Source: Cryobacterium sp. N22 (GTDB taxonomy: Bacteria > Actinomycetota > Actinomycetes > Actinomycetales > Microbacteriaceae). Taken from it: a stretch of DNA of 64,000 nucleotides. The first letter of the stretch is position 1, and each line of letters opens with the position of its first letter. The translations under genes were made by a program, and so were the position numbers. The stretch covers positions 1-64,000 of the forward strand of contig NZ_PJJP01000022.1 of NCBI RefSeq assembly GCF_002929555.1, written 5' to 3'. The notes below the pieces were generated by a model. It worked only from the letters and a program-made list of their open reading frames with translations, was not told the DNA's origin and ran no database searches. Shown here in pieces: positions 1 to 64,000 of the stretch.

Positions 1-263
1 GCCGCGGCGATGGCGTCGGCCACGCTGTCACCGGCGTGCGCGGCCCGCGCGGCGGCCCGCAGCAGTTCCCGGTTGCCCGGGTCGCTCGGCAGGCCGGCCC
101 GGCCCGGGGCGCGGCGGCGATGTGGCTCGGCCTCCGCGGCGGGCGGCATCAGGTAGTCCCAGGCCGACACCGGCGACACCCCCGCCGAGAGCAGCACGGC
201 CAACCGCTCGGCGATGCGGGCCACCTCCTCGATCGGCGGCGGCGCGGCCCGACGGCGGCTCAT
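1..263 (-). CDS. TadB/GspF-like Tad pilus membrane protein, N-terminus (cut by window edge)
   Basis: Only about 87 residues are visible before the left edge. The ATG at 263-261 overlaps the stop of the upstream TadA-type ATPase gene as ATGA, so the two are translationally coupled. The peptide starts MSRRRAAPPPIEEVAR, continues with an LAVLLSAGVSPVSAW segment and then becomes Arg/Pro/Ala rich. An 'LLxAGVSPxxAW' stretch near the N-terminus and a position directly after a TadA ATPase are what one expects of the inner-membrane TadB/GspF-like platform protein of a Flp pilus system. The assignment rests mostly on context, since the conserved T2SSF core would lie outside the window. Confidence 0.6.
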   Translation of the reverse strand, partial: MSRRRAAPPPIEEVARIAERLAVLLSAGVSPVSAWDYLMPPAAEAEPHRRRAPGRAGLPSDPGNRELLRAAARAAHAGDSVADAIAA

Positions 264-1405
264 TCGGGCACCGTCGCGAGCCGTTCGGCGGCATCGAGAG
301 TGAAGCGGCCCACCTGCGCCAGGCGCCGCCGGCCGCCGCGGCGTTCGAGGTGCAGCACCAGCCCGATGGCGCTCACGGTTTGCCGGGCCACCGCCGCCGG
401 GCTCATGCCGGCGAGCGCGCCGAGGGCCTCGAGCCGGGCGGGCACGTCGGCCAGGGAGTTGGCGTGCAGGGTGCCGGCGCCGCCGTCGTGGCCGGTGTTC
501 AGGGCAGCCAGCAGCTCCCGGATCTCCACGCCCCGGCACTCGCCGAGCACCAGCCGGTCCGGACGCATCCGCAGCGCCTCGCGCAGCAAGCTGTCCAGGC
601 CGATGCGACCGGCGCCTTCGAGGTTCGCCTGGCGGGATTCCAGGGCCACGACGTGCGGGTGGTTGATGCGCAGCTCGGCGACGTCCTCGATGGCCACGAT
701 GCGCTCGGCCGCGGGCGCCTCGCCCAGCAACGCGGCGAGCAGGGTGGTCTTGCCGCTGCCGGCGGCACCGGTCACGAGCAGGTTCTCCCGGTCGAGCACC
801 GCCGCGCGCAACCTGCCCAGCTGGGCGGCGGCGTCCTCACCGTGGCCGAACAGGCCGCCGGCGGCGAGGGCGTCGAGGCTGAGACGCTCGGCTCGCGGCA
901 ACCGGATCGACAGCAGAGTTCCGGTGCTGGACACCGGCGGCAGCACGGCGTGCACCCGGATGCCGTCGGCCAGTCGCACGTCGACGCAGGGACTGGCTTC
1001 GTCGATGTGGCGGCCGCCGAGGGCGATCAGCCGCACCGCCAGGTCACGGATGCCGCGCTCGTCACTGTGCCAGTCCGGCGCGGGCACCAGCCCGCGGCCG
1101 GCGTCAAGCCACAGGCCGGCATCGCCGTTCACGAACAGGTCGGTGACGGCGGGGTCGCGGGCGAATCGGGCGAGCGGGCCGAGCGCGGAGAGGTCGGTGC
1201 GGGAGGAAGGCGGCGGCGGGGCGGGGTCGGCGGCGGGTTGGGAGGCGGCGTCGCGGTTTGGGTCGGTCGCGGCATCCAGCCAGGTGGCCGCGTAGGACGG
1301 GCGCGGCGACTCTCCCCCGGGCGTCGCCCGAGCGGGGTCGATGCCGACGGTGAGGGCGCTGGGCCGCTTGAGGAAGGAGGGCACGGCGACGTAGGGCTCT
1401 GGCAT
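260..1405 (-). CDS. tadA: TadA/CpaF-family secretion ATPase
   Basis: 381 aa cytoplasmic ATPase that would power assembly of a Flp/Tad-type pilus. After a variable Pro/Ala-rich N-terminus (about 1-75) comes the CpaF N-domain (LARFARDPAVTDLFVNG). The RecA-like core has a Walker A GAAGSGKT at about 213-220, an Asp box VAIEDVAEL at about 237-245, a Walker B-like region RPDRLVLGECRG at about 281-292 and the His box GTLHANS at about 311-317. All key residues are present and the length is usual for the family. The ATG start lies 6 nt after a TAGCGT box, so the gene may be read leaderless. It is the first gene of a minus-strand tad operon that continues beyond the window. Confidence 0.9.
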   Translation of the reverse strand: MPEPYVAVPSFLKRPSALTVGIDPARATPGGESPRPSYAATWLDAATDPNRDAASQPAADPAPPPPSSRTDLSALGPLARFARDPAVTDLFVNGDAGLWLDAGRGLVPAPDWHSDERGIRDLAVRLIALGGRHIDEASPCVDVRLADGIRVHAVLPPVSSTGTLLSIRLPRAERLSLDALAAGGLFGHGEDAAAQLGRLRAAVLDRENLLVTGAAGSGKTTLLAALLGEAPAAERIVAIEDVAELRINHPHVVALESRQANLEGAGRIGLDSLLREALRMRPDRLVLGECRGVEIRELLAALNTGHDGGAGTLHANSLADVPARLEALGALAGMSPAAVARQTVSAIGLVLHLERRGGRRRLAQVGRFTLDAAERLATVPE

Positions 1406-1411
1406 GCGAGC

Positions 1412-1417
1412 ACGCTA
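1412..1417 (-). promoter_or_regulatory. -10 box of the tad operon, leaderless type
   Basis: TAGCGT followed by 6 nt (GCTCGC) and the ATG of the TadA gene. No Shine-Dalgarno sequence fits in between. Confidence 0.5.
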
Positions 1418-1502
1418 GCGGCCGGGCGGGTGCGGGGGCCGGGGCACATCCGGTGGTGTGCGATGGTCGGCCGGGACGGGACTGTGGAGGAGCGGCGATG
1501 CG

Positions 1503-1520
1503 ACACACACACACACACAC
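1503..1520. repeat. (AC)9 dinucleotide run
   Basis: Nine AC units in intergenic DNA between the tad operon and the 6C RNA. Such a run can slip during replication; no role is visible. Confidence 0.9.
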
Positions 1521-1526
1521 GTCACC

Positions 1527-1551
1527 GGGTCTCGATGGGCTCGACCGACGG
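1527..1551. repeat. Dispersed LVEP-type repeat, divergent copy
   Basis: GGTCTCGATGGGCTCGACC resembles the TCTCGACAGGCTCGACCAAC element found at several other places in the window (see 5651, 14851, 36501, 51268). Confidence 0.4.
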
Positions 1552-1576
1552 GTGGAGCTCGACCACCGGGAGCAGA

Positions 1577-1645
1577 GACAACTGTTGCCCGGACGGACTT
1601 CTGCGCCTGGTGTGCGGGGCGCAGTTGTCCGGCCGGGCAACGGTT
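1577..1645. repeat. Palindromic repeat family A, copy 1
   Basis: About 69-bp imperfect palindrome starting ACAACTGTTGCCC and ending GGGCAACGGTT, with an inner CGGAC...GTCCGG pair. Related copies lie at 61683 and 63180, and a further copy lies inside the kinase gene at 40722. Confidence 0.65.
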
Positions 1646-1694
1646 CTGCCTGGAGGGGGCCGATACAGCGATATTGCGGTACAGCGGGTCACGC

Positions 1695-1850
1695 AGTTGC
1701 CCGGTTCGCACGGGGGGATGCACGAACCGGGCGGGAAAACACGGGTGCGCCGTTGAGAGACACAGAACGTGCTGTTAAAAGAGGGGGGCGGCACCTATTG
1801 GGGGGAACAGGTGCCGCCTCGGCAGTGCATTGATTGGGGGGAACCAACGC
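1695..1850 (-). ncRNA. 6C RNA (two hairpins with C6 loops)
   Basis: On the minus strand two strong hairpins each show a run of six C in the loop. The first has perfect 10-bp arms at 1818-1809 and 1796-1787 with loop GTTCCCCCCAAT. The second has perfect 10-bp arms at 1732-1723 and 1708-1699 with a loop containing CCCCCC. A third C6 run (1846-1830) sits near the probable 5' end. Two hairpins with six or more C in the loops define the 6C RNA of actinobacteria, whose transcript was reported to rise during sporulation in Streptomyces. The linker of about 54 nt between the hairpins is long and makes the exact ends uncertain. No protein-coding alternative looks convincing here. Confidence 0.72.
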
Positions 1851-1884
1851 ACCACAGGTCAAAACTTTCGTTCAGACATTGATA

Positions 1885-1912
1885 AGCATACTTGGGAAAA
1901 TCAGATCCGCAA
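1885..1912 (-). promoter_or_regulatory. Candidate promoter of the 6C RNA
   Basis: On the minus strand TTGCGG (1912-1907), a 16-nt spacer and TATGCT (1890-1885) point toward the 6C hairpins, giving a start near 1878. Confidence 0.35.
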
Positions 1913-2110
1913 GTCCTCCAGGTCCCCCTAAATGAGGACACAGAAATATCAGCCCGTGAGAGCCCGATTTCAAAAATATCGACAGCAGAAATCGGGTCGT
2001 TCTTCCGGCCAGTTTTGTTCTCGAAAGGGTCGTATCCGCCGTGTAGGGTTCAGGGACGGGTCCGCCGCGGCGCCCCGACACCGCCTGAACTCGCAAAGGA
2101 GCGAACCATC

Positions 2111-4072
2111 ATGAGCGTGCAAATCGACCATCTTCTCCACGAATCCCGCCGATTCCCGCCGTCTCCGGAGTTTGCCGCGACATCGGTGGCCACCGAGGCG
2201 CTCTACACGGATGCCGCAGCAGATCGGCTTGGTTTCTGGGCCGAGCAGGCCCGCGACCTCCTGCACTGGCACAAACCGTTCACCCGCACACTCGACTGGA
2301 GCAACCCGCCGTTCGCGAAGTGGTTCGACGACGGCGAGCTCAACGTGGCGTACAACTGCCTCGACCGGCACGTGCTCGCCGGCAACGGCGACAGGGTGGC
2401 GCTGCACTGGGAGGGCGAACCGGGCGACACCCGGGCGATCACTTACGCGCAGCTCACCGACGAGGTCAAACGCGCCGCGAATGTGCTCCTCGGTCTCGGC
2501 GTGCGCGCCGGCGACCGGGTGGCCATCTACCTGCCGATGATCCCCGAGGCCGTCGTGGCGATGCTCGCCGTGGCCCGCATCGGCGCCGTGCACTCGGTGA
2601 TCTTCGGCGGCTTCAGCGCCGAGAGCCTGCGCTCCCGCATCGACGACGCCGAAGCGGTGGTCGTGATCACCTCCGACGGCGGTTACCGCAAGGGCCGGGC
2701 CACCCCGCTGAAGCCCGCGGTCGACGCGGCCCTGGCCAGCGGCGACTCCTCGGTGCACACCGTGCTCGTGGTGAACCGCACCGGCGGCGACGTGGAGTGG
2801 AACGAACGCGACAAGTGGTGGCACGAGGAGCTCGCCGCCGTCTCCGGCGAGCACGAGGCGCAGCCGTTCCCCGCCGAGAACCCGCTGTTCATCCTCTACA
2901 CCTCCGGCACCACCGGTAAGCCCAAGGGCATCCTCCACACCAGCGGCGGCTACCTCACCCAGGTGGCCTTCACCCACAAGAACGTCTTCGACCTCAAGCC
3001 CGAGACCGACGTGTTCTGGTGCACCGCCGACGTGGGCTGGATCACCGGGCACAGCTACGTGGTCTACGGGCCCCTGGCCAACGGCGCCACCCAGGTGCTC
3101 TACGAGGGAACCCCCGACACCCCGCACCCCGGCCGGTGGTGGGAGATCATCGAGAAGCACAAGGTGAGCATCCTGTACACGGCGCCCACCGCCATCCGCA
3201 CGTTCATGAAGATCGGCCGGCAGGAGCCGCAGAAGTTCGACCTGACCAGCCTGCGCCTGCTTGGCTCGGTGGGTGAGCCGATCAACCCGGAAGCGTGGAT
3301 GTGGTACCGCGAGGTGATCGGCAACCATGTCACCCCGGTCGTGGACACCTGGTGGCAGACCGAGACCGGCGCGATCATGATCTCCGCGCTGCCCGGCCTC
3401 ACCGAGACCAAGCCCGGCGCAGCGCAGGTCCCCATTCCCGGCATCGCCATCGACGTGCTCGGTGAAGACGGCGAGCATGTGGGGCACGGCAACGGCGGCC
3501 TGCTCGTGGTCACCGAGCCGTGGCCGTCGATGCTGCGCGGCATCTGGGGCGACCCGGAGCGCTTCATCGAGACCTACTGGGAGAAGTTCCAGGATGCCCC
3601 GAACGCGCCGCTGTACTTCGCCGGCGACGGCGCCCGGCTCGACCGCGACGGCGACATCTGGCTGCTCGGCCGGGTCGACGACGTGATGAACGTCTCCGGG
3701 CACCGGTTGTCCACCGCCGAGATCGAGTCGTCGCTGGTCGCGCACCCCATGGTGGCCGAGTCCGCGGTGGTGGGCGCGCACGACGAAACCACCGGCCAGG
3801 CCGTGGTGGCGTTCGTGATCATCAAGTTCAGCCAGACGGATGTGGCGTCGCACGCCGACATCAGCGCCGTGCTGCGCGCCCACGTGACGTTGCAGATCGG
3901 GGCGATCGCCCGGCCGCGGGAGATCCACATCGTGAACGAGCTGCCCAAGACCCGCTCGGGCAAGATCATGCGGCGCTTGCTGCGTGACGTAGCGGAGGGC
4001 CGCGAGATCGGCGACACCACCACCCTCGCCGACACCTCGATCATGCAGATCATCTCGGAGAGCATGCGCTAA
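2111..4072 (+). CDS. acsA: Acetyl-CoA synthetase (AMP-forming)
   Basis: 653 aa cytoplasmic enzyme converting acetate, ATP and CoA to acetyl-CoA by way of acetyl-AMP. The start is the ATG after AAAGGAG (spacing 7); the reading frame stays open further upstream, but 653 aa matches the family (about 650) and the upstream extension has no homology-like pattern. The AMP-binding core motif [11 protein letters not shown] lies at about 263-273, WWQTETG follows, and the C-terminal [11 protein letters not shown] carries the lysine (about 618) that is reversibly acetylated in Acs enzymes. It is monocistronic and followed by a palindromic repeat. Acetate use also feeds malate, which fits the malate:quinone oxidoreductase elsewhere in the window. 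Confidence 0.96.
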
Positions 4073-4084
4073 CGCTCGTTCCCC

Positions 4085-4149
4085 CCCGCGAACTGTGAGC
4101 TAAGCACCTTTCCGAGGCCCGGGAAGGTGCTTTTCTCACAGTTCGCGGG
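4085..4149. repeat. Palindromic repeat family B, copy 1 (possible terminator of acsA)
   Basis: 65-bp near-perfect palindrome: CCCGCGAACTGTGAG at one end, CTCACAGTTCGCGGG at the other, with inner AAGCACCTT / AAGGTGCTT arms. It starts 13 nt after the acsA stop. It could end transcription from both sides, though it lacks a clean U tract. Copies at 5691 and 54961. Confidence 0.75.
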
Positions 4150-4193
4150 CGGGCGGGCGGGCGAGCTCGGAGCAAACGTTCACAAACGCCCCC

Positions 4194-4199
4194 TACGGT
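4194..4199 (+). promoter_or_regulatory. -10 box of the acyltransferase gene, leaderless type
   Basis: TACGGT, then 7 nt (AGGCCGA), then the ATG at 4207. Confidence 0.45.
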
Positions 4200-4206
4200 A
4201 GGCCGA

Positions 4207-5460
4207 ATGTCTCGAGATAGTTCCCGAACCCGGATGGGCGGGCTCGACGCCCTGCGCGGGGTCGCCGCCGTGATCGTGCTCGTGCACCACGTGTCGATGA
4301 CCGCGCCGTCCGTTTCGGCCGCGTACACCTCCAGCGCCGACGTGGCCGTGTTCTCCCCCGCCTGGTGGGTCACCCTGTCGCCGTTGAAGATCCTCTTCGC
4401 CGGCCCGGAGTTCGTGCTGGTGTTCTTTGTGCTCAGCGGGTTCGTGTTGGTGCTCACCCCGCTGCGGCGCTGGCCGTGGACCCGGCCGGGCACCCCGGAC
4501 ACAGCCAGCCCCACGAGCACGGTCGAGGCCGACTCCCCCGGCCCGCCCGCGCCGGCCCCCGGCTACGACTGGTTGGCCTACTACCCGCGCCGCATCGTCC
4601 GGCTGGCGATCCCGGTGGTCGTGTCGGTGGGCCTGGCCGCCGCGTGGATCCTGCTCGTGCCGCGCACCGGAGCCGGCGGCGCGTGGATGGCGAAGCAGGG
4701 CAGCCCCGACCTCGGCATCGGCAATCTGCTGCGCGAGGCCAGCATCCTGGGCTTCACCGGCCGCCCCGACGTCAATCCGCCGCTCTGGTCGCTGGCCTGG
4801 GAGATGTGGTTCTCCCTGCTGCTGCCCATCGGCGTGATCTTCGCCGTCGCCACCCGCCGGTGGACGCCGGCCTGGGTGGCGGTGCTGCTGGCCACGTCCA
4901 CCGCGGGGTACCTGCTCGGGGTCGAGCCGCTGATGTACCTGCCCGCGTTCGGTCTGGGCGCCCTGCTCGCGGCCAACCACGGGTCGCTCCTGGCCTGGTC
5001 GACCCGGCTGGCCGCTCGCCGCGGCGGCACCCTGGCCTGGGCGGCCATCGCCGTACTCGGGCCGGTGCTGCTCATCGCGTACTGGCTGCTGCGGCCGGCG
5101 CTCACCGAGCCGTGGAACAGCGTGGCGCTGTCGCTGCGGGTACCGGGCGCGGTGCTGGTCGTGGCGACCGTGGCGCTGTGGCCGCCGGTGCAGCGGATGC
5201 TCGGCGGGCGCCTGCTGGCCTGGCTCGGAACCATCAGCTTCAGCCTGTACCTCGTGCACTTCCCCATCGTCGTCACCTTCGCGCAGTTGTTCGGGCCGGA
5301 GCACTGGTGGTGGGGCGCGCTGGTTTCGGTGCCGCTGAGCCTGGTGCTCGCCCAGCTGATGTACCGCTGGGTGGAGTTGCCCGCGCAGACGCTGGCGGGT
5401 CGGGTCGGCGCCAGGTTCTCGGCCGGGCATCCGCGCCCCGAGGCTGTGCCCGCGGCGTAG
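4207..5460 (+). CDS. Acyltransferase 3 family membrane protein (OafA/YrhL type)
   Basis: 417 aa polytopic membrane protein. It opens with the family signature: GLDALRGVAAVIVLVHHVS has the RG and paired His of the acyltransferase-3 active site. About ten hydrophobic segments follow, including FFVLSGFVLVL and FSLYLVHFPIVV near the C-terminus. Members transfer acyl groups (usually acetyl) to sugars of exopolysaccharide, O-antigen, peptidoglycan or glycolipids. The substrate cannot be read from sequence; the nearby cell-wall and capsule genes suggest an envelope glycan. An insertion of about 30 residues rich in Pro, Ser and Thr follows the second membrane segment (about 98-120). The gene stands alone between two palindromic repeats. 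Confidence 0.88.
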   Translation: MSRDSSRTRMGGLDALRGVAAVIVLVHHVSMTAPSVSAAYTSSADVAVFSPAWWVTLSPLKILFAGPEFVLVFFVLSGFVLVLTPLRRWPWTRPGTPDTASPTSTVEADSPGPPAPAPGYDWLAYYPRRIVRLAIPVVVSVGLAAAWILLVPRTGAGGAWMAKQGSPDLGIGNLLREASILGFTGRPDVNPPLWSLAWEMWFSLLLPIGVIFAVATRRWTPAWVAVLLATSTAGYLLGVEPLMYLPAFGLGALLAANHGSLLAWSTRLAARRGGTLAWAAIAVLGPVLLIAYWLLRPALTEPWNSVALSLRVPGAVLVVATVALWPPVQRMLGGRLLAWLGTISFSLYLVHFPIVVTFAQLFGPEHWWWGALVSVPLSLVLAQLMYRWVELPAQTLAGRVGARFSAGHPRPEAVPAA

Positions 5461-5485
5461 CGCCCGGAACTCGGGAGCGTCCTTT

Positions 5486-5548
5486 CGGCGAGGTGACACT
5501 TGAGGCCCGCTCCCGGGCTTGCGACGGACCGCAACTGTCGTCTCGCGG
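5486..5548. repeat. Palindromic repeat family C, copy 1
   Basis: 63-bp unit starting CGGCGAGGTGACAC and ending ACTGTCGTCTCGCGG. The ends are imperfectly complementary. A second copy begins 10 nt further on. Confidence 0.6.
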
Positions 5549-5558
5549 TGTAGGCCGG

Positions 5559-5622
5559 CGGCGAAGGGACACTTCGGGCCAGTTCACGGGCTCGCGACGG
5601 GCCGCAACTGTCACCTCGCGAG
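5559..5622. repeat. Palindromic repeat family C, copy 2
   Basis: 64-bp unit very similar to the one at 5486, ending GCAACTGTCACCTCGCG. The two are in direct orientation, so they form a tandem pair in the 298-bp gap between the acyltransferase and ridA genes, which otherwise holds only repeats. Confidence 0.6.
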
Positions 5623-5650
5623 CGGTGGGGGCGAACGCGGGCATGTCGCG

Positions 5651-5676
5651 AGGTCTCGACAAGCTCGACCAACGAC
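5651..5676. repeat. Dispersed LVEP-type repeat
   Basis: TCTCGACAAGCTCGACCAAC, a copy of a short dispersed element seen at least six times in the window. Confidence 0.7.
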
Positions 5677-5690
5677 GTGGGGCGGCAAAC

Positions 5691-5757
5691 CCCCGCGAAC
5701 TGTGAGAAAAGCACCTTCCGAGGCTCCGGGAAGGTGCTTAACTCACAGCTCGCGGGG
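5691..5757. repeat. Palindromic repeat family B, copy 2
   Basis: 67-bp palindrome with CCCCGCGAACTGTGAG and CTCACAGCTCGCGGGG ends and inner GCACCTTCCGAGG / CCGGGAAGGTGC arms. It ends one base before the stop codon of the minus-strand ridA gene and could serve as its terminator. Confidence 0.75.
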
Positions 5758-5758
5758 T

Positions 5759-6229
5759 CTAGGCGAAGGAGACGGTCAGCTCCACCTCGACGGGCGAGTC
5801 CAGGGGCAGCGCGGCCACGCCGACCGCGGAGCGGGCGTGCACGCCGATGGTGCCGAAGATCTCGCCGAGCACGTCGGAGGCACCGTTGACCACGCCGGGC
5901 TGGCCGGTGAACTCCGGGGCGGAGGCGACGAACCCGGTGACCTTGACCACCTGGGTGATCCGGTCCAGCGAGCCGATCACACTCTGGATGGCGGCGAGCG
6001 CGTTGAGCGCGCACTGCCGGGCGTAGACCTGAGCGTCCGCGGCCGGCACGAGGCCGAGCCCATCCCCGACCTTGCCCGTGGCGGGCATCACGCCGGCCAC
6101 CATCGGCAGCTGGCCGGAGGTGAACACCAGCGACCCGCTCACGACGGCGGGAACGTACGAGGCCACCGGCGGTACCACCGACGGCAGCTCAATACCCAGT
6201 TCGGCCAGACGGGCCTCGATCTGCGACAC
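5759..6229 (-). CDS. RidA/YjgF-family protein (long actinobacterial type)
   Basis: 156 aa, likely a trimeric cytoplasmic protein. RidA members hydrolyse reactive enamine/imine intermediates, but this longer branch (about 155 aa against about 125 for classical RidA) has no firmly established substrate. Visible motifs are SGSLVFTSGQLPM, the YARQCALNALAAI helix and a C-terminal VEVELTVSFA strand. The GTG at 6229 was chosen because it lies 2 nt after the stop of the DUF4177 gene; a longer reading would run through that gene and give an Arg-rich, non-conserved N-terminus. The two genes form a coupled pair divergent from the PBP gene, an arrangement resembling the region near ponA2 in mycobacteria. 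Confidence 0.88.
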   Translation of the reverse strand: MSQIEARLAELGIELPSVVPPVASYVPAVVSGSLVFTSGQLPMVAGVMPATGKVGDGLGLVPAADAQVYARQCALNALAAIQSVIGSLDRITQVVKVTGFVASAPEFTGQPGVVNGASDVLGEIFGTIGVHARSAVGVAALPLDSPVEVELTVSFA

Positions 6230-6231
6230 GA

Positions 6232-6399
6232 TCAGGCGCCGGTCGAGCCGGCGACGGGACGCTTCAGGTAGGCGACGAGCCCGCCTTCCGGGCCGGTGAC
6301 GACCTGCACGAGTTCCCAACCTTCCGAGCCCCAGTTGTTGAGGATGGCGGCTGTGTTGTGGATCATCAGCGGGGTGGTGAGGTATTCCCAGGCAGTCAT
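6232..6399 (-). CDS. Small DUF4177-like protein
   Basis: 55 aa: starts MTAWEYLTTPLMIHNTAAIL and continues NNWGSEGWELVQVV, which is the short WEYxxxPL...GWELV pattern of DUF4177 proteins. Function unknown. No signal peptide or membrane segment. It starts 51 bp from the divergent PBP gene and its stop is 2 nt from the ridA start, so it is the first gene of a two-gene operon. Small proteins of this kind recur beside RidA and ponA2-type genes in actinobacteria, so a link to cell-wall physiology is possible but not shown. Confidence 0.8.
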   Translation of the reverse strand: MTAWEYLTTPLMIHNTAAILNNWGSEGWELVQVVTGPEGGLVAYLKRPVAGSTGA

Positions 6400-6437
6400 G
6401 CGGCTCCGATTCAGGCGATTTTTCAGGTTGTGTCCCT

Positions 6438-6443
6438 TACGCT
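6438..6443 (+). promoter_or_regulatory. -10 box of the first PBP gene, leaderless type
   Basis: TACGCT, then 7 nt (CAATTGT), then ATG at 6451. The whole divergent intergenic region is 51 bp. Confidence 0.45.
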
Positions 6444-6450
6444 CAATTGT

Positions 6451-8997
6451 ATGTCTGCCAAAAAACGTACGGTTAGTGGAGCGCTCGGCGGCCTCCTTGG
6501 CTTTATTGGAATGAGCGCCGTCGCCGGTGTCCTCGTCACCGTTGCCGTGACCCCCGCCCTCGCCGTATCGGGCATGACGGCCACCAACACGATCAACGTG
6601 TTCGAGAACCTGCCCAACTACCTCACGGTCGATCAGCTCTCCCAGAAGAGCACTATCTACGCCATCGACGGCAACGGCTCCCCGTTCGCCCTGGCGTCGT
6701 TCTACGACCAGAACCGTGTCGAGGTGCCGGTCGAGAGCATGAGCCAGGACGTGCAGGATGCCGCGGTCGCCGGCGAGGACCCCCGCTTCGAGCAGCACGG
6801 CGGCGTGGACCTGCAGGGCACCATCCGCGGCGCCCTGTCCACCGTCACCGGTGGCGGCACCCAGGGTGGATCATCCATCACCCAGCAGTACGTCAAGAAC
6901 GTTCTCGTGCAGAAGTGTGAGGTGCTCACCGACCAGGACAAGCTGGACACCTGCTACGACGAGGCCACCGAGACCTCTCCCGAGCGCAAGCTCAAGGAGA
7001 TGCGTCTGGCCATCGGCGTGGAGAAGGAATACAGCAAGCTCGAGATCCTGCAGGGCTACCTCAACATCACCCTCTTCGGCGGCAGCGTGTACGGCGTCGA
7101 AGCGGCGGCCGGTTACTACTTCAACACGACCGCGGCGAACCTCAACCTGTCCCAGTCGGCCAGCCTGATCGCCATCGTGAACAACCCGGAGAAGTTCCGT
7201 CTGGACAGGCCCGACAGCGAGGCCAACGGCGCCGCGAACGGTTACGCCGCCAACAAGGAACGCCGCGACTACATCCTGGGCGAGATGCTGCAGTACAAAA
7301 AGGTGAGCCAGGAAGAGTACGACGCGGCCATCGCCGCCCCGATCGAGCCGACCATCACCGAGCCGAGCACCGGATGCCAGACCGCCGGCGGCAGCGCCTA
7401 CTTCTGTGACTACGTCACCCACGTGCTCAAGAGCGACCCGACCTTCGGCGAAGACGAAGACACCCGCATGATGAACTTCCGTCGCGGCGGCTACGACATC
7501 TACACGACCCTCGACCTGGACCTGCAGCTGGAAACAGAGTCGACCATGGCCGAGAACGTCCCGCAGACCTTCGACGGCTGGGATGTGGGCGCCGTGGCCA
7601 CCAGCGTGGAGGTGGGCACCGGCCGGGTGCTCACGATGGCGCAGAACAAAATCTACAGCCAGGACCCCGAGGTGCAGGCCACCGGAGCCCAGTACTCGGG
7701 CATCAACTACAACACCGACTACGACCAGGGCGGTTCCCTGGGCTTCCAGCCCGGCTCCACCTACAAGGTCTTCACCCTCGCCGAATGGCTGAAGGAGGGC
7801 CACGCGCTCAACGAACGGGTCGACTCGGCCCGTAAGAGCGACTGGGGCACCTTCCAGGACTACTGCGACGGCCCGCAGAGCTACCCCGGCTACAACCCGA
7901 AGAACGACGCGAACGAGTCCGGCACCAACTACACCGCCCTCCAGTCGACCATCAACTCGATCAACACCGGCTTCATCGGAATGGCCAAGAAGCTTGACCT
8001 GTGCAAGATCCGCGACACCGTTGAATCCTTCGGGGTGCACCGGGCGGACGGCGATGAGCTCGAGAAGGGTGCCTCCTCGGTGCTCGGCACCAACGAGATC
8101 GCACCGCTGAGCATGGCCGTGGCCTTCGCCGGCATCGCCAACGCCGGAAAGACCTGCTCGGCCGTGGTCATCGACCGCATCGTCGGCCCGGACGACGCCG
8201 AGATCGCACCGCCCGCCTCCACCTGTAAGCAGTCGGTGGAACCGTCCGTTGCCGCCGGCATGGCGTACGCCATGAAGCGGGTGCTCACCGAGGGCTCCGC
8301 GACCCAGTCCAACGACTCCACCTATCCGAAGGTGCCGATGATCGGCAAGACCGGAACCACCGACGGCGCCAGGGACACCTGGATGAGCGGCGCGAGCAGC
8401 AAGGTCGCCACCGTCGTGGGCGTCGTGACCGTCAAGGGTGAGGCCAACCAGCGCTCCCGCGACTACGCCTTCGAGAGCGGCTCCGCGGCCACCGCCCGGC
8501 ACCGCATGTGGCCGGACATCATGAGCGTCGCCAACGCCAAGTACGGCGGAGACAACTTCTCCGAGGCCTCCACCAACGTCATCCAGGGCGCTCAGGTGCC
8601 CGTGCCCGACGTGCGTGGGCAGTCGATGGCGGATGCCCAGACGGCGCTCGAGGGCGCCGGCTTCGAGTTCGCCGACGGCGGCGTGACCGACTCCGAGCTG
8701 CCCGCCGGCAGCGTGGCCCGCACCGACCCGGGCACCGGCTCGTCGGCCAGCAGCGGCGCCACGGTCACCGTGTTCTCCAGCAACGGCAACCAGATCCTGC
8801 TGCCGGATGTGACCGGCCAGAGCGTCGATCAGGCCAGGGGCACACTCAGCGGCTTCACCGTGACGACCACCGATCAGGCGGTCACCGACCCCAGCCAGAA
8901 CAACAAGGTGATCGCGATGACCCCGACCGCCGGAACCGCGGCCACCAAGGGCAGCTCCGTCGCCCTCGTCGTGGGCAAGATGGGAGCGGCAGGTTGA
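6451..8997 (+). CDS. Class A penicillin-binding protein with two PASTA domains
   Basis: 848 aa bifunctional peptidoglycan synthase. One N-terminal membrane anchor (about 9-40) precedes the GT51 glycosyltransferase (motifs GEDPRFEQHGGVDLQG with Glu at about 109, and GGSSITQQYVKN). The transpeptidase follows, with the catalytic Ser of PGSTYK at about 436, SINTGF as the SxN region and IGKTGTT (Lys about 633). Two PASTA repeats (about 717-848) would bind muropeptide or beta-lactam-like ligands outside the cell. The order matches PonA2-type proteins. The ATG at 6451 was chosen because it follows a leaderless-type promoter and starts a normal MSAKKR cytoplasmic tail. The stop overlaps the TTG of the next gene. 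A close paralogue lies at 10029. Confidence 0.95.
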   Translation: MSAKKRTVSGALGGLLGFIGMSAVAGVLVTVAVTPALAVSGMTATNTINVFENLPNYLTVDQLSQKSTIYAIDGNGSPFALASFYDQNRVEVPVESMSQDVQDAAVAGEDPRFEQHGGVDLQGTIRGALSTVTGGGTQGGSSITQQYVKNVLVQKCEVLTDQDKLDTCYDEATETSPERKLKEMRLAIGVEKEYSKLEILQGYLNITLFGGSVYGVEAAAGYYFNTTAANLNLSQSASLIAIVNNPEKFRLDRPDSEANGAANGYAANKERRDYILGEMLQYKKVSQEEYDAAIAAPIEPTITEPSTGCQTAGGSAYFCDYVTHVLKSDPTFGEDEDTRMMNFRRGGYDIYTTLDLDLQLETESTMAENVPQTFDGWDVGAVATSVEVGTGRVLTMAQNKIYSQDPEVQATGAQYSGINYNTDYDQGGSLGFQPGSTYKVFTLAEWLKEGHALNERVDSARKSDWGTFQDYCDGPQSYPGYNPKNDANESGTNYTALQSTINSINTGFIGMAKKLDLCKIRDTVESFGVHRADGDELEKGASSVLGTNEIAPLSMAVAFAGIANAGKTCSAVVIDRIVGPDDAEIAPPASTCKQSVEPSVAAGMAYAMKRVLTEGSATQSNDSTYPKVPMIGKTGTTDGARDTWMSGASSKVATVVGVVTVKGEANQRSRDYAFESGSAATARHRMWPDIMSVANAKYGGDNFSEASTNVIQGAQVPVPDVRGQSMADAQTALEGAGFEFADGGVTDSELPAGSVARTDPGTGSSASSGATVTVFSSNGNQILLPDVTGQSVDQARGTLSGFTVTTTDQAVTDPSQNNKVIAMTPTAGTAATKGSSVALVVGKMGAAG

Positions 8998-9962
8998 GCG
9001 CCGCACGCGTCATCGTCACCTCCGCCGCCGCCGTGACTGCGGCGGGGCTGGCGGCGTTCGCCTGGGGTTCCCTCGTGGAACGCCGCCGGTTCACCCTGCG
9101 TGAGGTGACCGTTCCGGTCCTCGCGCCCGGCTCCGACCCGATCACGGTGCTGCACCTCTCCGACCTGCACATGGCCCCGTGGCAGCGCGACAAGCAGGAC
9201 TGGGTGCGCGGCCTCGCCGCGCTGAAGCCCGACCTCGTCGTGAACACCGGCGACAACCTGGGCCACGAGGACGGCATCGCGGGCGTGGAGTATGCCCTCG
9301 AACCCTTCAAGGGCATCCCGGGCATCTTCGTGAACGGGTCAAACGACTTCTTCGGCCCGCAGCCGAAGAACCCGCTGAAGTACTTCGGCGGTCCGTCCAT
9401 CCTGCGCACCCGGCACGTTGAGCTCGACACCGACGACCTGCACAGGGTGTTCGCAGAGCTCGGCTGGACCGACCTGAACAACGCCGCGGAGGCGCTGGAC
9501 ATCAACGGCACCCACCTGGAGATCTTCGGGGTCGACGATCCGCACATCCGCCGGGACCGGCTCGACCTGATCACCGGTGCCATCGACGAGATGCGCGGCA
9601 ACGACCCGCTCACCGAGGAGACCTGGCCTGACCCCGAAGAGCCGGCCGGCCGGCGCTCGACGCTGACCGTTGGCGTGGTGCACGCGCCGTACCAGCGGGT
9701 GCTCAACTCCTTCATCAACCACGGCGCCCAGCTGATCCTGGCCGGGCACACGCACGGCGGTCAGGTGTGCGTGCCCAAGTTCGGTGCTTTGGTAACCAAT
9801 TGTGATATTCCCCGCCGCCAGGTGAAGGGGCTCAGCCTGTGGAGTGTGGGGCTGCGCACCGCGTACCTCAATGTTTCCGCGGGTCTGGGTACCTCGATCT
9901 ACGCGCCGGTGCGCTTCGCCTGCCCGCCGGAGGCGACCCTGCTCACCCTCACCGCCGCGTAG
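8994..9962 (+). CDS. Membrane-anchored metallophosphoesterase
   Basis: 322 aa. Starts at TTG 8994, overlapping the PBP stop as TTGA. A hydrophobic N-terminus (VIVTSAAAVTAAGLAAFAWG) is followed by the calcineurin-like fold: LHLSDLHMAP supplies the Asp and His metal ligands, VNTGDN the next Asp, GSNDFFG the Asn, and LAGHTHGGQ the C-terminal His pair. The substrate is unknown; related YaeI-type proteins act on lipid-linked phosphates such as UDP-diacylglucosamine. Sitting between and coupled to PBPs, as with ponA2 and Rv3683 in mycobacteria, it may act in envelope lipid or precursor recycling. Confidence 0.9.
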   Translation: MSAARVIVTSAAAVTAAGLAAFAWGSLVERRRFTLREVTVPVLAPGSDPITVLHLSDLHMAPWQRDKQDWVRGLAALKPDLVVNTGDNLGHEDGIAGVEYALEPFKGIPGIFVNGSNDFFGPQPKNPLKYFGGPSILRTRHVELDTDDLHRVFAELGWTDLNNAAEALDINGTHLEIFGVDDPHIRRDRLDLITGAIDEMRGNDPLTEETWPDPEEPAGRRSTLTVGVVHAPYQRVLNSFINHGAQLILAGHTHGGQVCVPKFGALVTNCDIPRRQVKGLSLWSVGLRTAYLNVSAGLGTSIYAPVRFACPPEATLLTLTAA

Positions 9963-10015
9963 CCACGACCCCCTTCTGGGGTGGCTTGGCACGGCCGGGC
10001 AACCCGGTGATCCCC

Positions 10016-10021
10016 TAGGCT
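10016..10021 (+). promoter_or_regulatory. -10 box of the second PBP gene, leaderless type
   Basis: TAGGCT, then 7 nt (CGCTCTT), then ATG at 10029; no ribosome binding site is present. Confidence 0.55.
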
Positions 10022-10028
10022 CGCTCTT

Positions 10029-12563
10029 ATGGGGGAAACCAAAAGAACTTTTTCCGGCGTCATCGGGGGACTCGTCGGTTTTGTGGCGATGAGCGCCGTC
10101 GCCGGCGTGCTGATCGCCGTCGGGATCACGCCGGCACTCGCGATCTCGAGCCTGGCCACGAGCAGCACGATCAACGCCTTCGAGAACCTGCCGAATTACC
10201 TCAAGATCGACGAGCTGTCGCAGGTGAGCACTATCTACGCGGTGCCGAACACCGGTGTGCCCTACGAGCTGGCGTCGTTCTACGACCAGAACCGGGTCGA
10301 AGTTCCCCTGGCGGCCATGAACGTGTTCGTGCAGGATGCCGTCGTCGCCGGTGAGGACCCCCGGTTCAGGGAACACGGCGGTGTGGACCTGCAGGGCACA
10401 ATGCGGGCGGCGCTGGCCAAGTTCACCGGCGGGCCCACCTCGGGCGGATCATCGGTGACCCAGCAGTACGTCAAGAACGTGCTGGTGCAGAAGTGCGAAG
10501 TCATGCCCGACCCGGACGAGCTCCAGAAGTGCTTCGAGGAAGCCACCGACCCCACCGAGGAACGCAAGCTCAAGGAGATGCGGCTGGCCATCGGGGTGGA
10601 GAAGGAGTACAGCAAGGACGAGATCCTGCAGGGCTACCTGAACATCACCGGCTTCGGCGGCACCGTCTACGGCATCCAGGCCGCGGCCGAGTACTACTAC
10701 TCGGCCACCGCCGCCACCCTCACCCTGCCGCAGGCCGCCAGCCTCATCGCGATCGTGAACAACCCGGAGAAGTTCCGTCTGGACGAGCCCGAGAGCGAAA
10801 CCAACGGCGCCGCGAACGGTTACGCCGCCAACAAGGACCGCCGCGACTACATCCTGCGCGAGATGCTCAAGCACAAGAAGATCAACCAGGCCGACTATGA
10901 CGCCGCCGTCGCCAGCCTGATCGAACCGGTCATCACCGAGCCGAGCACCGGCTGCCAGACCGCCGGCGGCGCCGCGTACTTCTGCGACTACGTCACGTAC
11001 CAGCTCAAGACCGATCCCACCTTCGGTGCCGACGAAGACACCCGCATGACGAACTTCCGTCGCGGTGGCTACCAGATCTACACCACCCTCGACATCGAAC
11101 TGCAGATGGCGTCCGAGGCGGCCATCGCCGAGAACGTGCCGATGACCGCCAGCTGGGACGTGGGCGCCGTGGCGACCAGCGTGGAGGTGGGCACCGGCCG
11201 GGTGCTCACGATGGCGCAGAACAAGATGTACACCCAGCTGGAGGTCGCTCCGGGCCCGGAGTACACCGGCATCAACTACAACACCGACTTCAACCAGGGC
11301 GGCTCGCTGGGCTTCCAACCCGGCTCCACCTACAAGGTGTTCACCCTGGCCGAATGGCTCAAGGAGGGCCACCCGCTCGGCGAGCGGGTCGACTCCGCGC
11401 GCAAGGCCAACTGGGGCACCTTCCAGGACTACTGCGACGGCGCGCAGAGCTTCCCCGGCTATAACCCGCGCAACGACTCCAACGAGGCCGGCCGCAACTA
11501 CTCGGCCCTGGAGTCGACGATCGACTCGATCAACACCGGCTTCCTCGGCATGGCCAAGCGGCTGGACCTCTGCAAGATCCGCGACATGGCCACGTCGTTC
11601 GGGGTGCACCGGGCGGATGGCGACCCGCTGCAGAAGGGCGCCTCCTCGGTGCTCGGCACCAACGAGGTCGCCCCGCTGAGCATGGCTGTGGCCTTCGCCG
11701 GCATCGCCAACAAGGGCATCACCTGCTCCCCCATCGTGATCGACCGGATCATCGGCGCGGACGGCGTGGAGATCCCCGCGCCGGTGTCCACCTGCACCGC
11801 GTCGGTGGAGCCCGAAGTGGCCGCCGGTATGGCGTACGCCATGGAGCGGGTCATGACCCAGGGTTCCGCCGGGCAGTCGTACCGCAACACCTCACCGCGG
11901 GTCGACATGATCGGTAAGACCGGAACCACCGACGGCTCCAACGACACCTGGATGAGCGGGGCCAGCACCGAGGTCGCCACCGTCGTGGGCGTGGTCAGCG
12001 TCACCGGAAAAGACAACAACCAGCGCAGCCTCGACTTCGACAGCGGTTCCGCGGCCACCGCCCGGCACCGCATCTGGCCGGACATCATGAGCGTGGCCAA
12101 CGCCAAGTACGGCGGCGAAGAGTTCGAGCAGGCCGCCAACAACGTCGTGCGCGGGGTGCAGGTCACCGTGCCCGACGTGCGCGGCCAGAGCGTGGATGCG
12201 GCCCGCGAGACCATTGAGGACGCCGGCTTCGGCTTCCTCGACGGCGGCGTGACCGACTCGGAGCTGCCGGCCGGCACCGTGTCGCGCAGCGACCCTGCCG
12301 CCGGCGCCAGCACCAGCACCGGAGCCACCGTCACGGTGTACTCCAGCAACGGCGCCCAGGTGCTGCTGCCGAACGTGGTCGGGCAGTCCCTGGACCAGGC
12401 CAAGGGCTCGCTGAGCGGCTTCGGTGTGGTGGCCAACGAGCAGGCGGTCACCGACGCGAGCCAGAACAACAAGGTGATCGCGATGGCTCCAGCCGCCGGC
12501 ACCCCCGCCACCCCCGGCGGCACCGTGACCGTGGTCGTCGGCAAGACCGCCCCGCCCGGCTAG
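10029..12563 (+). CDS. Class A penicillin-binding protein with two PASTA domains (tandem paralogue)
   Basis: 844 aa, same order and nearly the same sequence as the PBP at 6451. N-terminal anchor; GT51 core with GEDPRFREHGGVDLQG (Glu about 109) and GGSSVTQQYVKN; transpeptidase Ser of PGSTYK at about 433 and IGKTGTT (Lys about 630); two C-terminal PASTA repeats. All catalytic residues are kept, so neither copy looks like a pseudogene. Differences cluster in the region after the anchor, around residues 390-405, and in the PASTA repeats. It has its own leaderless-type promoter 60 bp after the phosphoesterase gene, which would allow separate expression. It is followed by tRNA-Pro. Confidence 0.95.
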   Translation: MGETKRTFSGVIGGLVGFVAMSAVAGVLIAVGITPALAISSLATSSTINAFENLPNYLKIDELSQVSTIYAVPNTGVPYELASFYDQNRVEVPLAAMNVFVQDAVVAGEDPRFREHGGVDLQGTMRAALAKFTGGPTSGGSSVTQQYVKNVLVQKCEVMPDPDELQKCFEEATDPTEERKLKEMRLAIGVEKEYSKDEILQGYLNITGFGGTVYGIQAAAEYYYSATAATLTLPQAASLIAIVNNPEKFRLDEPESETNGAANGYAANKDRRDYILREMLKHKKINQADYDAAVASLIEPVITEPSTGCQTAGGAAYFCDYVTYQLKTDPTFGADEDTRMTNFRRGGYQIYTTLDIELQMASEAAIAENVPMTASWDVGAVATSVEVGTGRVLTMAQNKMYTQLEVAPGPEYTGINYNTDFNQGGSLGFQPGSTYKVFTLAEWLKEGHPLGERVDSARKANWGTFQDYCDGAQSFPGYNPRNDSNEAGRNYSALESTIDSINTGFLGMAKRLDLCKIRDMATSFGVHRADGDPLQKGASSVLGTNEVAPLSMAVAFAGIANKGITCSPIVIDRIIGADGVEIPAPVSTCTASVEPEVAAGMAYAMERVMTQGSAGQSYRNTSPRVDMIGKTGTTDGSNDTWMSGASTEVATVVGVVSVTGKDNNQRSLDFDSGSAATARHRIWPDIMSVANAKYGGEEFEQAANNVVRGVQVTVPDVRGQSVDAARETIEDAGFGFLDGGVTDSELPAGTVSRSDPAAGASTSTGATVTVYSSNGAQVLLPNVVGQSLDQAKGSLSGFGVVANEQAVTDASQNNKVIAMAPAAGTPATPGGTVTVVVGKTAPPG

Positions 12564-12594
12564 GCCTGGTCGAAACCCGGGCACCCGATGGGGT

Positions 12595-12600
12595 TATACT
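12595..12600 (+). promoter_or_regulatory. -10 box of the tRNA-Pro gene
   Basis: TATACT ends 21 nt before the mature tRNA 5' end. No clear -35 element was seen. Confidence 0.45.
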
Positions 12601-12621
12601 TGTCGAGGTCCACAGGACCAT

Positions 12622-12695
12622 CGGGGTATGGCGCAGCTTGGTAGCGCGCGTCGTTCGGGACGACGAGGTCGCAGGTTCAAATCCTGTTACCCCGA
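12622..12695 (+). tRNA. tRNA-Pro (anticodon CGG)
   Basis: 74-nt cloverleaf: acceptor CGGGGTA pairs with TACCCCG, followed by discriminator A. The anticodon stem is CGTCG/CGACG around loop TTCGGGA, giving anticodon CGG. The T arm is GCAGG TTCAAAT CCTGT. CCA is not encoded. Confidence 0.95.
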
Positions 12696-12702
12696 CAGAA
12701 AT

Positions 12703-12732
12703 AAACCCCCACTCAATCGAGTGGGGGTTTTT
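12703..12732 (+). terminator. Rho-independent terminator of tRNA-Pro
   Basis: Perfect 12-bp stem (AAACCCCCACTC with GAGTGGGGGTTT), 4-nt loop AATC and a run of T on the plus strand. This is the clearest intrinsic terminator in the window. Confidence 0.92.
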
Positions 12733-12770
12733 CTGTTCTCACGAGTTGCAGGTGCTTGAAAGGCCACGAC

Positions 12771-14255
12771 ATGACAGTCTCCCCCGCTTCCGCCCCGAAC
12801 GCCGCCGTATCCCGCCGCGCCTGGCAGGCCCTCATCGTGCTGCTGGCGGGCATGTTCATGGCCCTGCTCGATACCACCATCGTCAACGTGGCCCTGCCCA
12901 GCATCCAAACCAGCCTGGATGCCTCCGAGGCGACGCTGTCCTGGATCATCTCCGGTTACGCCCTGGCGTTCGGTCTGGCCCTCATCCCCGCCGGCCGCAT
13001 CGGTGACCGGATCGGTCACAAGTGGGTCTTCTTCACCGGCCTGGCGCTCTTCACGCTCGCCAGCCTGGCCTGCGGCCTCGCCCAGAACGACTTGCAGCTG
13101 ATCATCGCCCGCGTCGTGCAGGGTCTGGCCGGCGGCATGTTCGTGCCCGCGGTCACGGCCGTCATCCAGCTGATGTTCCCGGCGGCGTCCCGCGGCAAGG
13201 CGTTCGCCATCATGGGCTCGGTCATCGGTGTCTCCACGGCGCTCGGCCCCATCGTGGGCGGCCTGATCATCGAGGCGTTCGGCGCGGAAGAGGGCTGGCG
13301 CCTGGTCTTCTGGGTGAACCTGCCGATCGGCGTGGTCGCGCTGATCGCTGCCGCCGTCCTGCTGCCCGCCGGCACCGGTACCGCCTCCGCGCCCGGCGCC
13401 CCGGCCTCGGCCCGCATCGACGGGGTGGGCCTGCTGCTGCTCTCCGCCGGTCTGGTGGCTCTGCTGGTGCCGCTGATCGAGGGCCAGGACCGCGGCTGGC
13501 CGCTCTGGACCTACCTGGTGCTCGCCGCCGGCGTGCTGCTCATCGTGGCGTTCGGCGCCTGGGAGGTGGCCCTGACCAAACGCGGCAGCAGCCCGCTCGT
13601 GCCGCCGCACCTCTTCTCGCACCCCGCCTTCACCGGCGGCGTCATCCTGGCCCTGGTCTACTTCGCGGCGTTCACGAGCATCTTCTTCACCATCTCGATT
13701 CTCTGGCAGGCCGGCCTCGGCCACACCGCGCTGGAATCCGGCCTGGTCTCGATCCCGTTCGCGATCGGCTCGATCCTGGGCGCGTCGCAGAGCAACCGGC
13801 TCACTGAGCGGCTGGGTCGCACCGTTCTCGTCGGCGGCGTGGCGCTGGTCACGGTGGGTCTGGTCTGGGTGTGGCTGGTGCTCCTGCTCACCGCCCCCGC
13901 CGATCTCACCCACTGGATCCTGCTGCCGCCGCTGTTCATCGCGGGCCTGGGCAGCGGCTGCTTCATCGCGCCGAACGTGGCGTTCATCGTCGCCACCGTC
14001 GACCCGACCGAGGCCGGCGCGGCCAGCGGTGTGATCGGCGTGATGCAGCGGGTGGGCAGCGCGGCGGGCATCGCCGTGGTGGGCAGCGTATTCTTCGGCA
14101 CCCTGGTGGTGGCGGGCCCCGGCGCGGATGCCCTCGCCGCCGGCTTCACCCACAGCGCGACCCTGGCCATGGCCGTCAGTGCCGGGCTGAGCGTGGTAGC
14201 CCTGCTGCTGGTGTTCCTGCTTCCCAAGCGCGTCGAGGTGCACGGCAGCCGCTGA
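12771..14255 (+). CDS. MFS drug-type exporter, DHA2 (14 TM) family
   Basis: 494 aa integral membrane proton antiporter of the EmrB/QacA type. The first membrane segment carries LLDTTIVNVALPSIQ, the DHA2 signature, and loop 2-3 has motif A (GRIGDRIGHKW). About fourteen hydrophobic segments follow. The substrate is not predictable; such proteins export dyes, drugs or metabolites. Start: ATG at 12771, 7 nt after GAAAGG; an in-frame TTG 15 nt upstream has no ribosome binding site. It lies just after the tRNA terminator. No repressor gene of the TetR or MarR type is next to it. Confidence 0.92.
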   Translation: MTVSPASAPNAAVSRRAWQALIVLLAGMFMALLDTTIVNVALPSIQTSLDASEATLSWIISGYALAFGLALIPAGRIGDRIGHKWVFFTGLALFTLASLACGLAQNDLQLIIARVVQGLAGGMFVPAVTAVIQLMFPAASRGKAFAIMGSVIGVSTALGPIVGGLIIEAFGAEEGWRLVFWVNLPIGVVALIAAAVLLPAGTGTASAPGAPASARIDGVGLLLLSAGLVALLVPLIEGQDRGWPLWTYLVLAAGVLLIVAFGAWEVALTKRGSSPLVPPHLFSHPAFTGGVILALVYFAAFTSIFFTISILWQAGLGHTALESGLVSIPFAIGSILGASQSNRLTERLGRTVLVGGVALVTVGLVWVWLVLLLTAPADLTHWILLPPLFIAGLGSGCFIAPNVAFIVATVDPTEAGAASGVIGVMQRVGSAAGIAVVGSVFFGTLVVAGPGADALAAGFTHSATLAMAVSAGLSVVALLLVFLLPKRVEVHGSR

Positions 14256-14386
14256 GCACCATCCGGCCGACGCACCTTGGCCTCCCAGCAAGCCCTCGCT
14301 ACTCTGGGAGTTTGGTCCGTTGACGGTGATGTCCTCCCGCGCTGAACCCTGCCGGAGGCCATGACCTACTGCACAAGGGAGGTCGC

Positions 14387-14887
14387 GTGGACGCTCTGGC
14401 ACCCGCTGTGGCCGAACGCCGGCACGCCACCCTCCGCCGGGCCGCCCGCTGGCTGACGGCCGGGTACCTGCTCGCGCTCACCCTGATCGCGTTCTGGCCC
14501 ACCCCGGTGGACCGGGGTGCGGCCGGATCGATCACGCGCACCCTGGCGTTCCTGCACGCGCACGGCGTGCCGCAGTGGCTGGACTACCCGGCGGTCGAGT
14601 TCACCGCGAACATCGCCCTGTTCCTGCCTGTGGGGCTGCTGGGGGTGGTTCTGCTGGGCTCGGCACGCTGGTGGATGGCTGTCCTGGCCGGTTTCGCCGC
14701 GAGCAGCCTGATCGAGGTGGGCCAGCTGGTCTTCCTACCTGACCGCTTCGCCACCCCGCTCGACGTGCTCGCCAACACCGCCGGCACCGCCTTGGGCGCC
14801 CTGCTGGCCCTGGCCGTGCTCGCCGTAGTCACCGCCCGCTCCCCGCGGTCTTTGGTTGAGCCTGTCGCACCCCCTCCCGCCGGGTGA
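14387..14887 (+). CDS. VanZ-family membrane protein
   Basis: 166 aa with four hydrophobic segments, including FTANIALFLPVGLLGVVLL and a conserved SLIEVGQLVFLPDRFATPLDVLAN part (split over about 105-130) typical of VanZ-like proteins. VanZ confers low-level teicoplanin resistance in enterococci; the role of chromosomal homologues in actinobacteria is unknown. The GTG start lies 5 nt after AAGGGAGG. The last residues (SLVEPVAPPPAG) are encoded by a dispersed LVEP-type repeat, so the C-terminal tail was probably replaced or extended by that element. Confidence 0.82.
   Translation: MDALAPAVAERRHATLRRAARWLTAGYLLALTLIAFWPTPVDRGAAGSITRTLAFLHAHGVPQWLDYPAVEFTANIALFLPVGLLGVVLLGSARWWMAVLAGFAASSLIEVGQLVFLPDRFATPLDVLANTAGTALGALLALAVLAVVTARSPRSLVEPVAPPPAG
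14851..14869. repeat. Dispersed LVEP-type repeat inside the end of the vanZ-like gene
   Basis: TTTGGTTGAGCCTGTCGCA, reverse orientation to the copy at 5651. It encodes LVEPV at the C-terminus of the VanZ-like protein. Confidence 0.7.
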
Positions 14888-14896
14888 CCCCGCTCG

Positions 14897-14919
14897 CTGG
14901 TTGAGCTTGTCGAAATCCC
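14897..14919. repeat. Dispersed LVEP-type repeat
   Basis: CTGGTTGAGCTTGTCGAAA between the convergent vanZ-like and LCP genes, in the same orientation as the copy 46 nt upstream. Confidence 0.7.
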
Positions 14920-14940
14920 ACAGGACGGCCTACGAACGCC

Positions 14941-15984
14941 TCAACCGGCCGCCTGCACCTGCCGCACTTCCCCGGCGAGGGTGTCACCGCGAAAGGCCTC
15001 CCGCAACGCCGGCAGCGCCGCCCAGTCCAGGTTCACGATCGACTGCCCGTCGGCGGAGGTGCCGGTGCCGGCGGTGGGGATGGTGAAGAAGCCCACGTCG
15101 CCCTCCCGCACGTCCCGCAGCTCCACGCCCAGGCTCACCAGGTCGGTCACCGACAGCTCCCCGTCGATCGCCAGGTTGGGGCTGACCGCCTCGATCACCC
15201 CGCCCATAGTGGCCGGGTTCGCGAGCACCGACGTGCGCATCAGGCCGCTGAGCAGTGCGCTGATCAACAGCTGCTGGTTGCGCACCCGCTGAAAGTCACC
15301 GTCGGCGAACGCATACCGTTCCCGGGCGAAGGCCAACGCTTCGGTCCCGTTGAGGTGCTGCACCCCCTGCGGAAAGGTGCGGCCCTCCAGATGGTGAGCC
15401 TCGAACGCCACGGGGTTGTCGATGTCCACCCCGCCGAGCACGTCCGTCAGCGCCGCGAACCCGGCAAAGTCCACCGCCGCGACATGGTCGATGCGCGACC
15501 CCAGCAGCCCCTCCACCGTCTGCACCGCCAACGGTACCCCGCCGTACGACAGCGCCGCGGTGATCTTCGCCTCGCCGTACCCGGGGATCTCCAGCCAGCT
15601 GTCCCGGGGAATCGACACCACCGAGAGGGACTGGCGGTCCGCTGGCACGTGCACGATCACGATGGTGTCGGAGCGTTGCCCGATGAGGTCGGCAATCGAC
15701 CCGGTGCGCACGCCCCGGCTGTCAGAACCCAGCAGCAGAAAGTTCATCGCGGATGCCGCGGCGCCGGTGGCCACCGGCGGTCGCGCCGCCTCATCGGCCG
15801 GGAACGCCTCGCTGATCTTCTCCACAGACCCGAAACTGCGCGAGACGTTCGACACCGTCACCGCCGCCGCCCCCAGCACCACCACCGCGAACACGCCGAA
15901 CAGCACAAGGACGATCCACCAGGCCCGGCGGCCGGGCGGTGGCGGAGCTTGATGGCGCGTTGGAACGTTCTGCACTTCGCGCAT
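14941..15984 (-). CDS. LytR-CpsA-Psr (LCP) family cell-wall glycopolymer ligase
   Basis: 347 aa. LCP enzymes move a lipid-linked glycopolymer (teichoic acid, capsule or arabinogalactan type) onto peptidoglycan at the outer face of the membrane. A cytoplasmic tail and one membrane segment (WWIVLVLFGVFAVVVLGAAAV) precede the LCP domain, with NFLLLGSDSR, RSDTIVIVHV, SIPRDSWLEI and ALAFARERY; these hold the conserved Arg and Asp residues that bind pyrophosphate. The ATG at 15984 follows AGGAGG by 8 nt and is preferred over an in-frame ATG 45 nt upstream. The exopolysaccharide cluster that begins 700 bp away could provide its substrate. Confidence 0.9.
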   Translation of the reverse strand: MREVQNVPTRHQAPPPPGRRAWWIVLVLFGVFAVVVLGAAAVTVSNVSRSFGSVEKISEAFPADEAARPPVATGAAASAMNFLLLGSDSRGVRTGSIADLIGQRSDTIVIVHVPADRQSLSVVSIPRDSWLEIPGYGEAKITAALSYGGVPLAVQTVEGLLGSRIDHVAAVDFAGFAALTDVLGGVDIDNPVAFEAHHLEGRTFPQGVQHLNGTEALAFARERYAFADGDFQRVRNQQLLISALLSGLMRTSVLANPATMGGVIEAVSPNLAIDGELSVTDLVSLGVELRDVREGDVGFFTIPTAGTGTSADGQSIVNLDWAALPALREAFRGDTLAGEVRQVQAAG

Positions 15985-16097
15985 TCGGGTTGCCTCCTGC
16001 GGACCGGTGGGTTGCGGTGCGCTCAACATAGACCCGCCGGTTCAGGGCCGGATAGTGTCCTCCAATGTCGCACCGCGGTTTGTCATCCCGGAGTAGG

Positions 16098-16103
16098 TAG
16101 GCT
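16098..16103 (+). promoter_or_regulatory. -10 box of the lipoprotein gene, leaderless type
   Basis: TAGGCT, then 6 nt (CACCGA), then ATG at 16110. The same TAGGCT-CAC spacing is found in front of the LacI gene at 45345. Confidence 0.55.
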
Positions 16104-16109
16104 CACCGA

Positions 16110-16493
16110 ATGCGTCTATTAGCCCCGGCCACCGTCCTCCTCGGCGTCATCATGCTCTCTGGCTGCGCCGCAGCCACCCCGACGGCGAAGGCAACACCAA
16201 CCGCCTCACCGACGCCCACACCGACCGCCACCGCGCTCACCGAGCCGCAGCTGCTCGACAAGCAGACCAAGACCATGGTGAGCCTCTACAGCCAGGTGGT
16301 CTGCACCAACCTGGCGGAGCGCCCCGACCTCGACCTCGACGACGCCGTTGACAAGGTGCTGGCCACCTACGCCACCGAGGGCCTCTCCGAGGAGTCCCGG
16401 GTGGAGCTGGCTCACCGCGTGCTGGAACAGTCCGCCGCTCAGAGCTGCCCTGACCAGAGCGAGCGCGTCGCCGCGGACCTCAACGGCGAATAA
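16110..16493 (+). CDS. Small putative lipoprotein
   Basis: 127 aa. The signal peptide ends in a lipobox (IMLSGC), so Cys20 would be lipidated and the protein held at the outer face of the membrane. A Thr/Pro/Ala-rich linker (about 23-42) precedes a helical domain with two further Cys residues (QVVCTN and QSCPDQ) that could form a disulphide. I do not recognise the family. The gene ends 3 nt from the convergent zinc-ribbon gene. Confidence 0.78.
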   Translation: MRLLAPATVLLGVIMLSGCAAATPTAKATPTASPTPTPTATALTEPQLLDKQTKTMVSLYSQVVCTNLAERPDLDLDDAVDKVLATYATEGLSEESRVELAHRVLEQSAAQSCPDQSERVAADLNGE

Positions 16494-16496
16494 CCC

Positions 16497-16646
16497 CTAC
16501 AGGCTGTCGTCGACCCAGTAGTCCTCGCATTCGTCGGAGCACCAGTACCTCTCCCGGTCATCAATCCGGGTGCCGCATTGGCGGCAACGATGACCGCGCC
16601 GCGCAAACAGCGAACGCGGCGATAGGCCGGTCAGGACATTGGGCAT
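16497..16646 (-). CDS. 49-aa zinc-ribbon-like protein
   Basis: The peptide starts MPNVLTGLSPRSLFARRG and then has CRQCGTRID followed by WCSDEC, a CxxC...CxxxC set suited to one zinc ion, and ends in an acidic tail. GGAGG lies 7 nt before the ATG. Family unknown; short treble-clef or ribbon proteins of this sort are common in actinobacteria and often annotated as hypothetical. The ribosome binding site lies inside a long hairpin (16651-16708), so translation may be controlled. It follows the HAD phosphatase gene on the same strand, 75 bp downstream. Confidence 0.75.
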   Translation of the reverse strand: MPNVLTGLSPRSLFARRGHRCRQCGTRIDDRERYWCSDECEDYWVDDSL

Positions 16647-16650
16647 CGGG

Positions 16651-16708
16651 TTGCCTCCAGTCATACAGGGTGTGCGTACATCAACACACGAGTATGAGCT
16701 GGAGGCAA
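16651..16708 (-). promoter_or_regulatory. Hairpin that pairs with the ribosome binding site of the zinc-ribbon gene
   Basis: On the minus-strand RNA, TTGCCTCCAG (16708-16699) pairs with CTGGAGGCAA (16660-16651). The stem continues through TCATAC/GTATGA with one bulged base and then GTGTG/CACAC. GGAGG of the downstream ATG is in the 3' arm. It could also help end the HAD transcript. Confidence 0.6.
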
Positions 16709-16721
16709 GCCCTGTCGACTT

Positions 16722-17489
16722 CTAGCGGGCTAAGGCAGGAACGAGCGTGTCCAGGAAAGCCGCGGTGTCTTCCCAGTTCTCCACCGCGACGCAGTCGACG
16801 CCGAGAGCCTTCACCGGGTAGTCGTTGCCGTTCTCGTCGAGCCGGTCTCCGACGAAGAGCATGTCTTCAAGCGGGATACCCGTGAGCTCGGCCAGCCGGG
16901 TCATGCCGTAGGCCTTGTCGATCCCGCGCCTGGTGATATCCACCGAGGTGGACCCGCCGGAGCGTACTTCGAGATCAGGCAGCTGTGCCTGAACGGCTTC
17001 GCGCAAGGCTGTCTTTTTGGCTCCGTCGACGTCCCACTGGGTCTTCGCGGCCACCGGTGCGGCCTGGCCCAAAGCCGAGAACGTGATCTGCGAGCCGCGG
17101 TCCTCAAGGATCGGGCCCCAGGGCTCGGCTTCCCAATAGCCGAGGTCACGGGCGGTGGCCTCAACGGCGGCGAGGGCACGCTGTTTCTGGTCGTCGGTGA
17201 GGTTCTCGGCGTACACCTGCTCCCACTCCCCCGCGCGGTGGCGGTAGTACTGAGTGCCGCAGGTGGGCATGAGGTGCAGGCGCGCCAGGGTGGCGTCGTC
17301 AACGTCGGTGAGGTTGTCGACGACCTGCATGGTGAACTGCGCGAATTGCCCGCCGGAAATCACGCACACCTCGGCCACGCTCAGCAGCTGCACGAGCAGC
17401 GATGCCATGCGGGGGTCGATCGGCGACTTCGAGGGTGCCAGGGTGTCATCGAGGTCGAAGGCGACCAAGCGAGGGTGGTTCAATGCCAT
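16722..17489 (-). CDS. HAD-IIB family phosphatase (phosphomannomutase-like)
   Basis: 255 aa cytoplasmic enzyme. HAD motif I VAFDLDDTLAPSK is at about 8-20, motif II VISGG at about 43-47, and the metal-binding motif GDRLDENGNDYPVKALG near the C-terminus. The type IIB cap lies between about 85 and 185. GNDYP and the cap resemble eukaryotic-type phosphomannomutase and sugar-phosphate phosphatases; the exact substrate is unknown. The ATG directly abuts the TAA of the upstream UDP-sugar dehydrogenase gene, so a role in sugar-nucleotide metabolism for the exopolysaccharide is likely. Confidence 0.85.
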   Translation of the reverse strand: MALNHPRLVAFDLDDTLAPSKSPIDPRMASLLVQLLSVAEVCVISGGQFAQFTMQVVDNLTDVDDATLARLHLMPTCGTQYYRHRAGEWEQVYAENLTDDQKQRALAAVEATARDLGYWEAEPWGPILEDRGSQITFSALGQAAPVAAKTQWDVDGAKKTALREAVQAQLPDLEVRSGGSTSVDITRRGIDKAYGMTRLAELTGIPLEDMLFVGDRLDENGNDYPVKALGVDCVAVENWEDTAAFLDTLVPALAR

Positions 17490-18803
17490 TTAAGGTCGGC
17501 CCAATCCGTAGTAGGTCCAGCCGGCTTCTCGCCAGGCTGCTGCATCAAGGGTATTGCGACCATCGATGATGGTGCGGCTCTTCACCAGTCCGGCGGCCCA
17601 CACCGGGTCGATCGACTTGAATTCCGGCCATTCGGTGACGAGCACAACGGCATCGGCGTCGCGCAACGTCGCCTCGATGTCGGTGGAGTATGTGATCTGA
17701 GGATGACGAAAACGGGAGTTCTCGATCGCCTGTGGGTCGGTGGCCACCACGTCGGCGCCGAGGCCGCGCAGCTGCACAGCTACATCCAAGGCGGGCGAGT
17801 CGCGCACATCATCGGAGTGCGGCTTGAAGCTGAGCCCGAGAACGGCGACCTTGGCGTTGTAGACCGGGCGGTCGAGGGCCGAGACGGTGAGGTCGACGAC
17901 CCGCTGGCGGCGGCGCAGGTTGATGGCGTCGACCTCCTTGAGGAAGGCGACGGATTCGCCGCGGCCCAACTCTTCGGCGCGGGCCGTGAACGCGCGAATG
18001 TCCTTGGGCAGGCAGCCGCCACCGAAGCCGGCGCCCGCATTGAGGAAGCGACGACCGATGCGGGCGTCGTAGCCGATGGCGTCGGCGAGTTGAGTGACGT
18101 CGGCACCCGATACCTCGGCGATTTCGGCCATTGCGTTGATGAAACTGATTTTGGTCGCCAGAAACGCGTTCGCCGCGACCTTGACGAGTTCAGCAGTGGC
18201 GTAGTCGGTCACCACCAGCGGGGTCTGGGTCGACATCGCTCTGGCGTAGACCGAATTGAGCTGTTCTACCGCGCGCTCACCGGCCTCGCCTGCGGGAACA
18301 CCGTAGACCAGGCGATCCGGGGCAATAGTGTCTTGCACCGCGAACCCCTCGCGCAGGAACTCCGGGTTCCAAGCCAGGGCAGCGCCCGTTCCGGCAGCCT
18401 CGATAATTGCGGCGAGCCGGGCGGCGGTGCCGACAGGTACGGTGCTCTTGCCGACAACCAGATCGCCGGCGTTCAGGTGCGGGATGAGTCCCGCAACGGC
18501 TGCGTCCACATATCGCAGGTCGGCCGCGTAGCTGGTTTTTTTCTGCGGGGTACCCACGGCGATGAAGTGCACCTGTGCGCCAGCCGCATCCGCGATGTCG
18601 GTGCTGAAACGTAGGCGCCCGGACGCCGTGGCCGACGCCAACACCTCGGGGAGGCCCGGCTCGAAAAACGGGGTCCGTCCTTCGGAGAGGGCGGCAATCT
18701 TCGCAGCGTCAATGTCGATGCCGACAACCTCGTGCCCGAGCTCGGCCATTGCCGATGCGTGAACGGCGCCCAGGTATCCGCATCCGATGACAGAGATCTT
18801 CAT
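17490..18803 (-). CDS. UDP-glucose/GDP-mannose dehydrogenase family protein
   Basis: 437 aa. It oxidises a nucleotide sugar twice with NAD+ to the uronic acid, most likely UDP-glucose to UDP-glucuronate. The N-terminal Rossmann motif VIGCGYLG, the central GKSTVPVGT, NPEFLREG and GFGGGCLPKD with catalytic Cys (about 264), and the C-terminal NAD-binding half with LGLSFKPHSDDVRDSP are all present. The ATG at 18803 is preferred to a TTG two codons upstream. Coupled to the HAD gene at its 3' end and placed after the DUF4012 gene. It supplies an acidic sugar precursor for the polysaccharide. Confidence 0.93.
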   Translation of the reverse strand: MKISVIGCGYLGAVHASAMAELGHEVVGIDIDAAKIAALSEGRTPFFEPGLPEVLASATASGRLRFSTDIADAAGAQVHFIAVGTPQKKTSYAADLRYVDAAVAGLIPHLNAGDLVVGKSTVPVGTAARLAAIIEAAGTGAALAWNPEFLREGFAVQDTIAPDRLVYGVPAGEAGERAVEQLNSVYARAMSTQTPLVVTDYATAELVKVAANAFLATKISFINAMAEIAEVSGADVTQLADAIGYDARIGRRFLNAGAGFGGGCLPKDIRAFTARAEELGRGESVAFLKEVDAINLRRRQRVVDLTVSALDRPVYNAKVAVLGLSFKPHSDDVRDSPALDVAVQLRGLGADVVATDPQAIENSRFRHPQITYSTDIEATLRDADAVVLVTEWPEFKSIDPVWAAGLVKSRTIIDGRNTLDAAAWREAGWTYYGLGRP

Positions 18804-18873
18804 TCGCAATTACCCATAGGGCAAGTGTACCGACGGCGCAGGGGCCTTCCTCAGGGCTCCGAGGGCGCCGGGG

Positions 18874-20697
18874 CTACTTGCAGCCGGGAGCGTCCACGGC
18901 GACTGTTGTCGGGTTCAGCATGGGCGTCGTGCGAAGCGCAGGCGCTCCGTAGGTGCCGGCCGGCCCAGCGAAGGTGGCTGTGACCTGGCTGGTTTGGCCG
19001 GGAGTGAGCATCACATTGAACTTCGCAACGGGTCTGCCCAGGTCGTCCGTGGTGGCCAGCAAATCCGCTCCCTCGGCGACATCGGCCGAGACGAAACTCG
19101 TGCCGGGCGGCCCGTACACATAGACCTCGGTGCGGAACTGATCGGCGCCCCAGTATTCGGTGGCCACGTAGCTGGGCAGTTTCTCCGCCAGTTCCTCGGT
19201 GAGGGTGGAGTGCAGATCAACCTTTGTTGTGAAGGTCGGGGTCGCGGCGGTGCAGACATCCGTGCTCAGCGTCGCACCGGTCTCCAGGTAGAAATCCATC
19301 TTCGAGGTCGAGGTGTCGCGGAAGAATACCCCGGTGGTCGTTTCGGCCTCGTTCGAGGCCGGCAGGATGCCCGCGATCGGGGTCCCTTCCAGTATCTTCT
19401 GCTCTTCGGGGTGTGCGCTCCACGCCATGATCCGGTGCTCGTTCACTCCCTGGGAAACAGCATTCAGCATGTCCAAGGGTTCGCCTTGGGAATTGGTCAC
19501 GGCGTTGAACATCGTCATTGCCGCCTCCGCAAAGAAAGCGTCGGTCTGGTCGGGCCCGTTCTTGCCCTGGTAGCGGAAATAGATCTCGTTGAGCAGCAGG
19601 GCGACCGCATTGTCTTTCGTGAGAACGTCCCCGGTGCTCATGGCGACCGGGCCGGTGGCGCCGAGCATGTGTGCGAGCGCGGCTGGGTCGATCGAAATGA
19701 CGCCGTCGACGGTTCCGCCGAGGTCCTGTTGCCAGAACGCCTGGGTGATCTGGGCGGCAGTGGGGAAATCGGGTCGGCTCGTCGCGAGGTTCAGCCGGGT
19801 GTAGATGAGCGGGCTGTACAGCGCCGCCAGCGTGGGATCCTCCGCGATGACCGGTTCACCGTCACGCCACGGGAACGTCTGACTCGACGCCTGCCGGGCG
19901 ATGCTGATCTGCCCGTTGTCAACGGTGACCTCGGTCAGGGCGGCCGCGGTGCCCCCGAGCGCCGTGGACTCTGCGAGGTTCTGGAAGATCAAAATGTAGG
20001 TGCGCGGCCCAGAGGCGCCGAGCATGTCGGGTACCACAGAGGCAATCGAGCGCACGTCGCCGACGGTGGTTGCCGCGCCGTCGAGAAGGGTTCCGAACTG
20101 GGTGCCGGCCGCGTCAACCTGCGCCACAGTGCCGTCGAGCTCGATCGCTGCCACGGATTCCGCTGCAGAATCAAGCGCGGCGCTCGCTGTGGCGAGGGCC
20201 GAATTCAGCTCCAGGATCGGCGTGAGGTTGATCTTTCCGTCAACGGGCTTCAGGGAAGCGGCGCTCAGGCCAGACGCGACCTCCGCGACGGGCGCGACAG
20301 CTTCTTGCGCCACCACGTCGACCGCTTCGGCCAGCTGGCGAACGGCCGAGAGGTTCGGCCCGGCGATGGGGATGATTTCTGCGGCCCGCCAGATCGGATC
20401 CTGGGTCTGGTCGACTGCCTTGCTTGTGGCCGCGGACAGCTTGGTCGATGTTGCGCCAAGTCCGACAAAATCCATGGCGGTGGCCTGGGACTTGAGGGTG
20501 CCCACGAGGACCTGCGCCTGTTCGAGTTCCGCCTTCGCCGTCAAGACCCTGGACCCGACCCAGCCCGCGGCGGCTCCGACCACAACGACCAGGCCGACGC
20601 ACACGGCGAGGATGATCAACGCGCGACGAGGGCGCTGCTTCCGTCGGCGCGGTCGATTGGGGACAGCGGCGGCGCGGTCAGCGATTGAATCAGTCAC
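18874..20697 (-). CDS. DUF4012 domain membrane protein
   Basis: 607 aa. A basic cytoplasmic tail (NRPRRRKQRPRR), one membrane segment (ALIILAVCVGLVVVVGAAAGWV) and a large outside domain. The DUF4012 hallmark stretch SGPRTYILIFQNLAESTALGG (split near residue 229-249) and GVISIDPAALAHMLGATGPV are easy to see. Function unknown; such proteins are common in actinobacterial capsule loci and may help assemble or attach polymer. The start is GTG, 6 nt from a TAGCTT box. Divergent from the flippase gene across 284 bp. Confidence 0.88.
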   Translation of the reverse strand: MTDSIADRAAAVPNRPRRRKQRPRRALIILAVCVGLVVVVGAAAGWVGSRVLTAKAELEQAQVLVGTLKSQATAMDFVGLGATSTKLSAATSKAVDQTQDPIWRAAEIIPIAGPNLSAVRQLAEAVDVVAQEAVAPVAEVASGLSAASLKPVDGKINLTPILELNSALATASAALDSAAESVAAIELDGTVAQVDAAGTQFGTLLDGAATTVGDVRSIASVVPDMLGASGPRTYILIFQNLAESTALGGTAAALTEVTVDNGQISIARQASSQTFPWRDGEPVIAEDPTLAALYSPLIYTRLNLATSRPDFPTAAQITQAFWQQDLGGTVDGVISIDPAALAHMLGATGPVAMSTGDVLTKDNAVALLLNEIYFRYQGKNGPDQTDAFFAEAAMTMFNAVTNSQGEPLDMLNAVSQGVNEHRIMAWSAHPEEQKILEGTPIAGILPASNEAETTTGVFFRDTSTSKMDFYLETGATLSTDVCTAATPTFTTKVDLHSTLTEELAEKLPSYVATEYWGADQFRTEVYVYGPPGTSFVSADVAEGADLLATTDDLGRPVAKFNVMLTPGQTSQVTATFAGPAGTYGAPALRTTPMLNPTTVAVDAPGCK

Positions 20698-20703
20698 TTA
20701 GGA

Positions 20704-20709
20704 AAGCTA
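20704..20709 (-). promoter_or_regulatory. -10 box of the DUF4012 gene, leaderless type
   Basis: TAGCTT on the minus strand, then 6 nt (TCCTAA), then GTG at 20697. Confidence 0.5.
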
Positions 20710-20981
20710 ACCCATGAGGGATGCTTGGGTTGCATCGGGTGGCGGAGGCCCGTGCAGACGACGCAAGCTCCGACAATGGCCCATGCCCCCCAATCCGGGG
20801 GTGGCACGAAGCTAAGATCGAATGCGGAGTGTTGGAAACGAGCGGGCGCAGGCGCCAGTCGCCACTTCGCAGTCGTACAGAACTAGGGAAGTCGTGGATT
20901 GAGCGCACACATGGGATTCAACGTGACAGGGGAAACGCGCCAGAATCGACCCCGCCCGGTGGCAAGCTTCGAGAGAGCGCT

Positions 20982-22430
20982 TTGAGTCTTTCGGCGACCG
21001 CCACTCGCGGGGGCGCAGCGGTAGTTGCCGGTCAGGTAATCAAACTCGGCCTGCTCTTAGTGAATCTCGTCGTTCTCGGGCGCTTGCTTTCGCCCGCCGA
21101 CTTCGGCCTTCTGGCTATGGTGATGGCTGTCGTCGGGGTCGGCGAGCTTTTCAGAGATTTCGGTCTGTCCTCAGCGGCCGTGCAAGCAAAATCCGTGACG
21201 CCCGCGCAGAAGTCAAATCTGTTCTGGATCAACTCGCTCCTTGGCCTGGTGCTCGCCGGCGCGTGCTGTGCGGCAGCCACACTGATCGCGTCCCTCTACG
21301 GTGATCCTCGGCTCGTCAACGTCATCATCGCCATCTCTGTGACGTTCCTCCTCAACGGCATCCAGACCCAGTTCCAGGTCGAGCTCACCCGAAATCATCG
21401 TTTCTTCACGTTGGCGGCAACCGACGTCGCGTCGCAGGTGGCCGGCCTGGCGGTGGCCGTGGTCCTCGCGCTCTCGGGAGCGGGATATTGGGCGCTGGTG
21501 GGTTTGCAGCTCGGAATTGCGACCACGCTCTGCATCCTCCGCGTTGTGGCCGCACGATGGGTTCCCGGCTTGCCCTCTCGACGATCAGAGATCAGGCCGT
21601 TCCTCGAATACGGCTGGCACTTGGGCTGGGCACAAATCGTCGGCTACATCAGCTACAACATTGACAGCGTCATTCTTGGCGCTCGCTCGGGCGCTGCGGC
21701 CCTCGGTCTCTACAACCGCGCTTTCCAGATCATCACGCTTCCCGTCGTTCAACTTCTCGGCCCGCTTTCGAACGTTGTGCTTCCGCTCCTGTCGAGAGTG
21801 GAGTCCAAGGAAGTATTCGTTCGGGCAATCACACGGATTCAACTCATACTCAGCTACACCTCAGCGATCTTCTTCGGGTTGCTTGTGGCCACCGCCTACC
21901 CGTTCGTCAGGCTGCTCTTGGGACCAGCATGGGTGCAGTCAGCACCGATCCTCCAGATCCTGAGTGTTGGTGCCCTCTTCCAGGTGATGACCTACACCGG
22001 ATACTGGGTTTTCCTGGCTCGCGCCCTCACCAGGTCGTTGCTCCGCTACAACCTCGTCACAAAGACATTCGTGATCCTCTGTGTCATCGTCGGGAGCAGC
22101 TGGGGGCCACTCGGTGTGGCGGCGGGGTACTCGCTCGGTCTCGTGGTGTCGTGGCCCGTCTCGTTGCTCTGGCTCAGCAGGGTCAGTGATTTTCCCGTCA
22201 GGGAGACCACTCCGATTGCCCTCAGAGGAATCGGATTGGCCATCGCCGTGGCATCCTGCGGGCTATTGGCCGGAGCGCTGCTCACGGTCGACAACACACT
22301 TCTGCAGTTCGCTGTCAACACGTGTGGCGCGGTCGTCGGCCTGGCGATCACGCTTCTGCACCGTCCTCTGCGGAACGAGCTTCTCCAGCTGGCCACTTCC
22401 GCAACCCAAGCTGTTCGACGAAAGCTGTGA
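20982..22430 (+). CDS. Polysaccharide flippase, Wzx type (MOP superfamily)
   Basis: 482 aa, about twelve to fourteen membrane segments. It would flip the undecaprenyl-diphosphate-linked repeat unit to the outer face. The frame is open from 20721, but the first 87 codons give a polar, non-conserved peptide; the TTG at 20982 follows GAGAGAG and begins directly before the first amphipathic helix (SATATRGGAAVVAGQVIKLG), as in other Wzx proteins. NLVVLGRLLSPADFGLLAM and the GLSSAAVQ region are typical of the polysaccharide-synthase/flippase family. First gene of a three-gene plus-strand unit with pyruvyl- and acyltransferase. Confidence 0.88.
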   Translation: MSLSATATRGGAAVVAGQVIKLGLLLVNLVVLGRLLSPADFGLLAMVMAVVGVGELFRDFGLSSAAVQAKSVTPAQKSNLFWINSLLGLVLAGACCAAATLIASLYGDPRLVNVIIAISVTFLLNGIQTQFQVELTRNHRFFTLAATDVASQVAGLAVAVVLALSGAGYWALVGLQLGIATTLCILRVVAARWVPGLPSRRSEIRPFLEYGWHLGWAQIVGYISYNIDSVILGARSGAAALGLYNRAFQIITLPVVQLLGPLSNVVLPLLSRVESKEVFVRAITRIQLILSYTSAIFFGLLVATAYPFVRLLLGPAWVQSAPILQILSVGALFQVMTYTGYWVFLARALTRSLLRYNLVTKTFVILCVIVGSSWGPLGVAAGYSLGLVVSWPVSLLWLSRVSDFPVRETTPIALRGIGLAIAVASCGLLAGALLTVDNTLLQFAVNTCGAVVGLAITLLHRPLRNELLQLATSATQAVRRKL

Positions 22431-22468
22431 CGGTCACTTCGGCCGCCGGTGAGAGAGAAAGAGGCATT

Positions 22469-23743
22469 TTGACTTCTGTGACGCCCCCGCGAATGACACC
22501 CCCCAAGGCAACCGCAAAATCGTTTGCCAAAGGTGCGCTCGTCTCCGCTCTGGATAGCCGCGCTCTCCTTTCCCTGACCGCTCTTGCCGACTCGTTGGCT
22601 GTCCGCGCGGGGTCCCGCCGGCGGCAGACCGGCCAGGTGGGGCCGCATGTCATCATCAATTCCACCGGCGGCGGGAACATCGGCGACCAGGCTATGTTTG
22701 AGAGCTTTCTGGCGAACGTCGAGGGGCCGGTGCGGGCCATCGTTCGCAGCATCGATGCGTTCGACGTGCCAGACTCGCTGGCCCCTGGACGTGTCGAGTT
22801 GGTGGTCCTTCCCCGGCTCATTTACGGGCGTGGACTGAGCCGCCTCATGGATGTTCTGACCTTCGCGCGAACCCTGCGCGGCGCTCGGTCTCTTTCCATC
22901 GTCGGAGCGGACGTGATGGACGGCGGCTACGGTCGGCGCCCGTCCGCGCTCGAATGGAGCTTGGCCACCGCGGCCGCGAAGGCACAGATCCCCACGCGTG
23001 TGCTCGGCTTCAGCTGGAAAGAGAGTGTCGATCGGGTGATTCTGAGTGCGGCACGTCGGGCCGCCCGGGGCGGGGTCGTCGCGATCGCCCGTGACCCCCA
23101 TTCACGAGCCCGGCTGCGAAAAAACGGTATCGAAGCGGTCGAGGCTGCCGACGTGGTTTTTCTGCACGCCGGCGTCGCCGAGCCCAACGCGCATGACGCG
23201 TTGGTGCGGGGGTGGGTTGAGGCGGGGAAACGGGTCGCCATTGTGAATATGAGCGGGCTCATCAACTCGACCCTCAATCAGAACGACGAGTACGCCCACA
23301 TCGTTGAAACTCTCGGCGAACTCGGCTACGAGATCCTCTTACTCCCCCACGTGTCGACGGATATTCCCGTGATCGAATCGTTCAAGGCCTCCAGCGCAGA
23401 CCACAAGGATGTCAACCACGTGGACCGGCTCCTCACACCGTCTGAGGTCAAGGCCCTCGCCGCCCAGGCCGATGTCGTCGTCACGGGGCGAATGCACCTC
23501 TCGATTCTCGCCCTGAGCTCGGGGGTCCCGTCCATTGTCTTGGCGACGCAGGGCAAGGTGCTCGGATTGATGGAGTTGGTGGGGACTCCAGACTCGTGCA
23601 TTGATCCTGTCCGGGGCTTCGCACGCCAGGTCACGGGCCAACTGCGCGAACTCGACAGCAATCGTTCCGCGACCGCGGCAGCGATCACTTCAGGTGTGCA
23701 ACGCGCACGCGTGCTCGCGGCGGCTAATTTCCGTGACCTCTGA
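22469..23743 (+). CDS. Polysaccharide pyruvyl transferase family protein
   Basis: 424 aa. Members of this family (CsaB, WcaK, ExoV) put a pyruvate ketal from phosphoenolpyruvate on a sugar, adding negative charge. INSTGGGNIGDQAMFE near residue 65 and the C-terminal TGRMHLSILALSSGVPSI are the family hallmarks. The TTG start at 22469 follows GAAAGAGG by 4-5 nt; upstream codons overlap the flippase gene and are not conserved in type. It modifies the repeat unit or a linked polymer; together with the uronate dehydrogenase it points to an acidic polysaccharide. Confidence 0.88.
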   Translation: MTSVTPPRMTPPKATAKSFAKGALVSALDSRALLSLTALADSLAVRAGSRRRQTGQVGPHVIINSTGGGNIGDQAMFESFLANVEGPVRAIVRSIDAFDVPDSLAPGRVELVVLPRLIYGRGLSRLMDVLTFARTLRGARSLSIVGADVMDGGYGRRPSALEWSLATAAAKAQIPTRVLGFSWKESVDRVILSAARRAARGGVVAIARDPHSRARLRKNGIEAVEAADVVFLHAGVAEPNAHDALVRGWVEAGKRVAIVNMSGLINSTLNQNDEYAHIVETLGELGYEILLLPHVSTDIPVIESFKASSADHKDVNHVDRLLTPSEVKALAAQADVVVTGRMHLSILALSSGVPSIVLATQGKVLGLMELVGTPDSCIDPVRGFARQVTGQLRELDSNRSATAAAITSGVQRARVLAAANFRDL

Positions 23744-23800
23744 ATCGGTGCGAGTTGAAAAACCCACGGTCCGCGAGCGCTCAGCGGGCGGTGAGCTCCG

Positions 23801-24346
23801 ATGATCGTCAGTGCACTACGAATCGTCAGAGCTGTCATCGCTTTCCGAATGGCGGGGGCCCGCGTGAATGGGGCCCCCCGGGTTTTCGGTCGCCTCCCCC
23901 AGGTCAGGAACAAGGGAACTCTGAACATTGGATCTGGGTTCCAGGTTCGCGGGCAACGGTTCCGTGTGGGGATCGCTGTTGATCGCGATGGGACGCTCAA
24001 CATCGGTGAGCACGTGTTCCTGAACCAGGGCGTCAGCATCGCCGCCAAGACAACGATCACAATCGGTGACCACACGAAGATCGCTGACCTGGTCACCATC
24101 CAGGACACGAACTACCATCGTGTCTCCCCGGACGAGCCAGTGGTTTCGGCTCCGATCACCATCGGGAGAAACGTCTGGCTAGGCCGACTCTCGATCATTT
24201 CTCCCGGGGTCACGATCGGGGACAACGCCGTGGTTGCTGCGGGTTCAATCGTCACAAAAGACGTCATGCCCAACACCGTCGTTGCCGGCACGCCAGCCAA
24301 GTTCCTGAGGTCGTTCACCACGCCGCCGGGGTGGGTACGCGACTAA
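23801..24346 (+). CDS. Left-handed beta-helix acyltransferase (hexapeptide repeat, WcaF/maa type)
   Basis: 181 aa cytoplasmic acetyltransferase. Hexapeptide repeats run from about residue 45 (GTLNIG, GTLNIGEHVFLN, TITIGDH) to about 165, with the catalytic-type DTNYHRVSPDEP loop and the closing NVWLGRLSIISPGVTIGDN and VVAAGSIVTKDVMPN (split), then AGTPAK. It likely uses acetyl-CoA to O-acetylate a sugar of the repeat unit. Starts 57 nt after the pyruvyl transferase gene; GGTGAG precedes the ATG. Confidence 0.88.
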   Translation: MIVSALRIVRAVIAFRMAGARVNGAPRVFGRLPQVRNKGTLNIGSGFQVRGQRFRVGIAVDRDGTLNIGEHVFLNQGVSIAAKTTITIGDHTKIADLVTIQDTNYHRVSPDEPVVSAPITIGRNVWLGRLSIISPGVTIGDNAVVAAGSIVTKDVMPNTVVAGTPAKFLRSFTTPPGWVRD

Positions 24347-24347
24347 A

Positions 24348-24385
24348 GCCGGCGGGTGCCCGCGACGTCGTCGCGGCACCCCGGC
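24348..24385. terminator. Hairpin between convergent exopolysaccharide genes
   Basis: GGTGCCCGCGACG and CGTCGCGGCACC arms around one base, extended by GCCGG/CCGGC. It can act on both strands; there is no T run. Confidence 0.5.
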
Positions 24386-24431
24386 GCGTGCTGTGCTGCC
24401 ACCTCAGGTCGTGCGCGTTCCGTCCGTGAGG

Positions 24432-25421
24432 TCAATCGTGTTGGACGAGAATCTCGTCCAACCGGCGCCGGGGAGACCTGGCCACCTTGAAATTCTTCGG
24501 AGGAATACCAACGGCGATCAGAGTGATGACGTCTTCGTGGGCGGGGATTCCAGACGACGCCCGGAAGGTGTCTGACTGGCTGTTCTTCATCGACCAATTG
24601 AGGTAACAGGTGGCCAACTCTCGGGAATGCAGCGCCCAGCCCAGAGTCATCGCGAAGAGACCCCCGTCAATCCACCGCTGATTGCGCTCCGACGGGCCCG
24701 AAAACAGCCGCGCGTCCACCGTCACGGCCAACACAACCGGGATGGAACTACGAAATCCAGCATTCCCGTTCTGTTGGGCGAGAACAGAGACCGCCGCCTC
24801 ACCCGTATACACATGCACGCGGAAAGCCTGTCGATTGCAGACAGACGGGGTGTGCGTGGCCATCGATACAGCCGCCTCGATATCCGCCATGTTCACGCCG
24901 ATGGAATCATCGAAATCCCGCACGCTGCGACGGGACGAGAAGAAGTGCTCCCACCGCTCCTCAGCGGGCTCTCCCGGGTCAGCCTGCCGAAACACGTCAT
25001 CCCTGTTCACCCGAAGCGCAACGCTGTCGTCGGCGTCGCCGCCTGTGTTCCAGCTTTGAAGAGCGGCGAGGGCGGACGTGGCGAAGATGCCATAGGAGTC
25101 AGCGGCGGCCTCGGTGCCGTCGAGGTTGCCGAGTCCCACGACGAGTCTCTTTTCGACCTCCACACCGAAAGGTCGCTTCGGGTTTCGAAGCGCCAGCCCC
25201 TTTTCCACCCGGTGGTAATCCTTCGTCAGCTGGGTCTCGAGCTGGCGTCCGCTCCAGCCGGAGTTGAACGATCCCTCCCCCGGCCCGCCGAGAAGGCGAT
25301 GGCGTTTCGCGTCGAGGAGTGCCTCGTGGGTGTTGCTCAGGTTCGCTCGCAGCCTTCTCCACGTGTCCAGGGCGCCGGAGGGCAGCATGTTCTTGGCCAG
25401 TGCCTTAATGCGTTGCATCAT
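24432..25421 (-). CDS. Nitroreductase-like flavoprotein in the exopolysaccharide operon
   Basis: 329 aa. The C-terminal two thirds is a nitroreductase/FMN domain: FFSSRRSVRDFDD (about 164-176), a THTPSVCNRQAFRVHVY segment and a final DVITLIAVGIPPKNFKVARSPRR. The first 110 residues are not part of that fold and hold a TKDYHRVEKGLALRNPKRPFG segment found in nitroreductase-like proteins linked to polysaccharide genes. The reaction is unknown; a role in modifying a sugar or lipid carrier is possible. Last gene of the ten-gene minus-strand operon; its ATG overlaps the Wzy stop as TAATG. Confidence 0.8.
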   Translation of the reverse strand: MMQRIKALAKNMLPSGALDTWRRLRANLSNTHEALLDAKRHRLLGGPGEGSFNSGWSGRQLETQLTKDYHRVEKGLALRNPKRPFGVEVEKRLVVGLGNLDGTEAAADSYGIFATSALAALQSWNTGGDADDSVALRVNRDDVFRQADPGEPAEERWEHFFSSRRSVRDFDDSIGVNMADIEAAVSMATHTPSVCNRQAFRVHVYTGEAAVSVLAQQNGNAGFRSSIPVVLAVTVDARLFSGPSERNQRWIDGGLFAMTLGWALHSRELATCYLNWSMKNSQSDTFRASSGIPAHEDVITLIAVGIPPKNFKVARSPRRRLDEILVQHD

Positions 25422-26761
25422 TAGCGGGTGTACTTCCTGTCGTTGTCTAATCGAACGCGCGCGTTGGTCGGAACAGACCCGTCAGGAGTCTCGCTCGGAC
25501 GCCTGATCTGCTCAGCGCAGAAGCCGAGCACGAACAGCCACAGGGGCAACGTGTCTGACATCATTCCCCAGCCGGTCAAGGCCACAATCATGATGCCGGG
25601 GAGGGACGCAAGAACGGCTCGCGCGTACATCCCGCTGGGTTGCATCGCTCGTCGAGTCTTCCAGGCTCGGGCAACCAGGATGAGAATCGGCAGGAAGAGG
25701 AGCGTGGCACCGATGAATCCCAACTCCACGACGGCCAGGAGCACAGAGTTGTGCACCGGCCAGCCGGTCGCCGTCAGAGCATCGAACGGTCCGACCGCGG
25801 TTACGTAGGTCCCCGGGCCGGTTCCGATCCACCATGGCCGCATCTGGATCTGCTGGAGCGCAACATCGGTGAAGTGAGTGCGAAATCCACCGATTTCGCC
25901 GGTCTCGAACCGGCCCAGCCAAACGCCGGCTGAAGCCGCCACGACACCGAGCGCGGCGAGCGGGATCATCACGCGTCGACCGATATTCTTCGCTTCCTGC
26001 GAAGTCATCGCCCAGATCACGATCATGATGATCGCTCCGAAGAAGTTGGCCCGACCGCCGGAAAGCACGAAGGGAATGGCTGAAATGCAGATCGACCACC
26101 AGGCGAGCTTGCGCACCGTCGTTTGAGTTGACTTCGTCAAGGGCAGCAGAAGGACCATGAGCAACAGCAGGACCTTCCCCAGTCCCGTGGGGTGGCCAAA
26201 GGAACCGTTCACCCGGCCGATCAGCCCCAGGTCCGAGGCCGCCGCAGCGCCCAGTGGAAAGAGCGGAACGCCGACGAACTGTGCGACCGAGATCACCACC
26301 TGGACAGCGACCGTGATGAACAGCCAGCCGACCAGGATCCGCTCCGACTTGTCCCCGATCTTGAGGAACGTGGAGATGTAGCTGCCCGCAACCCACGCCA
26401 ACGCCGCGACACCGAGATGCATGACGCCGGACCACTGCTCGTTGTTGCCGTCCCACACCAAGAAGATCCAGACGAACAAGAACAGGCCGAAAGCACCGTA
26501 GGTCAGCCACTGTGTCCCTTGCCTGCGAAGGAATACTGCAGTCAGGACGACCAGGCAAATGGCGACCGTGTAGGTCATGACGCGCGGTTCAGCACCAGAG
26601 ATTGAGGCTCGGGTTTGATCGGCCACCGTGGCGCCCGCCAGTACCTTCGGAAGAAAACAGAGGCTGGTGAGCATGAGCGGAAGCAGGACGTTCAGGGCAC
26701 CAAGGAAATGCCCGATGACCAGTAGGACTACGAGGCTGACGATCCCCGCGACTATCAGCAT
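25421..26761 (-). CDS. O-antigen ligase/Wzy-like polysaccharide polymerase
   Basis: 446 aa membrane protein with about eleven hydrophobic segments. Wzy joins flipped repeat units into long chains outside the membrane. The Wzy_C-type loop is seen in SGGRANFFGAIIMIVI and in the large loop with MRPWWIGTGPGTYVTAVGP and the GWPVHNSVLLAVVELG stretch (PVHN motif common in this family). The ATG at 26761 was chosen since the first membrane helix (MLIVAGIVSLVVLLVIG) starts there and it lies 25 nt after the preceding stop; the longer open frame overlaps the glycosyltransferase gene. Confidence 0.86.
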   Translation of the reverse strand: MLIVAGIVSLVVLLVIGHFLGALNVLLPLMLTSLCFLPKVLAGATVADQTRASISGAEPRVMTYTVAICLVVLTAVFLRRQGTQWLTYGAFGLFLFVWIFLVWDGNNEQWSGVMHLGVAALAWVAGSYISTFLKIGDKSERILVGWLFITVAVQVVISVAQFVGVPLFPLGAAAASDLGLIGRVNGSFGHPTGLGKVLLLLMVLLLPLTKSTQTTVRKLAWWSICISAIPFVLSGGRANFFGAIIMIVIWAMTSQEAKNIGRRVMIPLAALGVVAASAGVWLGRFETGEIGGFRTHFTDVALQQIQMRPWWIGTGPGTYVTAVGPFDALTATGWPVHNSVLLAVVELGFIGATLLFLPILILVARAWKTRRAMQPSGMYARAVLASLPGIMIVALTGWGMMSDTLPLWLFVLGFCAEQIRRPSETPDGSVPTNARVRLDNDRKYTR

Positions 26762-26786
26762 GAAATCACGTTCGACTTTCTCACGC

Positions 26787-27827
26787 TCACCACCGCCCAA
26801 GGATGTCGTCAACCGACGAGGTAAATGCTCCCTGCGAGAAGCGGGAGATGAGTTGCGAGCGGTCGAGCCCCGGCACGTCAGTGCGTTGGGCCGGTGCCGA
26901 TCGAAACAGCTCCTCAATGTTTCGGATCCACGGTCCATAGTCCGGGCTGAAGCCCGACCGAACGTGGTCGGTTCCGTACACGGTCAGCCCACGTGCTATC
27001 GCTTCGACTGCCTTGACCTTGATGCCTCCACCGTGATCGATCGGCACGATAACGGCGTCGATGTTGTCGTAGAAGGAATCAAGATTGTCCAGGGCACCCA
27101 GGACGGTGGCGGGGACACCCCAGGTGCGCACCCGCTCGGAACCGAATCCTGCCACCACAATTTCAAGCTTCCGGGCCGTCAATAGATGACCGAAGTCGCG
27201 AAAGAATTTTCTCAAAGACATTTCGTTGGGCTCGTATCCGAGGTTGCCCAGGAAGCCGACACGCGCAACGGGTCCATGTCCACGGTCATGTGAAGCGAAT
27301 GTCTGGGTCGGCGTCGGGAGCCACTCCGCGCTGGCGTTCGTTCCAATCGACGTCAGGTCCCCATATCCGGCAACGGTATTGAACCGCGCCTTCGACGGCA
27401 GCCGCGATTCCCGACGACGCCAGATTGCACTCTGCGTCAGGCCTCCCGGCATGGAGAGCGGCGAAGAAGCGCCCATGGTGCGCGAATTCACGCTCCACAG
27501 ATCCATCCAGTCGAAAATGATCGAATCCCGAGGAAGGTCGCGGGCAGCGGCCTTGAACACGACGGGAACGGCAATGACGTTGAGATCGGCCGGTGGCAGG
27601 GGCGCAAGGGAACGCGAGAGCGGCATCGGGGCGAGAGTTCGCTTGGCCTTGGTGCGGAAGGACGGCTTCCGGTCCAGACTCGGTCCGCGTGAATTGAGAC
27701 CGTGAATGGTCACGGTATAGCCGAGCGACTTCAGTGCCTCTTCCCACGCGATCACCCGCAACCCGCCTCCGTCTCGGGGCATGTCTTCTCGGCCGTACCA
27801 GTAGACGACCGTCGCACTCAGACTCAC
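26787..27827 (-). CDS. Glycosyltransferase, GT4-like
   Basis: 346 aa, GT-B fold. The N-terminal half begins with ATVVYWYGREDMPRDGGGLR, and the C-terminal half has ARVGFLGNLGYEPNE, DAVIVPIDHGGGIKVKAVEA and GLTVYGTD, matching the nucleotide-sugar binding side of GT4-like enzymes. Donor and acceptor sugars cannot be told. GTG start overlapping the upstream stop (GTGA). Confidence 0.85.
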   Translation of the reverse strand: MSLSATVVYWYGREDMPRDGGGLRVIAWEEALKSLGYTVTIHGLNSRGPSLDRKPSFRTKAKRTLAPMPLSRSLAPLPPADLNVIAVPVVFKAAARDLPRDSIIFDWMDLWSVNSRTMGASSPLSMPGGLTQSAIWRRRESRLPSKARFNTVAGYGDLTSIGTNASAEWLPTPTQTFASHDRGHGPVARVGFLGNLGYEPNEMSLRKFFRDFGHLLTARKLEIVVAGFGSERVRTWGVPATVLGALDNLDSFYDNIDAVIVPIDHGGGIKVKAVEAIARGLTVYGTDHVRSGFSPDYGPWIRNIEELFRSAPAQRTDVPGLDRSQLISRFSQGAFTSSVDDILGRW

Positions 27828-28954
27828 TTTGCCCCCGCACGGGGCAAGATCTCGGCCCAGAAGGAACTGAACCTGCTGTTGAACGCCTCGATCGAGTACG
27901 AACGAAGATAAGAGTCCCGGGCGGCGGCCCCCATGACGTGAGCCTGGTGGCTGTCGAGGTCGTGCATGATCGACCTCAGCGCTGCGCTATCCCGAAGCGG
28001 GAACAGGCGGCCCGTCTGCGCATCATCTACGATTTCCGAGAGTCCGCCGCCGTCGCTCCCGATCACGGCGCGGCCCCGCGCGAAAGCCTCGATCGCGATC
28101 AGGCCAAAAGGTTCGGGCTCATCGGACGGCACCACAACGAAGTCGGCTGCATCGACCAGAGCGGAAATGTCTTGCACCTCACCCTGGATAACGACGGATT
28201 CACGATTTTTCATTTGAGCGACGATGCCCCGCACGTCCACTGGTTTGCCCATCTCCGGCGGCCCGCCGACAATGACGAGCTCACCGAGTGGCTCCCCTGA
28301 ATCCCAGGCCGCCAAGAGAGTCGAATGACCTTTCCACGAGTTCCATCTGCTCGCAACAAGGAACTTCAGCACCCCGCCGCGAGCGGTGGGATCGACGAGG
28401 GGACGGTCGTAGTCGGACACGCCATTGAGGAACACTCGTGAGCGACTGCGCACGCTGCCCCTGAGCCCGTCCTGGGCCGCATTGGAGATGCACAAGCACT
28501 CTGTGGCTGCGGTCGCGAGTGCGCCCAGTACGTGCGCTTCACGCCCTCGCCACACCTCCTGGCAGTGGAGGACGACGTGGGGAACTCCCAGGATCCGCGC
28601 AAGAATACCCACGGCGAGGGAGGCCGAGGTCGTCATATACACGGTGTGCGGCTTCAGCCTGCGTAGTTCGAGGAAGGTCCGAATCATCATCATCAGAGTC
28701 TTCGGAAGATGACGCGGTGAGAGGTACTTCCTCCGAAGAATTGGCAGCGCCCTAATCTCAAACCTCAGATTGTTGCGCGTCAACTCGGCATCAAGGCTGA
28801 ACACTGATGGCGCCGCGTCATCGGGCAACCAGACCGTCGCGGCCCGTTGGTCAGCCTCGGGCAGAGTTTTGAGCACTTGGAGCAGTACCTTGTCCGCACC
28901 GTACATCTCGTTCGACGAGTGCACAAAGACGACACCCGCTCTATTTCGCGTCAT
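27824..28954 (-). CDS. Glycosyltransferase family 4 protein
   Basis: 376 aa, GT-B fold. N-terminal VVFVHSSNEMYGADKVLLQVL is typical of GT4 enzymes of capsule loci; the C-terminal EPEPFGLIAIEAFARGRAV with GGGLSEIVDD is the retaining-enzyme signature (E-x7-E). It probably adds one sugar of the repeat unit from a nucleotide donor at the inner membrane face. Overlaps the upstream acyltransferase gene by 14 nt and the downstream GT gene by 4 nt. Confidence 0.9.
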   Translation of the reverse strand: MTRNRAGVVFVHSSNEMYGADKVLLQVLKTLPEADQRAATVWLPDDAAPSVFSLDAELTRNNLRFEIRALPILRRKYLSPRHLPKTLMMMIRTFLELRRLKPHTVYMTTSASLAVGILARILGVPHVVLHCQEVWRGREAHVLGALATAATECLCISNAAQDGLRGSVRSRSRVFLNGVSDYDRPLVDPTARGGVLKFLVASRWNSWKGHSTLLAAWDSGEPLGELVIVGGPPEMGKPVDVRGIVAQMKNRESVVIQGEVQDISALVDAADFVVVPSDEPEPFGLIAIEAFARGRAVIGSDGGGLSEIVDDAQTGRLFPLRDSAALRSIMHDLDSHQAHVMGAAARDSYLRSYSIEAFNSRFSSFWAEILPRAGAK

Positions 28955-29630
28955 CAGCGTCTCCTCGCGTGCGAAGCACCCGGGCTGGTGTGCCTCCGGC
29001 GACGGAGTTGTCGGGGATGTCCCGGGTTACCACACTGCCGGCAGCTATGACCACACCGGACCCGACTCGTACGCCGGCCGTGATTGTGACGCCGCTGCCG
29101 ATCCAGCAGTCGTCGCCGATCTCCACGAAACTCCGGGAGACTCCCTGCGCCTTGATCGGGATCGTCGGGTCAGCAAATATGTGGTTCTCCGAGAAGATAC
29201 GAACTCCCGGACCCATCATCACATCGGACCCTATGGAGATACGTCCGGAGCATCCGATGAACCCGTCACAACCGATGCTTGACCTGTCGCCGATCCACAG
29301 TCCCTCACCGATCTCACCGCCGTAGTAGCTGCTCGGGCGGATGAGAGTGCCCCTGCCTATCGAGACATCCGAGCCGAGATTGATACCCTCGCTCGAAATG
29401 CCTTGAACCTCCGCATACGGTTCCAGGACGAGCCTGCCCGTATGGCTCACGTATCCCGGATTCTGAATTCGTGCCCCGCGCCCGAGGAGGAGCGGGCCCG
29501 ACGACCGTTTGAGGAATGGGACTACCGCGAGGCCGCGGGCCGTCATCAACCCCACCCGCAAAAAGACGCCAACGGTCGCGTGCAGGTTCCGGGATCTCGG
29601 CAATCCGTGAAAGCGCTGGAAAAGAGTCAA
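28941..29630 (-). CDS. Left-handed beta-helix acyltransferase
   Basis: 229 aa with TTG start. Hexapeptide repeats cover about 65-215 (GPLLLGRGARIQNPG, SIGRGTLIRPSSYYGG, DVMMGPGVRIFSENH). The loop with His (SENHIFADPTIPIKAQG) and the closing DDCWIGSGVTITAGVRVGSG and SVVTRDIPDNSVAGGTPAR (split) match sugar O-acetyltransferases. The TTG overlaps the previous stop as TTGA and follows GGGGTGG by 5 nt; a GTG three codons upstream is the alternative. Second acyltransferase of the cluster. Confidence 0.82.
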   Translation of the reverse strand: MTLFQRFHGLPRSRNLHATVGVFLRVGLMTARGLAVVPFLKRSSGPLLLGRGARIQNPGYVSHTGRLVLEPYAEVQGISSEGINLGSDVSIGRGTLIRPSSYYGGEIGEGLWIGDRSSIGCDGFIGCSGRISIGSDVMMGPGVRIFSENHIFADPTIPIKAQGVSRSFVEIGDDCWIGSGVTITAGVRVGSGVVIAAGSVVTRDIPDNSVAGGTPARVLRTRGDADDAK

Positions 29631-30781
29631 GATTTCCACCCCAGCACCGAATCGACCCCGTGACGACCTGAGCCCGCGCCCGGCTCTGCCTGGAACAGAG
29701 CCCGGAGATTGTCCTCGTACGCTTGGCACACCTTCTCCCAGGTGTAGATCTCAGCCACCTGCCGACGCCCATGCTCGATCGCGTCGATCTGCCACTGGGA
29801 ATCAGCCATCGCGCCAAGAACTGCCCGCTCGATGTCTGTGCTGGTGGGGAGAACGAACATGCCCGATGAGCCCAGGACTTCACGGTTGTATTCGGTGTCC
29901 CTCGCCACTGTGGGAGCACCACAAGCCATGGCCTGCACCAGAGCCGGATTGGTGCCGCCGACGCTGTGACCGTGGAAGTACACACCGGCATGCTGCCACA
30001 GGGAGAAGAGACGACGGTCATCGCTCACATGGCCGAGCCAGGTGATGCGCTCGTTCGACTGGGCAAGAAGCTGCGCTTTCTTGTCGAGCGGGCCGCCATA
30101 TCCCTCCGACCCCACGATGACAACATCGTGGGTGCGTGCAATCGCCTCTGCGGCATCGAGGAATTCCGGAATGGTGTTCTCCGGCACAAAGCGGGCCACC
30201 ACGAGCACATAACCCCGGTGGGTGAGCCCGGGTTCGATGGGTAGTTCAGGAGGGACCGCTCCCCCATAGGGAATGAACACACCATCGGTACCGAAATCCT
30301 GATTCCATCGTTGCGCGATGACGCGAGAGTCATAAACGAGACGAGTCCCAAACCGCGCAGTCAGCTTCGCCCCGGTGCGAAACATCCATTTCGCCAGCCG
30401 ACCCCATTTGGCCCGGTCCCACTCGATTCCATCGACGTTTATCAGCGTCGGGATTCCCCGCGCTTTCAGGATCGGGAGCCAGAATCCGTTCGCTACGTTC
30501 ATTACAAGAGCAACATCGGGCTTTCGCTTCGCGGCGTCGAGACATGCGGTCAACCCGTAGGAGAGGGTGCTGAGGGATTTCCGCTCGAAGCCCCGCGTCA
30601 CTACGGAGCGCACCCGATTGTCCACGTCCGGGTCGGAACGGCGGGTCGACCCATGCCTCCCGTAAACCGTCACGTCCCAGCCCTGTTCGGCCAGGTAGGG
30701 GGCAAGCCGGCGCACCGCAGTTTCAAATCCACCGTAGTAGCTCGGGTAGCCACGCGTTCCAATAATCACAACACTGGGCAT
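29627..30781 (-). CDS. DUF1972/GT4 glycosyltransferase (rhamnosyltransferase-like)
   Basis: 384 aa. The N-terminus VIIGTRGYPSYYGGFETAVRR (first 21-26 residues) is the hallmark of the DUF1972 domain found in capsule rhamnosyltransferases of the Cps2T/WchF type. The C-terminal GT4 half contains YVLVVARFVPENTIPEFLDA and GTNPALVQAMACGAPTVARD. It would add the second sugar to the lipid-linked primer. The ATG lies 2 nt after the stop of the priming transferase gene; the longer open frame overlaps that gene. Confidence 0.9.
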   Translation of the reverse strand: MPSVVIIGTRGYPSYYGGFETAVRRLAPYLAEQGWDVTVYGRHGSTRRSDPDVDNRVRSVVTRGFERKSLSTLSYGLTACLDAAKRKPDVALVMNVANGFWLPILKARGIPTLINVDGIEWDRAKWGRLAKWMFRTGAKLTARFGTRLVYDSRVIAQRWNQDFGTDGVFIPYGGAVPPELPIEPGLTHRGYVLVVARFVPENTIPEFLDAAEAIARTHDVVIVGSEGYGGPLDKKAQLLAQSNERITWLGHVSDDRRLFSLWQHAGVYFHGHSVGGTNPALVQAMACGAPTVARDTEYNREVLGSSGMFVLPTSTDIERAVLGAMADSQWQIDAIEHGRRQVAEIYTWEKVCQAYEDNLRALFQAEPGAGSGRHGVDSVLGWKS

Positions 30782-30783
30782 GC

Positions 30784-32226
30784 TCAGTAGGCTCCATTCG
30801 GTTTCACAACTGCGCGCACAGTTCGGTACAAAATCATGACGTCGCCAATCAGTGACCAGTTTTCGACGTAATAGAGGTCGAGCCGGATGCTGTCTTCCCA
30901 TGAGAGGTCCGAGCGTCCACTCACTTGCCAGAGGCCCGTGATCCCCGGCTTGACCAGCAGGCGTCGCTCGGCGTGGTTGTCGTACTGCTCGACCTCCTTC
31001 GCGAGCGGCGGCCGCGGACCGACCAAGGACATGTGCCCGAGGAAGACATTGATCAGTTGGGGAAGTTCATCGAGGCTGAATCGACGCAACATGCTCCCCA
31101 CCTTGGTCACACGCGGGTCGACCTTCAGCTTGAAGAGCACACCGTTGCCATCCGAGCTGTTGAGCAGGTGGGGAAGTTTGTCTTCAGCGTTCGTGACCAT
31201 CGACCGAAACTTGATCATGCGAAAGTGGTTGCCGTTCAGGCCGACACGCTCCTGATAGAAGAACGCTGGGCCCGTGCTGTCGCGACGCACTGCGATCACA
31301 ATCCACGCAAAGAGAGGGCTCAACAGCATCAGCCCAAGCCCGGAGGAGATGATGTCGAACGTGCGTTTTGCCGCGTGCCGGCTGCCCGTGAATGCAGGAA
31401 AATCCACTTGGATCAGGGGCAGGCCTGAGACAGGGCGTGTGTGGATGCGCGGGCCCGCGATATCGGTCAGCGCCGGGGCCATGATCAGGTCGATCCTCAG
31501 CGTCTGTAGCTGCCAGCCGAGTTCCCGGAGGCGCCGCGGGCCGAAAGTGTCGGCTCCGGTGAAGATCACCGTGTCCGCACGGGACAATTCGATGGCTTGG
31601 ACTATTTGATTGAAATCGCCCAGCACGGGAACCCCCTCAACGAGGTCCTGCTCAATGCTGCCGTTCTCGGTCACGGCACCGGCCAGGTACAGACCGGCCG
31701 CAAAGTCGCGTCTGATCCCTTCTACGACGTGGGTGCTTTTCTCCCGCTCTCCCACAACGATGACCCGGTGCACGAATTGGCCGTCCCGACGGCGGGCAAT
31801 CAGCCACTTCCGCCAGGCCCAGCGACCGATGAGAAGAAAAAGAAGTCCGATCGGGAGGGCCGTGAGGAAGTACCCCCGTGCCAGATCCACCTTGAGCAGA
31901 AAGACGACGATTGCCGTGAGACCGAATATCCGAGCGCTAGCGTCGACGATGCGCTTGTACTCGGTGCTCCCGGTGCCGATGATCTTGTGGTCGCGTGTTG
32001 CGTAGAACTCCAATGCGAGCATCCAGAAACCAATCAAGGCCAGGGACACAAGCGTGTAGCCGATGGTGAAGTCGGTGAGATTCTCGATGGGGATACGCAA
32101 CTCTGAACGTCGAGCTCCGAACCACAAGACCTGGCTCCCCAGTACCATCAGCACGATGATGGTGAGATCGGTGAAGAAGAGCCGTGAGGCGTAGGCGCGC
32201 TGCCAGGAGACCCCGCTCAGACCCAC
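30784..32226 (-). CDS. Polyprenyl glycosylphosphotransferase (priming sugar transferase, WbaP/CpsE type)
   Basis: 480 aa. It starts repeat-unit synthesis by moving a hexose-1-phosphate to undecaprenyl phosphate. Four N-terminal membrane segments, a CoA-binding-like domain (VHRVIVVGEREKSTHVVEG) and a fifth membrane helix precede the catalytic domain. Its blocks are KRTFDIISSGLGL, ERVGLNGNHFRMIKFRSM, DELPQLINVFLGHMSLVGPR and KPGITGLWQVSGR. The GTG at 32226 overlaps the stop of the upstream gene by 10 nt and follows ACGGTGG. Confidence 0.94.
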   Translation of the reverse strand: MGLSGVSWQRAYASRLFFTDLTIIVLMVLGSQVLWFGARRSELRIPIENLTDFTIGYTLVSLALIGFWMLALEFYATRDHKIIGTGSTEYKRIVDASARIFGLTAIVVFLLKVDLARGYFLTALPIGLLFLLIGRWAWRKWLIARRRDGQFVHRVIVVGEREKSTHVVEGIRRDFAAGLYLAGAVTENGSIEQDLVEGVPVLGDFNQIVQAIELSRADTVIFTGADTFGPRRLRELGWQLQTLRIDLIMAPALTDIAGPRIHTRPVSGLPLIQVDFPAFTGSRHAAKRTFDIISSGLGLMLLSPLFAWIVIAVRRDSTGPAFFYQERVGLNGNHFRMIKFRSMVTNAEDKLPHLLNSSDGNGVLFKLKVDPRVTKVGSMLRRFSLDELPQLINVFLGHMSLVGPRPPLAKEVEQYDNHAERRLLVKPGITGLWQVSGRSDLSWEDSIRLDLYYVENWSLIGDVMILYRTVRAVVKPNGAY

Positions 32227-33212
32227 GACAAACCACCGTCCGTAGACCGGGCGAATGCGTCGCCCGCCCACAGCCAGACGGTGCTGTCCGCTGCAACGGA
32301 AATGGCGGTCTCGCCAGGGTTGACCGTGGCGGGCAAGCATGCCGTGCCGGCGGTGGCAACGAGGGTGCCCTCCTGGGAAACGCTAACCAGAGAGACACCG
32401 TCGCACCCAGCCGGATTGGCCACCGCCACCGCATAGCCCTCGGTCGTTGCCGCGAGCGCGGCCGCGCCCGGGACAACGGCAGGCTCAGACCAGGTTGCGC
32501 CGGAATCCAGGGTTGTGACGACCGAAGCGTCGAGGCAGAGGACGGCAGCAGCGGCGTTGTCGGTTGCCGCGATGGCGGAGACCGCAGCGCACGGTGCAAC
32601 CACATCCCCACCGGGCGTGTGCACAGTGCCTGGCGTTGCCGGGTTGATGTACCACTCCGCCGCTACGCGATCGGGGTAGGCCTTCCACGCGTCGCCCGCG
32701 ACGAAAGTTGTGACGAGTTGTGGTGCGCAATCCGTGTCGTCGAGGGTGACCAGGGACATCGTGTCGGCGTTGGCGACGTTGATCGCCAGGATGGAGGAGG
32801 CACCCGTCTCGTCAGAGGCGTTGAATCCCTCCCAGGTGGACCCGGAATCGGTCGTGAGTTCGGGATCGGCCGAGGTGGCAGGGCATCCACCGGTCGTGGC
32901 ACGCCAGGCGGTTGAATCGTCGAGCGCAGCGAGGATGCGAGTGGGAACGACCGTTGCTGTTGCGGTGGCCTCTGCCGGCGCGACCTCAACGGGTGGAGCA
33001 GCCTCGACAGGCTCGGCTGATGATGGGGCCGAGGTTGGTGCCGCCGCAACGGTTCCCGCGCTGGCAGGCGGTTGAGTTGCAGTGAGTGCGAAAGCGACCA
33101 GACCGATATCGATGAGCAAGAAGACGGCCAGGCCGATGACGATGAATCGCTGACGAGTGCGGTTGTTGCGGTTGTTGCGGTTCCCTCGACTTTGGGGTGT
33201 GGATGCGCCCAT
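32217..33212 (-). CDS. Membrane-anchored beta-propeller-like (BNR) protein of unknown role
   Basis: 331 aa. Cytoplasmic tail with an NRNNRNNR run (short DNA tandem), one membrane segment (FIVIGLAVFLLIDIGLVAFAL), a Pro/Ala/Thr-rich linker (about 48-90) and an outside domain. That domain has repeated Asp-box-like motifs TTDSGSTWEG, TTLDSGATWSEP and STDGGLSW, the last at the very C-terminus. Such motifs occur in sialidases and photosystem assembly-like propellers, but no catalytic set is visible. Start ATG after GGGGGAT. Its position between phosphatase and priming transferase in a tight operon suggests a structural or regulatory role in polysaccharide export. Confidence 0.72.
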   Translation of the reverse strand: MGASTPQSRGNRNNRNNRTRQRFIVIGLAVFLLIDIGLVAFALTATQPPASAGTVAAAPTSAPSSAEPVEAAPPVEVAPAEATATATVVPTRILAALDDSTAWRATTGGCPATSADPELTTDSGSTWEGFNASDETGASSILAINVANADTMSLVTLDDTDCAPQLVTTFVAGDAWKAYPDRVAAEWYINPATPGTVHTPGGDVVAPCAAVSAIAATDNAAAAVLCLDASVVTTLDSGATWSEPAVVPGAAALAATTEGYAVAVANPAGCDGVSLVSVSQEGTLVATAGTACLPATVNPGETAISVAADSTVWLWAGDAFARSTDGGLSWV

Positions 33213-33221
33213 GAGATCCCC

Positions 33222-33827
33222 CTAGGGCTGGTGAACTTTTGCGGATCTGTGGAACAGCGATACGACGTCGTTCACGGCTGGAACGAGCTGGCGGGCGGAT
33301 TCGGCGTAGACCTCATCGCTTCGCCGATACGGGTCAACGACGTCATCATCGTCGGGATGCTCAGGCGGGCCCACGGCTCCGCGCTGTGAGGCCGCGAACC
33401 CGACCAGCGTGGAGAATCGACCTGCGACATCATCCAATGGGAGCGCTGCGGCCTCGTCGAGGTCTTCGTCGGTGACGTCACCGACAAGCCGGGCGAATTC
33501 CCGGATGGTGAACGTGTAGCGGATGGCCTTCGGGAACAGCTCCACGATTGCCCGTCGGTGTTCTCGGGACATGGCAAATACCAGGTTCGCCTCGCTGAGC
33601 TGTTCCACGGTGAGTACCCGCGCAACGTGCCCAGAGGGGTCCCCACCGAAGTGCCGGGACAGATCGGCGGCCTCAGGGGGCATCGCCTGTCCGGTTAGGC
33701 CGATGGTACCGGCGCTGCCAAGGGTGACCTCCGGCCAGTACGCCAAACCGACGCGGAGCAGTTGTTCCGCCAACGGCGACCGGCAGATGTTGCCCGAGCA
33801 CACCGTGAGGATGGTGAAGCCCGCCAC
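33222..33827 (-). CDS. Low-molecular-weight protein tyrosine phosphatase
   Basis: 201 aa. The P-loop VCSGNICRSP (Cys10, Arg16) opens the protein, and the acid motif is DPYRRSDEVY (Asp-Pro) near residue 170. It should dephosphorylate the tyrosine kinase encoded just upstream, resetting polymer length control. Longer than usual (about 150 aa) owing to an insertion before the DPY motif. GTG start overlapping the kinase stop as TAGTG. Confidence 0.92.
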   Translation of the reverse strand: MAGFTILTVCSGNICRSPLAEQLLRVGLAYWPEVTLGSAGTIGLTGQAMPPEAADLSRHFGGDPSGHVARVLTVEQLSEANLVFAMSREHRRAIVELFPKAIRYTFTIREFARLVGDVTDEDLDEAAALPLDDVAGRFSTLVGFAASQRGAVGPPEHPDDDDVVDPYRRSDEVYAESARQLVPAVNDVVSLFHRSAKVHQP

Positions 33828-35272
33828 TAGGCGGTTCTCCGGCGCGGCTTGCTGAAGCTGTGCCGTCTGGGCGGAGCAGCCACGTCGGCATTGCTGTTTT
33901 CTTCCTCAAGGGCGGAGCCATAGCTGTACTGGCCGTAGCCGTACGAGTCCGGCCCCTTCGTCGGAAGCATCGTGATGACCATGCCCACCAACCGGCTGCC
34001 TGCGCGTTCGAGGGCCTTCACCGCGGCGGACAGCTCGTTGCGCTTCGTGCGGCCCGAGGCCACAACCATGATGGCACCGCCGCAGAGTTTGCTCAGTACC
34101 GCAGCATCAGTGACGAGGAGCAACGGCGGCGCATCGATGAGGACGATGTCGAACTCTTCGGTGAGCGCGGCGAGCATATGCGCCATCGCACTCGAGCCCA
34201 GCAGCTCGCTGGGGTTCGGGGGTACGCGTCCGCTGGGGAGGACATACAGTTTGTTCTTTCCCCACTTCTGCAGGACGTCGGAAAGTTCTGCGCGACCGAT
34301 CAGTACGTCGGTGAGACCGACGCCACCCTCGATGCCCATGTAGTCGGCGACGCGAGGCAGTCGCAAGTCACCGTCGATCAAGGCAACGCGGGCGCCGGTC
34401 TCGGCCATGGCGATGGCGAGGTTTGAGGTCGTCGTGCTCTTGCCCTCACCCGGAATCGAGCTGGTGACGACGAAGCTACGGGGGCCGCCTTCGATATTGA
34501 CGAACTGCAGGTTCGTGCGCAGGCTGCGGAAAGACTCTGCGCGAGGGTTCTTGGGGTCGGAGTGAACGACCAGCGGCCGGATACGCGCGTCGGGGTCGTT
34601 CGTGATGCCACCGAGCATCGGGGCATCCGTGACGAGGTCGATGTCATGCAAGCTGTGAATGCGAGTGTCAAGAACACTGCGCAGCACGGCAAGACCGATG
34701 CCCAGCGCCAGACCGATAAGGAGGCCGAGCGCGATGTTGAGCGGGATGTTGGGGCTGGCGGGTGCTTCTGGCACGAGGGCCGGCTGAATCGTCGCGATCT
34801 TCACCGGGCTCAAGGCTTCGCCGTCGGGCTTCTCCAGCTGGTCGACCACGATGCTACTGAAGTTCTGGCCCACAGCATTGGCTATCTTTGCGGCGAGCAC
34901 CGGGTCGTCGTTCGTGACGGCGACGTCGATAAGGACAGTGTTAAGAGGAGAGGAGGACTCAACCATTTCCGCGAGGTCAGCAGCGGTGAGATCGAGCTTA
35001 AGGTCGGTGATCACCTTGTCCAGCACTATGGCGCTATTCACCACATCGACGTAGGACGTGACCGCCTGGCGGGCGAAGCTGGTGCCGGCAACGAGCTCGC
35101 CGCTACCAGCGTCTGCGGAGGACTTCACGGAGACGTAGAGCTGGGTGCTGGCGACGTAGGTGGGCGTCGTGGCGATAGAGGCCGTGGCAGCAGTTGCCAC
35201 CCCGAACAGGGTCAAAGCCAGAATGAGGATCCAACTTTTGTGGAAGATCCTGAGATAGTCCTTTAGTTCCAC
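33827..35272 (-). CDS. Wzz chain-length regulator fused to a BY-type tyrosine kinase
   Basis: 481 aa. The Wzz domain (about 1-200) has two membrane helices (SWILILALTLFGVATAATA and IPLNIALGLLIGLALGIGLAV, split) around an outside part. The kinase domain (about 230-450) has Walker A SSIPGEGKSTTT, Walker A' VALIDGDLR and Walker B VLIDAPP. A Tyr cluster (YGYGQYSYG) near the C-terminus is the expected autophosphorylation site. It controls chain length and drives the Wzx/Wzy pathway. GTG start 6 nt after GAAGGAA; first gene of the ten-gene operon running to 24432. Confidence 0.94.
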   Translation of the reverse strand: MELKDYLRIFHKSWILILALTLFGVATAATASIATTPTYVASTQLYVSVKSSADAGSGELVAGTSFARQAVTSYVDVVNSAIVLDKVITDLKLDLTAADLAEMVESSSPLNTVLIDVAVTNDDPVLAAKIANAVGQNFSSIVVDQLEKPDGEALSPVKIATIQPALVPEAPASPNIPLNIALGLLIGLALGIGLAVLRSVLDTRIHSLHDIDLVTDAPMLGGITNDPDARIRPLVVHSDPKNPRAESFRSLRTNLQFVNIEGGPRSFVVTSSIPGEGKSTTTSNLAIAMAETGARVALIDGDLRLPRVADYMGIEGGVGLTDVLIGRAELSDVLQKWGKNKLYVLPSGRVPPNPSELLGSSAMAHMLAALTEEFDIVLIDAPPLLLVTDAAVLSKLCGGAIMVVASGRTKRNELSAAVKALERAGSRLVGMVITMLPTKGPDSYGYGQYSYGSALEEENSNADVAAPPRRHSFSKPRRRTA

Positions 35273-35376
35273 GCGCGTTCCTTCGGTAAGTACTCGTCGA
35301 GAGGAACCGCTCGTATTGCATTATCCCCGAAGTCATCTTTGCACATCCGTGGCGCAAAATGACCCTCGAACGGGAG

Positions 35377-35430
35377 GTGCGGGCACACAGCGTCACGGAG
35401 GGTGGCCGCGGTGACAGCTGTCCCCCGCAC
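35377..35430. repeat. Imperfect palindrome between the exopolysaccharide operon promoter and the kinase gene
   Basis: 20-bp arms GTGCGGGCACACAGCGTCAC and GTGACAGCTGTCCCCCGCAC (16 of 20 pair). It lies 14 nt after the stop of the downstream-reading kinase gene, in a 171-bp gap that must also hold the exopolysaccharide operon promoter; a GATAAT-like box on the minus strand is the only candidate seen. Confidence 0.5.
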
Positions 35431-35443
35431 AGGGGTGGCCCTG

Positions 35444-37846
35444 TTAGTCGGGGTTGCGCACGGTTCCGTCGGGGCCGACGACCAGGATGCGGGGGGTACC
35501 GGACTCGATCACGATGGTGGCCACATCCGCCCGGCCGGCCGGTAGCACGCGCACGGTGGCGCGGCCATGCTCGATGGTTTGAAGCACGTCGGCGACGGTG
35601 CAGGCGAGGGTCTCGAGCTGCTCGGGCGGGGTGTCGGCGCTGTCGTCGAGCACGGTGACCTCCACGCCGCGCTGCCGGGCCGCCTGCACGGCGAGGATGA
35701 CGGGGGGCACGAACAGGACGCGGCCGCGGATGGCGTCGCGGAGGCTGGCCTCGACGAGCAGGCACGCGGCACGCTCCTCGGCGGTGAGGGCGTGCGGCTC
35801 GGCCAGCCGCAGCAGGGTGGGCCGGGCGAGAGCGTTGACCCGCCGCAGCTGGGCCTTGCGCTCACGGATCGCCGCCACGGTGGTGGCGTCCTGGCGTGCG
35901 CGGGCGAGGTCGTTCTGGGTGAGCACCTGCAGGTCGCGTTCGGACCGGCCGAGTCCCACCACGAAGAGGCTGCCGGCGAGCAGGGTGCCGGCATGTCGGC
36001 TGACCAGGTCCACACCGACCATGGCCGATTGGCCGGTCTCGACCGCCCAACTCACCGCGAGGAGGGCAAGCACCGCGTAGCCCATCCAGGCCGACCGGAT
36101 CTGGCCGCGGGCGGCAAGCACCACCAGGATCAGGGTGATCGCGCCGAGGTGCCAGTGCGCGAACGGGGCCTCGTCGTGGGCGGGCAGATAGGCGAACATC
36201 AGCACGGCACCCAACCCGCTGAGGCCCAGGGCCACGGCCACTTGCGTGCGGGGGAAGGGGCGGGTCAGCGGGCGCATCAGGGTGATGCCGGAGAGCACGA
36301 TTGCGAGGTAGGCGCCGACGAGCAGGGCCAGCGGCCGGCCGGGGACGATGTTGATGAGGGCGAGGAGGCCGTGCACCAGAACGAAGAGGGCCAGGATGAG
36401 GCGGGCCATGGGGGTGGTCAGGTCGAGAGACCGGGAGAGGAAGGCGGGGGTGGGGTCGGCGGGCGTGGGCGGCGGGGTGAGGTCTGGAGATCGGCCGGCG
36501 GGGGTCTCGACAGGCTCGACCAACGGTGGTTGCGTGTCGCGGATTGGCGTGCGGTCGGGGGCCCAGGCCACGACCACGTCGGTGCCCCGGCCGGGGGTGG
36601 AGCGCACGTGGGCGGCGCCGTCGGGCAGCCGGGTCATGCGGCCCAGGATGGACTCGGCGATGCCCAGCCGCTCCGGCGGCACCAGGGCCGGGTCGAAGCC
36701 GACGCCGTCGTCGCTGACGGTCACCTGGAATCCGTCGGTGGTGGAGAGCACCGTGACGGTGCGGTGCACCGGCCGGGCGGGGTCGTGCCCCGCGGCCGAG
36801 TTGACCGAGTTGCGCAGGGCTTCGCCGACGGCGCCGAAGATGGCTGTCACGGCCGCAGAGGGCACGGTGCGCTCGATGCCCGCTTCCTGGCCGGCGCGGG
36901 CCGGGTTGTCGAGGCGCACCGCGGCATCCGGGGCGATCTGATGCGCCAGCGTGGCGATGCGGCGGGCGGCGTCGGAGACCAGCACCACCGGCTGCGGCGG
37001 CGGGGAGCGCAGCGCGTCGAGCTGGGTGAGGGTCTTGGACGCGTGGCCGGAGACCACGTGCGGCGGGGTGCGGCCGAGGCCGGCCATCAACAGGGTGGAG
37101 ATGACGCTGTCGTGCACCAGCGCATCGATGCTCAGCCGCTCCTGCCGGCGGGCCACCCGCGCGGCCCGGTGTGCTTCGGCCTGCCGGGTGAGCAGGGTGG
37201 CCTCGTCGACCCGGGCCGCGGCGCGCCGAGCGGCGAGGGTGAACGCCACGAACACGCTCACCAGCAGCAGCGAGTAGAGGCCGTCGGCCAGGCCGATGAG
37301 GGCCGGGTCGGTGTCGGCGGAGGTCTTGAACCGCACGAGACCACTGAGCAGGCAGGCGAGCACCGTGAACGTCCAGGCCAGGCGGCGGCGGGCGAAGACG
37401 GCGACGGCCACGCAGGGCACCCCGGTGAAGGTGATCGCCCAGGGGATGTCGGCGCCGGCGGGCAGCGGGCCGTCGCGCACGACGAGCCAGAAGCCGACGA
37501 TGACGAGGAAGCTCAGCGCCTCGGCCGTTACAAGGCCCCGCAGGATGCGCGCCGACCCCCACCGGGCACTGAGGCCCAGGGCGATCGGCAGGCCGAACGA
37601 CGCCACCCAGGCGGTCGCAGCCAACCCGGGGGCCGGCTGCCAGGCCTGCGCGAAGTAGGACGGCAGCGAAAGCAGGCCGAAGATGCCGGCCGCGGCGGCC
37701 ACGGCGATGCAGAGCAGCCGGGTGAGGTTGGCGGTGGCGGTGTGGGCCGGGGGCTCGGCGACCGTGGGAATCGGCACGGTCGGGTCTGGGGCCGGCTGTG
37801 TGCCTGTGCCGGCGCGAATGCCGGTGCCGCCCGTCAGCGCGGTCAT
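35444..37846 (-). CDS. Membrane histidine kinase fused to a degenerate kinase half
   Basis: 800 aa with two similar halves. Half 1: about five membrane segments, then DALVHDSVISTLLMAG with the likely phospho-acceptor His245, an N box EALRNSVNSAA and DDGVGFDPALV with a final GRGTDVVVAW. This is a NarX/DesK-like kinase core. Half 2 (from about 470): five more membrane segments, a coiled region (LARARQDATTVAAIRERKAQLRR, about 620-645) and a domain with strands and helices like half 1 but no His, N or G boxes. A dispersed LVEP-type repeat encodes PLVEPVET exactly at the joint. The ATG overlaps the response regulator stop (ATGA), so the two are partners. Confidence 0.82.
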   Translation of the reverse strand: MTALTGGTGIRAGTGTQPAPDPTVPIPTVAEPPAHTATANLTRLLCIAVAAAAGIFGLLSLPSYFAQAWQPAPGLAATAWVASFGLPIALGLSARWGSARILRGLVTAEALSFLVIVGFWLVVRDGPLPAGADIPWAITFTGVPCVAVAVFARRRLAWTFTVLACLLSGLVRFKTSADTDPALIGLADGLYSLLLVSVFVAFTLAARRAAARVDEATLLTRQAEAHRAARVARRQERLSIDALVHDSVISTLLMAGLGRTPPHVVSGHASKTLTQLDALRSPPPQPVVLVSDAARRIATLAHQIAPDAAVRLDNPARAGQEAGIERTVPSAAVTAIFGAVGEALRNSVNSAAGHDPARPVHRTVTVLSTTDGFQVTVSDDGVGFDPALVPPERLGIAESILGRMTRLPDGAAHVRSTPGRGTDVVVAWAPDRTPIRDTQPPLVEPVETPAGRSPDLTPPPTPADPTPAFLSRSLDLTTPMARLILALFVLVHGLLALINIVPGRPLALLVGAYLAIVLSGITLMRPLTRPFPRTQVAVALGLSGLGAVLMFAYLPAHDEAPFAHWHLGAITLILVVLAARGQIRSAWMGYAVLALLAVSWAVETGQSAMVGVDLVSRHAGTLLAGSLFVVGLGRSERDLQVLTQNDLARARQDATTVAAIRERKAQLRRVNALARPTLLRLAEPHALTAEERAACLLVEASLRDAIRGRVLFVPPVILAVQAARQRGVEVTVLDDSADTPPEQLETLACTVADVLQTIEHGRATVRVLPAGRADVATIVIESGTPRILVVGPDGTVRNPD
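36501..36526. repeat. Dispersed LVEP-type repeat inside the kinase gene
   Basis: GGTCTCGACAGGCTCGACCAACG; read in the kinase frame it gives LVEPVET at about residues 441-449, between the two halves of the protein. Confidence 0.8.
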
Positions 37847-38493
37847 GAGCGGCCGGGCAGCGGCAGGATGCCGTCCTCCAGCGCGCGCTTGTACAGGTCG
37901 ATTTTGGTGTTCGCCGGCCGACCGACCCGTTCGTACTTGGACCGCACGCGGCGGATGTAGTCGACCACGGTGAGCTCGGACAGTCCGGTGTGCGAGGCCA
38001 CCAGCGGCGCCTTGGCCCCGGCGGCGTAGAGCGAGAGCACCTCGCGCTCGCGGGGGCTCAGGCCGGCGTCGGAGAGGTCGGGGTCGCCATCCAGGGCCGC
38101 AGCCCACTCGGTGGACGCGACGGTGTCGCCAGCCGCCGCCCGGGTGACGGCGTCGAGCAGCACGTCGGTGGGTTCGGACTTGCGCACCACGCCGAGCACC
38201 CCGCTGCGGGCGGCGGCGCGCATAAGACCCGCGTCGTCGCCGCCGGTGAACGCGAGCACGGATGCGCCGGTGGCCCGCAGCCTGTCGACGTTGCCGGTGA
38301 CGGTGGAGCCGTCGGAGAGGCGCAGGTCGAGGATGACCAGGTCGACCGGGCTCTCCCCCACCTCGGCCAGCAGTTCGGTGACCGTGGCGACGGTGGCCAC
38401 CACTTCGATGTCGGGCAGGGTGGCGAACAGGCCCGCGAAGCCGCGCACCACGATCTCGTGGTCGTCAATCAGCGCAACGCGGAACTTGTGCAT
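37843..38493 (-). CDS. NarL/FixJ-family response regulator
   Basis: 216 aa. Receiver domain 1-120 with acidic pair IDDHE and phospho-acceptor Asp in VILDLRLSDG; conserved Lys in VVRKSEP. C-terminal LuxR-type HTH in LSPREREVLSLYAAGAKAPL and a recognition-helix region TVVDYIRRVRSKYERVG. ATG 6 nt after AGGAGAGG; the longer open frame upstream overlaps the tdk end and is not used. It is coupled to the kinase fusion gene and is the only response regulator near the two kinase modules. Confidence 0.92.
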   Translation of the reverse strand: MHKFRVALIDDHEIVVRGFAGLFATLPDIEVVATVATVTELLAEVGESPVDLVILDLRLSDGSTVTGNVDRLRATGASVLAFTGGDDAGLMRAAARSGVLGVVRKSEPTDVLLDAVTRAAAGDTVASTEWAAALDGDPDLSDAGLSPREREVLSLYAAGAKAPLVASHTGLSELTVVDYIRRVRSKYERVGRPANTKIDLYKRALEDGILPLPGRS

Positions 38494-38563
38494 GTCTGCC
38501 TCTCCTGCCGTGCCGAATCGGGTGCCCTGATAAATGACGGCTTTTGCCGCCGGGGATGCTTCC

Positions 38564-39286
38564 CTAGGGTATTGATGGGGAACTTGCCGGGGGGCAAGCT
38601 GGGGCGCTCTCGATGGGCGGATTTGCTTCGTGCGGATCCACATCGATTGAGCGCCCTCGCTCCGCCGGCTCCCGGCGCCGGTTGTTGAGCACACCGTGGC
38701 TCTCCTCGAGGTAGCAGGAGCCGCAGAGCGACTCGTAGGTGACCTCGACGCCGTCGATGGCCACCTGGTCGCCGTCGAAGACGAACGCGCCGTCGACCTT
38801 GCGCCCGTTGAAGACGGCCTTGCGGCCGCACCGGCAGATGGTCTTGAGCTCTTCGAGGCTGTGCGACACCTCGAGCAGCCGGCGGCTGCCCGGGAAGGCC
38901 ACGGTCTGGAAGTCGGTGCGGATGCCGTAAGCGAGCACTGGGATGTTCTCGATGATCGCGATACGCAGCAGGTCGTCGACCTGGGTCTCGGTGAGGAACT
39001 GCGCCTCGTCGACGAGCAGGGCGCTCACGTCGAGCCCGGTGCCGGCCAGGGTGTCGGCGCGGTGCTGCTGGAACAGGGCGTAGGCATCCGTGTCCGGCGT
39101 GAGCAGGAAGTCGACGCCGCGGGTGACGCCCAGGCGGGAGAGGATGCCACGGTCACCCTTGGTATCCACCGACGGCTTGGCCAGCAGCACCTGGTGGCCG
39201 CGCTCCTCATAGTTGTAGGCGGCCTGGAGCATCGAGGTGCTCTTGCCGCTGTTCATTGCTCCGTATCGGAAATACAGTTTCGCCAT
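38564..39286 (-). CDS. tdk: Thymidine kinase
   Basis: 240 aa. Phosphorylates thymidine with ATP (salvage). P-loop YGAMNSGKST, Walker B-like LLVDEAQF, the lasso with zinc ligands CRCGRK and CGSCY, and the substrate loop around VEVTYESLC are present. The C-terminal 30 residues, rich in Pro, Ser and Arg, go beyond the usual length. A hairpin (CTTGCC/GGCAAG, near 38590) lies within the last codons and may end transcription. Unrelated in function to the signalling genes on both sides. Confidence 0.95.
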   Translation of the reverse strand: MAKLYFRYGAMNSGKSTSMLQAAYNYEERGHQVLLAKPSVDTKGDRGILSRLGVTRGVDFLLTPDTDAYALFQQHRADTLAGTGLDVSALLVDEAQFLTETQVDDLLRIAIIENIPVLAYGIRTDFQTVAFPGSRRLLEVSHSLEELKTICRCGRKAVFNGRKVDGAFVFDGDQVAIDGVEVTYESLCGSCYLEESHGVLNNRRREPAERGRSIDVDPHEANPPIESAPACPPASSPSIP

Positions 39287-39320
39287 AACCGCCGGTACCG
39301 TCCTCTTAAACGTTGAGGTT

Positions 39321-40679
39321 TCAGCGTACTTGGCGGGGCGGTTGCTTCGCGCGCAACCCGGCGGGGGTGGCCGGGGTGGCCGGGGCTTCCCGGGGTGGGC
39401 CGGCCTCGTGCGGGTCGCGGGCGCCGTCGAACTCGATGGTGAGCGAGGGGCGCCGCACGGTGACCCGCACGTTGGCGAAGACCACCCGGATGACGCCGAG
39501 GTAGGGGCGCAGCAGGGCGCGCACCTTGCGCGGCGGCAGGTCGAGGGCGGCCTGGATGGTGATGGTGTCGACAGGGGCAGATGCCGTCGCCGGGGTTGCC
39601 GGGTTGCGCTTGGTGGGCTTGGCCAGGGTCAGCAGGGGTTGAGTGAGGGTGGCCGGGGCGGGCCGGGCCGGGGTGGGCATGGTCGATCCGGTGATCTGCA
39701 CGACAAGGCTGTGCGGGTCGAAGCCGGGCGCAGCGCAGAGGGCCCCGATCAGGGCCGCGGTGGCGGCACGCTGCTCGGCGCGGAAGGCCGTGGCGCGGTG
39801 TTCGGGGTCGGCAACGACGAGCAGGCCCGGGGTGCCGCGCTCGGCCAGGGCGCTGCGTTCCCGGGTGGCCACGGAGTCCAGCCAGGTGCGGTCGATCTCG
39901 GCGACCAGGGTGCGGCGCACATCGGCGGCGAGCTGACCGGCTTGGGCGATGTCCAGGGCGGTGACGGTGCCACGGTCCAGGAGCTCGGCGAGGAACGGGA
40001 TGACGCCGGACTTCAGGGCGGAGACCTGCTGCTCCACCACGGCCCGGGCCATCTGGCCGCGGGCTTCTTCGGTGCGGGCGACGATGGCGCGGCGGGCATC
40101 CGTCTGCCAGGCGAGGATGGAGCGCACGATGCGGCGGGAGTACGCGGCACCGGCGGCGGTGGGCGCGAGGATCTGGGTGACCGAAACAATCGCGTACACG
40201 GCCACGGGCACGTGCACTTCATAGGAGCCGGTTTGCGGCACGGTGATCAGGATGGCGACGACGCTGGCGACGGCGCCGGACAGGGCGATCTCGCGCCAGG
40301 GCCGGTAGGGGGCCAGTGCCAGGAGCAGGAAGCCTATGCACACCGGGCCGAAGTCGTCTTGCACGAGCAGGTTGGCGCCCCAGCGACTGAGCTGTTCGCA
40401 GACGTACCCGAGCAGGGCGAAGCCGGCCATGATCAGGTGGATCCGGCGGCCGAACGGCGAGTGCGCCGGTTGGGTGGCGATCACCAGGGTGGCCGCGGCG
40501 GCGGCCATGGCCAGCACGGCGAGGGTGGCCAGCAGGATGTTCTGGATCTGGTCCTGTTGCAGGACCGTGGCGATCACCGAGTAACAGAGCACGATCGAGG
40601 CGATTGCGGGCGACAGCGGCCAGGCGGCGAGGGTGCCCAGCGGGTCGAGGCGCTGCTGGGTGGCGCGCCGGGCGGTCAC
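39321..40679 (-). CDS. Membrane pseudokinase partner (degenerate histidine-kinase-like)
   Basis: 452 aa. About five or six membrane segments (1-190) are followed by a helical region (ARTEEARGQMARAVVEQQ) and a domain with the pattern of a histidine kinase but no phospho-acceptor His, N box or G boxes. Its layout (VSALKSGVIPFLAELLD, then DVRRTLVAEIDRTWLDSV) lines up with the second half of the 800-aa kinase fusion (VNALARPTLLRLAEPH, then EASLRDAIRGRVLFVPPV). The GTG overlaps the upstream kinase stop as GTGA. A Pro/Ala-rich tail ends the protein. Probably a regulatory subunit of the kinase encoded at 40676. Confidence 0.7.
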   Translation of the reverse strand: MTARRATQQRLDPLGTLAAWPLSPAIASIVLCYSVIATVLQQDQIQNILLATLAVLAMAAAAATLVIATQPAHSPFGRRIHLIMAGFALLGYVCEQLSRWGANLLVQDDFGPVCIGFLLLALAPYRPWREIALSGAVASVVAILITVPQTGSYEVHVPVAVYAIVSVTQILAPTAAGAAYSRRIVRSILAWQTDARRAIVARTEEARGQMARAVVEQQVSALKSGVIPFLAELLDRGTVTALDIAQAGQLAADVRRTLVAEIDRTWLDSVATRERSALAERGTPGLLVVADPEHRATAFRAEQRAATAALIGALCAAPGFDPHSLVVQITGSTMPTPARPAPATLTQPLLTLAKPTKRNPATPATASAPVDTITIQAALDLPPRKVRALLRPYLGVIRVVFANVRVTVRRPSLTIEFDGARDPHEAGPPREAPATPATPAGLRAKQPPRQVR

Positions 40680-42052
40680 GGGGTGGTCCCATCGGTGGTG
40701 GCGGCTGGGGTGGGCGCATCCGCGAGCTGCCCTGCTGCGGACGAGTTGCCCCGGTGTGCCGGGGCAACTGGTCCGGACGGGGGCAACTCGGCGGAGAGGG
40801 CAGCCACGGCCGGGGCGGTCTCGGCGGCGGCTTCGGCGGCCGCGGCGATGGTGGATGGCACGATGGGCGGTGCGGGCAGGGTGAGCAGCACCGAGGTGCC
40901 GGCGCCGGGACGGGACCAGATCACCACGGAGCCGCCGAGCCGTTCGATGCGTTTGCGCACCGACTGGCGCAGCCCGAGCCGGTCGCTGCCGGTCTCTGAC
41001 TCCATGAAGCCGCGGCCGGCGTCGAGCACCATCACCGAGACGTTTTGCCCGTCGGCGTCGATGACCACCTCGGCGGTGACGATGCCGGCGTGCAGCAGCA
41101 CGTTGACCAGACATTGCTGCACGGCCAGGCCCAGCTCCCGGTCGCTCTGCGGATCCAGGCGCGCCAGGGCCTCCTTGTCGCCGGTGATGTCCACGACGAG
41201 GCCGCGGTCACGCATGCGGTCAATGGCGCGGAACACGGCGCTGGACAGCCATCCGTCGTTGCCCGCCGCGGTGGCGGTGCGTTCGTCGACGTGGGTGAGC
41301 CAGTCGCGCTCGGCGAGGGTTTGCAGGGTCTCGCGGAGGCCGGCCTCGAGGCCGCGGCTGAGCGGGCCGGGTTTGGCGCGCGCCACCGACACCAGCTGGT
41401 TGAGGGTCGTGTCGTGCATCAGGGCGATGGCGCGCACGTCGAAGTCGTGGCGCAGGATGCGGGACTCGTCGTCTTGCACGGCGCGGTGGATGGCGGGCTG
41501 GGCGGCGCGCCCGGTGCGGCGGGCGAGGCCGTCGAGCAGCATCACGCCGACGAGGAACAGGTAGATGACGATGGTGAACACGTCGGGGCGGTCGGGCACG
41601 GGGGTCTGCGAGATGGCGAGGGTGGCGGCGGCCTCGGCGAGGAGGAAGCCGAGGGTGCTCCACAGCACGCCGACGAGCGCGCCGGTGCCGGCGCCGCCGA
41701 CCATGATCAGGGCCATCTTGGGCAGGGAGATCAGGAACATGTCCGAGGACGGGAAGACACCGGGCATGCCCAGCACCGCGCTGGTGAACAGGTACGTGCA
41801 CACGGCGCCGATCAGCAGGTAGGCGATGGTGAGCGGCACCGTGCGCCACTTGGCGAGCAGGCCCAGCAGGGCGCCCATGCCCAGGATCGCGGCGACGGTG
41901 ATCTGCAGCCGGTCGGTGACCGGGAACACGCTCAGCGCCAGGACCGAGAACAGGGCACCGGCCAGGCAGACCAGGCCGAACCAGTGCGACGCCCGGGCGA
42001 GGGCGCGGCTGAGCGTGGCCTTGACCAGGTGGTCGGGTAACCCTAGTGACAT
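40676..42052 (-). CDS. Membrane histidine kinase
   Basis: 458 aa. About six N-terminal membrane segments; then FDVRAIALMHDTTLNQLV with probable phospho-acceptor His213; an ATPase domain with LVNVLLHA (N box), DAGRGFM (G1) and GAGTSVLLTLP. No response regulator is adjacent; the partner may be the NarL-type regulator of the neighbouring module. The last 60 residues are Ala/Pro rich, and part of them (GPVAPAHRGNSSAAGQL) is encoded by a copy of palindromic repeat family A. The ATG lies 4 nt after GGAGAGGG. Confidence 0.85.
   Translation of the reverse strand: MSLGLPDHLVKATLSRALARASHWFGLVCLAGALFSVLALSVFPVTDRLQITVAAILGMGALLGLLAKWRTVPLTIAYLLIGAVCTYLFTSAVLGMPGVFPSSDMFLISLPKMALIMVGGAGTGALVGVLWSTLGFLLAEAAATLAISQTPVPDRPDVFTIVIYLFLVGVMLLDGLARRTGRAAQPAIHRAVQDDESRILRHDFDVRAIALMHDTTLNQLVSVARAKPGPLSRGLEAGLRETLQTLAERDWLTHVDERTATAAGNDGWLSSAVFRAIDRMRDRGLVVDITGDKEALARLDPQSDRELGLAVQQCLVNVLLHAGIVTAEVVIDADGQNVSVMVLDAGRGFMESETGSDRLGLRQSVRKRIERLGGSVVIWSRPGAGTSVLLTLPAPPIVPSTIAAAAEAAAETAPAVAALSAELPPSGPVAPAHRGNSSAAGQLADAPTPAATTDGTTP
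40722..40790. repeat. Palindromic repeat family A, copy inside a coding sequence
   Basis: GAGTTGCCCCGGTGTGCCGG and following bases match the reverse complement of the copy at 63180 (CCGGCACACCGGG core, then GTCCGCA and a GGGCA arm). It lies in frame in the 3' part of the histidine kinase gene. Confidence 0.6.
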
Positions 42053-42129
42053 CGCGCCCTCTCCGCGTCTGATTATCTCAGGTGGGCGGGGGTTGGCGGC
42101 GTTCTGCCGGCGGATCTTGCCTAACGCGA

Positions 42130-42166
42130 GATTGGCCCGGCACGATCGAATCGTGCCGGGCCAATC
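42130..42166 (-). terminator. Strong hairpin after the GH3 gene
   Basis: Perfect 17-bp stem (GATTGGCCCGGCACGAT and its complement) with a 3-nt loop, 7 nt after the GH3 stop codon. No T run follows, but the stem is very stable and sits between two unrelated minus-strand genes. Confidence 0.75.
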
Positions 42167-42173
42167 CCGGTTT

Positions 42174-44819
42174 CTACTGGTCCTGGTCCAGTTCTGGTTC
42201 CAGTTCGCCTTGGCGGTGCCTGCGGTGAGCGAGCAACAGTCCGCCACCGGCCAGCATGGTCAGCAGCGCCATCACGACCACGGTCATCGAGATGTCGACG
42301 CCGGTCGTCGGGAGGTTCCCCGCCCGCGCCGTGGCGTCGGCCGCGTCGATGGGTGTCGGGTCTGCTCCGGCCGGGGCAGCCGGCTCCCCCGGCATGGCCG
42401 GGTCGACCGGGGTGCCGGGGTCAACCGGGGCGCCGGGGTCAACCGGGGCGCCGGGGTCGACCGGGGTGCCGGGGTCGACCGGCAGCACGGCTTCGGGATT
42501 GGCGTAGCTGTACCCGGCACCGAACGGGAACAGTGCGCCATCGGCGGTCTCCTCGTAGCCGGGAAGGTCGCTGAACTGTTCTTCCACAGCCGCGCGGGTT
42601 CCCGCGAGCGCGAAGGGCATCTTCCCCGTGAAGTCGACGTCTTCTTCGGTCGAGCCGACCTGTCCGGAGAGCAGATCCATGAGCGCCTTGTCACTGATGC
42701 CGAACCCGGCAACGATCGCGCCGGCATCCCGAAGGCCGCTGGCCTCGTCGAGCACGAACGGCTGGCGGAAGTAGACGTGGAGCACAACCTTGCTCGGGTC
42801 GCCGACCTCGTCGATGACCTGCTGGATGGTGTCCAGCGACGGCGTGACCTGCCACGACTCCGAGGTCGACATTCCGGTGAAGTCGAGAATGCTCGTCTCC
42901 CACGGAAGTGAACCACCGAATTGCAGCCCGCTGTCGGTGCACGTTGCGGCGGCGTAGGCGACACACGCGTCGGCGGCCCCAAACGGGCTTTCGCCGTCGA
43001 GGCCGGCGAAGCCGTCCGCGACGATCGGGTTCACGTGCTCGCCCTCGGCGGCGGCTTGGCTGTTGTAGCCGCGCGTGTTGACGTTCTGCGCCGACATCGA
43101 AATGACAACGTAGTCGCTGCCCTCCGCGCTGGGTCGCGCGCCGTCCGCAGCCGCGCTCTGCCCGTCGACGACGTCATAGCCGTAGGACTCTGCCACCCCC
43201 GGTTGGATGTCGCCGAGGAGGTACACACTCGAACCCTCGGCCAGCGGCAGGGTTCTCTCGCTGGTCGGGTCGTCGGCCGTGATCGGATCGTTCTGCAGCA
43301 GCACGGCGGACTTGTGTTGAACGTCCAAAGCGACAGCCTGGTGTTCTGCGGCACCCACCGTTGCGTCGGCAGCTGCCTCATCGACATACGGGTCCTCGAA
43401 CAGTCCCATCTGGAAGATGGGCTCGAGGAGCCGTTCCGCAGCCTGGGTGACCCGGGCCTCGGTGACGAGACCATCGCTGACCAGGTCGAGAATAACCCCG
43501 ACATCGTGGAAGCCGGACAGCGTTTCGGTGCCGCCATTGATTGCCGCCGCCACACGCTCGGCAACCGTCGCCTCTTCGAGGCCCCACGCGCGGGACTCGA
43601 TGATGCCGGTGTCGGAGTTGACGTAGCCGTTGAAGCCGAGCTCGTCCCTCAGAAGCCCGTTGACGATCTGATCCGAGAAGGCCATGCCGACCTCGTCGTA
43701 GGTGACACCGTTGCGGGTGAGGTCCATGGGAACGCCGTAGTACGGCATGATCGCCGAGACACCCGCCTCGATAGCGGCTTCGAAGGGCTGGAGGGCGTAG
43801 TCGAATCCGCCGCCCTCATAGGTCTGGGTCTTACCGAAGGAATAGTGCGGGTCGAACCCGAGCTCCTGCGGTCCGCCGCCGGGGAAGTGCTTCATGGTGA
43901 GGGCAACCGACGACTCGGGAGACAGCGAGTCGCCGTCTGAGTTCACCGGGCCCTGCAGGGTCTGCACGAGGCTCCGCATGATGTTGGAGTTCAGATTCGC
44001 GTCTTCGGTGAAGGTCTCGTGTGCCCGGTACCAGCGCGGTTCGGTGGAGAGGTCGGCCATGTAGCCGTACATCCCGCGCAGGCCGATGGATTCCCATTCC
44101 TCGCCCATGACTCCGGCGAAATCCTCGATGACAGACATGTCGCCTTCGCCCAGAGCCGCGGCCGCGAGGCCGGCCTCCTTGGGGAACGCGGTGAATGCGC
44201 CCGCCGCCTCGTTGATGCCCGCGCGCGCGTTCGGGTCGATGTGGTTGCGCGCATTGGACTTGAAGAGCACCGGGATGCCGAGCCGCGAGTCCTCGGCCAG
44301 CTCCTGAACCGAGTTCATGTACCCGGCCGCTTCACCGGGGGTGACGCTGGTGCTCGCGGCAAAGCCGCCCGCTGCCGGATCGCCGCACACGGCCTTGTCG
44401 GCGCTGGTGACGACGTTGCGCACGATGAAACGCCGCATGTTCTGGGTGTCAATGTAATCCGCTGCCATGGAGGGAACCACGCCGCGTGTGCCGGTGGCCG
44501 TGTCGCAGGCGGCGTTCATCGTGTCGATGAGCATGAGGCCGGCCTTCTCCTCCAGCGTCATCTGGCCGACGAGATCGGCGACCCGCTCGTCGACCGGCTG
44601 GCGCGAGTCTTCATACACGTCGAGTCGGCCGTTGCCGTTGCGGTCCTTGAACTGCTCGCCATCCACCGTGAGGTACAGCTTGCTGCCCCGCTCCGGGGTG
44701 GCGGATGCGGCGGGCTGGACGTTTGTCGTGACCCCCATCGCACCACCGGCGAGCAGAGTGAGAACGAGCGGAACAGCCGTTCGGGACAATAGTTTGCGGC
44801 GGGTTTTTTGCACAGTCAT
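42174..44819 (-). CDS. Glycoside hydrolase family 3 protein, exported and sortase-anchored
   Basis: 881 aa. Signal peptide (KTRRKLLSRTAVPLVLTLLAGG, first 30 residues), the GH3 N-terminal barrel with MTLEEKAGLMLID, KHFPGGGPQELGFD, and the nucleophile region FNGYVNSDTGII (Asp about 403), then the C-terminal GH3 domain ending near residue 770. After it come four VDPG[AT]P repeats and a cell-wall sorting signal: LPTTG at about 836-840, a hydrophobic stretch and a basic tail (AHRRHRQG). GH3 enzymes cut beta-glucosides, beta-xylosides or N-acetylglucosaminides; which one is unclear. ATG 7 nt after GGAG; a TTG two codons upstream is less likely. Same strand as the small LarE-like gene and next to a LacI regulator. 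Confidence 0.93.
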   Translation of the reverse strand: MTVQKTRRKLLSRTAVPLVLTLLAGGAMGVTTNVQPAASATPERGSKLYLTVDGEQFKDRNGNGRLDVYEDSRQPVDERVADLVGQMTLEEKAGLMLIDTMNAACDTATGTRGVVPSMAADYIDTQNMRRFIVRNVVTSADKAVCGDPAAGGFAASTSVTPGEAAGYMNSVQELAEDSRLGIPVLFKSNARNHIDPNARAGINEAAGAFTAFPKEAGLAAAALGEGDMSVIEDFAGVMGEEWESIGLRGMYGYMADLSTEPRWYRAHETFTEDANLNSNIMRSLVQTLQGPVNSDGDSLSPESSVALTMKHFPGGGPQELGFDPHYSFGKTQTYEGGGFDYALQPFEAAIEAGVSAIMPYYGVPMDLTRNGVTYDEVGMAFSDQIVNGLLRDELGFNGYVNSDTGIIESRAWGLEEATVAERVAAAINGGTETLSGFHDVGVILDLVSDGLVTEARVTQAAERLLEPIFQMGLFEDPYVDEAAADATVGAAEHQAVALDVQHKSAVLLQNDPITADDPTSERTLPLAEGSSVYLLGDIQPGVAESYGYDVVDGQSAAADGARPSAEGSDYVVISMSAQNVNTRGYNSQAAAEGEHVNPIVADGFAGLDGESPFGAADACVAYAAATCTDSGLQFGGSLPWETSILDFTGMSTSESWQVTPSLDTIQQVIDEVGDPSKVVLHVYFRQPFVLDEASGLRDAGAIVAGFGISDKALMDLLSGQVGSTEEDVDFTGKMPFALAGTRAAVEEQFSDLPGYEETADGALFPFGAGYSYANPEAVLPVDPGTPVDPGAPVDPGAPVDPGTPVDPAMPGEPAAPAGADPTPIDAADATARAGNLPTTGVDISMTVVVMALLTMLAGGGLLLAHRRHRQGELEPELDQDQ
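42401..42482. repeat. 18-bp tandem repeats coding for the GH3 wall-spanning linker
   Basis: About four and a half units of CCGGGGTCAACCGGGGCG type, each coding for VDPG[AT]P. Such Pro-rich linkers span the cell wall before the sorting signal. Confidence 0.85.
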
Positions 44820-44929
44820 AGACAATCTCCGTTGATCGAGTGACGTGCGCGTATCTGCTCGAAGAGAGGATTTGGAGCGAGCAGACAGCGCACCTATCTG
44901 CCGATGCTCACGGAGTTCAGCTGCCGTGC

Positions 44930-45181
44930 CTAGCTCTTGCCACCAGTTGTCGCACCGGTCAGATCGAGTGCGACCATCGTGAAGCCGGCCGATTTGATGA
45001 GGTTCACGACCTCGCTACGAAGCGGTTCCACGGCGAGGACCGGGATGACCGAGGAATCCACGATCACTCGTGCCAATTCGCCGAAATGCTGCACTCGCAC
45101 GCCGCCCAGGCCCAGGCGGCGGAGCTCCGTCTCCGCCATCTCCACTTGCGAGCTGGCTTGAGTGCCGGTGACGTCGGTCAT
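44930..45181 (-). CDS. Stand-alone domain resembling the C-terminus of LarE
   Basis: 83 aa. The run AETELRRLGLGGVRVQHFGELARV followed by a hydrophobic link and GFTMVALDLTGATTGG resembles the last 80 residues of LarE (pattern LRxLGFxxVRVRHHGxLARIEV...LKxLGFxYVTLDLxGYRxGS). LarE makes the nickel-pincer cofactor of lactate racemase-type enzymes by sacrificing a cysteine sulphur, but its N-terminal ATP-PPi domain is missing here: only 163 bp separate this start from the divergent LacI gene. The gene has its own AAAGGAG ribosome binding site and an intact frame, so it may be a real small protein and not just debris. It precedes the GH3 gene (110 bp). Confidence 0.65.
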   Translation of the reverse strand: MTDVTGTQASSQVEMAETELRRLGLGGVRVQHFGELARVIVDSSVIPVLAVEPLRSEVVNLIKSAGFTMVALDLTGATTGGKS

Positions 45182-45308
45182 GGTTTTACGCTCCTTTGCG
45201 TGATCTCGCCGTGTTGCTTGTTGCGGCCGTACAGTCATGAGCGCGAAGCGGCGTGGATTGTCACTGTAACCGGTGCCGGTGCGAAACAATTCGTTTCTCT
45301 CCCGCTGT

Positions 45309-45338
45309 TTGGCAATCGGTTGTCATTCTGAGTAGGCT
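45309..45338 (+). promoter_or_regulatory. lacI-type gene promoter with operator
   Basis: -35 TTGGCA (45309-45314), 18-nt spacer, -10 TAGGCT (45333-45338), then 6 nt to the ATG: a leaderless start. The palindrome TGGCAA-TCGG-TTGTCA (45310-45325) covers the -35 box and matches the operator at 46434. Confidence 0.7.
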
Positions 45339-45344
45339 CACAGA

Positions 45345-46406
45345 ATGTCTGAAGACTCGGACGGCAATGGCGCCCGTCGATCCAGCCCCACTATTTACGA
45401 TGTCGCTGCGGCCGCAGGCGTGGCACCATCAACGGTTTCCCGAACCTTCTCGCGGCCAGGGCGGGTGAACAGCGAGACCGCAGAGCGCATCCGCCGGATA
45501 GCCGCGGAGATGGGCTACCGCACGAATCCGGTGGCGCGGGCGCTACCCACGGGACGAACCTCCATCATCGCCATCATCGTGTCGGATGTGACCAATCCCT
45601 TCTTTTTCGAGATCATCCGTGGTGCCGAAGAGACCGCGTCAGCGGCGGGGTACACGCTTCTGGTGGCGGATGTGAACGAGTCCGCGGATGCCGAGCGCAA
45701 GGCCCTGGACCGCACGCTTCCCCTGGTCGAGGGGATCGTGCTGGCAACCTCCCGCATGTCCGATTCCTCCATTCGCGTCGCGGCCAAGCAGCGACCGACC
45801 GTTGTACTCAATCGCACGACCACCGACATTCCCAGCGTCGTCACCGACAACGCCCGCGGGATGAAGCGGGCGGTGCACCATCTCGCCGACCTTGGACACA
45901 CCAGCATCACCTACGTGGCCGGCCCGCAGGGGTCGTGGGCCGACGGGGTTCGATGGCGGGCCTTTTACGACGCGACCACCGAACTGGACATCAGGGGCAA
46001 GCGGGTCGGGCCCTTCGCCCCAACCCAGGCCGGGGGGCTGTCGGCCGCGCATGAGTTGGCGAAAGACGCCACCTCCGCAGTCATCTCCTACAACGATTTG
46101 ATGGCGATCGGCATGATGCGCGGCTTCGTCAGGCAGGGGATCAGCGTGCCGGACGACATCTCCGTCGTCGGCTTCGACAACATCTTCGGCTCAGACTTCT
46201 GCACGCCGCCGTTGACCACCGTGGCGGCCCCGCTGCACAGCCTGGGCGCCTACGCCGTGCAGACGCTCCTCGCCGAGCTGGCGAAAACGTCCTACGACAG
46301 GCAGGCCGCGCCGAAGCCCCTCAAGGTTGTTCTGCTGCCCTCCCAACTGGTGGTGCGCGGATCGACCGGGCCACGCAACGCGGTGCTTGCCAAACGAGCG
46401 TCGTAA
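45345..46406 (+). CDS. LacI-family transcriptional regulator
   Basis: 353 aa. HTH at about 16-40 (TIYDVAAAAGVAPSTVSRTF), hinge helix NPVARALPTGR, and a periplasmic-binding-like effector domain (IIAIIVSDVTNPFFFEIIRG, then NDLMAIGMMRGF and DISVVGFDNI). The effector is probably a sugar or sugar acid. It reads away from the GH3/LarE-like genes and toward the TRAP genes 225 bp downstream. A matching palindrome lies over its own promoter and over the TRAP promoter, so it probably represses both itself and the transporter. Confidence 0.93.
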   Translation: MSEDSDGNGARRSSPTIYDVAAAAGVAPSTVSRTFSRPGRVNSETAERIRRIAAEMGYRTNPVARALPTGRTSIIAIIVSDVTNPFFFEIIRGAEETASAAGYTLLVADVNESADAERKALDRTLPLVEGIVLATSRMSDSSIRVAAKQRPTVVLNRTTTDIPSVVTDNARGMKRAVHHLADLGHTSITYVAGPQGSWADGVRWRAFYDATTELDIRGKRVGPFAPTQAGGLSAAHELAKDATSAVISYNDLMAIGMMRGFVRQGISVPDDISVVGFDNIFGSDFCTPPLTTVAAPLHSLGAYAVQTLLAELAKTSYDRQAAPKPLKVVLLPSQLVVRGSTGPRNAVLAKRAS

Positions 46407-46433
46407 TCCCGTCCCGTTCCACCCCTGCGGCAA

Positions 46434-46477
46434 ATGATGGCAATTGGTTGCCATCATCTGTCGGACTTGCGTAAATG
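46434..46477 (+). promoter_or_regulatory. TRAP operon promoter with LacI-type operator
   Basis: Ten-base arms ATGATGGCAA and TTGCCATCAT around TTGG (46434-46457), sharing TGGCAA-NNGG-TTG with the operator at 45310. The right arm contains -35 TTGCCA (46448-46453); 18 nt later is TAAATG (46472-46477) as -10. Confidence 0.72.
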
Positions 46478-46631
46478 AGTTCAGCGCCGGCGGTCCTCGT
46501 CACGCGCAGTAGCACTCACACAGCACGGCAACGGCGCCCAACCCCCGGCACAGCAGACGGATCCAACGTCATTCGGGTGGTATCTCCTCGGGACGCCTGC
46601 GCCGCGCATCCCATGCACCCAAGGAGACACC

Positions 46632-47657
46632 ATGCGGAACACATCGCGGTTTTTCGTAGCCCCCACAGTGGGCTTGCTCGCCCTTTCGCTCGTTGCCTGC
46701 GGCAGCAGCACCGCCGAAGGTCAGGCGGCCGGCGGCGAGACCACCACCCTGCAACTGGCCCTGAACCAGACCGAAGAGCACCCCTCGTACATCTCTCTCG
46801 ACGCTTTCGGTGACCGCCTCGTCAAGTCCACCGATGGCCGCTTTGACATCGAGGTCTTCCCGAACGAGCAGCTGGGCGCCCAGGCCGACACCCTGCAGCT
46901 CGTCAGCGACGGCGTTGTCGACATGGCAATCGTCTCCGGGGCCCAGCTGGAGAACCTGTCCAAGGACTTCATCGCCTTCAACCTCCCCACGGTATTCGAT
47001 TCCGTCGAGCACCAGATGTCCGTGGTGAACAACCCGGAGATCACCGGCGACCTGTACTCGTCGCTGGCCGAGAGCAACAGCGTTTCGGTCGTCGGCGGCC
47101 TCACTCAGGGTGCCCGCAGCATCTACACCAAGACTGCGCCCGCCGAGACGCCCGCCGACCTCGCCGGCCAGAAGATCCGCGTCCAGGAGAGCGAACTGTT
47201 CCTCGCCCTCGTCGAGGCCATCGGCGCCTCGCCCACCCCGATGGCTTTCGGTGAGGTGTACACGGCTCTGCAGTCCGGCGTTATCGACGGCGCCGAGAAC
47301 AACGAGGTTTCCTACTTCACCCAGAAGCACCACGAAGTGGCCCCGTTCTTCTCGTACACCAACCACCTCATCGGCCTGGACTACCTGATCATCAACAGCA
47401 ACACGCTCGAGGGCATGAGCGACGAAGACCGCGCAGCGTTCGACGAGGAATGGACGGGGACCTACGAACAGCACACCACGCTGTGGGGCGAAGCGACCGA
47501 CGACGCCATCGCCGGCGCCACCGCGGCGGGAGCCACCTTCACCGAGGTCGACTCTGACGCCTTCACCGAAGCGCTCGAGCCGCTGGTTGACCAGTTCCTG
47601 ACCGAGCCCAGCCAGAAGAAGCTCTACGACGCCGCTCGTGAGGCCAGCACCAAATAG
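46632..47657 (+). CDS. dctP: TRAP transporter solute-binding protein, DctP type
   Basis: 341 aa lipoprotein: signal peptide with lipobox SLVACG, so it is tethered outside the membrane. The DctP fold shows in VEVFPNEQLGAQADTLQLV-like residues (FDIEVFPNEQLGAQ) and the ligand-helix signature ALQSGVIDGAENN, common in binders of sugar acids (hexuronates, aldonates). It passes substrate to the DctQM permease encoded next. AAGGAGAC precedes the ATG by a few bases. A hairpin after its stop may stabilise its mRNA over that of the permease genes. Confidence 0.92.
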   Translation: MRNTSRFFVAPTVGLLALSLVACGSSTAEGQAAGGETTTLQLALNQTEEHPSYISLDAFGDRLVKSTDGRFDIEVFPNEQLGAQADTLQLVSDGVVDMAIVSGAQLENLSKDFIAFNLPTVFDSVEHQMSVVNNPEITGDLYSSLAESNSVSVVGGLTQGARSIYTKTAPAETPADLAGQKIRVQESELFLALVEAIGASPTPMAFGEVYTALQSGVIDGAENNEVSYFTQKHHEVAPFFSYTNHLIGLDYLIINSNTLEGMSDEDRAAFDEEWTGTYEQHTTLWGEATDDAIAGATAAGATFTEVDSDAFTEALEPLVDQFLTEPSQKKLYDAAREASTK

Positions 47658-47674
47658 TCTGCCGTCACTCGCGG

Positions 47675-47706
47675 GGCCGGGCCGGAGCAGAGGCTCCGTC
47701 CCGGCC
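47675..47706 (+). terminator. Intercistronic hairpin between dctP and dctQ
   Basis: GGCCGGG-C-CGGAGC pairs with GCTCCG-T-CCCGGCC around AGAG, with a single mismatch. No T run. It may stop part of the transcription or protect the dctP end, giving more binding protein than permease. Confidence 0.65.
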
Positions 47707-47770
47707 TTGCGCGTGCGTACCCGTAACGCGACACCGCCGTACAACTGGGCTGGCACCCGAAGGGAAAACA

Positions 47771-48364
47771 ATGGCTACACATCCGGACGATGAGGCGAAC
47801 TCCTCCGAACACGACGACGCAGCAACCGTGCGCACATCCAGGACGGTCCCAGCTCTCGAAGCGATCCGCAAGACTACAGACCGCATCCTGGCCCTGTTGT
47901 GCATGGTGATCTTCGTCGCACTCGTGGTGATCGTGAGCTGGCAGGTCTTCTCGCGACAGATACTGCAGGACTCGGCACCGTGGACCGAAGAGGCGGCGCG
48001 TTACACCTTCGTAGTCCTGGCCCTTCTCGGCGCGGCGCTGGTTTTCTCGGAACGCGGTCACATCGCCGTGGAGCTGCTGGCGTCCAGGTTCCCCGTGGCC
48101 GGTCAGCTGATCATCTCGGTGGCCGTTGAACTGATCGTGATCTTCTTCGCGGTGTTCGTGTTCGTCATCGGCGGCTACCGGGTGGCGGCGAATGCCTGGA
48201 ACCAGGGACTCTCGACGCTGCCGCTGAGTGTGGGGCAGGTCTACATGGTGCTGCCGCTCGTGGGCATCCTCATCACCTTCTACTCGATCTACCACCTCAT
48301 TACGGTTCTCCTCAACGGAGAGCGCCCCACGCCGTCCGTCGACGAGACCGCGGAAGTGATCTAA
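47771..48364 (+). CDS. dctQ: TRAP transporter small permease, DctQ type
   Basis: 197 aa with four membrane helices (ILALLCMVIFVALVVIVSWQVFSR as the first). WTEEAARYTFVVLALLGAAL is the typical DctQ second helix. It pairs with DctM to form the sodium-driven permease. The N-terminal 35 residues are polar and variable. Eight nt separate its stop from the dctM start. Confidence 0.9.
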   Translation: MATHPDDEANSSEHDDAATVRTSRTVPALEAIRKTTDRILALLCMVIFVALVVIVSWQVFSRQILQDSAPWTEEAARYTFVVLALLGAALVFSERGHIAVELLASRFPVAGQLIISVAVELIVIFFAVFVFVIGGYRVAANAWNQGLSTLPLSVGQVYMVLPLVGILITFYSIYHLITVLLNGERPTPSVDETAEVI

Positions 48365-48372
48365 GGCGCGCC

Positions 48373-49680
48373 ATGGATACTCTGACAGTCACCACAATCG
48401 TTCTTCTGGGCGGAATCGCCCTCTTGCTCGCGTTCGGTGTTCCCGTTGCCGTCGCAATGGGCCTGCCGTCTGCCTTCGCCATCGTGCTCCTGTTGGGTTG
48501 GGAGGGCGCCGCGCTCACATCCGCTCAGCGGGTGTTCTCCGGAAGCAACTCCTTCGCACTCCTTGCCATCCCCTTCTTCATCCTGGCTGGTGGCCTCATG
48601 ACGAACGGCGGGATAGCGACCCGCCTCATTGACCTTGCTCTGGTCGTCGCCGGTCGACTCCCCGCTTCACTCGCGCAGACGACCGTGGTGGCGAACACCA
48701 TGTTCGGCGCCGTTTCCGGAGCATCGGTCGCATCCGCCGCCGCCGTCGGCACCGTCTTGTCACCGCGAATGAAGAAGGACGGCTACGACCCGGCGTTCTC
48801 CGCCGCCGTCAACGCCGCGGCCTCACCGGCGGGGATGCTCATCCCGCCGAGTAACACCTTCATCGTGTACTCGCTCGTGTCCGGAACGTCGATCGCGGCC
48901 CTCTTTATGGCCGGCATCGGCCCGGGTCTGCTCTGGTCTGCGGTCTGCTTCGTCATGGTCGCGATCTATGCCCGCAAGCACCCGGAACTCCGCAGCCACG
49001 TCCGGCCCAGCCTGCGCCAGGCGCTCATCGTCTTCCTGCGGGCGCTGCCCGCGCTGGCGCTCATCGTCGTCGTCATCGGCGGCATCCTCAGCGGATTCTT
49101 CACTGCGACCGAGTCCGCGGTCATCGCCGTTCTCTACGCCTTGATCCTCGGGCTCGTGCAGCGCACGCTGCCGGTGCGCGACCTGCCCAAGGTGATCCTC
49201 GAGGCGGCCAAGACCACCTCCATCGTGATGCTGCTGATCGGTGTGTCCGGCATCCTCGCGTGGGTGCTCTCGTTCTCCCGCATCCCGCAGACGATCAGCG
49301 AGAAGCTGCTCAGCTTCACCGACAACCCGGCGATCATCCTCGCCATCATCATGGTGGTGCTGCTGCTCGCGGGCACGATTATGGACCCGACCCCGGCGAT
49401 CCTGATCTTCACGCCGATCTTCCTGCCCGTCGTGGTGTCGGTCGGGGTGGATCCCATCCACTTCGGCGCGATGATGGTCTTCAACATGTGCCTCGGCAAC
49501 ATTTCGCCCCCGATCGGCAACAACCTCTTCGTCGCGGCGAGAGTTGCCAAGGTGAAGATAGAACCGGTCATCGGCCGGCTGATGCCGTTCTTCTGGGCGC
49601 TGTGCATCGGCCTGCTCATCGTGACGTACATTCCCGAGCTGTCGACCTGGCTGCCGACTCAGCTCGGCCTGATGCCGTAG
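48373..49680 (+). CDS. dctM: TRAP transporter large permease, DctM type
   Basis: 435 aa, about twelve membrane helices. Typical DctM stretches are GVPVAVAMGLPSAFAIVLLL, SGASVASAAAVGTVLSPRMKKDGYD (split), FSAAVNAAASPAGMLIPPSN and MVFNMCLGNISPPIGNNLFVA (split). It carries the transport path, taking up substrate with sodium ions. Together with DctP and DctQ it makes a full transporter under the LacI-type regulator. Confidence 0.94.
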   Translation: MDTLTVTTIVLLGGIALLLAFGVPVAVAMGLPSAFAIVLLLGWEGAALTSAQRVFSGSNSFALLAIPFFILAGGLMTNGGIATRLIDLALVVAGRLPASLAQTTVVANTMFGAVSGASVASAAAVGTVLSPRMKKDGYDPAFSAAVNAAASPAGMLIPPSNTFIVYSLVSGTSIAALFMAGIGPGLLWSAVCFVMVAIYARKHPELRSHVRPSLRQALIVFLRALPALALIVVVIGGILSGFFTATESAVIAVLYALILGLVQRTLPVRDLPKVILEAAKTTSIVMLLIGVSGILAWVLSFSRIPQTISEKLLSFTDNPAIILAIIMVVLLLAGTIMDPTPAILIFTPIFLPVVVSVGVDPIHFGAMMVFNMCLGNISPPIGNNLFVAARVAKVKIEPVIGRLMPFFWALCIGLLIVTYIPELSTWLPTQLGLMP

Positions 49681-49692
49681 TAGCGCACGGGA

Positions 49693-49721
49693 GAGGCGCG
49701 GGGCCGGCGGTCGCGCGCCTC
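49693..49721. terminator. Hairpin between convergent dctM and radical SAM genes
   Basis: GAGGCGCG and CGCGCCTC arms around 13 nt; can serve both strands. No T run. Confidence 0.5.
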
Positions 49722-49749
49722 TGCTGTGTCGCGATCCGGGAGGGGGCGC

Positions 49750-50838
49750 TCAGAACAGGGTGGGCGAGAGCTCCGGCGGCAGCTCGGCGGAGATCAGCGA
49801 GCCGGCCGGGCCCGCCGTCGGGCCGGGCCGGGCATCCGCACCGGTCAGTGCTGTGGAGAGGATACCGCCGGTCGCCGGGTCCTCGGTGCGCCGCTGGAGC
49901 CCGTGCGCGCGGATCAGCGGCTGGATGCGCTCGGCCAGCCACTGGCGGTACTCCTTGGGTGCGTAGGTGCCCCGTTTGTAGAGCTCGCGGTACCGGGGCA
50001 GCAGCTCGGGGTGGTCCTGTTCGAGCCACTGGAAGTACCACTCCTTGACCCCGGGCTTGAGGTGCAGCGAGCTGTAGAGCACCCCGGTGGCGCCCGCGGC
50101 CTTGGCTTGGCGCATGGCCTCGTCGAGGTGGGCCTTGGTGTCGGTGAGGAACGGCAGGATCGGCATCATGAACACCGAGCAGTCCAGGCCACGGTCGCGG
50201 ATGGCACTGACCGTGGCCAGCCGGGCCTTGGTGCTGGGAGTGCCCGGTTCCACGGCCTGCTGCAGCGCGTCGTCGTAGATGGCGATCGACATGGCCAGGT
50301 CCACCGGCACGTGTTGGCTGGCCTCACTCAGCAGGTCGAGGTCGCGGCGTAGCAGGGTGCCCTTGGTGAGGATCGAGAACGGGGTGCCGGAGTCGGCAAG
50401 CGCGGCGATGATGCCGGGCATCAGCCGGTAGCGGCCCTCGGCCCGTTGGTACGGGTCGGTGTTGGTGCCCAGCGCCACCGGATGCCGGCCCCAGGTGGGC
50501 TTGGTCAGTTCTTTCCTGAGCACCTCGGCGACGTTGACCTTCACGATGATCTCGTTGTCGAAGTCCTTGCCCGCGTCGAGGTCGAGGTAGTTGTGGGTGG
50601 GGCGAGCAAAGCAGTACGAGCACGCATGAGAGCAGCCCCGGTACGGGTTGATGGTCCAGCCGAATGGCATCGCGCTCTGGCCGGGCACCCGGTTGAGGGC
50701 GGACTTGGCGAGTACCTCGTGGAAGGTGATCCCGTCGAACTCGGGGGTGCGCACGCTCCGCACCAGGTTGTTCAGCCGGGCCAGGCCGGGCAGCGCGCCG
50801 GCCTGCTCGGTCGTTAGTTCCTGTCCACTCCACCGCAT
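49750..50838 (-). CDS. Rv2578c-like radical SAM protein
   Basis: 362 aa. The [4Fe-4S] motif CSHACSYCFAR (CxxxCxxC) follows WTINPYRGC, a combination typical of the spore-photoproduct-lyase-like COG1533 group and of actinobacterial Rv2578c proteins. LGTNTDPYQRAEGRYRLMPGI (split) and ILTKGTLLRRD are further group signatures. Substrate unknown. ATG start at 50838. Single gene, convergent with dctM. Confidence 0.9.
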   Translation of the reverse strand: MRWSGQELTTEQAGALPGLARLNNLVRSVRTPEFDGITFHEVLAKSALNRVPGQSAMPFGWTINPYRGCSHACSYCFARPTHNYLDLDAGKDFDNEIIVKVNVAEVLRKELTKPTWGRHPVALGTNTDPYQRAEGRYRLMPGIIAALADSGTPFSILTKGTLLRRDLDLLSEASQHVPVDLAMSIAIYDDALQQAVEPGTPSTKARLATVSAIRDRGLDCSVFMMPILPFLTDTKAHLDEAMRQAKAAGATGVLYSSLHLKPGVKEWYFQWLEQDHPELLPRYRELYKRGTYAPKEYRQWLAERIQPLIRAHGLQRRTEDPATGGILSTALTGADARPGPTAGPAGSLISAELPPELSPTLF

Positions 50839-51149
50839 GCATCAAGTCGAACACATGTTCGACTGGGATGCAAGGTGGTGGACGGTGCGTGCCCGATCTG
50901 TGCGACTGGGCTCGGCTGCGGGCGGGACCTGGCCGCGTGCAAACGCGGAGTTATTCGGGACACGCCGCGTGGGCGGACGGTCGATACGGCGTGTTGCGAG
51001 ATTCTCCGCCTTTAGTGCGGGCCTGGGCAGCCGGGCCGGTGTGGGTGCTGCTGGGGCTTGAGCTACTCGGGCCGTGCGGGCAGTGCGACCGGAGCGCGGC
51101 TCACGCGGGTTGCGCGGCACGGCGGGGCGCCGCATCCGCCGGTCGGGTC

Positions 51150-51217
51150 GTCATGCGGGGCAGGCGCCGCTATGCGCCTGGCGCGCCACCCGCGCAGCGG
51201 CGCCTGACCCGCATGAC
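51150..51217. repeat. 68-bp imperfect palindrome
   Basis: Arms GTCATGCGGGGCAGGCGCCG and CGGCGCCTGACCCGCATGAC, extended by CT(AT)GCGC/GCGCAG. Similar in size to families A and B but with another sequence. Confidence 0.7.
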
Positions 51218-51242
51218 TCGAGTCGGGCCGCGGATGCGAGAC

Positions 51243-51345
51243 GGGACGAACCGCAGGGCGGGTCGCGGGGTCTCGACAGGCTCGACCAACGAGACGGGAC
51301 GAACCGCAGGTCGGGTTGCGGGCTCTCGACAGGCTCGACCGGCGA
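51243..51345. repeat. Tandem duplication of about 50 bp containing LVEP-type elements
   Basis: Two direct copies: GGGACGAACCGCAGG then GTCGCGGGGTCTCGACAGG and CTCGACC. The LVEP-type elements are at 51268-51292 and 51320-51345. The second copy has several point changes. Confidence 0.75.
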
Positions 51346-51360
51346 GGCCGGGCCGGGGGA

Positions 51361-52836
51361 CTAGGCGGTGAGGTGCAACGTCTTAGCGGTGGAGGCCAGG
51401 GAGGCGGCCGCCGCGGCGGGGTCGTCGGAGAGCTTGGTGCCCAGGCTCGGGACCATCTCGCGCAGCTGCGGCTCCCAGCGGGCGTACTCGCCGGGGAAGC
51501 AGCGTTTGAGCAGGTCGACCATGATCGGTGCGGCGGTGGAGGCTCCGGGCGAGGCGCCGAGCAGACCGGCGATGCTGCCGTCGGCGGAGGTGATGACCTC
51601 GGTGCCGAACTGCAGGATGCCGCCGGCCTTGGCGTCCTTCTTCATGACCTGCACCCGCTGGCCGGCGGTGATCAGTTCCCAGTCCTCGGCCTTGGCCGTG
51701 GGCATGAACTCGCGCAGCGCGTTGAGCTTGGCGGTGCGGGAGGCGAAGACCTCCCCGATCAGGTACTTCATCAGGCCGAAGTTGTTCTTGGCCACGGCGA
51801 GCATCGGCACGAGGTTGTGCGCGCGCACCGAGAACGGCAGGTCGAACCAGGTGCTGGTCTTGAGGAACTTGGGGCTGAAACCGGCGAACGGGCCGAATAG
51901 CAGCGAGGTCTCGCCATCCACCACCCGGGTGTCGAGGTGCGGCACCGACATCGGCGGGGCGCCCACGGCGGCCTTGCCGTAGACCTTGGCCTGGTGCTGG
52001 GCCACGATGGCGGGGTTGTTGGTACGCAGGAACTGGCCGCTGATCGGGAAGCCGCCGAAGCCCTTGATCTCGGGGATGCCGCTGCGCTGCAGCAGCGCGA
52101 GGGCGCCGCCGCCGGCACCGACGAAGACGAACTTGGCCTCGACGGTGTTCGTGTAACGGCCCACCAGGCTGAGCAGTTTGAGCTTCCAGGAGCCGTCGTC
52201 CTGCTGCTTGAGCGAGGTGACCTGCTGGTTGAGGTGCACGTGGGTGCCGCGCTCCTTGAGCGAGGCGAACAGGTAGCGGGTGAGGGCGCCGAAGTCCACG
52301 TCGGTGCCGGACTCGATGCGGGTCGCGGCGATCTTCTGCTTGGCGGCGCGCTTCTTGGTCAGCAGCGGGGTCCACTTTTCGATGACGGCGCGGTCCTCGC
52401 TGAATTCCATCCCGGCGAACAACGGCTGGTCGGCGAGCACGGCCATCCGTTTGCGCAGGTAGTCGACGTTGGCGGCGCCGTGCACGAAGGTCATGTGCGG
52501 GGTGGAGTTGATGAATTTCTCGGGCTCGGGCAGCACCCCGGTCTCGACCAGATGCGACCAGAGCTGGCGGCTGATCTGGAACTGCTCGTTGATGGCGACG
52601 GCTTTCTCGGCCGTGACGGTGCCGTCGGCGGCCTGGGGCATGTAGTTGAGTTCGCAGAGCGCCGCGTGGCCGGTACCGGCGTTGTTCCACGGGTTTGAGC
52701 TCTCCTGCGCAAGCTCACCGAGGCGCTCGTAGACCTGGATGTTCCAGTCGGGCTGCAGTTCGGCGAGCAGGGTGGCCAGGGTGGCGCTCATGATTCCCCC
52801 GCCAATCAGGGCGACATCGACCTTTTCTGAATTCAC
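51361..52836 (-). CDS. mqo: Malate:quinone oxidoreductase
   Basis: 491 aa peripheral membrane flavoprotein oxidising malate to oxaloacetate and reducing menaquinone. N-terminal FAD-binding VALIGGGIMSATLATLL; SSNPWNNAGTGHAALCELNY (family hallmark) at about 45-65; C-terminal LLGASPGASTAAPIMVDLL closing the FAD site. Length and motifs are as in Corynebacterium Mqo. The GTG start is 6 nt from a TAGAGT box. Links to acetate use through the glyoxylate and TCA routes. Confidence 0.96.
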   Translation of the reverse strand: MNSEKVDVALIGGGIMSATLATLLAELQPDWNIQVYERLGELAQESSNPWNNAGTGHAALCELNYMPQAADGTVTAEKAVAINEQFQISRQLWSHLVETGVLPEPEKFINSTPHMTFVHGAANVDYLRKRMAVLADQPLFAGMEFSEDRAVIEKWTPLLTKKRAAKQKIAATRIESGTDVDFGALTRYLFASLKERGTHVHLNQQVTSLKQQDDGSWKLKLLSLVGRYTNTVEAKFVFVGAGGGALALLQRSGIPEIKGFGGFPISGQFLRTNNPAIVAQHQAKVYGKAAVGAPPMSVPHLDTRVVDGETSLLFGPFAGFSPKFLKTSTWFDLPFSVRAHNLVPMLAVAKNNFGLMKYLIGEVFASRTAKLNALREFMPTAKAEDWELITAGQRVQVMKKDAKAGGILQFGTEVITSADGSIAGLLGASPGASTAAPIMVDLLKRCFPGEYARWEPQLREMVPSLGTKLSDDPAAAAASLASTAKTLHLTA

Positions 52837-52842
52837 GTTCTA

Positions 52843-52848
52843 ACTCTA
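52843..52848 (-). promoter_or_regulatory. -10 box of mqo, leaderless type
   Basis: TAGAGT, then 6 nt (TAGAAC), then GTG at 52836. Confidence 0.5.
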
Positions 52849-53018
52849 ACCCGCCGCGCGGGCCGCTCCGCCGGGGTGCCGCCGGGGTGCCGCGGCGGCG
52901 GCTCCGGCCGCCGGCGAACGGTGGAACGAACGGGCCGTCGAGCTCACGGCGGCAGCCGGCTGGCAATCCGGTCGACCGAACAGATCCGATCTTCGTGATG
53001 GATGCTCAGACCGCGTAA

Positions 53019-53024
53019 TATACT
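53019..53024 (+). promoter_or_regulatory. -10 box of the OmpR-type regulator gene
   Basis: TATACT, then only 5 nt (CAGGT), then ATG at 53030; fits a leaderless or near-leaderless mRNA. Confidence 0.5.
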
Positions 53025-53029
53025 CAGGT

Positions 53030-54016
53030 ATGTCGTCGTCAGGGGAAAAACGCAGGGTAGCTGTGATTATTGAGGACGACGCAGACATCCGCCATCTGCT
53101 GGAAGCCGTACTCACCCAGGCCGGATTCGAGGCCATCGCCACGAGCAACGGACTCGACGGGGTACGCGCGGTACGCGCGTACGACCCGATCGTCACGACC
53201 CTCGACGTCAGCATGCCCGGCATGGACGGGTTCGAAACCGCCAAGCGGATTCGCGCGTTCAGCGCCACCTACCTCGTGATGCTCACCGCCCGCGACGAAG
53301 AGATCGACACGTTGCAAGGCCTGGAGTCCGGCGCCGACGACTACCTCACCAAGCCGTTCCGGCCGCGTGAACTGCGCGCCCGCATCGACGCCATGCTGCG
53401 CCGCCCCCGGCTGGCGCTGCCGCCGGAGGGCACCGAGGTCAGTGCCGAGCCCGCCGCACCAGTGAATGCGCCGGCCCCGAGCGCGCCCCCCGCTGCGGAA
53501 CCCGAGTACACCCCCGCGTACGTTCCGCCGGTCATCACGCCCGCTCCCCCGGCGGCCGACCTGCCGCAGAGCCTGGCCCCGGTGCCGTCCGCCGGCCAGC
53601 ACGTCGCCACCGTGCCTCTTCCCCAGGTCCGCACCGCCGCATCCGCCAGCGACGATGGCCGGGCCGACGACTGGATCGAGCACAACGGGCTGCGGCTGAG
53701 CAACGACATGCGCCTGGCCATGCTCGGCACCAGCGAGCTGGACCTGACCCGCACCGAGTTCGACCTTCTCGCCGCGCTGCTCGAGTCGAAGCGGCGAGTG
53801 CGCAGCAAGGCTGACCTGGCGCTGCTGCTGCGCGGCGAGAGCTACGTGACGTCGTACTACGTGAATGAGGCCGACAAGCGTGCCGTCGAGGCGCACCTGA
53901 GCAATCTGCGGCGCAAGCTCGGCGACAGCCTCACCGCCCCCCGCTGGCTCGAGACCGTGCGCGGCGTGGGCTACCGGCTCGCGGCGTCGGATCAGGCCGG
54001 GCGCGACTCGTACTAG
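53030..54016 (+). CDS. OmpR/PhoB-family response regulator with long linker
   Basis: 328 aa. Receiver domain 1-125: acidic pair IIEDDADI, phospho-acceptor Asp59 in TTLDVSMPGMDG, Lys in LTKPFRP. The winged-helix DNA-binding domain (about 232-322) has LTRTEFDLLAALLE, AHLSNLRRKLGD and the final ETVRGVGYRL. The Pro/Ala-rich linker of about 100 residues between them is much longer than usual (about 10-20), so this is an unusual member. It is divergent from mqo and convergent with the HPt-like operon; the PAS kinase at 56241 is the nearest candidate partner. Confidence 0.92.
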   Translation: MSSSGEKRRVAVIIEDDADIRHLLEAVLTQAGFEAIATSNGLDGVRAVRAYDPIVTTLDVSMPGMDGFETAKRIRAFSATYLVMLTARDEEIDTLQGLESGADDYLTKPFRPRELRARIDAMLRRPRLALPPEGTEVSAEPAAPVNAPAPSAPPAAEPEYTPAYVPPVITPAPPAADLPQSLAPVPSAGQHVATVPLPQVRTAASASDDGRADDWIEHNGLRLSNDMRLAMLGTSELDLTRTEFDLLAALLESKRRVRSKADLALLLRGESYVTSYYVNEADKRAVEAHLSNLRRKLGDSLTAPRWLETVRGVGYRLAASDQAGRDSY

Positions 54017-54062
54017 AGGGCCATCCGCGCCACCTGCGGGTCGGAACCGCGCTCAAGGGCGT

Positions 54063-54130
54063 TCACTGCGCCCCGTACGGCCCGTCGCGCCCGCTATAGC
54101 TGGCGCTGTCGGCCACAGGGGGCGCAGTGA
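54063..54130. repeat. 68-bp palindrome between convergent genes
   Basis: Perfect 12-bp arms TCACTGCGCCCC and GGGGCGCAGTGA around 44 nt, between the regulator and HPt-like gene ends. Confidence 0.65.
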
Positions 54131-54160
54131 CGACCCGGGAGCGTGCGCGCGGACCGTCGA

Positions 54161-54523
54161 CTAGAGCTGGAGGGCGAACATGGTGGCCAGGTCGGAGCAG
54201 GCCAACTCGCCGACCTCGTTGAGACGGGTGATGTGACGCACGGAGCCCGCGATGTCGCCGTCGCGCAGGGCGTCGTGCATCATCGCCGCGGTGGCCTCCA
54301 CGGTGACCGCGCCCACCATGGTGCTGCTCGAGCGGATGCTCAGCAACACCACGTGGGCTTCCTCGGCATCCGGGAATGGGTACGCCAGCGCCGCGGCCAA
54401 CCGCTGGGAGCGGCTGTGCCACAGCTGCACAAAATCGTGCACGAAGCGGCGCTGCATTTCCCGGTCGCCACCCACCTGGGCGAGCAGCGCGCGCAGGGCA
54501 ATGACCTCGATGTGGGCGCTCAC
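54161..54523 (-). CDS. HPt-like protein without the phospho-acceptor histidine
   Basis: 120 aa, all-helical. The layout is that of an HPt domain: RALLAQVGGDREMQRRFVHDF, then LLSIRSSSTMVGA in the place of the usual AHxLKGSSxxxGA, then a last helix pair. At the phospho site His is replaced by Leu (about residue 61), Lys by Arg and Gly by Ser. It therefore should not carry phosphate on that site; a binding or decoy role is possible. The GTG overlaps the upstream stop (GTGA). Confidence 0.65.
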   Translation of the reverse strand: MSAHIEVIALRALLAQVGGDREMQRRFVHDFVQLWHSRSQRLAAALAYPFPDAEEAHVVLLSIRSSSTMVGAVTVEATAAMMHDALRDGDIAGSVRHITRLNEVGELACSDLATMFALQL

Positions 54524-54861
54524 ACCTGGTAACCGCGGTGGCGCTTGAACAGTGTGAAGAACACGGTCAAAATCTGCAGCACGGTGGTCACTCCAAGGAT
54601 CGGCCATCCGATCCGCAGGATGGTGGATTGGACCATGATGGGTAGCTGCATCCAGATGAACACCATTGCGGCCGCCGCGGCGAGTCCCACAAGGAGGGGC
54701 ACGAGGTTGTCGTTGCCGGAGTCGGTCTCGTTGTACGCGGGCAGTTTGCAGCCGACGGTGGACCGATACGTCGGCAGGACCGCCACCATCGAGTTGAACT
54801 CGTTGGCGTAGGCATCCCGCGCCGGCGAGGCGGTCGGCACAGTCAGGGTGTTGTTGCTCAC
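54520..54861 (-). CDS. Small membrane protein, two membrane segments
   Basis: 113 aa. The first 55 residues are polar, and a stretch with one Cys (RSTVGCKLPAYNETD) lies before two membrane segments (LVPLLVGLAAAAAMVFIWM and ILRIGWPILGVTTVLQIL) and a short basic tail. Family not recognised. The GTG follows GGGGA; the longer open frame has no ribosome site. Coupled to the HPt-like gene. Confidence 0.65.
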   Translation of the reverse strand: MSNNTLTVPTASPARDAYANEFNSMVAVLPTYRSTVGCKLPAYNETDSGNDNLVPLLVGLAAAAAMVFIWMQLPIMVQSTILRIGWPILGVTTVLQILTVFFTLFKRHRGYQV

Positions 54862-54960
54862 GGTCCCCACTCTGTCAGGAGAAAGCACGTATTGCCCCTG
54901 GCCTGAGGCAAGATTCTCGCAAGATGGGCTCAAGAAACAGCGCAGCGGCCGCCGCAGCTT

Positions 54961-55021
54961 CGCGAACCGTGAGAAAAGCACCTAAAACGTGAGGTTTTTG
55001 GGGCTTAGCTCACAGTTCGCG
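54961..55021. repeat. Palindromic repeat family B, copy 3, giving the end of a gene
   Basis: CGCGAACCGTGAG at one end and CTCACAGTTCGCG at the other, inner AAAAGCACC part. On the minus strand its outer arm reads CGC GAA CTG TGA, the last codons (REL) and the stop of the GGDEF-like gene. Confidence 0.72.
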
Positions 55022-56206
55022 GAGGCCTGGCTCGCGGGCGGCGGCGGCGGCCTCGGTGGTCACGGCGATGTCGTTGCCGCCGCGGCGCTTGACGACGTCG
55101 ATGGCCCGGCCGGACGCCGCGCTGAGGGCGGCGAGGTCGTAGCCGTGGTCGAAGGTGTCCGCGATACCGAAGCTCGCCGTGAGCCGGATCTGGTACGACT
55201 CCCCCAGCGGACCGTCGACGAGGGCGTTCTGCATCCGCTGCACGATCGTGAGGGCCTCGGTGGCGGATCCGACGGCGGCCAGCACGTAGAAGCGGCCGGC
55301 GGCGGGGTGCCCGATCTGCGCCATCAGCGGCGCGCTGCCGCGGAGGGTGTCGGCGAAACGGGCGATGGCTTCGTCGCCGGTGACGCGGCCGAACGCCGTG
55401 TTGATCTCCGGGAGGTTGTCGATGTCCGCGCCGATCACGGCCAGGCCGAGCTCGGCCCGTTCGGCCCGCTGCAGATGGTCGGTGGCCGCCTGCTGGAACG
55501 CGGTGCCGGACAACACGCCGGCGGCCGAGTGGATGCCCACGGTGATGTCACCGACGGCGTTGCTGCCGACCCGCTCGGCGCGCAGGATCGACGTGGCCAC
55601 GCAGACGGTCACGATGAGTCCCATGTTGAGGATCGAGGTGGTGCCTGAGCTGAAGTAGGTGGTGAAGGTGGCGCTGTCGACGCCCTCGACGGTGAAGGCG
55701 ATGGCGCGGCCGGAGTAGAAGAGGGCGACGATGAAGAGCACGATCGAGAAGATCCGCCCGTTGACGTTGCGGCGGAGCCGCCCGCGCAGGGCCTCGTAAC
55801 CGCCCAGGGCGCCCATCAGCGCCACGACCAGCCAGAGCGGGGCCGCCCCGACCCACTCGCCGCCGTCAGCGCCGGGGAGGAGGCTGATGACAGCCACGAC
55901 CAGCGCCAGGCCGCCCACCACGGCGAAGCCGGAGCCGCGGCCGTTGTAGACCCGGCTGCCCGACCAGAGCGCACCGACGGCCACGACCAGGGACGCGTTG
56001 GCGAAGGTGATCGACCACCATGCCTCGTCGCTGACGATGTAGACGCCGTAGCCGACGGCCACCATGATGCCCGCCACGAACGCGAGGCTCCACAATCGGC
56101 CCGGCGGGTCGTTGCGGTTCAGCGCGGTGTTGAAGATGAACGAGACCCCGCACAGGATCACGATCAACCCACTGATCATCTGCAGGGTGGGTCCGTCTAG
56201 TTGCAT
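55010..56206 (-). CDS. GGDEF-like membrane protein without an active site
   Basis: 398 aa. Seven or so membrane segments (1-205) and a C-terminal domain with diguanylate-cyclase layout: GLAVIGADIDNLPEINTAFGRVTGDEAIARF (split) corresponds to the substrate helix, but the GGDEF loop is replaced by GHPAAGRFYVL. ASFGIAD and AIDVVKRRGGNDIAV follow. It should not make c-di-GMP and may bind nucleotide or protein. ATG after GGGGGA. The C-terminal residues come from a repeat (see 54961). Its end lies 149 bp from the start of the small membrane protein gene at 54520-54861. Confidence 0.82.
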   Translation of the reverse strand: MQLDGPTLQMISGLIVILCGVSFIFNTALNRNDPPGRLWSLAFVAGIMVAVGYGVYIVSDEAWWSITFANASLVVAVGALWSGSRVYNGRGSGFAVVGGLALVVAVISLLPGADGGEWVGAAPLWLVVALMGALGGYEALRGRLRRNVNGRIFSIVLFIVALFYSGRAIAFTVEGVDSATFTTYFSSGTTSILNMGLIVTVCVATSILRAERVGSNAVGDITVGIHSAAGVLSGTAFQQAATDHLQRAERAELGLAVIGADIDNLPEINTAFGRVTGDEAIARFADTLRGSAPLMAQIGHPAAGRFYVLAAVGSATEALTIVQRMQNALVDGPLGESYQIRLTASFGIADTFDHGYDLAALSAASGRAIDVVKRRGGNDIAVTTEAAAAAREPGLREL

Positions 56207-56240
56207 GCTGTCCCCCGTTGAGCGGCGCGGTGTGCCACGC

Positions 56241-57902
56241 TCAACCTCTGTTTACCGGGAGCGTGGCGATTGCCGTCGTCCCCTTGCCTTTGGTCGACTC
56301 CAGGCGCAGATCGCCGCCGTGTTCGCGCATGATGTCCCGGCTGATGCTCAAGCCCAGTCCCGTGCCGTGCACGCTGGAGCCCCGCACCGAGTCGGCCCGG
56401 TAGAACCTGTCGAAGAGGTTGCCCTGTTCGTCTTCGCTCATGCCCCGGCCGGTGTCGGCGACTCGCACCTCGATGCCGCAGGACACCTCAAGTACCTCGA
56501 CCCTGACCTTGCCGGACTCCACGTTGTACTTGATCGCGTTGGAGAAGATGTTGTCGATCACCTGACGCAGCCGAAAGGCATCCGCGATGACCGTGATCGG
56601 TGCCAGCTCGGCCAGTTCGAACCGGATGTTGCGTTGCGCGGCGAGCGGCTCGGCCGACTCGGCGGCATCCGTGATGATCGCGGACAGGTCGCATGGTGCG
56701 ACGTTGAGCGCGAGACCCTCTTTGGACTCGCTGGCCGCAGTGAGCAGGCCGGAGACGATTTCGAGGAGCCGGTCGGAGTTCTTCGACGCGATCTCGAGCA
56801 TCCGGCGGGTGTCGGGGTCGATGGTCTCGTCGTCGAGGGCGAGTTCGAGGTAGCCCAGGATCGAGGTGAGCGGGGTGCGCAGCTCGTGCGAGACCGACGC
56901 GACGAGGTCGTCCCTGGCCTGCACGGCCCGCACCTCGGCGGTGACGTCGCGGGTCACGATCACGCCGCCGTCGTACCGGCCGGTGTGGTCGTGGATGGGC
57001 CGGGCCGACACGAGCACGGCGGCCTGCTGCTGGTCGGGCGAACCCAGCCACACCGTCACCCTGTCCACGGTCTCACCGCGGATGGCGCGCTGGGTGGGCC
57101 GGTCGGGACCGTCGAATTGCGTGACGCCGTCTTCCTTGTAGACGATGGTGGCCAGGCCGATGCCGTCGCTGACGCCGAACCGGGTCAGCATGGAACGCTG
57201 GGCCCGGTTGACGAAGTTGACCCGGCCGTCGCTGTCGTAGCCGACCACACCGAAGTCGACGGTGTTGAAGATCTCGTCGAGGGTCTGCTCCTGGCGCCGG
57301 GAGCGCTGCAGGGCCGCCTCGAACAGGCCGGCCTGCTGGGTGAGCAGCACCCGCTGCGCCAGCGCCCGCCGGTTGGTCGTATACGTGACGGAGGCAACGA
57401 ACGCGAGCATGATCGTCACGACGGCCAGCAGTGGCGCCTGCGAGGTGGCGTAGCCGGTGGCGTTGAGCGGGTCGCTGAAGAACTTCAACGGCAGGCCGGC
57501 CCAGAGCAGCAGGCTGGCGAAGATGACGCTGCCGGCGGCGCCCGCCTGGCCGAAGTGTGTCGACATCCAGATCACCGGGAACACCAGCAGGAAGCTGACG
57601 CCGAGCATGGGCTGCGCCTCCCTGGCCAGGGAGAGGCCGACGATGTCGAGCAGAGGGAGGACGACGATCCACATCTTGGGCAGCCGGCGCCAGGGCACCG
57701 CGGCGGCCAACCCGGTGGTGCCGAAGATGATCATGACGCCAAGGAAGTACAGCGGTTCCACGAACATGGCCGCGTCCTTGGCCACCGTGACCGCGACAAG
57801 CAGCAGGGTGGCCGCGGCCAGGAGCAGCTGGGAGAGGAATACGGACCGCTCGACACGCTCCCGCACGCCGACGTGCGGCACCCTCAGACTCTGCTCGACC
57901 AT
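56241..57902 (-). CDS. PAS-containing membrane histidine kinase
   Basis: 553 aa. Six or so membrane segments (about 20-185), a PAS domain (about 215-325; NTVDFGVVGYDSDGRVNFVN), then the kinase: ASVSHELRTPLTSILGYLEL with phospho-acceptor His339, N box IDNIFSNAIKYNV, G boxes DTGRGMSEDEQG and HGTGLGLSISRDI. All catalytic residues are present. It may phosphorylate the OmpR-type regulator at 53030. The start is ATG 6 nt from a TAGGGT box. Confidence 0.94.
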   Translation of the reverse strand: MVEQSLRVPHVGVRERVERSVFLSQLLLAAATLLLVAVTVAKDAAMFVEPLYFLGVMIIFGTTGLAAAVPWRRLPKMWIVVLPLLDIVGLSLAREAQPMLGVSFLLVFPVIWMSTHFGQAGAAGSVIFASLLLWAGLPLKFFSDPLNATGYATSQAPLLAVVTIMLAFVASVTYTTNRRALAQRVLLTQQAGLFEAALQRSRRQEQTLDEIFNTVDFGVVGYDSDGRVNFVNRAQRSMLTRFGVSDGIGLATIVYKEDGVTQFDGPDRPTQRAIRGETVDRVTVWLGSPDQQQAAVLVSARPIHDHTGRYDGGVIVTRDVTAEVRAVQARDDLVASVSHELRTPLTSILGYLELALDDETIDPDTRRMLEIASKNSDRLLEIVSGLLTAASESKEGLALNVAPCDLSAIITDAAESAEPLAAQRNIRFELAELAPITVIADAFRLRQVIDNIFSNAIKYNVESGKVRVEVLEVSCGIEVRVADTGRGMSEDEQGNLFDRFYRADSVRGSSVHGTGLGLSISRDIMREHGGDLRLESTKGKGTTAIATLPVNRG

Positions 57903-57908
57903 ACTGCG

Positions 57909-57914
57909 ACCCTA
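57909..57914 (-). promoter_or_regulatory. -10 box of the PAS kinase gene, leaderless type
   Basis: TAGGGT, then 6 nt (CGCAGT), then ATG at 57902; it lies in the 16-bp gap after the GGDEF-EAL gene. Confidence 0.5.
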
Positions 57915-57918
57915 GCGT

Positions 57919-60372
57919 TTAGAGGGGAAGCTCAGACACGGCGCGCACGGGCAGTACCGCGGCGGCCCCGAACTCTTCGAGGCGGGCGAGGGTCTTCTCG
58001 AAACTGCGCGGCACGCCGTAGTGGAATCCCTGGGCGCTGCGGATGCCCAGGGCGGAGAGGTGGGTGGCCATGGCCTCGTTTTCGACACCCTCGACGATCA
58101 TCGAATACTCGAGGTTGTCGCCGAAGCCCTGCAGGGCGGTGAGCACCTCACGCTGGCGCACGTCGTCGAGGTCGTCGACGAGGCTCTTGTCGATCTTGAG
58201 GATGTCCATCGGCATCCGCACCAGCGCGTCGACCGAGGAGTCCTGGGAGCCGTAGTCGTCGAGGGCGATCATGATGCCGATGTCGCGGAGGTGGTCGGCC
58301 TGGGCGCGCACCGCGGTGGACACCCGGGCGACGGAGCGTTCGTTGAGTTCGAGGCAGAGTGAGATGCCCGGGTAACGGTCGGCCAGCTCTTCGACGAAAC
58401 TGCCGACCCGCTGCGGCAGGATCTGGCCCGCCTCGACGTTGATGGTCATGCAGACGATGCGCGGTTCCAGCAGCCGGAAGTCCGCGGCGGCGGCCATCGC
58501 CTTGAGCGCCACCTGGCGGGTGAGCGCGTCGAGGCGGCCGAGGCTCTTGGCCTTCTCCACCAGCGACGGCGGCGACAACGGGCCGAGCTCGGGATCGGTG
58601 TAACGCACCAACGCCTCGAAGGCCCAGATCTGGCCGGTGACCAGGCTCACGATCGGCTGGAAGGCCAGTTCGAGCAGGTCTTCGTCGATGGCGCGGGCGA
58701 CGATGTCGTTCATCTGCGACGAGCGGTGCCCGGAGATGTTGATGCTGCTCTCGTTGGCCGGGCCGCCGCGGCGGCGGGACTTCTTGATCGCGAGCATGCT
58801 GCGGTCGGCGTCGCGCAGCAGCTGGTTGACATCCGTCTCGCGGTGCGCGGAGTAGGCCAGCCCGATGCTGAGGATCGGGTTGAGCACGGTGCCGCTGATG
58901 GCGAGGGGTTCGCCGGTGGCCTCCATGATGCTCTCGGCCAGCAGCTTCGCCTCGGCCAGCGACGACAGCCGGGTGAGGATGACCACGAACTCGTCGCCGC
59001 CCACCCTGGCGACAACGTCGTAGGGGCGGATGACGGCGCTGAGCCGACGGCCGAGTTCGCTGAGAATCTCGTCGCCGGCCTGGTGGCCGTAGCGGTCGTT
59101 CATCCGTTTGAAGTCGTCGAGGTCGATGAACAGCACGGCCAGCGCCTCGGAGTAGTCGCGGTGGTCGTTGATGTTGGCCAGGGCGTCCTGGAAGGCGCCG
59201 TAGTTGGCCAGCCCGGTGAGCGGGTCGGTGTTGGCGCGGATGGTGAGCCCGCCGATGCTCTCCCGGGCGGCGTAGACCACGTCGGCGGTGTGCGCGAGGG
59301 CCTGGAGGGCGCGGCGGTCATCCCCGGTGAACGGGTAGTCCATCACGTCGCGGCGGGCCACCAGGTACTGGCCGAACGCGCTGATGGACAGCGGGGCGTC
59401 GATCTCGCCGAGGCCGGCCGGATCGTGCCGGATGCTGGCGGACTCGACGCCGACGGTGGCGGTGGCGGCGCGCTGGAGCACGGCGGCGAGGTCGGTGCTG
59501 GTACTGGCCGCGGTGATGGTGATGGGGGTGGCCTGCCCGCCGGACTTGACGAAGTGGTTCGTGGCGTTGAGGTCGATGACCCCGTCGACCACCCCGGCGA
59601 GGCGGCGGCGCATCGCCATGGCGCGCACGAGCAGAATCGTGCCGGCGCCGGCGATCGCGAGGGGCACCAGGGTGACGGCGGTGGCCAGGGTGTCGGTGCG
59701 CGTGTCGAAGAACGGATGGGTCCACTGGGTGATCAGGGCGCAGAGCCCGGCGAACCCGCCGCCGATCAGGACCAGGCGGACGACGGTGTAGGGCCGTCCG
59801 GCACCGAGGTCGAGGCTGGGCCGGTCGAACCGTCGGCGGAGGGCCTCCAGGAGCACCACCGTGGTGACGTAGGCGACCGCGCCGGCGGCGGTCACGCCGG
59901 CCGCGGGAACGTCGAGGGACTCGAGCAGGCCGTGCGTGCCGGCGAAGGCGGTGCCGCCCATGCCCGCGAGGCCGGCCGCGTACAGCGCCAGTTCGGGCCG
60001 GTGGGCGCGGATCCAGACCACGAGCAGAACGCCCAGGCAGACCAGGCCCACCGACATCAGCGGCGCGAAGACCGGGTCCAGGGCCAGCACGACCACGATG
60101 GGCAGGCTGACCACCGGGCTGCGGTGCGGCTCCGTGCCCAGCCGCAGCCGGGGGATGTCGAGGATACCCGCGCAGGCCACGGCCGCCAGGGCGATCAGCA
60201 GGTGCTCAGCGTTGCCCCCGAGTATGAGCTGGGTGAGCGCTGAACCGATTAAGGCCAGCGCGGTCGCGGCGAATACGCCGAAAGCCACCCGGCTCGCGGT
60301 GCCTGCCGCCTTGATCGTCTCCACAAGCTCTGACACTACTGGAGCGGACGGCAGGTTCGTGCCCGCGGGCAC
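57919..60372 (-). CDS. Membrane GGDEF-EAL protein (c-di-GMP turnover)
   Basis: 817 aa. About eight membrane segments (25-270), a GAF-like middle part, a GGDEF domain with intact ARVGGDEFVVI and NTDPLTGLANY, and an EAL domain with FEALVRY, ELNERS, ALDDYGSQ, LKIDKSLVDD, VEGVEN and QGFHYGVP. The EAL set is nearly complete but differs at NVEAGQ (usually N-x-S/N) and ELNE (usually ELTE). Synthesis and perhaps breakdown of c-di-GMP are expected. The GTG directly follows the asd stop; a GTG 12 codons in is an alternative start. Confidence 0.9.
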   Translation of the reverse strand: MPAGTNLPSAPVVSELVETIKAAGTASRVAFGVFAATALALIGSALTQLILGGNAEHLLIALAAVACAGILDIPRLRLGTEPHRSPVVSLPIVVVLALDPVFAPLMSVGLVCLGVLLVVWIRAHRPELALYAAGLAGMGGTAFAGTHGLLESLDVPAAGVTAAGAVAYVTTVVLLEALRRRFDRPSLDLGAGRPYTVVRLVLIGGGFAGLCALITQWTHPFFDTRTDTLATAVTLVPLAIAGAGTILLVRAMAMRRRLAGVVDGVIDLNATNHFVKSGGQATPITITAASTSTDLAAVLQRAATATVGVESASIRHDPAGLGEIDAPLSISAFGQYLVARRDVMDYPFTGDDRRALQALAHTADVVYAARESIGGLTIRANTDPLTGLANYGAFQDALANINDHRDYSEALAVLFIDLDDFKRMNDRYGHQAGDEILSELGRRLSAVIRPYDVVARVGGDEFVVILTRLSSLAEAKLLAESIMEATGEPLAISGTVLNPILSIGLAYSAHRETDVNQLLRDADRSMLAIKKSRRRGGPANESSINISGHRSSQMNDIVARAIDEDLLELAFQPIVSLVTGQIWAFEALVRYTDPELGPLSPPSLVEKAKSLGRLDALTRQVALKAMAAAADFRLLEPRIVCMTINVEAGQILPQRVGSFVEELADRYPGISLCLELNERSVARVSTAVRAQADHLRDIGIMIALDDYGSQDSSVDALVRMPMDILKIDKSLVDDLDDVRQREVLTALQGFGDNLEYSMIVEGVENEAMATHLSALGIRSAQGFHYGVPRSFEKTLARLEEFGAAAVLPVRAVSELPL

Positions 60373-61494
<1,122 letters not shown>

Positions 61495-61559
61495 TCAAGT
61501 CTGGTGCGGGTCGGTCTGGTGCGGGTCTCGGGCGGGTCGGTCGTGTGCCGGGATACGCG

Positions 61560-61634
61560 TAACTCCTGCAATTCTCCCCGTTCGGCACCGAAACGGGCCG
61601 AAACGGATGTTTTTGGCAGAAATTGCAGGAGTTA
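61560..61634. repeat. 75-bp inverted repeat between asd and lysC
   Basis: Arms TAACTCCTGCAATTCT and AGAAATTGCAGGAGTTA (one base extra), with inner CCGTT/AACGG pairs. Only one copy in the window. Confidence 0.7.
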
Positions 61635-61682
61635 TGCCGGGGTGGGCGACGGATGCGGCGGCCCGCGCCGGGTGCCCGCGAG

Positions 61683-61754
61683 GAGCAACTGTTGCCGGTA
61701 CGGACACATGGTCCCGGCGTGCCGGGTGCAATTGTCCGCATCGGCACCAGTTGG
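61683..61754. repeat. Palindromic repeat family A, copy 2
   Basis: GAGCAACTGTTGCC ... CGGCGTGCCGGGTGCAATTG ... GGCACCAGTTGGC, ending 26 nt before the lysC stop (minus strand). Confidence 0.75.
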
Positions 61755-61779
61755 CTGCGGCTCGGGCGAGCCAGTGCGG

Positions 61780-62298
61780 TTAGCGGCCGGTGCCGCCGTG
61801 TACGACGGCCTCGTCGTCGCTGTCGAGCCCGAAGGCCGTGTGCACCACGCGCAGGGCCTGGTTGATGGTGTCGGCGCGGGTCACGACCGAGATGCGGATC
61901 TCGCTGGTGGAGATCATCTCAATGTTGATACCAGCCTCGAACAGCGACTCGAACAGCTTGGCCGAGACGCCGGTGTTGGTGCGCATCCCGGCACCGACCA
62001 GGGCGAGCTTGCCGATCTGGTCGTCGTACTGCAGGCCGGCGAAGCCCACCGTCTCCTGCTCGTTGGTGAGCGCGGTGAGCACCCGCTGGCCCTCGGACTT
62101 GGGCAGGGTGAACGAGATGTCGGTCAGTCCGGTGGACGCGGCCGACACATTCTGCACGATCATGTCGACGTTGGCGTTGGTCTTGGCGACGATCTTGAAG
62201 ATCTGCGCGGCCTTGCCGGGGATGTCGGGGACACCGACGACGGTGACCTTGGCCTCGCTGAGGTCGGCGGCGACCCCCGCGATGATGGGCTCTTCCAC
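61780..62298 (-). CDS. Possible internal product of lysC (beta subunit)
   Basis: 172 aa in frame with lysC. A GTG at 62298 in the stretch GEPVEEP follows GGAG by 5 nt. In Corynebacterium glutamicum the lysC beta subunit also arises from an internal start and has 172 residues at the equivalent place, which supports this reading. Confidence 0.55.
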   Translation of the reverse strand: MEEPIIAGVAADLSEAKVTVVGVPDIPGKAAQIFKIVAKTNANVDMIVQNVSAASTGLTDISFTLPKSEGQRVLTALTNEQETVGFAGLQYDDQIGKLALVGAGMRTNTGVSAKLFESLFEAGINIEMISTSEIRISVVTRADTINQALRVVHTAFGLDSDDEAVVHGGTGR

Positions 62299-63075
62299 GG
62301 GCTCTCCATTCAATATTTCGGTGGCGTACGGGCTGGTGGCACCCGGGTTGTAGACGATGGTGCCGGTGTTGTTGTTGAACGACGACCGCACGTGCAGGGT
62401 GACCCCGTGCCGGCGGGCGTATTCCACGGCGCGAATGTAGAGCACCTTGGCGCCGGCGGCGGCGAGCTCGAGCATCTCCTCGCTGGAGACCCTGTCGAGC
62501 TTGTGCGCCTTGGGGACGACGCGGGGGTCGGCGCTGAAGATGCCGTCGACATCCGTGTAGATCTCGCAGATGTCGGCACCGAGCGCCGCGGCGAGGGCGA
62601 CGGCGGTGGTGTCGGAGCCACCGCGGCCGAGGGTGGTGATGTCCTTGGTGTCGCGGTTGAAGCCCTGGAAGCCGGCGACGATGGCGATGGCGCCCTCGTC
62701 GAGCGCGTCGCGGAGCCGGCCGGGGGTGACGTCCACGATGCGGGCGGCGCCGTGCTGGGCATCCGTGATCATGCCGGCCTGGCTGCCGGTGAACGAGCGG
62801 GCGTCGTAGCCCATGCTCTTGATCGCCATGGCGAGCAGGGCCATGGAGATGCGCTCGCCGGCGGTGAGCAGCATGTCGAGCTCGCGGGGCGCCGGGATCG
62901 GGGTGACCTCGTGGGCAAGGTCGAGCAACTCGTCGGTGGAGTCGCCCATCGCGGAGACGGCCACGACGATGTCGTTGCCGGCCTTCTTGGTGTCGACAAT
63001 GCGTTTGGCAACGCGTTTGATGCTCTCGGCGTCGGCAACGGATGATCCGCCGAACTTCTGCACGATCAGGCTCAC
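61780..63075 (-). CDS. lysC: Aspartate kinase
   Basis: 431 aa. Phosphorylates aspartate, first step of the aspartate family. N-terminal VQKFGGSSVADAESI, GRGGSDTTAVALAAAL and YTDVDGIFSADPR form the catalytic site. Two ACT domains (about 265-431) with VVGVPDIPGKA bind lysine and threonine. The GTG at 63075 lies 7 nt after AGGAG; the longer open frame has no homology-like pattern. An internal start at 62298 may give the small subunit. Confidence 0.96.
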   Translation of the reverse strand: MSLIVQKFGGSSVADAESIKRVAKRIVDTKKAGNDIVVAVSAMGDSTDELLDLAHEVTPIPAPRELDMLLTAGERISMALLAMAIKSMGYDARSFTGSQAGMITDAQHGAARIVDVTPGRLRDALDEGAIAIVAGFQGFNRDTKDITTLGRGGSDTTAVALAAALGADICEIYTDVDGIFSADPRVVPKAHKLDRVSSEEMLELAAAGAKVLYIRAVEYARRHGVTLHVRSSFNNNTGTIVYNPGATSPYATEILNGEPVEEPIIAGVAADLSEAKVTVVGVPDIPGKAAQIFKIVAKTNANVDMIVQNVSAASTGLTDISFTLPKSEGQRVLTALTNEQETVGFAGLQYDDQIGKLALVGAGMRTNTGVSAKLFESLFEAGINIEMISTSEIRISVVTRADTINQALRVVHTAFGLDSDDEAVVHGGTGR

Positions 63076-63179
63076 GTGGGCACTCCTGGCTTCCGGGTAC
63101 GCGGAGACATCCCGCGCTCCCATCCTAAATGCGTTCGTATTCTCGGACGTTCATGTGACGTTGTGTGCTCGCCCCCGGC

Positions 63180-63251
63180 GGCAACTGTTACCTGTGCGGA
63201 CAAATGTGACCGGCACACCGGGTGCAAATGTCCGCATGGGCAACAGTTGCG
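63180..63251. repeat. Palindromic repeat family A, copy 3
   Basis: GGCAACTGTTACCTGTGCGG ... CCGGCACACCGGGTGC ... ATGGGCAACAGTTGC: the most regular copy, in the 202-bp gap between lysC and the next gene's stop. Confidence 0.78.
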
Positions 63252-63277
63252 CCGGTGGGCCGGCCGAGATGCGCAGG

Positions 63278-63628
63278 CTAGAGGCTGGTGACCGCGACGA
63301 GGCCCAGGATCACGACCGCCGCGAAGCCCGCGCCGACGGTGCGGCGAGTGCGCTTGGCGGGGTCCTTGAGCGGCGGCAGGCTGTGCCACCGGAGCACCGC
63401 GCCCACGGTCGCGGCGGCGAGGATCAGCACGAGGGCGTACCAGGCGAAGACCGTGGCCGTGGTCCAGTCCACGAGCATCCGGCTGGCGATGAGGATGCCG
63501 GCGGCCGCGAGGCCATCCGTCGCCAGGGCCAGGCGGTCGCGGGCGGCGCCGAAGCGGGGCGACCAGGCCGAGAGGGCGAAGCCGCCGACGAAGGCGACGA
63601 CCACGATGAGCGGGATCCAGGCGGTCAT
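63278..63628 (-). CDS. Small membrane protein, four segments
   Basis: 116 aa; segments at about 4-22, 34-50, 58-80 and 97-115. Family not recognised. GGAGG lies 7 nt before the ATG, which overlaps the upstream stop (ATGA), so it is coupled to the serine hydrolase gene. The segment pattern suggests a channel- or chaperone-like membrane partner, but nothing specific. Confidence 0.7.
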   Translation of the reverse strand: MTAWIPLIVVVAFVGGFALSAWSPRFGAARDRLALATDGLAAAGILIASRMLVDWTTATVFAWYALVLILAAATVGAVLRWHSLPPLKDPAKRTRRTVGAGFAAVVILGLVAVTSL

Positions 63629-64000
63629 TTGTTTTCCTCCAATACCTGCATGGCGATGGCATCGACGCTGGTGGCGGTGCTGCCCAGCACGATCACCGCC
63701 CGGTTGGCGGCCCGGTCCAGGGCCAGCATGCTCGCGAAACCGCCGGTGCCGCCGTTGTGCCAGGTGGCGCTGCCGTCTTCGGGCGCCTGGGTGAACCAGG
63801 CCAGGCCGATCAGCGGCCCGTCGCCGGTGGCGCCCTGCGGGTCGAGCACCGTGGCGGGGTCCACGCCGAGGGCCGGGTCGGCCGAGAGCAGTGCCTGGGC
63901 GTAGAGCGCCATGTCGGCGGCGGTGGAGCGAATGGCGCCGGCCGGGGCGTAGGCGGACATGGTCCAGGCATCCGCCGGGCGACCCGCGGTGGTGTAGCCG
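63625..64000 (-). CDS. Beta-lactamase-like serine hydrolase, C-terminal part (cut by window edge)
   Basis: About 124 residues visible; the N-terminal part with the SxxK motif lies beyond the window. ADMALYAQALLS and TWHNGGTGGFASMLALDR are typical of class C beta-lactamase-like hydrolases; HNGGTGG takes the place of the KTG motif. The product may be an esterase, peptidase or amidase. Confidence 0.8.
   Translation of the reverse strand, partial: GYTTAGRPADAWTMSAYAPAGAIRSTAADMALYAQALLSADPALGVDPATVLDPQGATGDGPLIGLAWFTQAPEDGSATWHNGGTGGFASMLALDRAANRAVIVLGSTATSVDAIAMQVLEENK

Follow-up and report, generated by a model that had tools for sequence, protein, structure and literature searches.

Bacterial sensor kinases with a pseudokinase partner have been described one by one (DivL, RocA and FasC), and one of these pairings, RocA-CovS, belongs to a different bacterial phylum from the DNA described here. 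In Streptococcus pyogenes, FasBCA consists of two 6-TM kinase-like proteins and one regulator; FasB and FasC were positive together by two-hybrid with no homodimers seen, and FasC has been proposed to be a pseudokinase carrying the phosphorylated His (PMC12675982). RocA, a pseudokinase predicted to cross the membrane six times, binds an active sensor kinase, and its His is dispensable (PMC7028121). The Caulobacter pseudo-histidine kinase DivL steers the active kinase CckA (PMC4211667, PMC9491836); its histidine kinase region forms an asymmetric dimer, it carries PAS sensor domains, and it binds DivK~P (PMC4211667). A ChrS variant of Corynebacterium glutamicum with a broken CA domain has an effect that depends on the partner kinase HrrS, and truncated ChrS showed no significant heterodimerisation (PMC9491836).

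In Cryobacterium sp. N22, several membrane sensor kinases adjoin or are fused to dead look-alike kinases. Related bacteria show the same layout, and a widespread kind of two-part sensor that has not been described before is suggested by this. The window, by which we mean the whole 64,000-nucleotide stretch of DNA that was analyzed, holds two paralogous systems: system A, with the ancestral order P3-P2-RR_A-thymidine kinase, where P3 is an active-type kinase and P2 its separate partner, and system B, with the order RR_B-HEAD-TAIL, where the active-type HEAD and the degenerate TAIL are halves of one protein. FasBCA resembles HEAD-TAIL and P3-P2 in its description as two kinase-like membrane proteins with a regulator, but its CA domain and phosphorylated His are proposed to lie on different partners, whereas HEAD and P3 keep both and the partner has lost both; the cited text mentions no fused form such as HEAD-TAIL (PMC12675982). 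RocA, like TAIL and P2, is a membrane pseudokinase working with an active sensor kinase, but it is an accessory protein to CovR/S for which the cited text describes no overlapping or fused kinase gene, unlike the genes here (PMC7028121). DivL has PAS sensor domains where the partner here has a 6-TM domain. The ChrS variant resembles what we propose for TAIL and P2 in having an actinobacterial host, a broken CA domain and an effect dependent on a partner kinase, but it is a laboratory-evolved frameshift and not a conserved gene family. Among the literature titles and abstract openings listed by our searches, none describes the present families.

Two systems around a thymidine kinase gene

The genes described here from the window all lie on the minus strand. 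According to the open reading frame list and a structural model, system B encodes a fusion protein of 800 aa (P0001; 35444..37846), in which HEAD (36551..37738; family profile 395 bits, HATPase_c and HATPase_c_2) combines a membrane sensor with active-type DHp and CA domains, and TAIL (35474..36436; family profile 328 bits) comprises a second membrane domain, a pseudo-DHp and a truncated pseudo-CA. The NarL-type response regulator RR_B (37843..38493) meets HEAD in an ATGA overlap of its stop with the HEAD start, and at higher coordinates lies the thymidine kinase gene (TK; 38564..39286; NCBIfam NF003300, 257.5 bits). Beyond it lie the system A genes for the modeled pseudokinase partner P2 (452 aa; 39321..40679) and for the active-type kinase P3 (458 aa; 40676..42052), which share a GTGA overlap of the P3 stop and P2 start (40676..40679) with an equal frame relation in 21/21 P3-P2 pairs, window included. 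The original prediction had placed these three frames, together with the GTGA junction and the histidines His245 of HEAD and His213 of P3, and it was correct in each respect. It had also treated the separate genes as the split version of the fusion; fused and split forms do exist, but P3/P2 is a paralogous pair and not the split form of HEAD-TAIL.

The two halves of each system differ sharply in catalytic content. HATPase_c (Pfam) is matched by HEAD at 32.1 bits and by P3 at 27.4 bits, both above the curated cut-off of 26.4, while 22 TAIL and 15 P2 members gave no match to it at E 0.1. The candidate phospho-acceptor His245 (37112..37114), N346, D379, G381 and G383 are kept in 43/43 HEAD rows of the family alignment. 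In TAIL, the residue that visual alignment places opposite the catalytic His, residue 671 (35834..35836), is N in 20, D in 14, another residue in 8 and H in none of 42 rows, and a His occurs anywhere in TAIL 664-682 in only 5/42, in agreement with the proposal of an active first half and a motif-less second half. TAIL instead carries an invariant motif, E699-x3-R703-D704-x2-R707 (35726..35752), each residue of which is present in 42/42 rows. The loss of catalytic motifs, and copies matched in two frames (L116 for P2, L124 for TAIL, L120 for P3), would fit P2 and TAIL being decaying, functionless duplicates that hitch-hike in operons; this is very improbable, as the frames are open and conserved across families, this one genome holds four kinase-pseudokinase pairs, and the non-catalytic motif is invariant.

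Ancestry of the degenerate partners

TAIL and P2 share a motif likeness (VNALARPTLLRLAEP against VSALKSGVIPFLAEL) that is real but weak proof by itself. Pairwise Smith-Waterman scores were equalled by 15/300 shuffles for TAIL against P2 and by 55/300 for P2 against P3, and since such comparisons could not decide homology, family profiles were required. By hhalign, TAIL matched P2 with a score of 83 and a probability of 98.8%, HEAD with 98.6-98.9% and P3 with 98.2%, and 12 reversed-sequence controls scored 20 or less. For the cytoplasmic parts only, TAIL matched HEAD at 79-81%, and one reversed control, at 31, equalled what TAIL scored against P2 and against HEAD with these parts. As membrane-family controls, four families of hydrophobic open frames (putative genes) were used in 24 comparisons; one proved to be a histidine kinase family of the same genome, which matched TAIL at 84% (score 31; HEAD 95) but did not match P2 (4) or the third partner (2), the latter belonging to a further pair elsewhere in the genome, and with its six comparisons set aside the top score of the remaining 18 was 13. 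Judged by these profiles, TAIL is homologous to P2 and to the kinases HEAD and P3, and the suggestion that the degenerate halves are related is thus upheld by profile-profile comparison.

Direct profile comparisons found no match of P2 with HEAD or P3, nor of the third partner with its own kinase, HEAD or P3, and the probable kinase ancestry of P2 and the third partner is deduced from their connection via TAIL and from the structure modeled for P2. That model (pTM 0.48) has a complete DHp-CA topology and in Foldseek resembles the VanS CA domain and DesK, with a best E of 0.016 and none below 0.001; 35 of the 50 PDB matches listed are histidine kinases by title. The two tails differ in extent, since the P2 model shows the whole kinase-domain topology and TAIL stops at about the start of the ATP-lid half. 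The fusion model (residues 31-800) has a pLDDT of 91.3 and a pTM of 0.81, against about 0.58 expected by arithmetic for an unplaced TAIL with an assumed error of 20 A; in PDB comparisons, matches of TAIL alone could not be told apart from those of HEAD. Plain HMMER searches of PDB sequences with the TAIL or P2 profiles gave only chance-level matches and no histidine kinase.

These comparisons also bear on an accessory role for TAIL and P2 as membrane proteins of the LiaF/VraT kind, which would regulate a homodimeric kinase through membrane contacts, their cytoplasmic parts being kinase-like only or relics. LiaFSR consists of a kinase, a membrane protein and a regulator, a layout that the present genes resemble, and the membrane halves of TAIL and P2 are weakly related (60% by profile). 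Against this, the cytoplasmic part of TAIL is strongly selected, as its invariant motif attests, and it matches that of HEAD at the level given above, control included; no LiaF-type Pfam model was matched by 22 TAIL members at E 0.1. We therefore regard the accessory reading as unlikely, while noting that LiaF and RocA have both been called accessory modulators of sensor kinases (PMC12675982).

The Pfam scans found no consistent model for the partner families: the 22 TAIL members had no consistent match, P2 had only a sub-threshold one to MoaE, and none of the three families was named. The best NCBIfam match of P3 is the MacS family sensor kinase (NF047322) at 49 bits, below the curated cut-off of 300.

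A proposed asymmetric sensor

We favor, with a probability of roughly 70%, an asymmetric sensor made of one active-type kinase and one obligate pseudokinase. Each module would combine a histidine kinase of the active type with a membrane pseudokinase of kinase stock and, ancestrally, a NarL-type regulator, with the pseudokinase made either by translational coupling, where the genes share NTGA, or by fusion as the second half of one protein. The DHp helices are where it would most likely pair with the kinase, so that one subunit of the sensor would be active and the other inactive; both halves, each with its membrane domain, could contribute signal input. Phosphorylation (of His245 or His213) and transfer to the regulator would fall to the kinase half only, and the kinase/phosphatase balance may be set by the pseudokinase half; the physical pairing through the DHp, the direction of control and the signal are what we infer.

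The partner might instead act mainly by binding the response regulator, in the way that DivL does with DivK, serving as a phosphatase platform or phospho-sensor and not in kinase pairing. DivL is a precedent (PMC4211667), and the partner gene is accompanied by those of the kinase and the regulator alike, but the fusion is to the kinase: the examined loci contained 91 pairs of RR and HEAD no more than 2.5 kb apart, and none shared an open frame, though one genome (G060) has a damaged P3-RR fusion. P2 and P3 also persist in Cryobacterium, where RR_A is absent and 0/20 loci with P2 and TK (window included) have a regulator between the two. We consider this explanation quite unlikely. In other genera, relatives such as L122 and L073 possess two regulators, one per pair. 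The original prediction of a single regulator was right for this neighborhood, but RR_B belongs to system B and it is RR_A that is missing.

Just short of an even bet is the broader proposal that sensors of obligate asymmetry form an old class in Actinobacteria, an active kinase always working with a pseudokinase of the same stock, in at least three co-diverged kinase-pseudokinase-regulator modules. In some lineages the sensor would have become a single chain whose halves pair intramolecularly, a histidine kinase thereby doing without a second identical subunit, and E-x3-RD-x2-R would be a signature replacing ATP binding.

Fused and split forms

The pseudokinase partner looks like a standing part of its kinase family, which with partner occurs in Microbacteriaceae, Demequina, Rhodococcus, Nocardia, Gordonia and further groups. 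Annotation that proceeds one gene at a time would overlook one half of such sensors. A search for TAIL loci that used no HEAD sequence gave 80 (window included), in all of which HEAD was present, fused in 22 and directly upstream in 58. HEAD and TAIL were both present in the best 29 loci retrieved with P0001 (29/29), and a HEAD-type kinase accompanied all seven examined of the 11 weakest TAIL matches. The third pair was kept, upstream kinase included, in 30/30 relatives examined. Genes that are merely co-transcribed are also commonly adjacent or overlapping. Two genomes of the same genus had no HEAD-TAIL beside TK, and the kinase L219 of this genome, whose branch lies next to but not within that of the paired kinases and which has a regulator, had no TAIL or P2 match within the 13 kb examined around it. 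MSMEG_0244/0246 of Mycobacterium smegmatis was considered as a possible family member and dropped, its M. tuberculosis relatives being given as PrrA and PrrB (PMC7516205).

Orthologues in split form, with the order regulator-HEAD-TAIL, are present at another place in the same genome and in Microbacteriaceae, Demequina, Rhodococcus, Nocardia and Gordonia, and with the homology of the tails and the presence of the pair in other genomes they bear out the prediction of a conserved pseudokinase partner. HEAD and TAIL are fused in 21/22 Cryobacterium loci and in G060, and in one genus of a distant family three of four examined have whole fused frames (854, 855 and 896 aa), the fourth being cut by a contig end. 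Such natural fusions offer a ready single-chain construct for testing the role of the dead half in a kinase dimer. The HEAD-TAIL linker (36437..36550) is Pro-rich, 38 aa long and not conserved, and it contains a copy (36503..36521) of a genome-wide REP-like repeat, whose pattern has 175 exact matches in this genome against 0 for the reversed pattern.

Kinase halves and related degenerate halves

The minus strand of the window encodes a separate active-type histidine kinase of 458 aa (P3, 42052-40676), its degenerate partner of 452 aa (P2, 40679-39321), which shares a GTGA overlap with P3, a thymidine kinase (TK, 39286-38564), a NarL-type response regulator (RR_B, 38493-37843), and an 800-aa protein (37846-35444) that shares an ATGA overlap with RR_B and comprises an active-type kinase half (HEAD) and a degenerate membrane half (TAIL). 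The original prediction took the first half to be active-looking and the second to be devoid of kinase motifs, and both descriptions hold. HATPase_c scored above cut-off in HEAD and P3 alike, and H245, D246, N346, D379, G381, G383 and F384 of HEAD are invariant in all 43 rows. At the TAIL counterpart of H245, placed by eye via a shared ER motif, 42 rows carry N (20), D (14) or other residues (8) and never His, and the ATP-binding boxes are lost; a His lies somewhere within TAIL 664-682 in five rows. E699, R703, D704 and R707 of TAIL are each present in 42 of 42. Family searches returned no consistent match for TAIL or P2, and the closest named relative among the matches listed is Cryobacterium zongtaii TMN-42 (P2 95%, fused protein 89%).

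Kinship between the two degenerate halves had also been proposed. Single sequences were undecisive, the TAIL-P2 score being equalled by 15 of 300 shuffles. Family profiles built from relatives (36 TAIL, 31 P2, 35 HEAD and 31 P3 rows) support the relationship: hhalign, whose probabilities apply to each single comparison, matched TAIL to P2 at 98.8% (score 83, 327 columns), against scores of 9.7-20 for 12 reversed-sequence controls. TAIL also matched HEAD (98.6-98.9%, scores 77-87) and P3 (98.2%, 66), and HEAD matched P3 (100%, 211); the P2 profile did not match the kinases (HEAD 12%, score 18; P3 0.1%, score 4). Three control families of other hydrophobic open frames, which are putative genes, gave no score above 13 across 18 comparisons. 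A fourth was set aside as a histidine kinase itself; it matched TAIL at 84% and left P2 unmatched. With the membrane part removed, TAIL fell to 84.8% (31) with P2, 79-81% (30) with HEAD and 36% (23) with P3; reversed controls for these comparisons reached at most 10.4, but a later one, of a third partner family against TAIL, scored 31, so the cytoplasm-only scores are suggestive and no proof.

The P2 model (alignment of 20 rows; pLDDT 77.8, pTM 0.48) predicts six membrane helices, a long helix pair resembling a dimerisation-phosphoacceptor (DHp) domain, and a complete catalytic (CA) topology, with a Pro/Ala-rich stretch of low confidence where the ATP lid is expected. In the PDB this model best matches VanS CA domains and DesK DHp-CA, and 35 of the 50 matches listed are histidine kinases by title, all at E 0.016 or worse. 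The fusion model (pLDDT 91.3, pTM 0.81) used 65 rows of checked placement (20 fused, 23 HEAD-only, 22 TAIL-only). In it the CA topology of HEAD is entire, and TAIL follows the order helix-strand-helix-strand-strand, adds a short final strand and stops about where the G1 box would begin. Since the pTM formula, with an assumed error of 20 A, gives about 0.58 for an unplaced TAIL, the model seems to position the two halves against each other with confidence. The PDB matches listed for the fusion, histidine kinases and pyruvate dehydrogenase kinases, are explicable by HEAD alone.

Pairing, spread and fusion

Counting the own genome throughout, P2 matches occur in 81 of 150 genomes of the family (E 0.001) and in 3 of 396 of the phylum (1e-5), all three from the same family, while either half of the fused protein is matched in 120 of the 150. 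Within the class, TAIL occurs in 40 of 394 genomes, representing several families. We scanned genomes with a TAIL-P2 chimera lacking HEAD sequence; of 207 relatives, the best 80 were retained, a set that favours close relatives because its loci were taken as best-scoring. With the window added, TAIL is present in 80 of 81 loci; 22 of these 80 have it fused to HEAD, and in the other 58 HEAD is the immediate upstream gene, so the pair does co-occur in other genomes as anticipated. Both halves are present in each of the best 29 loci fetched by the 800-aa protein, own genome apart, and a HEAD-type kinase was adjacent or in the same open frame for all seven examined of the 11 weakest TAIL matches in the class. 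The relative frames are consistent with an NTGA overlap for 17 of 21 split HEAD-TAIL pairs and for 21 of 21 P3-P2 pairs. Loci L139, L141 and L091 hold tandem HEAD-TAIL pairs, and in L121 a second HEAD follows TAIL.

HEAD and TAIL are fused in 21 of 22 Cryobacterium loci from the best 80 of 207 relatives. Of the fused loci, L124 shows a broken frame towards the end of TAIL. In a tree built from 39 loci, excluding L121 and L124, the split L118, whose two genes share a GTGA overlap, falls within the fused clade, and G060, which is fused, groups with split L122, L073, L162 and L084 (support 78). Fusion has thus probably been gained or lost more than once. A genus of a distant family has TAIL matches in seven genomes; in the four examined, both halves share one open frame, whole in three (854-896 aa, stop to stop) and cut by a contig end in one. 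Linkers range from 12 to 104 aa without conservation. The window's linker contains a copy (36503-36521) of a REP-like repeat, KGTYTCGACARGCTCGACC, whose pattern also matches at 5652-5670, 51269-51287 and, with one mismatch, 51323-51340; the own genome has 175 exact matches, and none to the reversed pattern. The C. zongtaii linker carries twice the peptide found in this repeat-bearing linker. The joint may have been created or extended by insertion of the repeat.

Paralogous modules and a missing regulator

The original prediction read the locus as a fused and a split version of one sensor with a single response regulator. Both forms are indeed present, but they belong to two paralogous systems, A (P3-P2-RR_A-TK, RR_A being its regulator) and B (RR_B-HEAD-TAIL). 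The neighbourhood does hold one regulator, but this is a derived state. Loci chosen by P2 have P3 directly upstream and TK downstream in 20 of 20, with a regulator between P2 and TK in 17; two same-genus genomes and L082 lack it. The two systems are adjacent, with one regulator each, in G063 (L073) and Leifsonia sp. Root4 (L122). Among 22 loci with P2 and TK, drawn from the best 80 of 207 relatives plus the window, the intervening regulator occurs only in L122 and L143, and in none of 20 Cryobacterium loci (window included). With RR_A of L122 as query, G063 gives a match of 91%, but the own genome no better than 36% and two other same-genus genomes 34-35%; the own genome's three best matches are regulators of the other pairs. 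It is from this absence and these weak matches that we conclude that the single regulator is derived.

At each of the 20 loci examined (L063-L082 and the window), TK adjoins system A, and in several it directly abuts or overlaps RR_A. HEAD-TAIL is absent beside TK in same-genus genomes G078 and G141 (L063, L064), both of which have a TAIL match elsewhere. System A of G060 is damaged (L083:11417-13198), the membrane part and DHp start of P3 running into RR_A, with the CA domain missing and P2 not found. P2, P3 or TAIL is matched in two frames in single species (L116, L120, L124), through decay or sequencing error.

A third module, system C, emerged from a kinase tree of 13 of the own genome's 34 HATPase_c places with HEAD, P3, the HEAD of a second system B copy, relatives and one additional kinase. 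In it, HEAD, P3 and the kinase of L220 (KC) group together in a single clade (supports 81 and 89), and L219 branches immediately outside it (94). Downstream of KC, with a GTGA overlap, lies a gene matching P2 (PC, E 4e-8), then a regulator. The PC family profile matches P2 (99.3%) and TAIL (97.9%), and none of its own kinase, HEAD or P3. PC is found in 69 of the 100 genomes of the family, and all 30 loci, counting the own genome, have the kinase upstream with NTGA at its stop. Similarity orders agree for kinases (KC-P3 268, KC-HEAD 211), partners (PC-P2 108, P2-TAIL 83, PC-TAIL 60) and regulators (A-C 36%, A-B 33-35%), which points to whole modules duplicating together. The own genome holds four pairs, counting the second copy of system B (L099).

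Proposed working and surroundings

Retention across genera and families, translational coupling and repeated fusion lead us to argue that kinase and pseudokinase function as a single unit, the simplest form being a pair of one active and one inactive DHp. Each half carries a membrane domain, and the kinase half alone would take the phosphate; in the pseudokinase half the His and ATP-binding boxes are lost, yet in TAIL an invariant polar motif is retained. The pseudokinase may activate the kinase, restrain it or simply supply a second input. Contact between a pseudokinase and its kinase, as we propose for TAIL and P2, has known precedents: FasC-FasB (PMC12675982), RocA-CovS (PMC7028121) and DivL-CckA (PMC4211667, PMC9491836). 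For P3/P2 in Cryobacterium lacking RR_A, the nearest candidate phosphorylation targets are RR_B and the system C regulator. Adjoining the fusion gene, at 33222-35272, are a low-molecular-weight phosphatase-like and a Wzz/tyrosine-kinase-like open reading frame, both named from reading their sequence, which suggests an exopolysaccharide locus.
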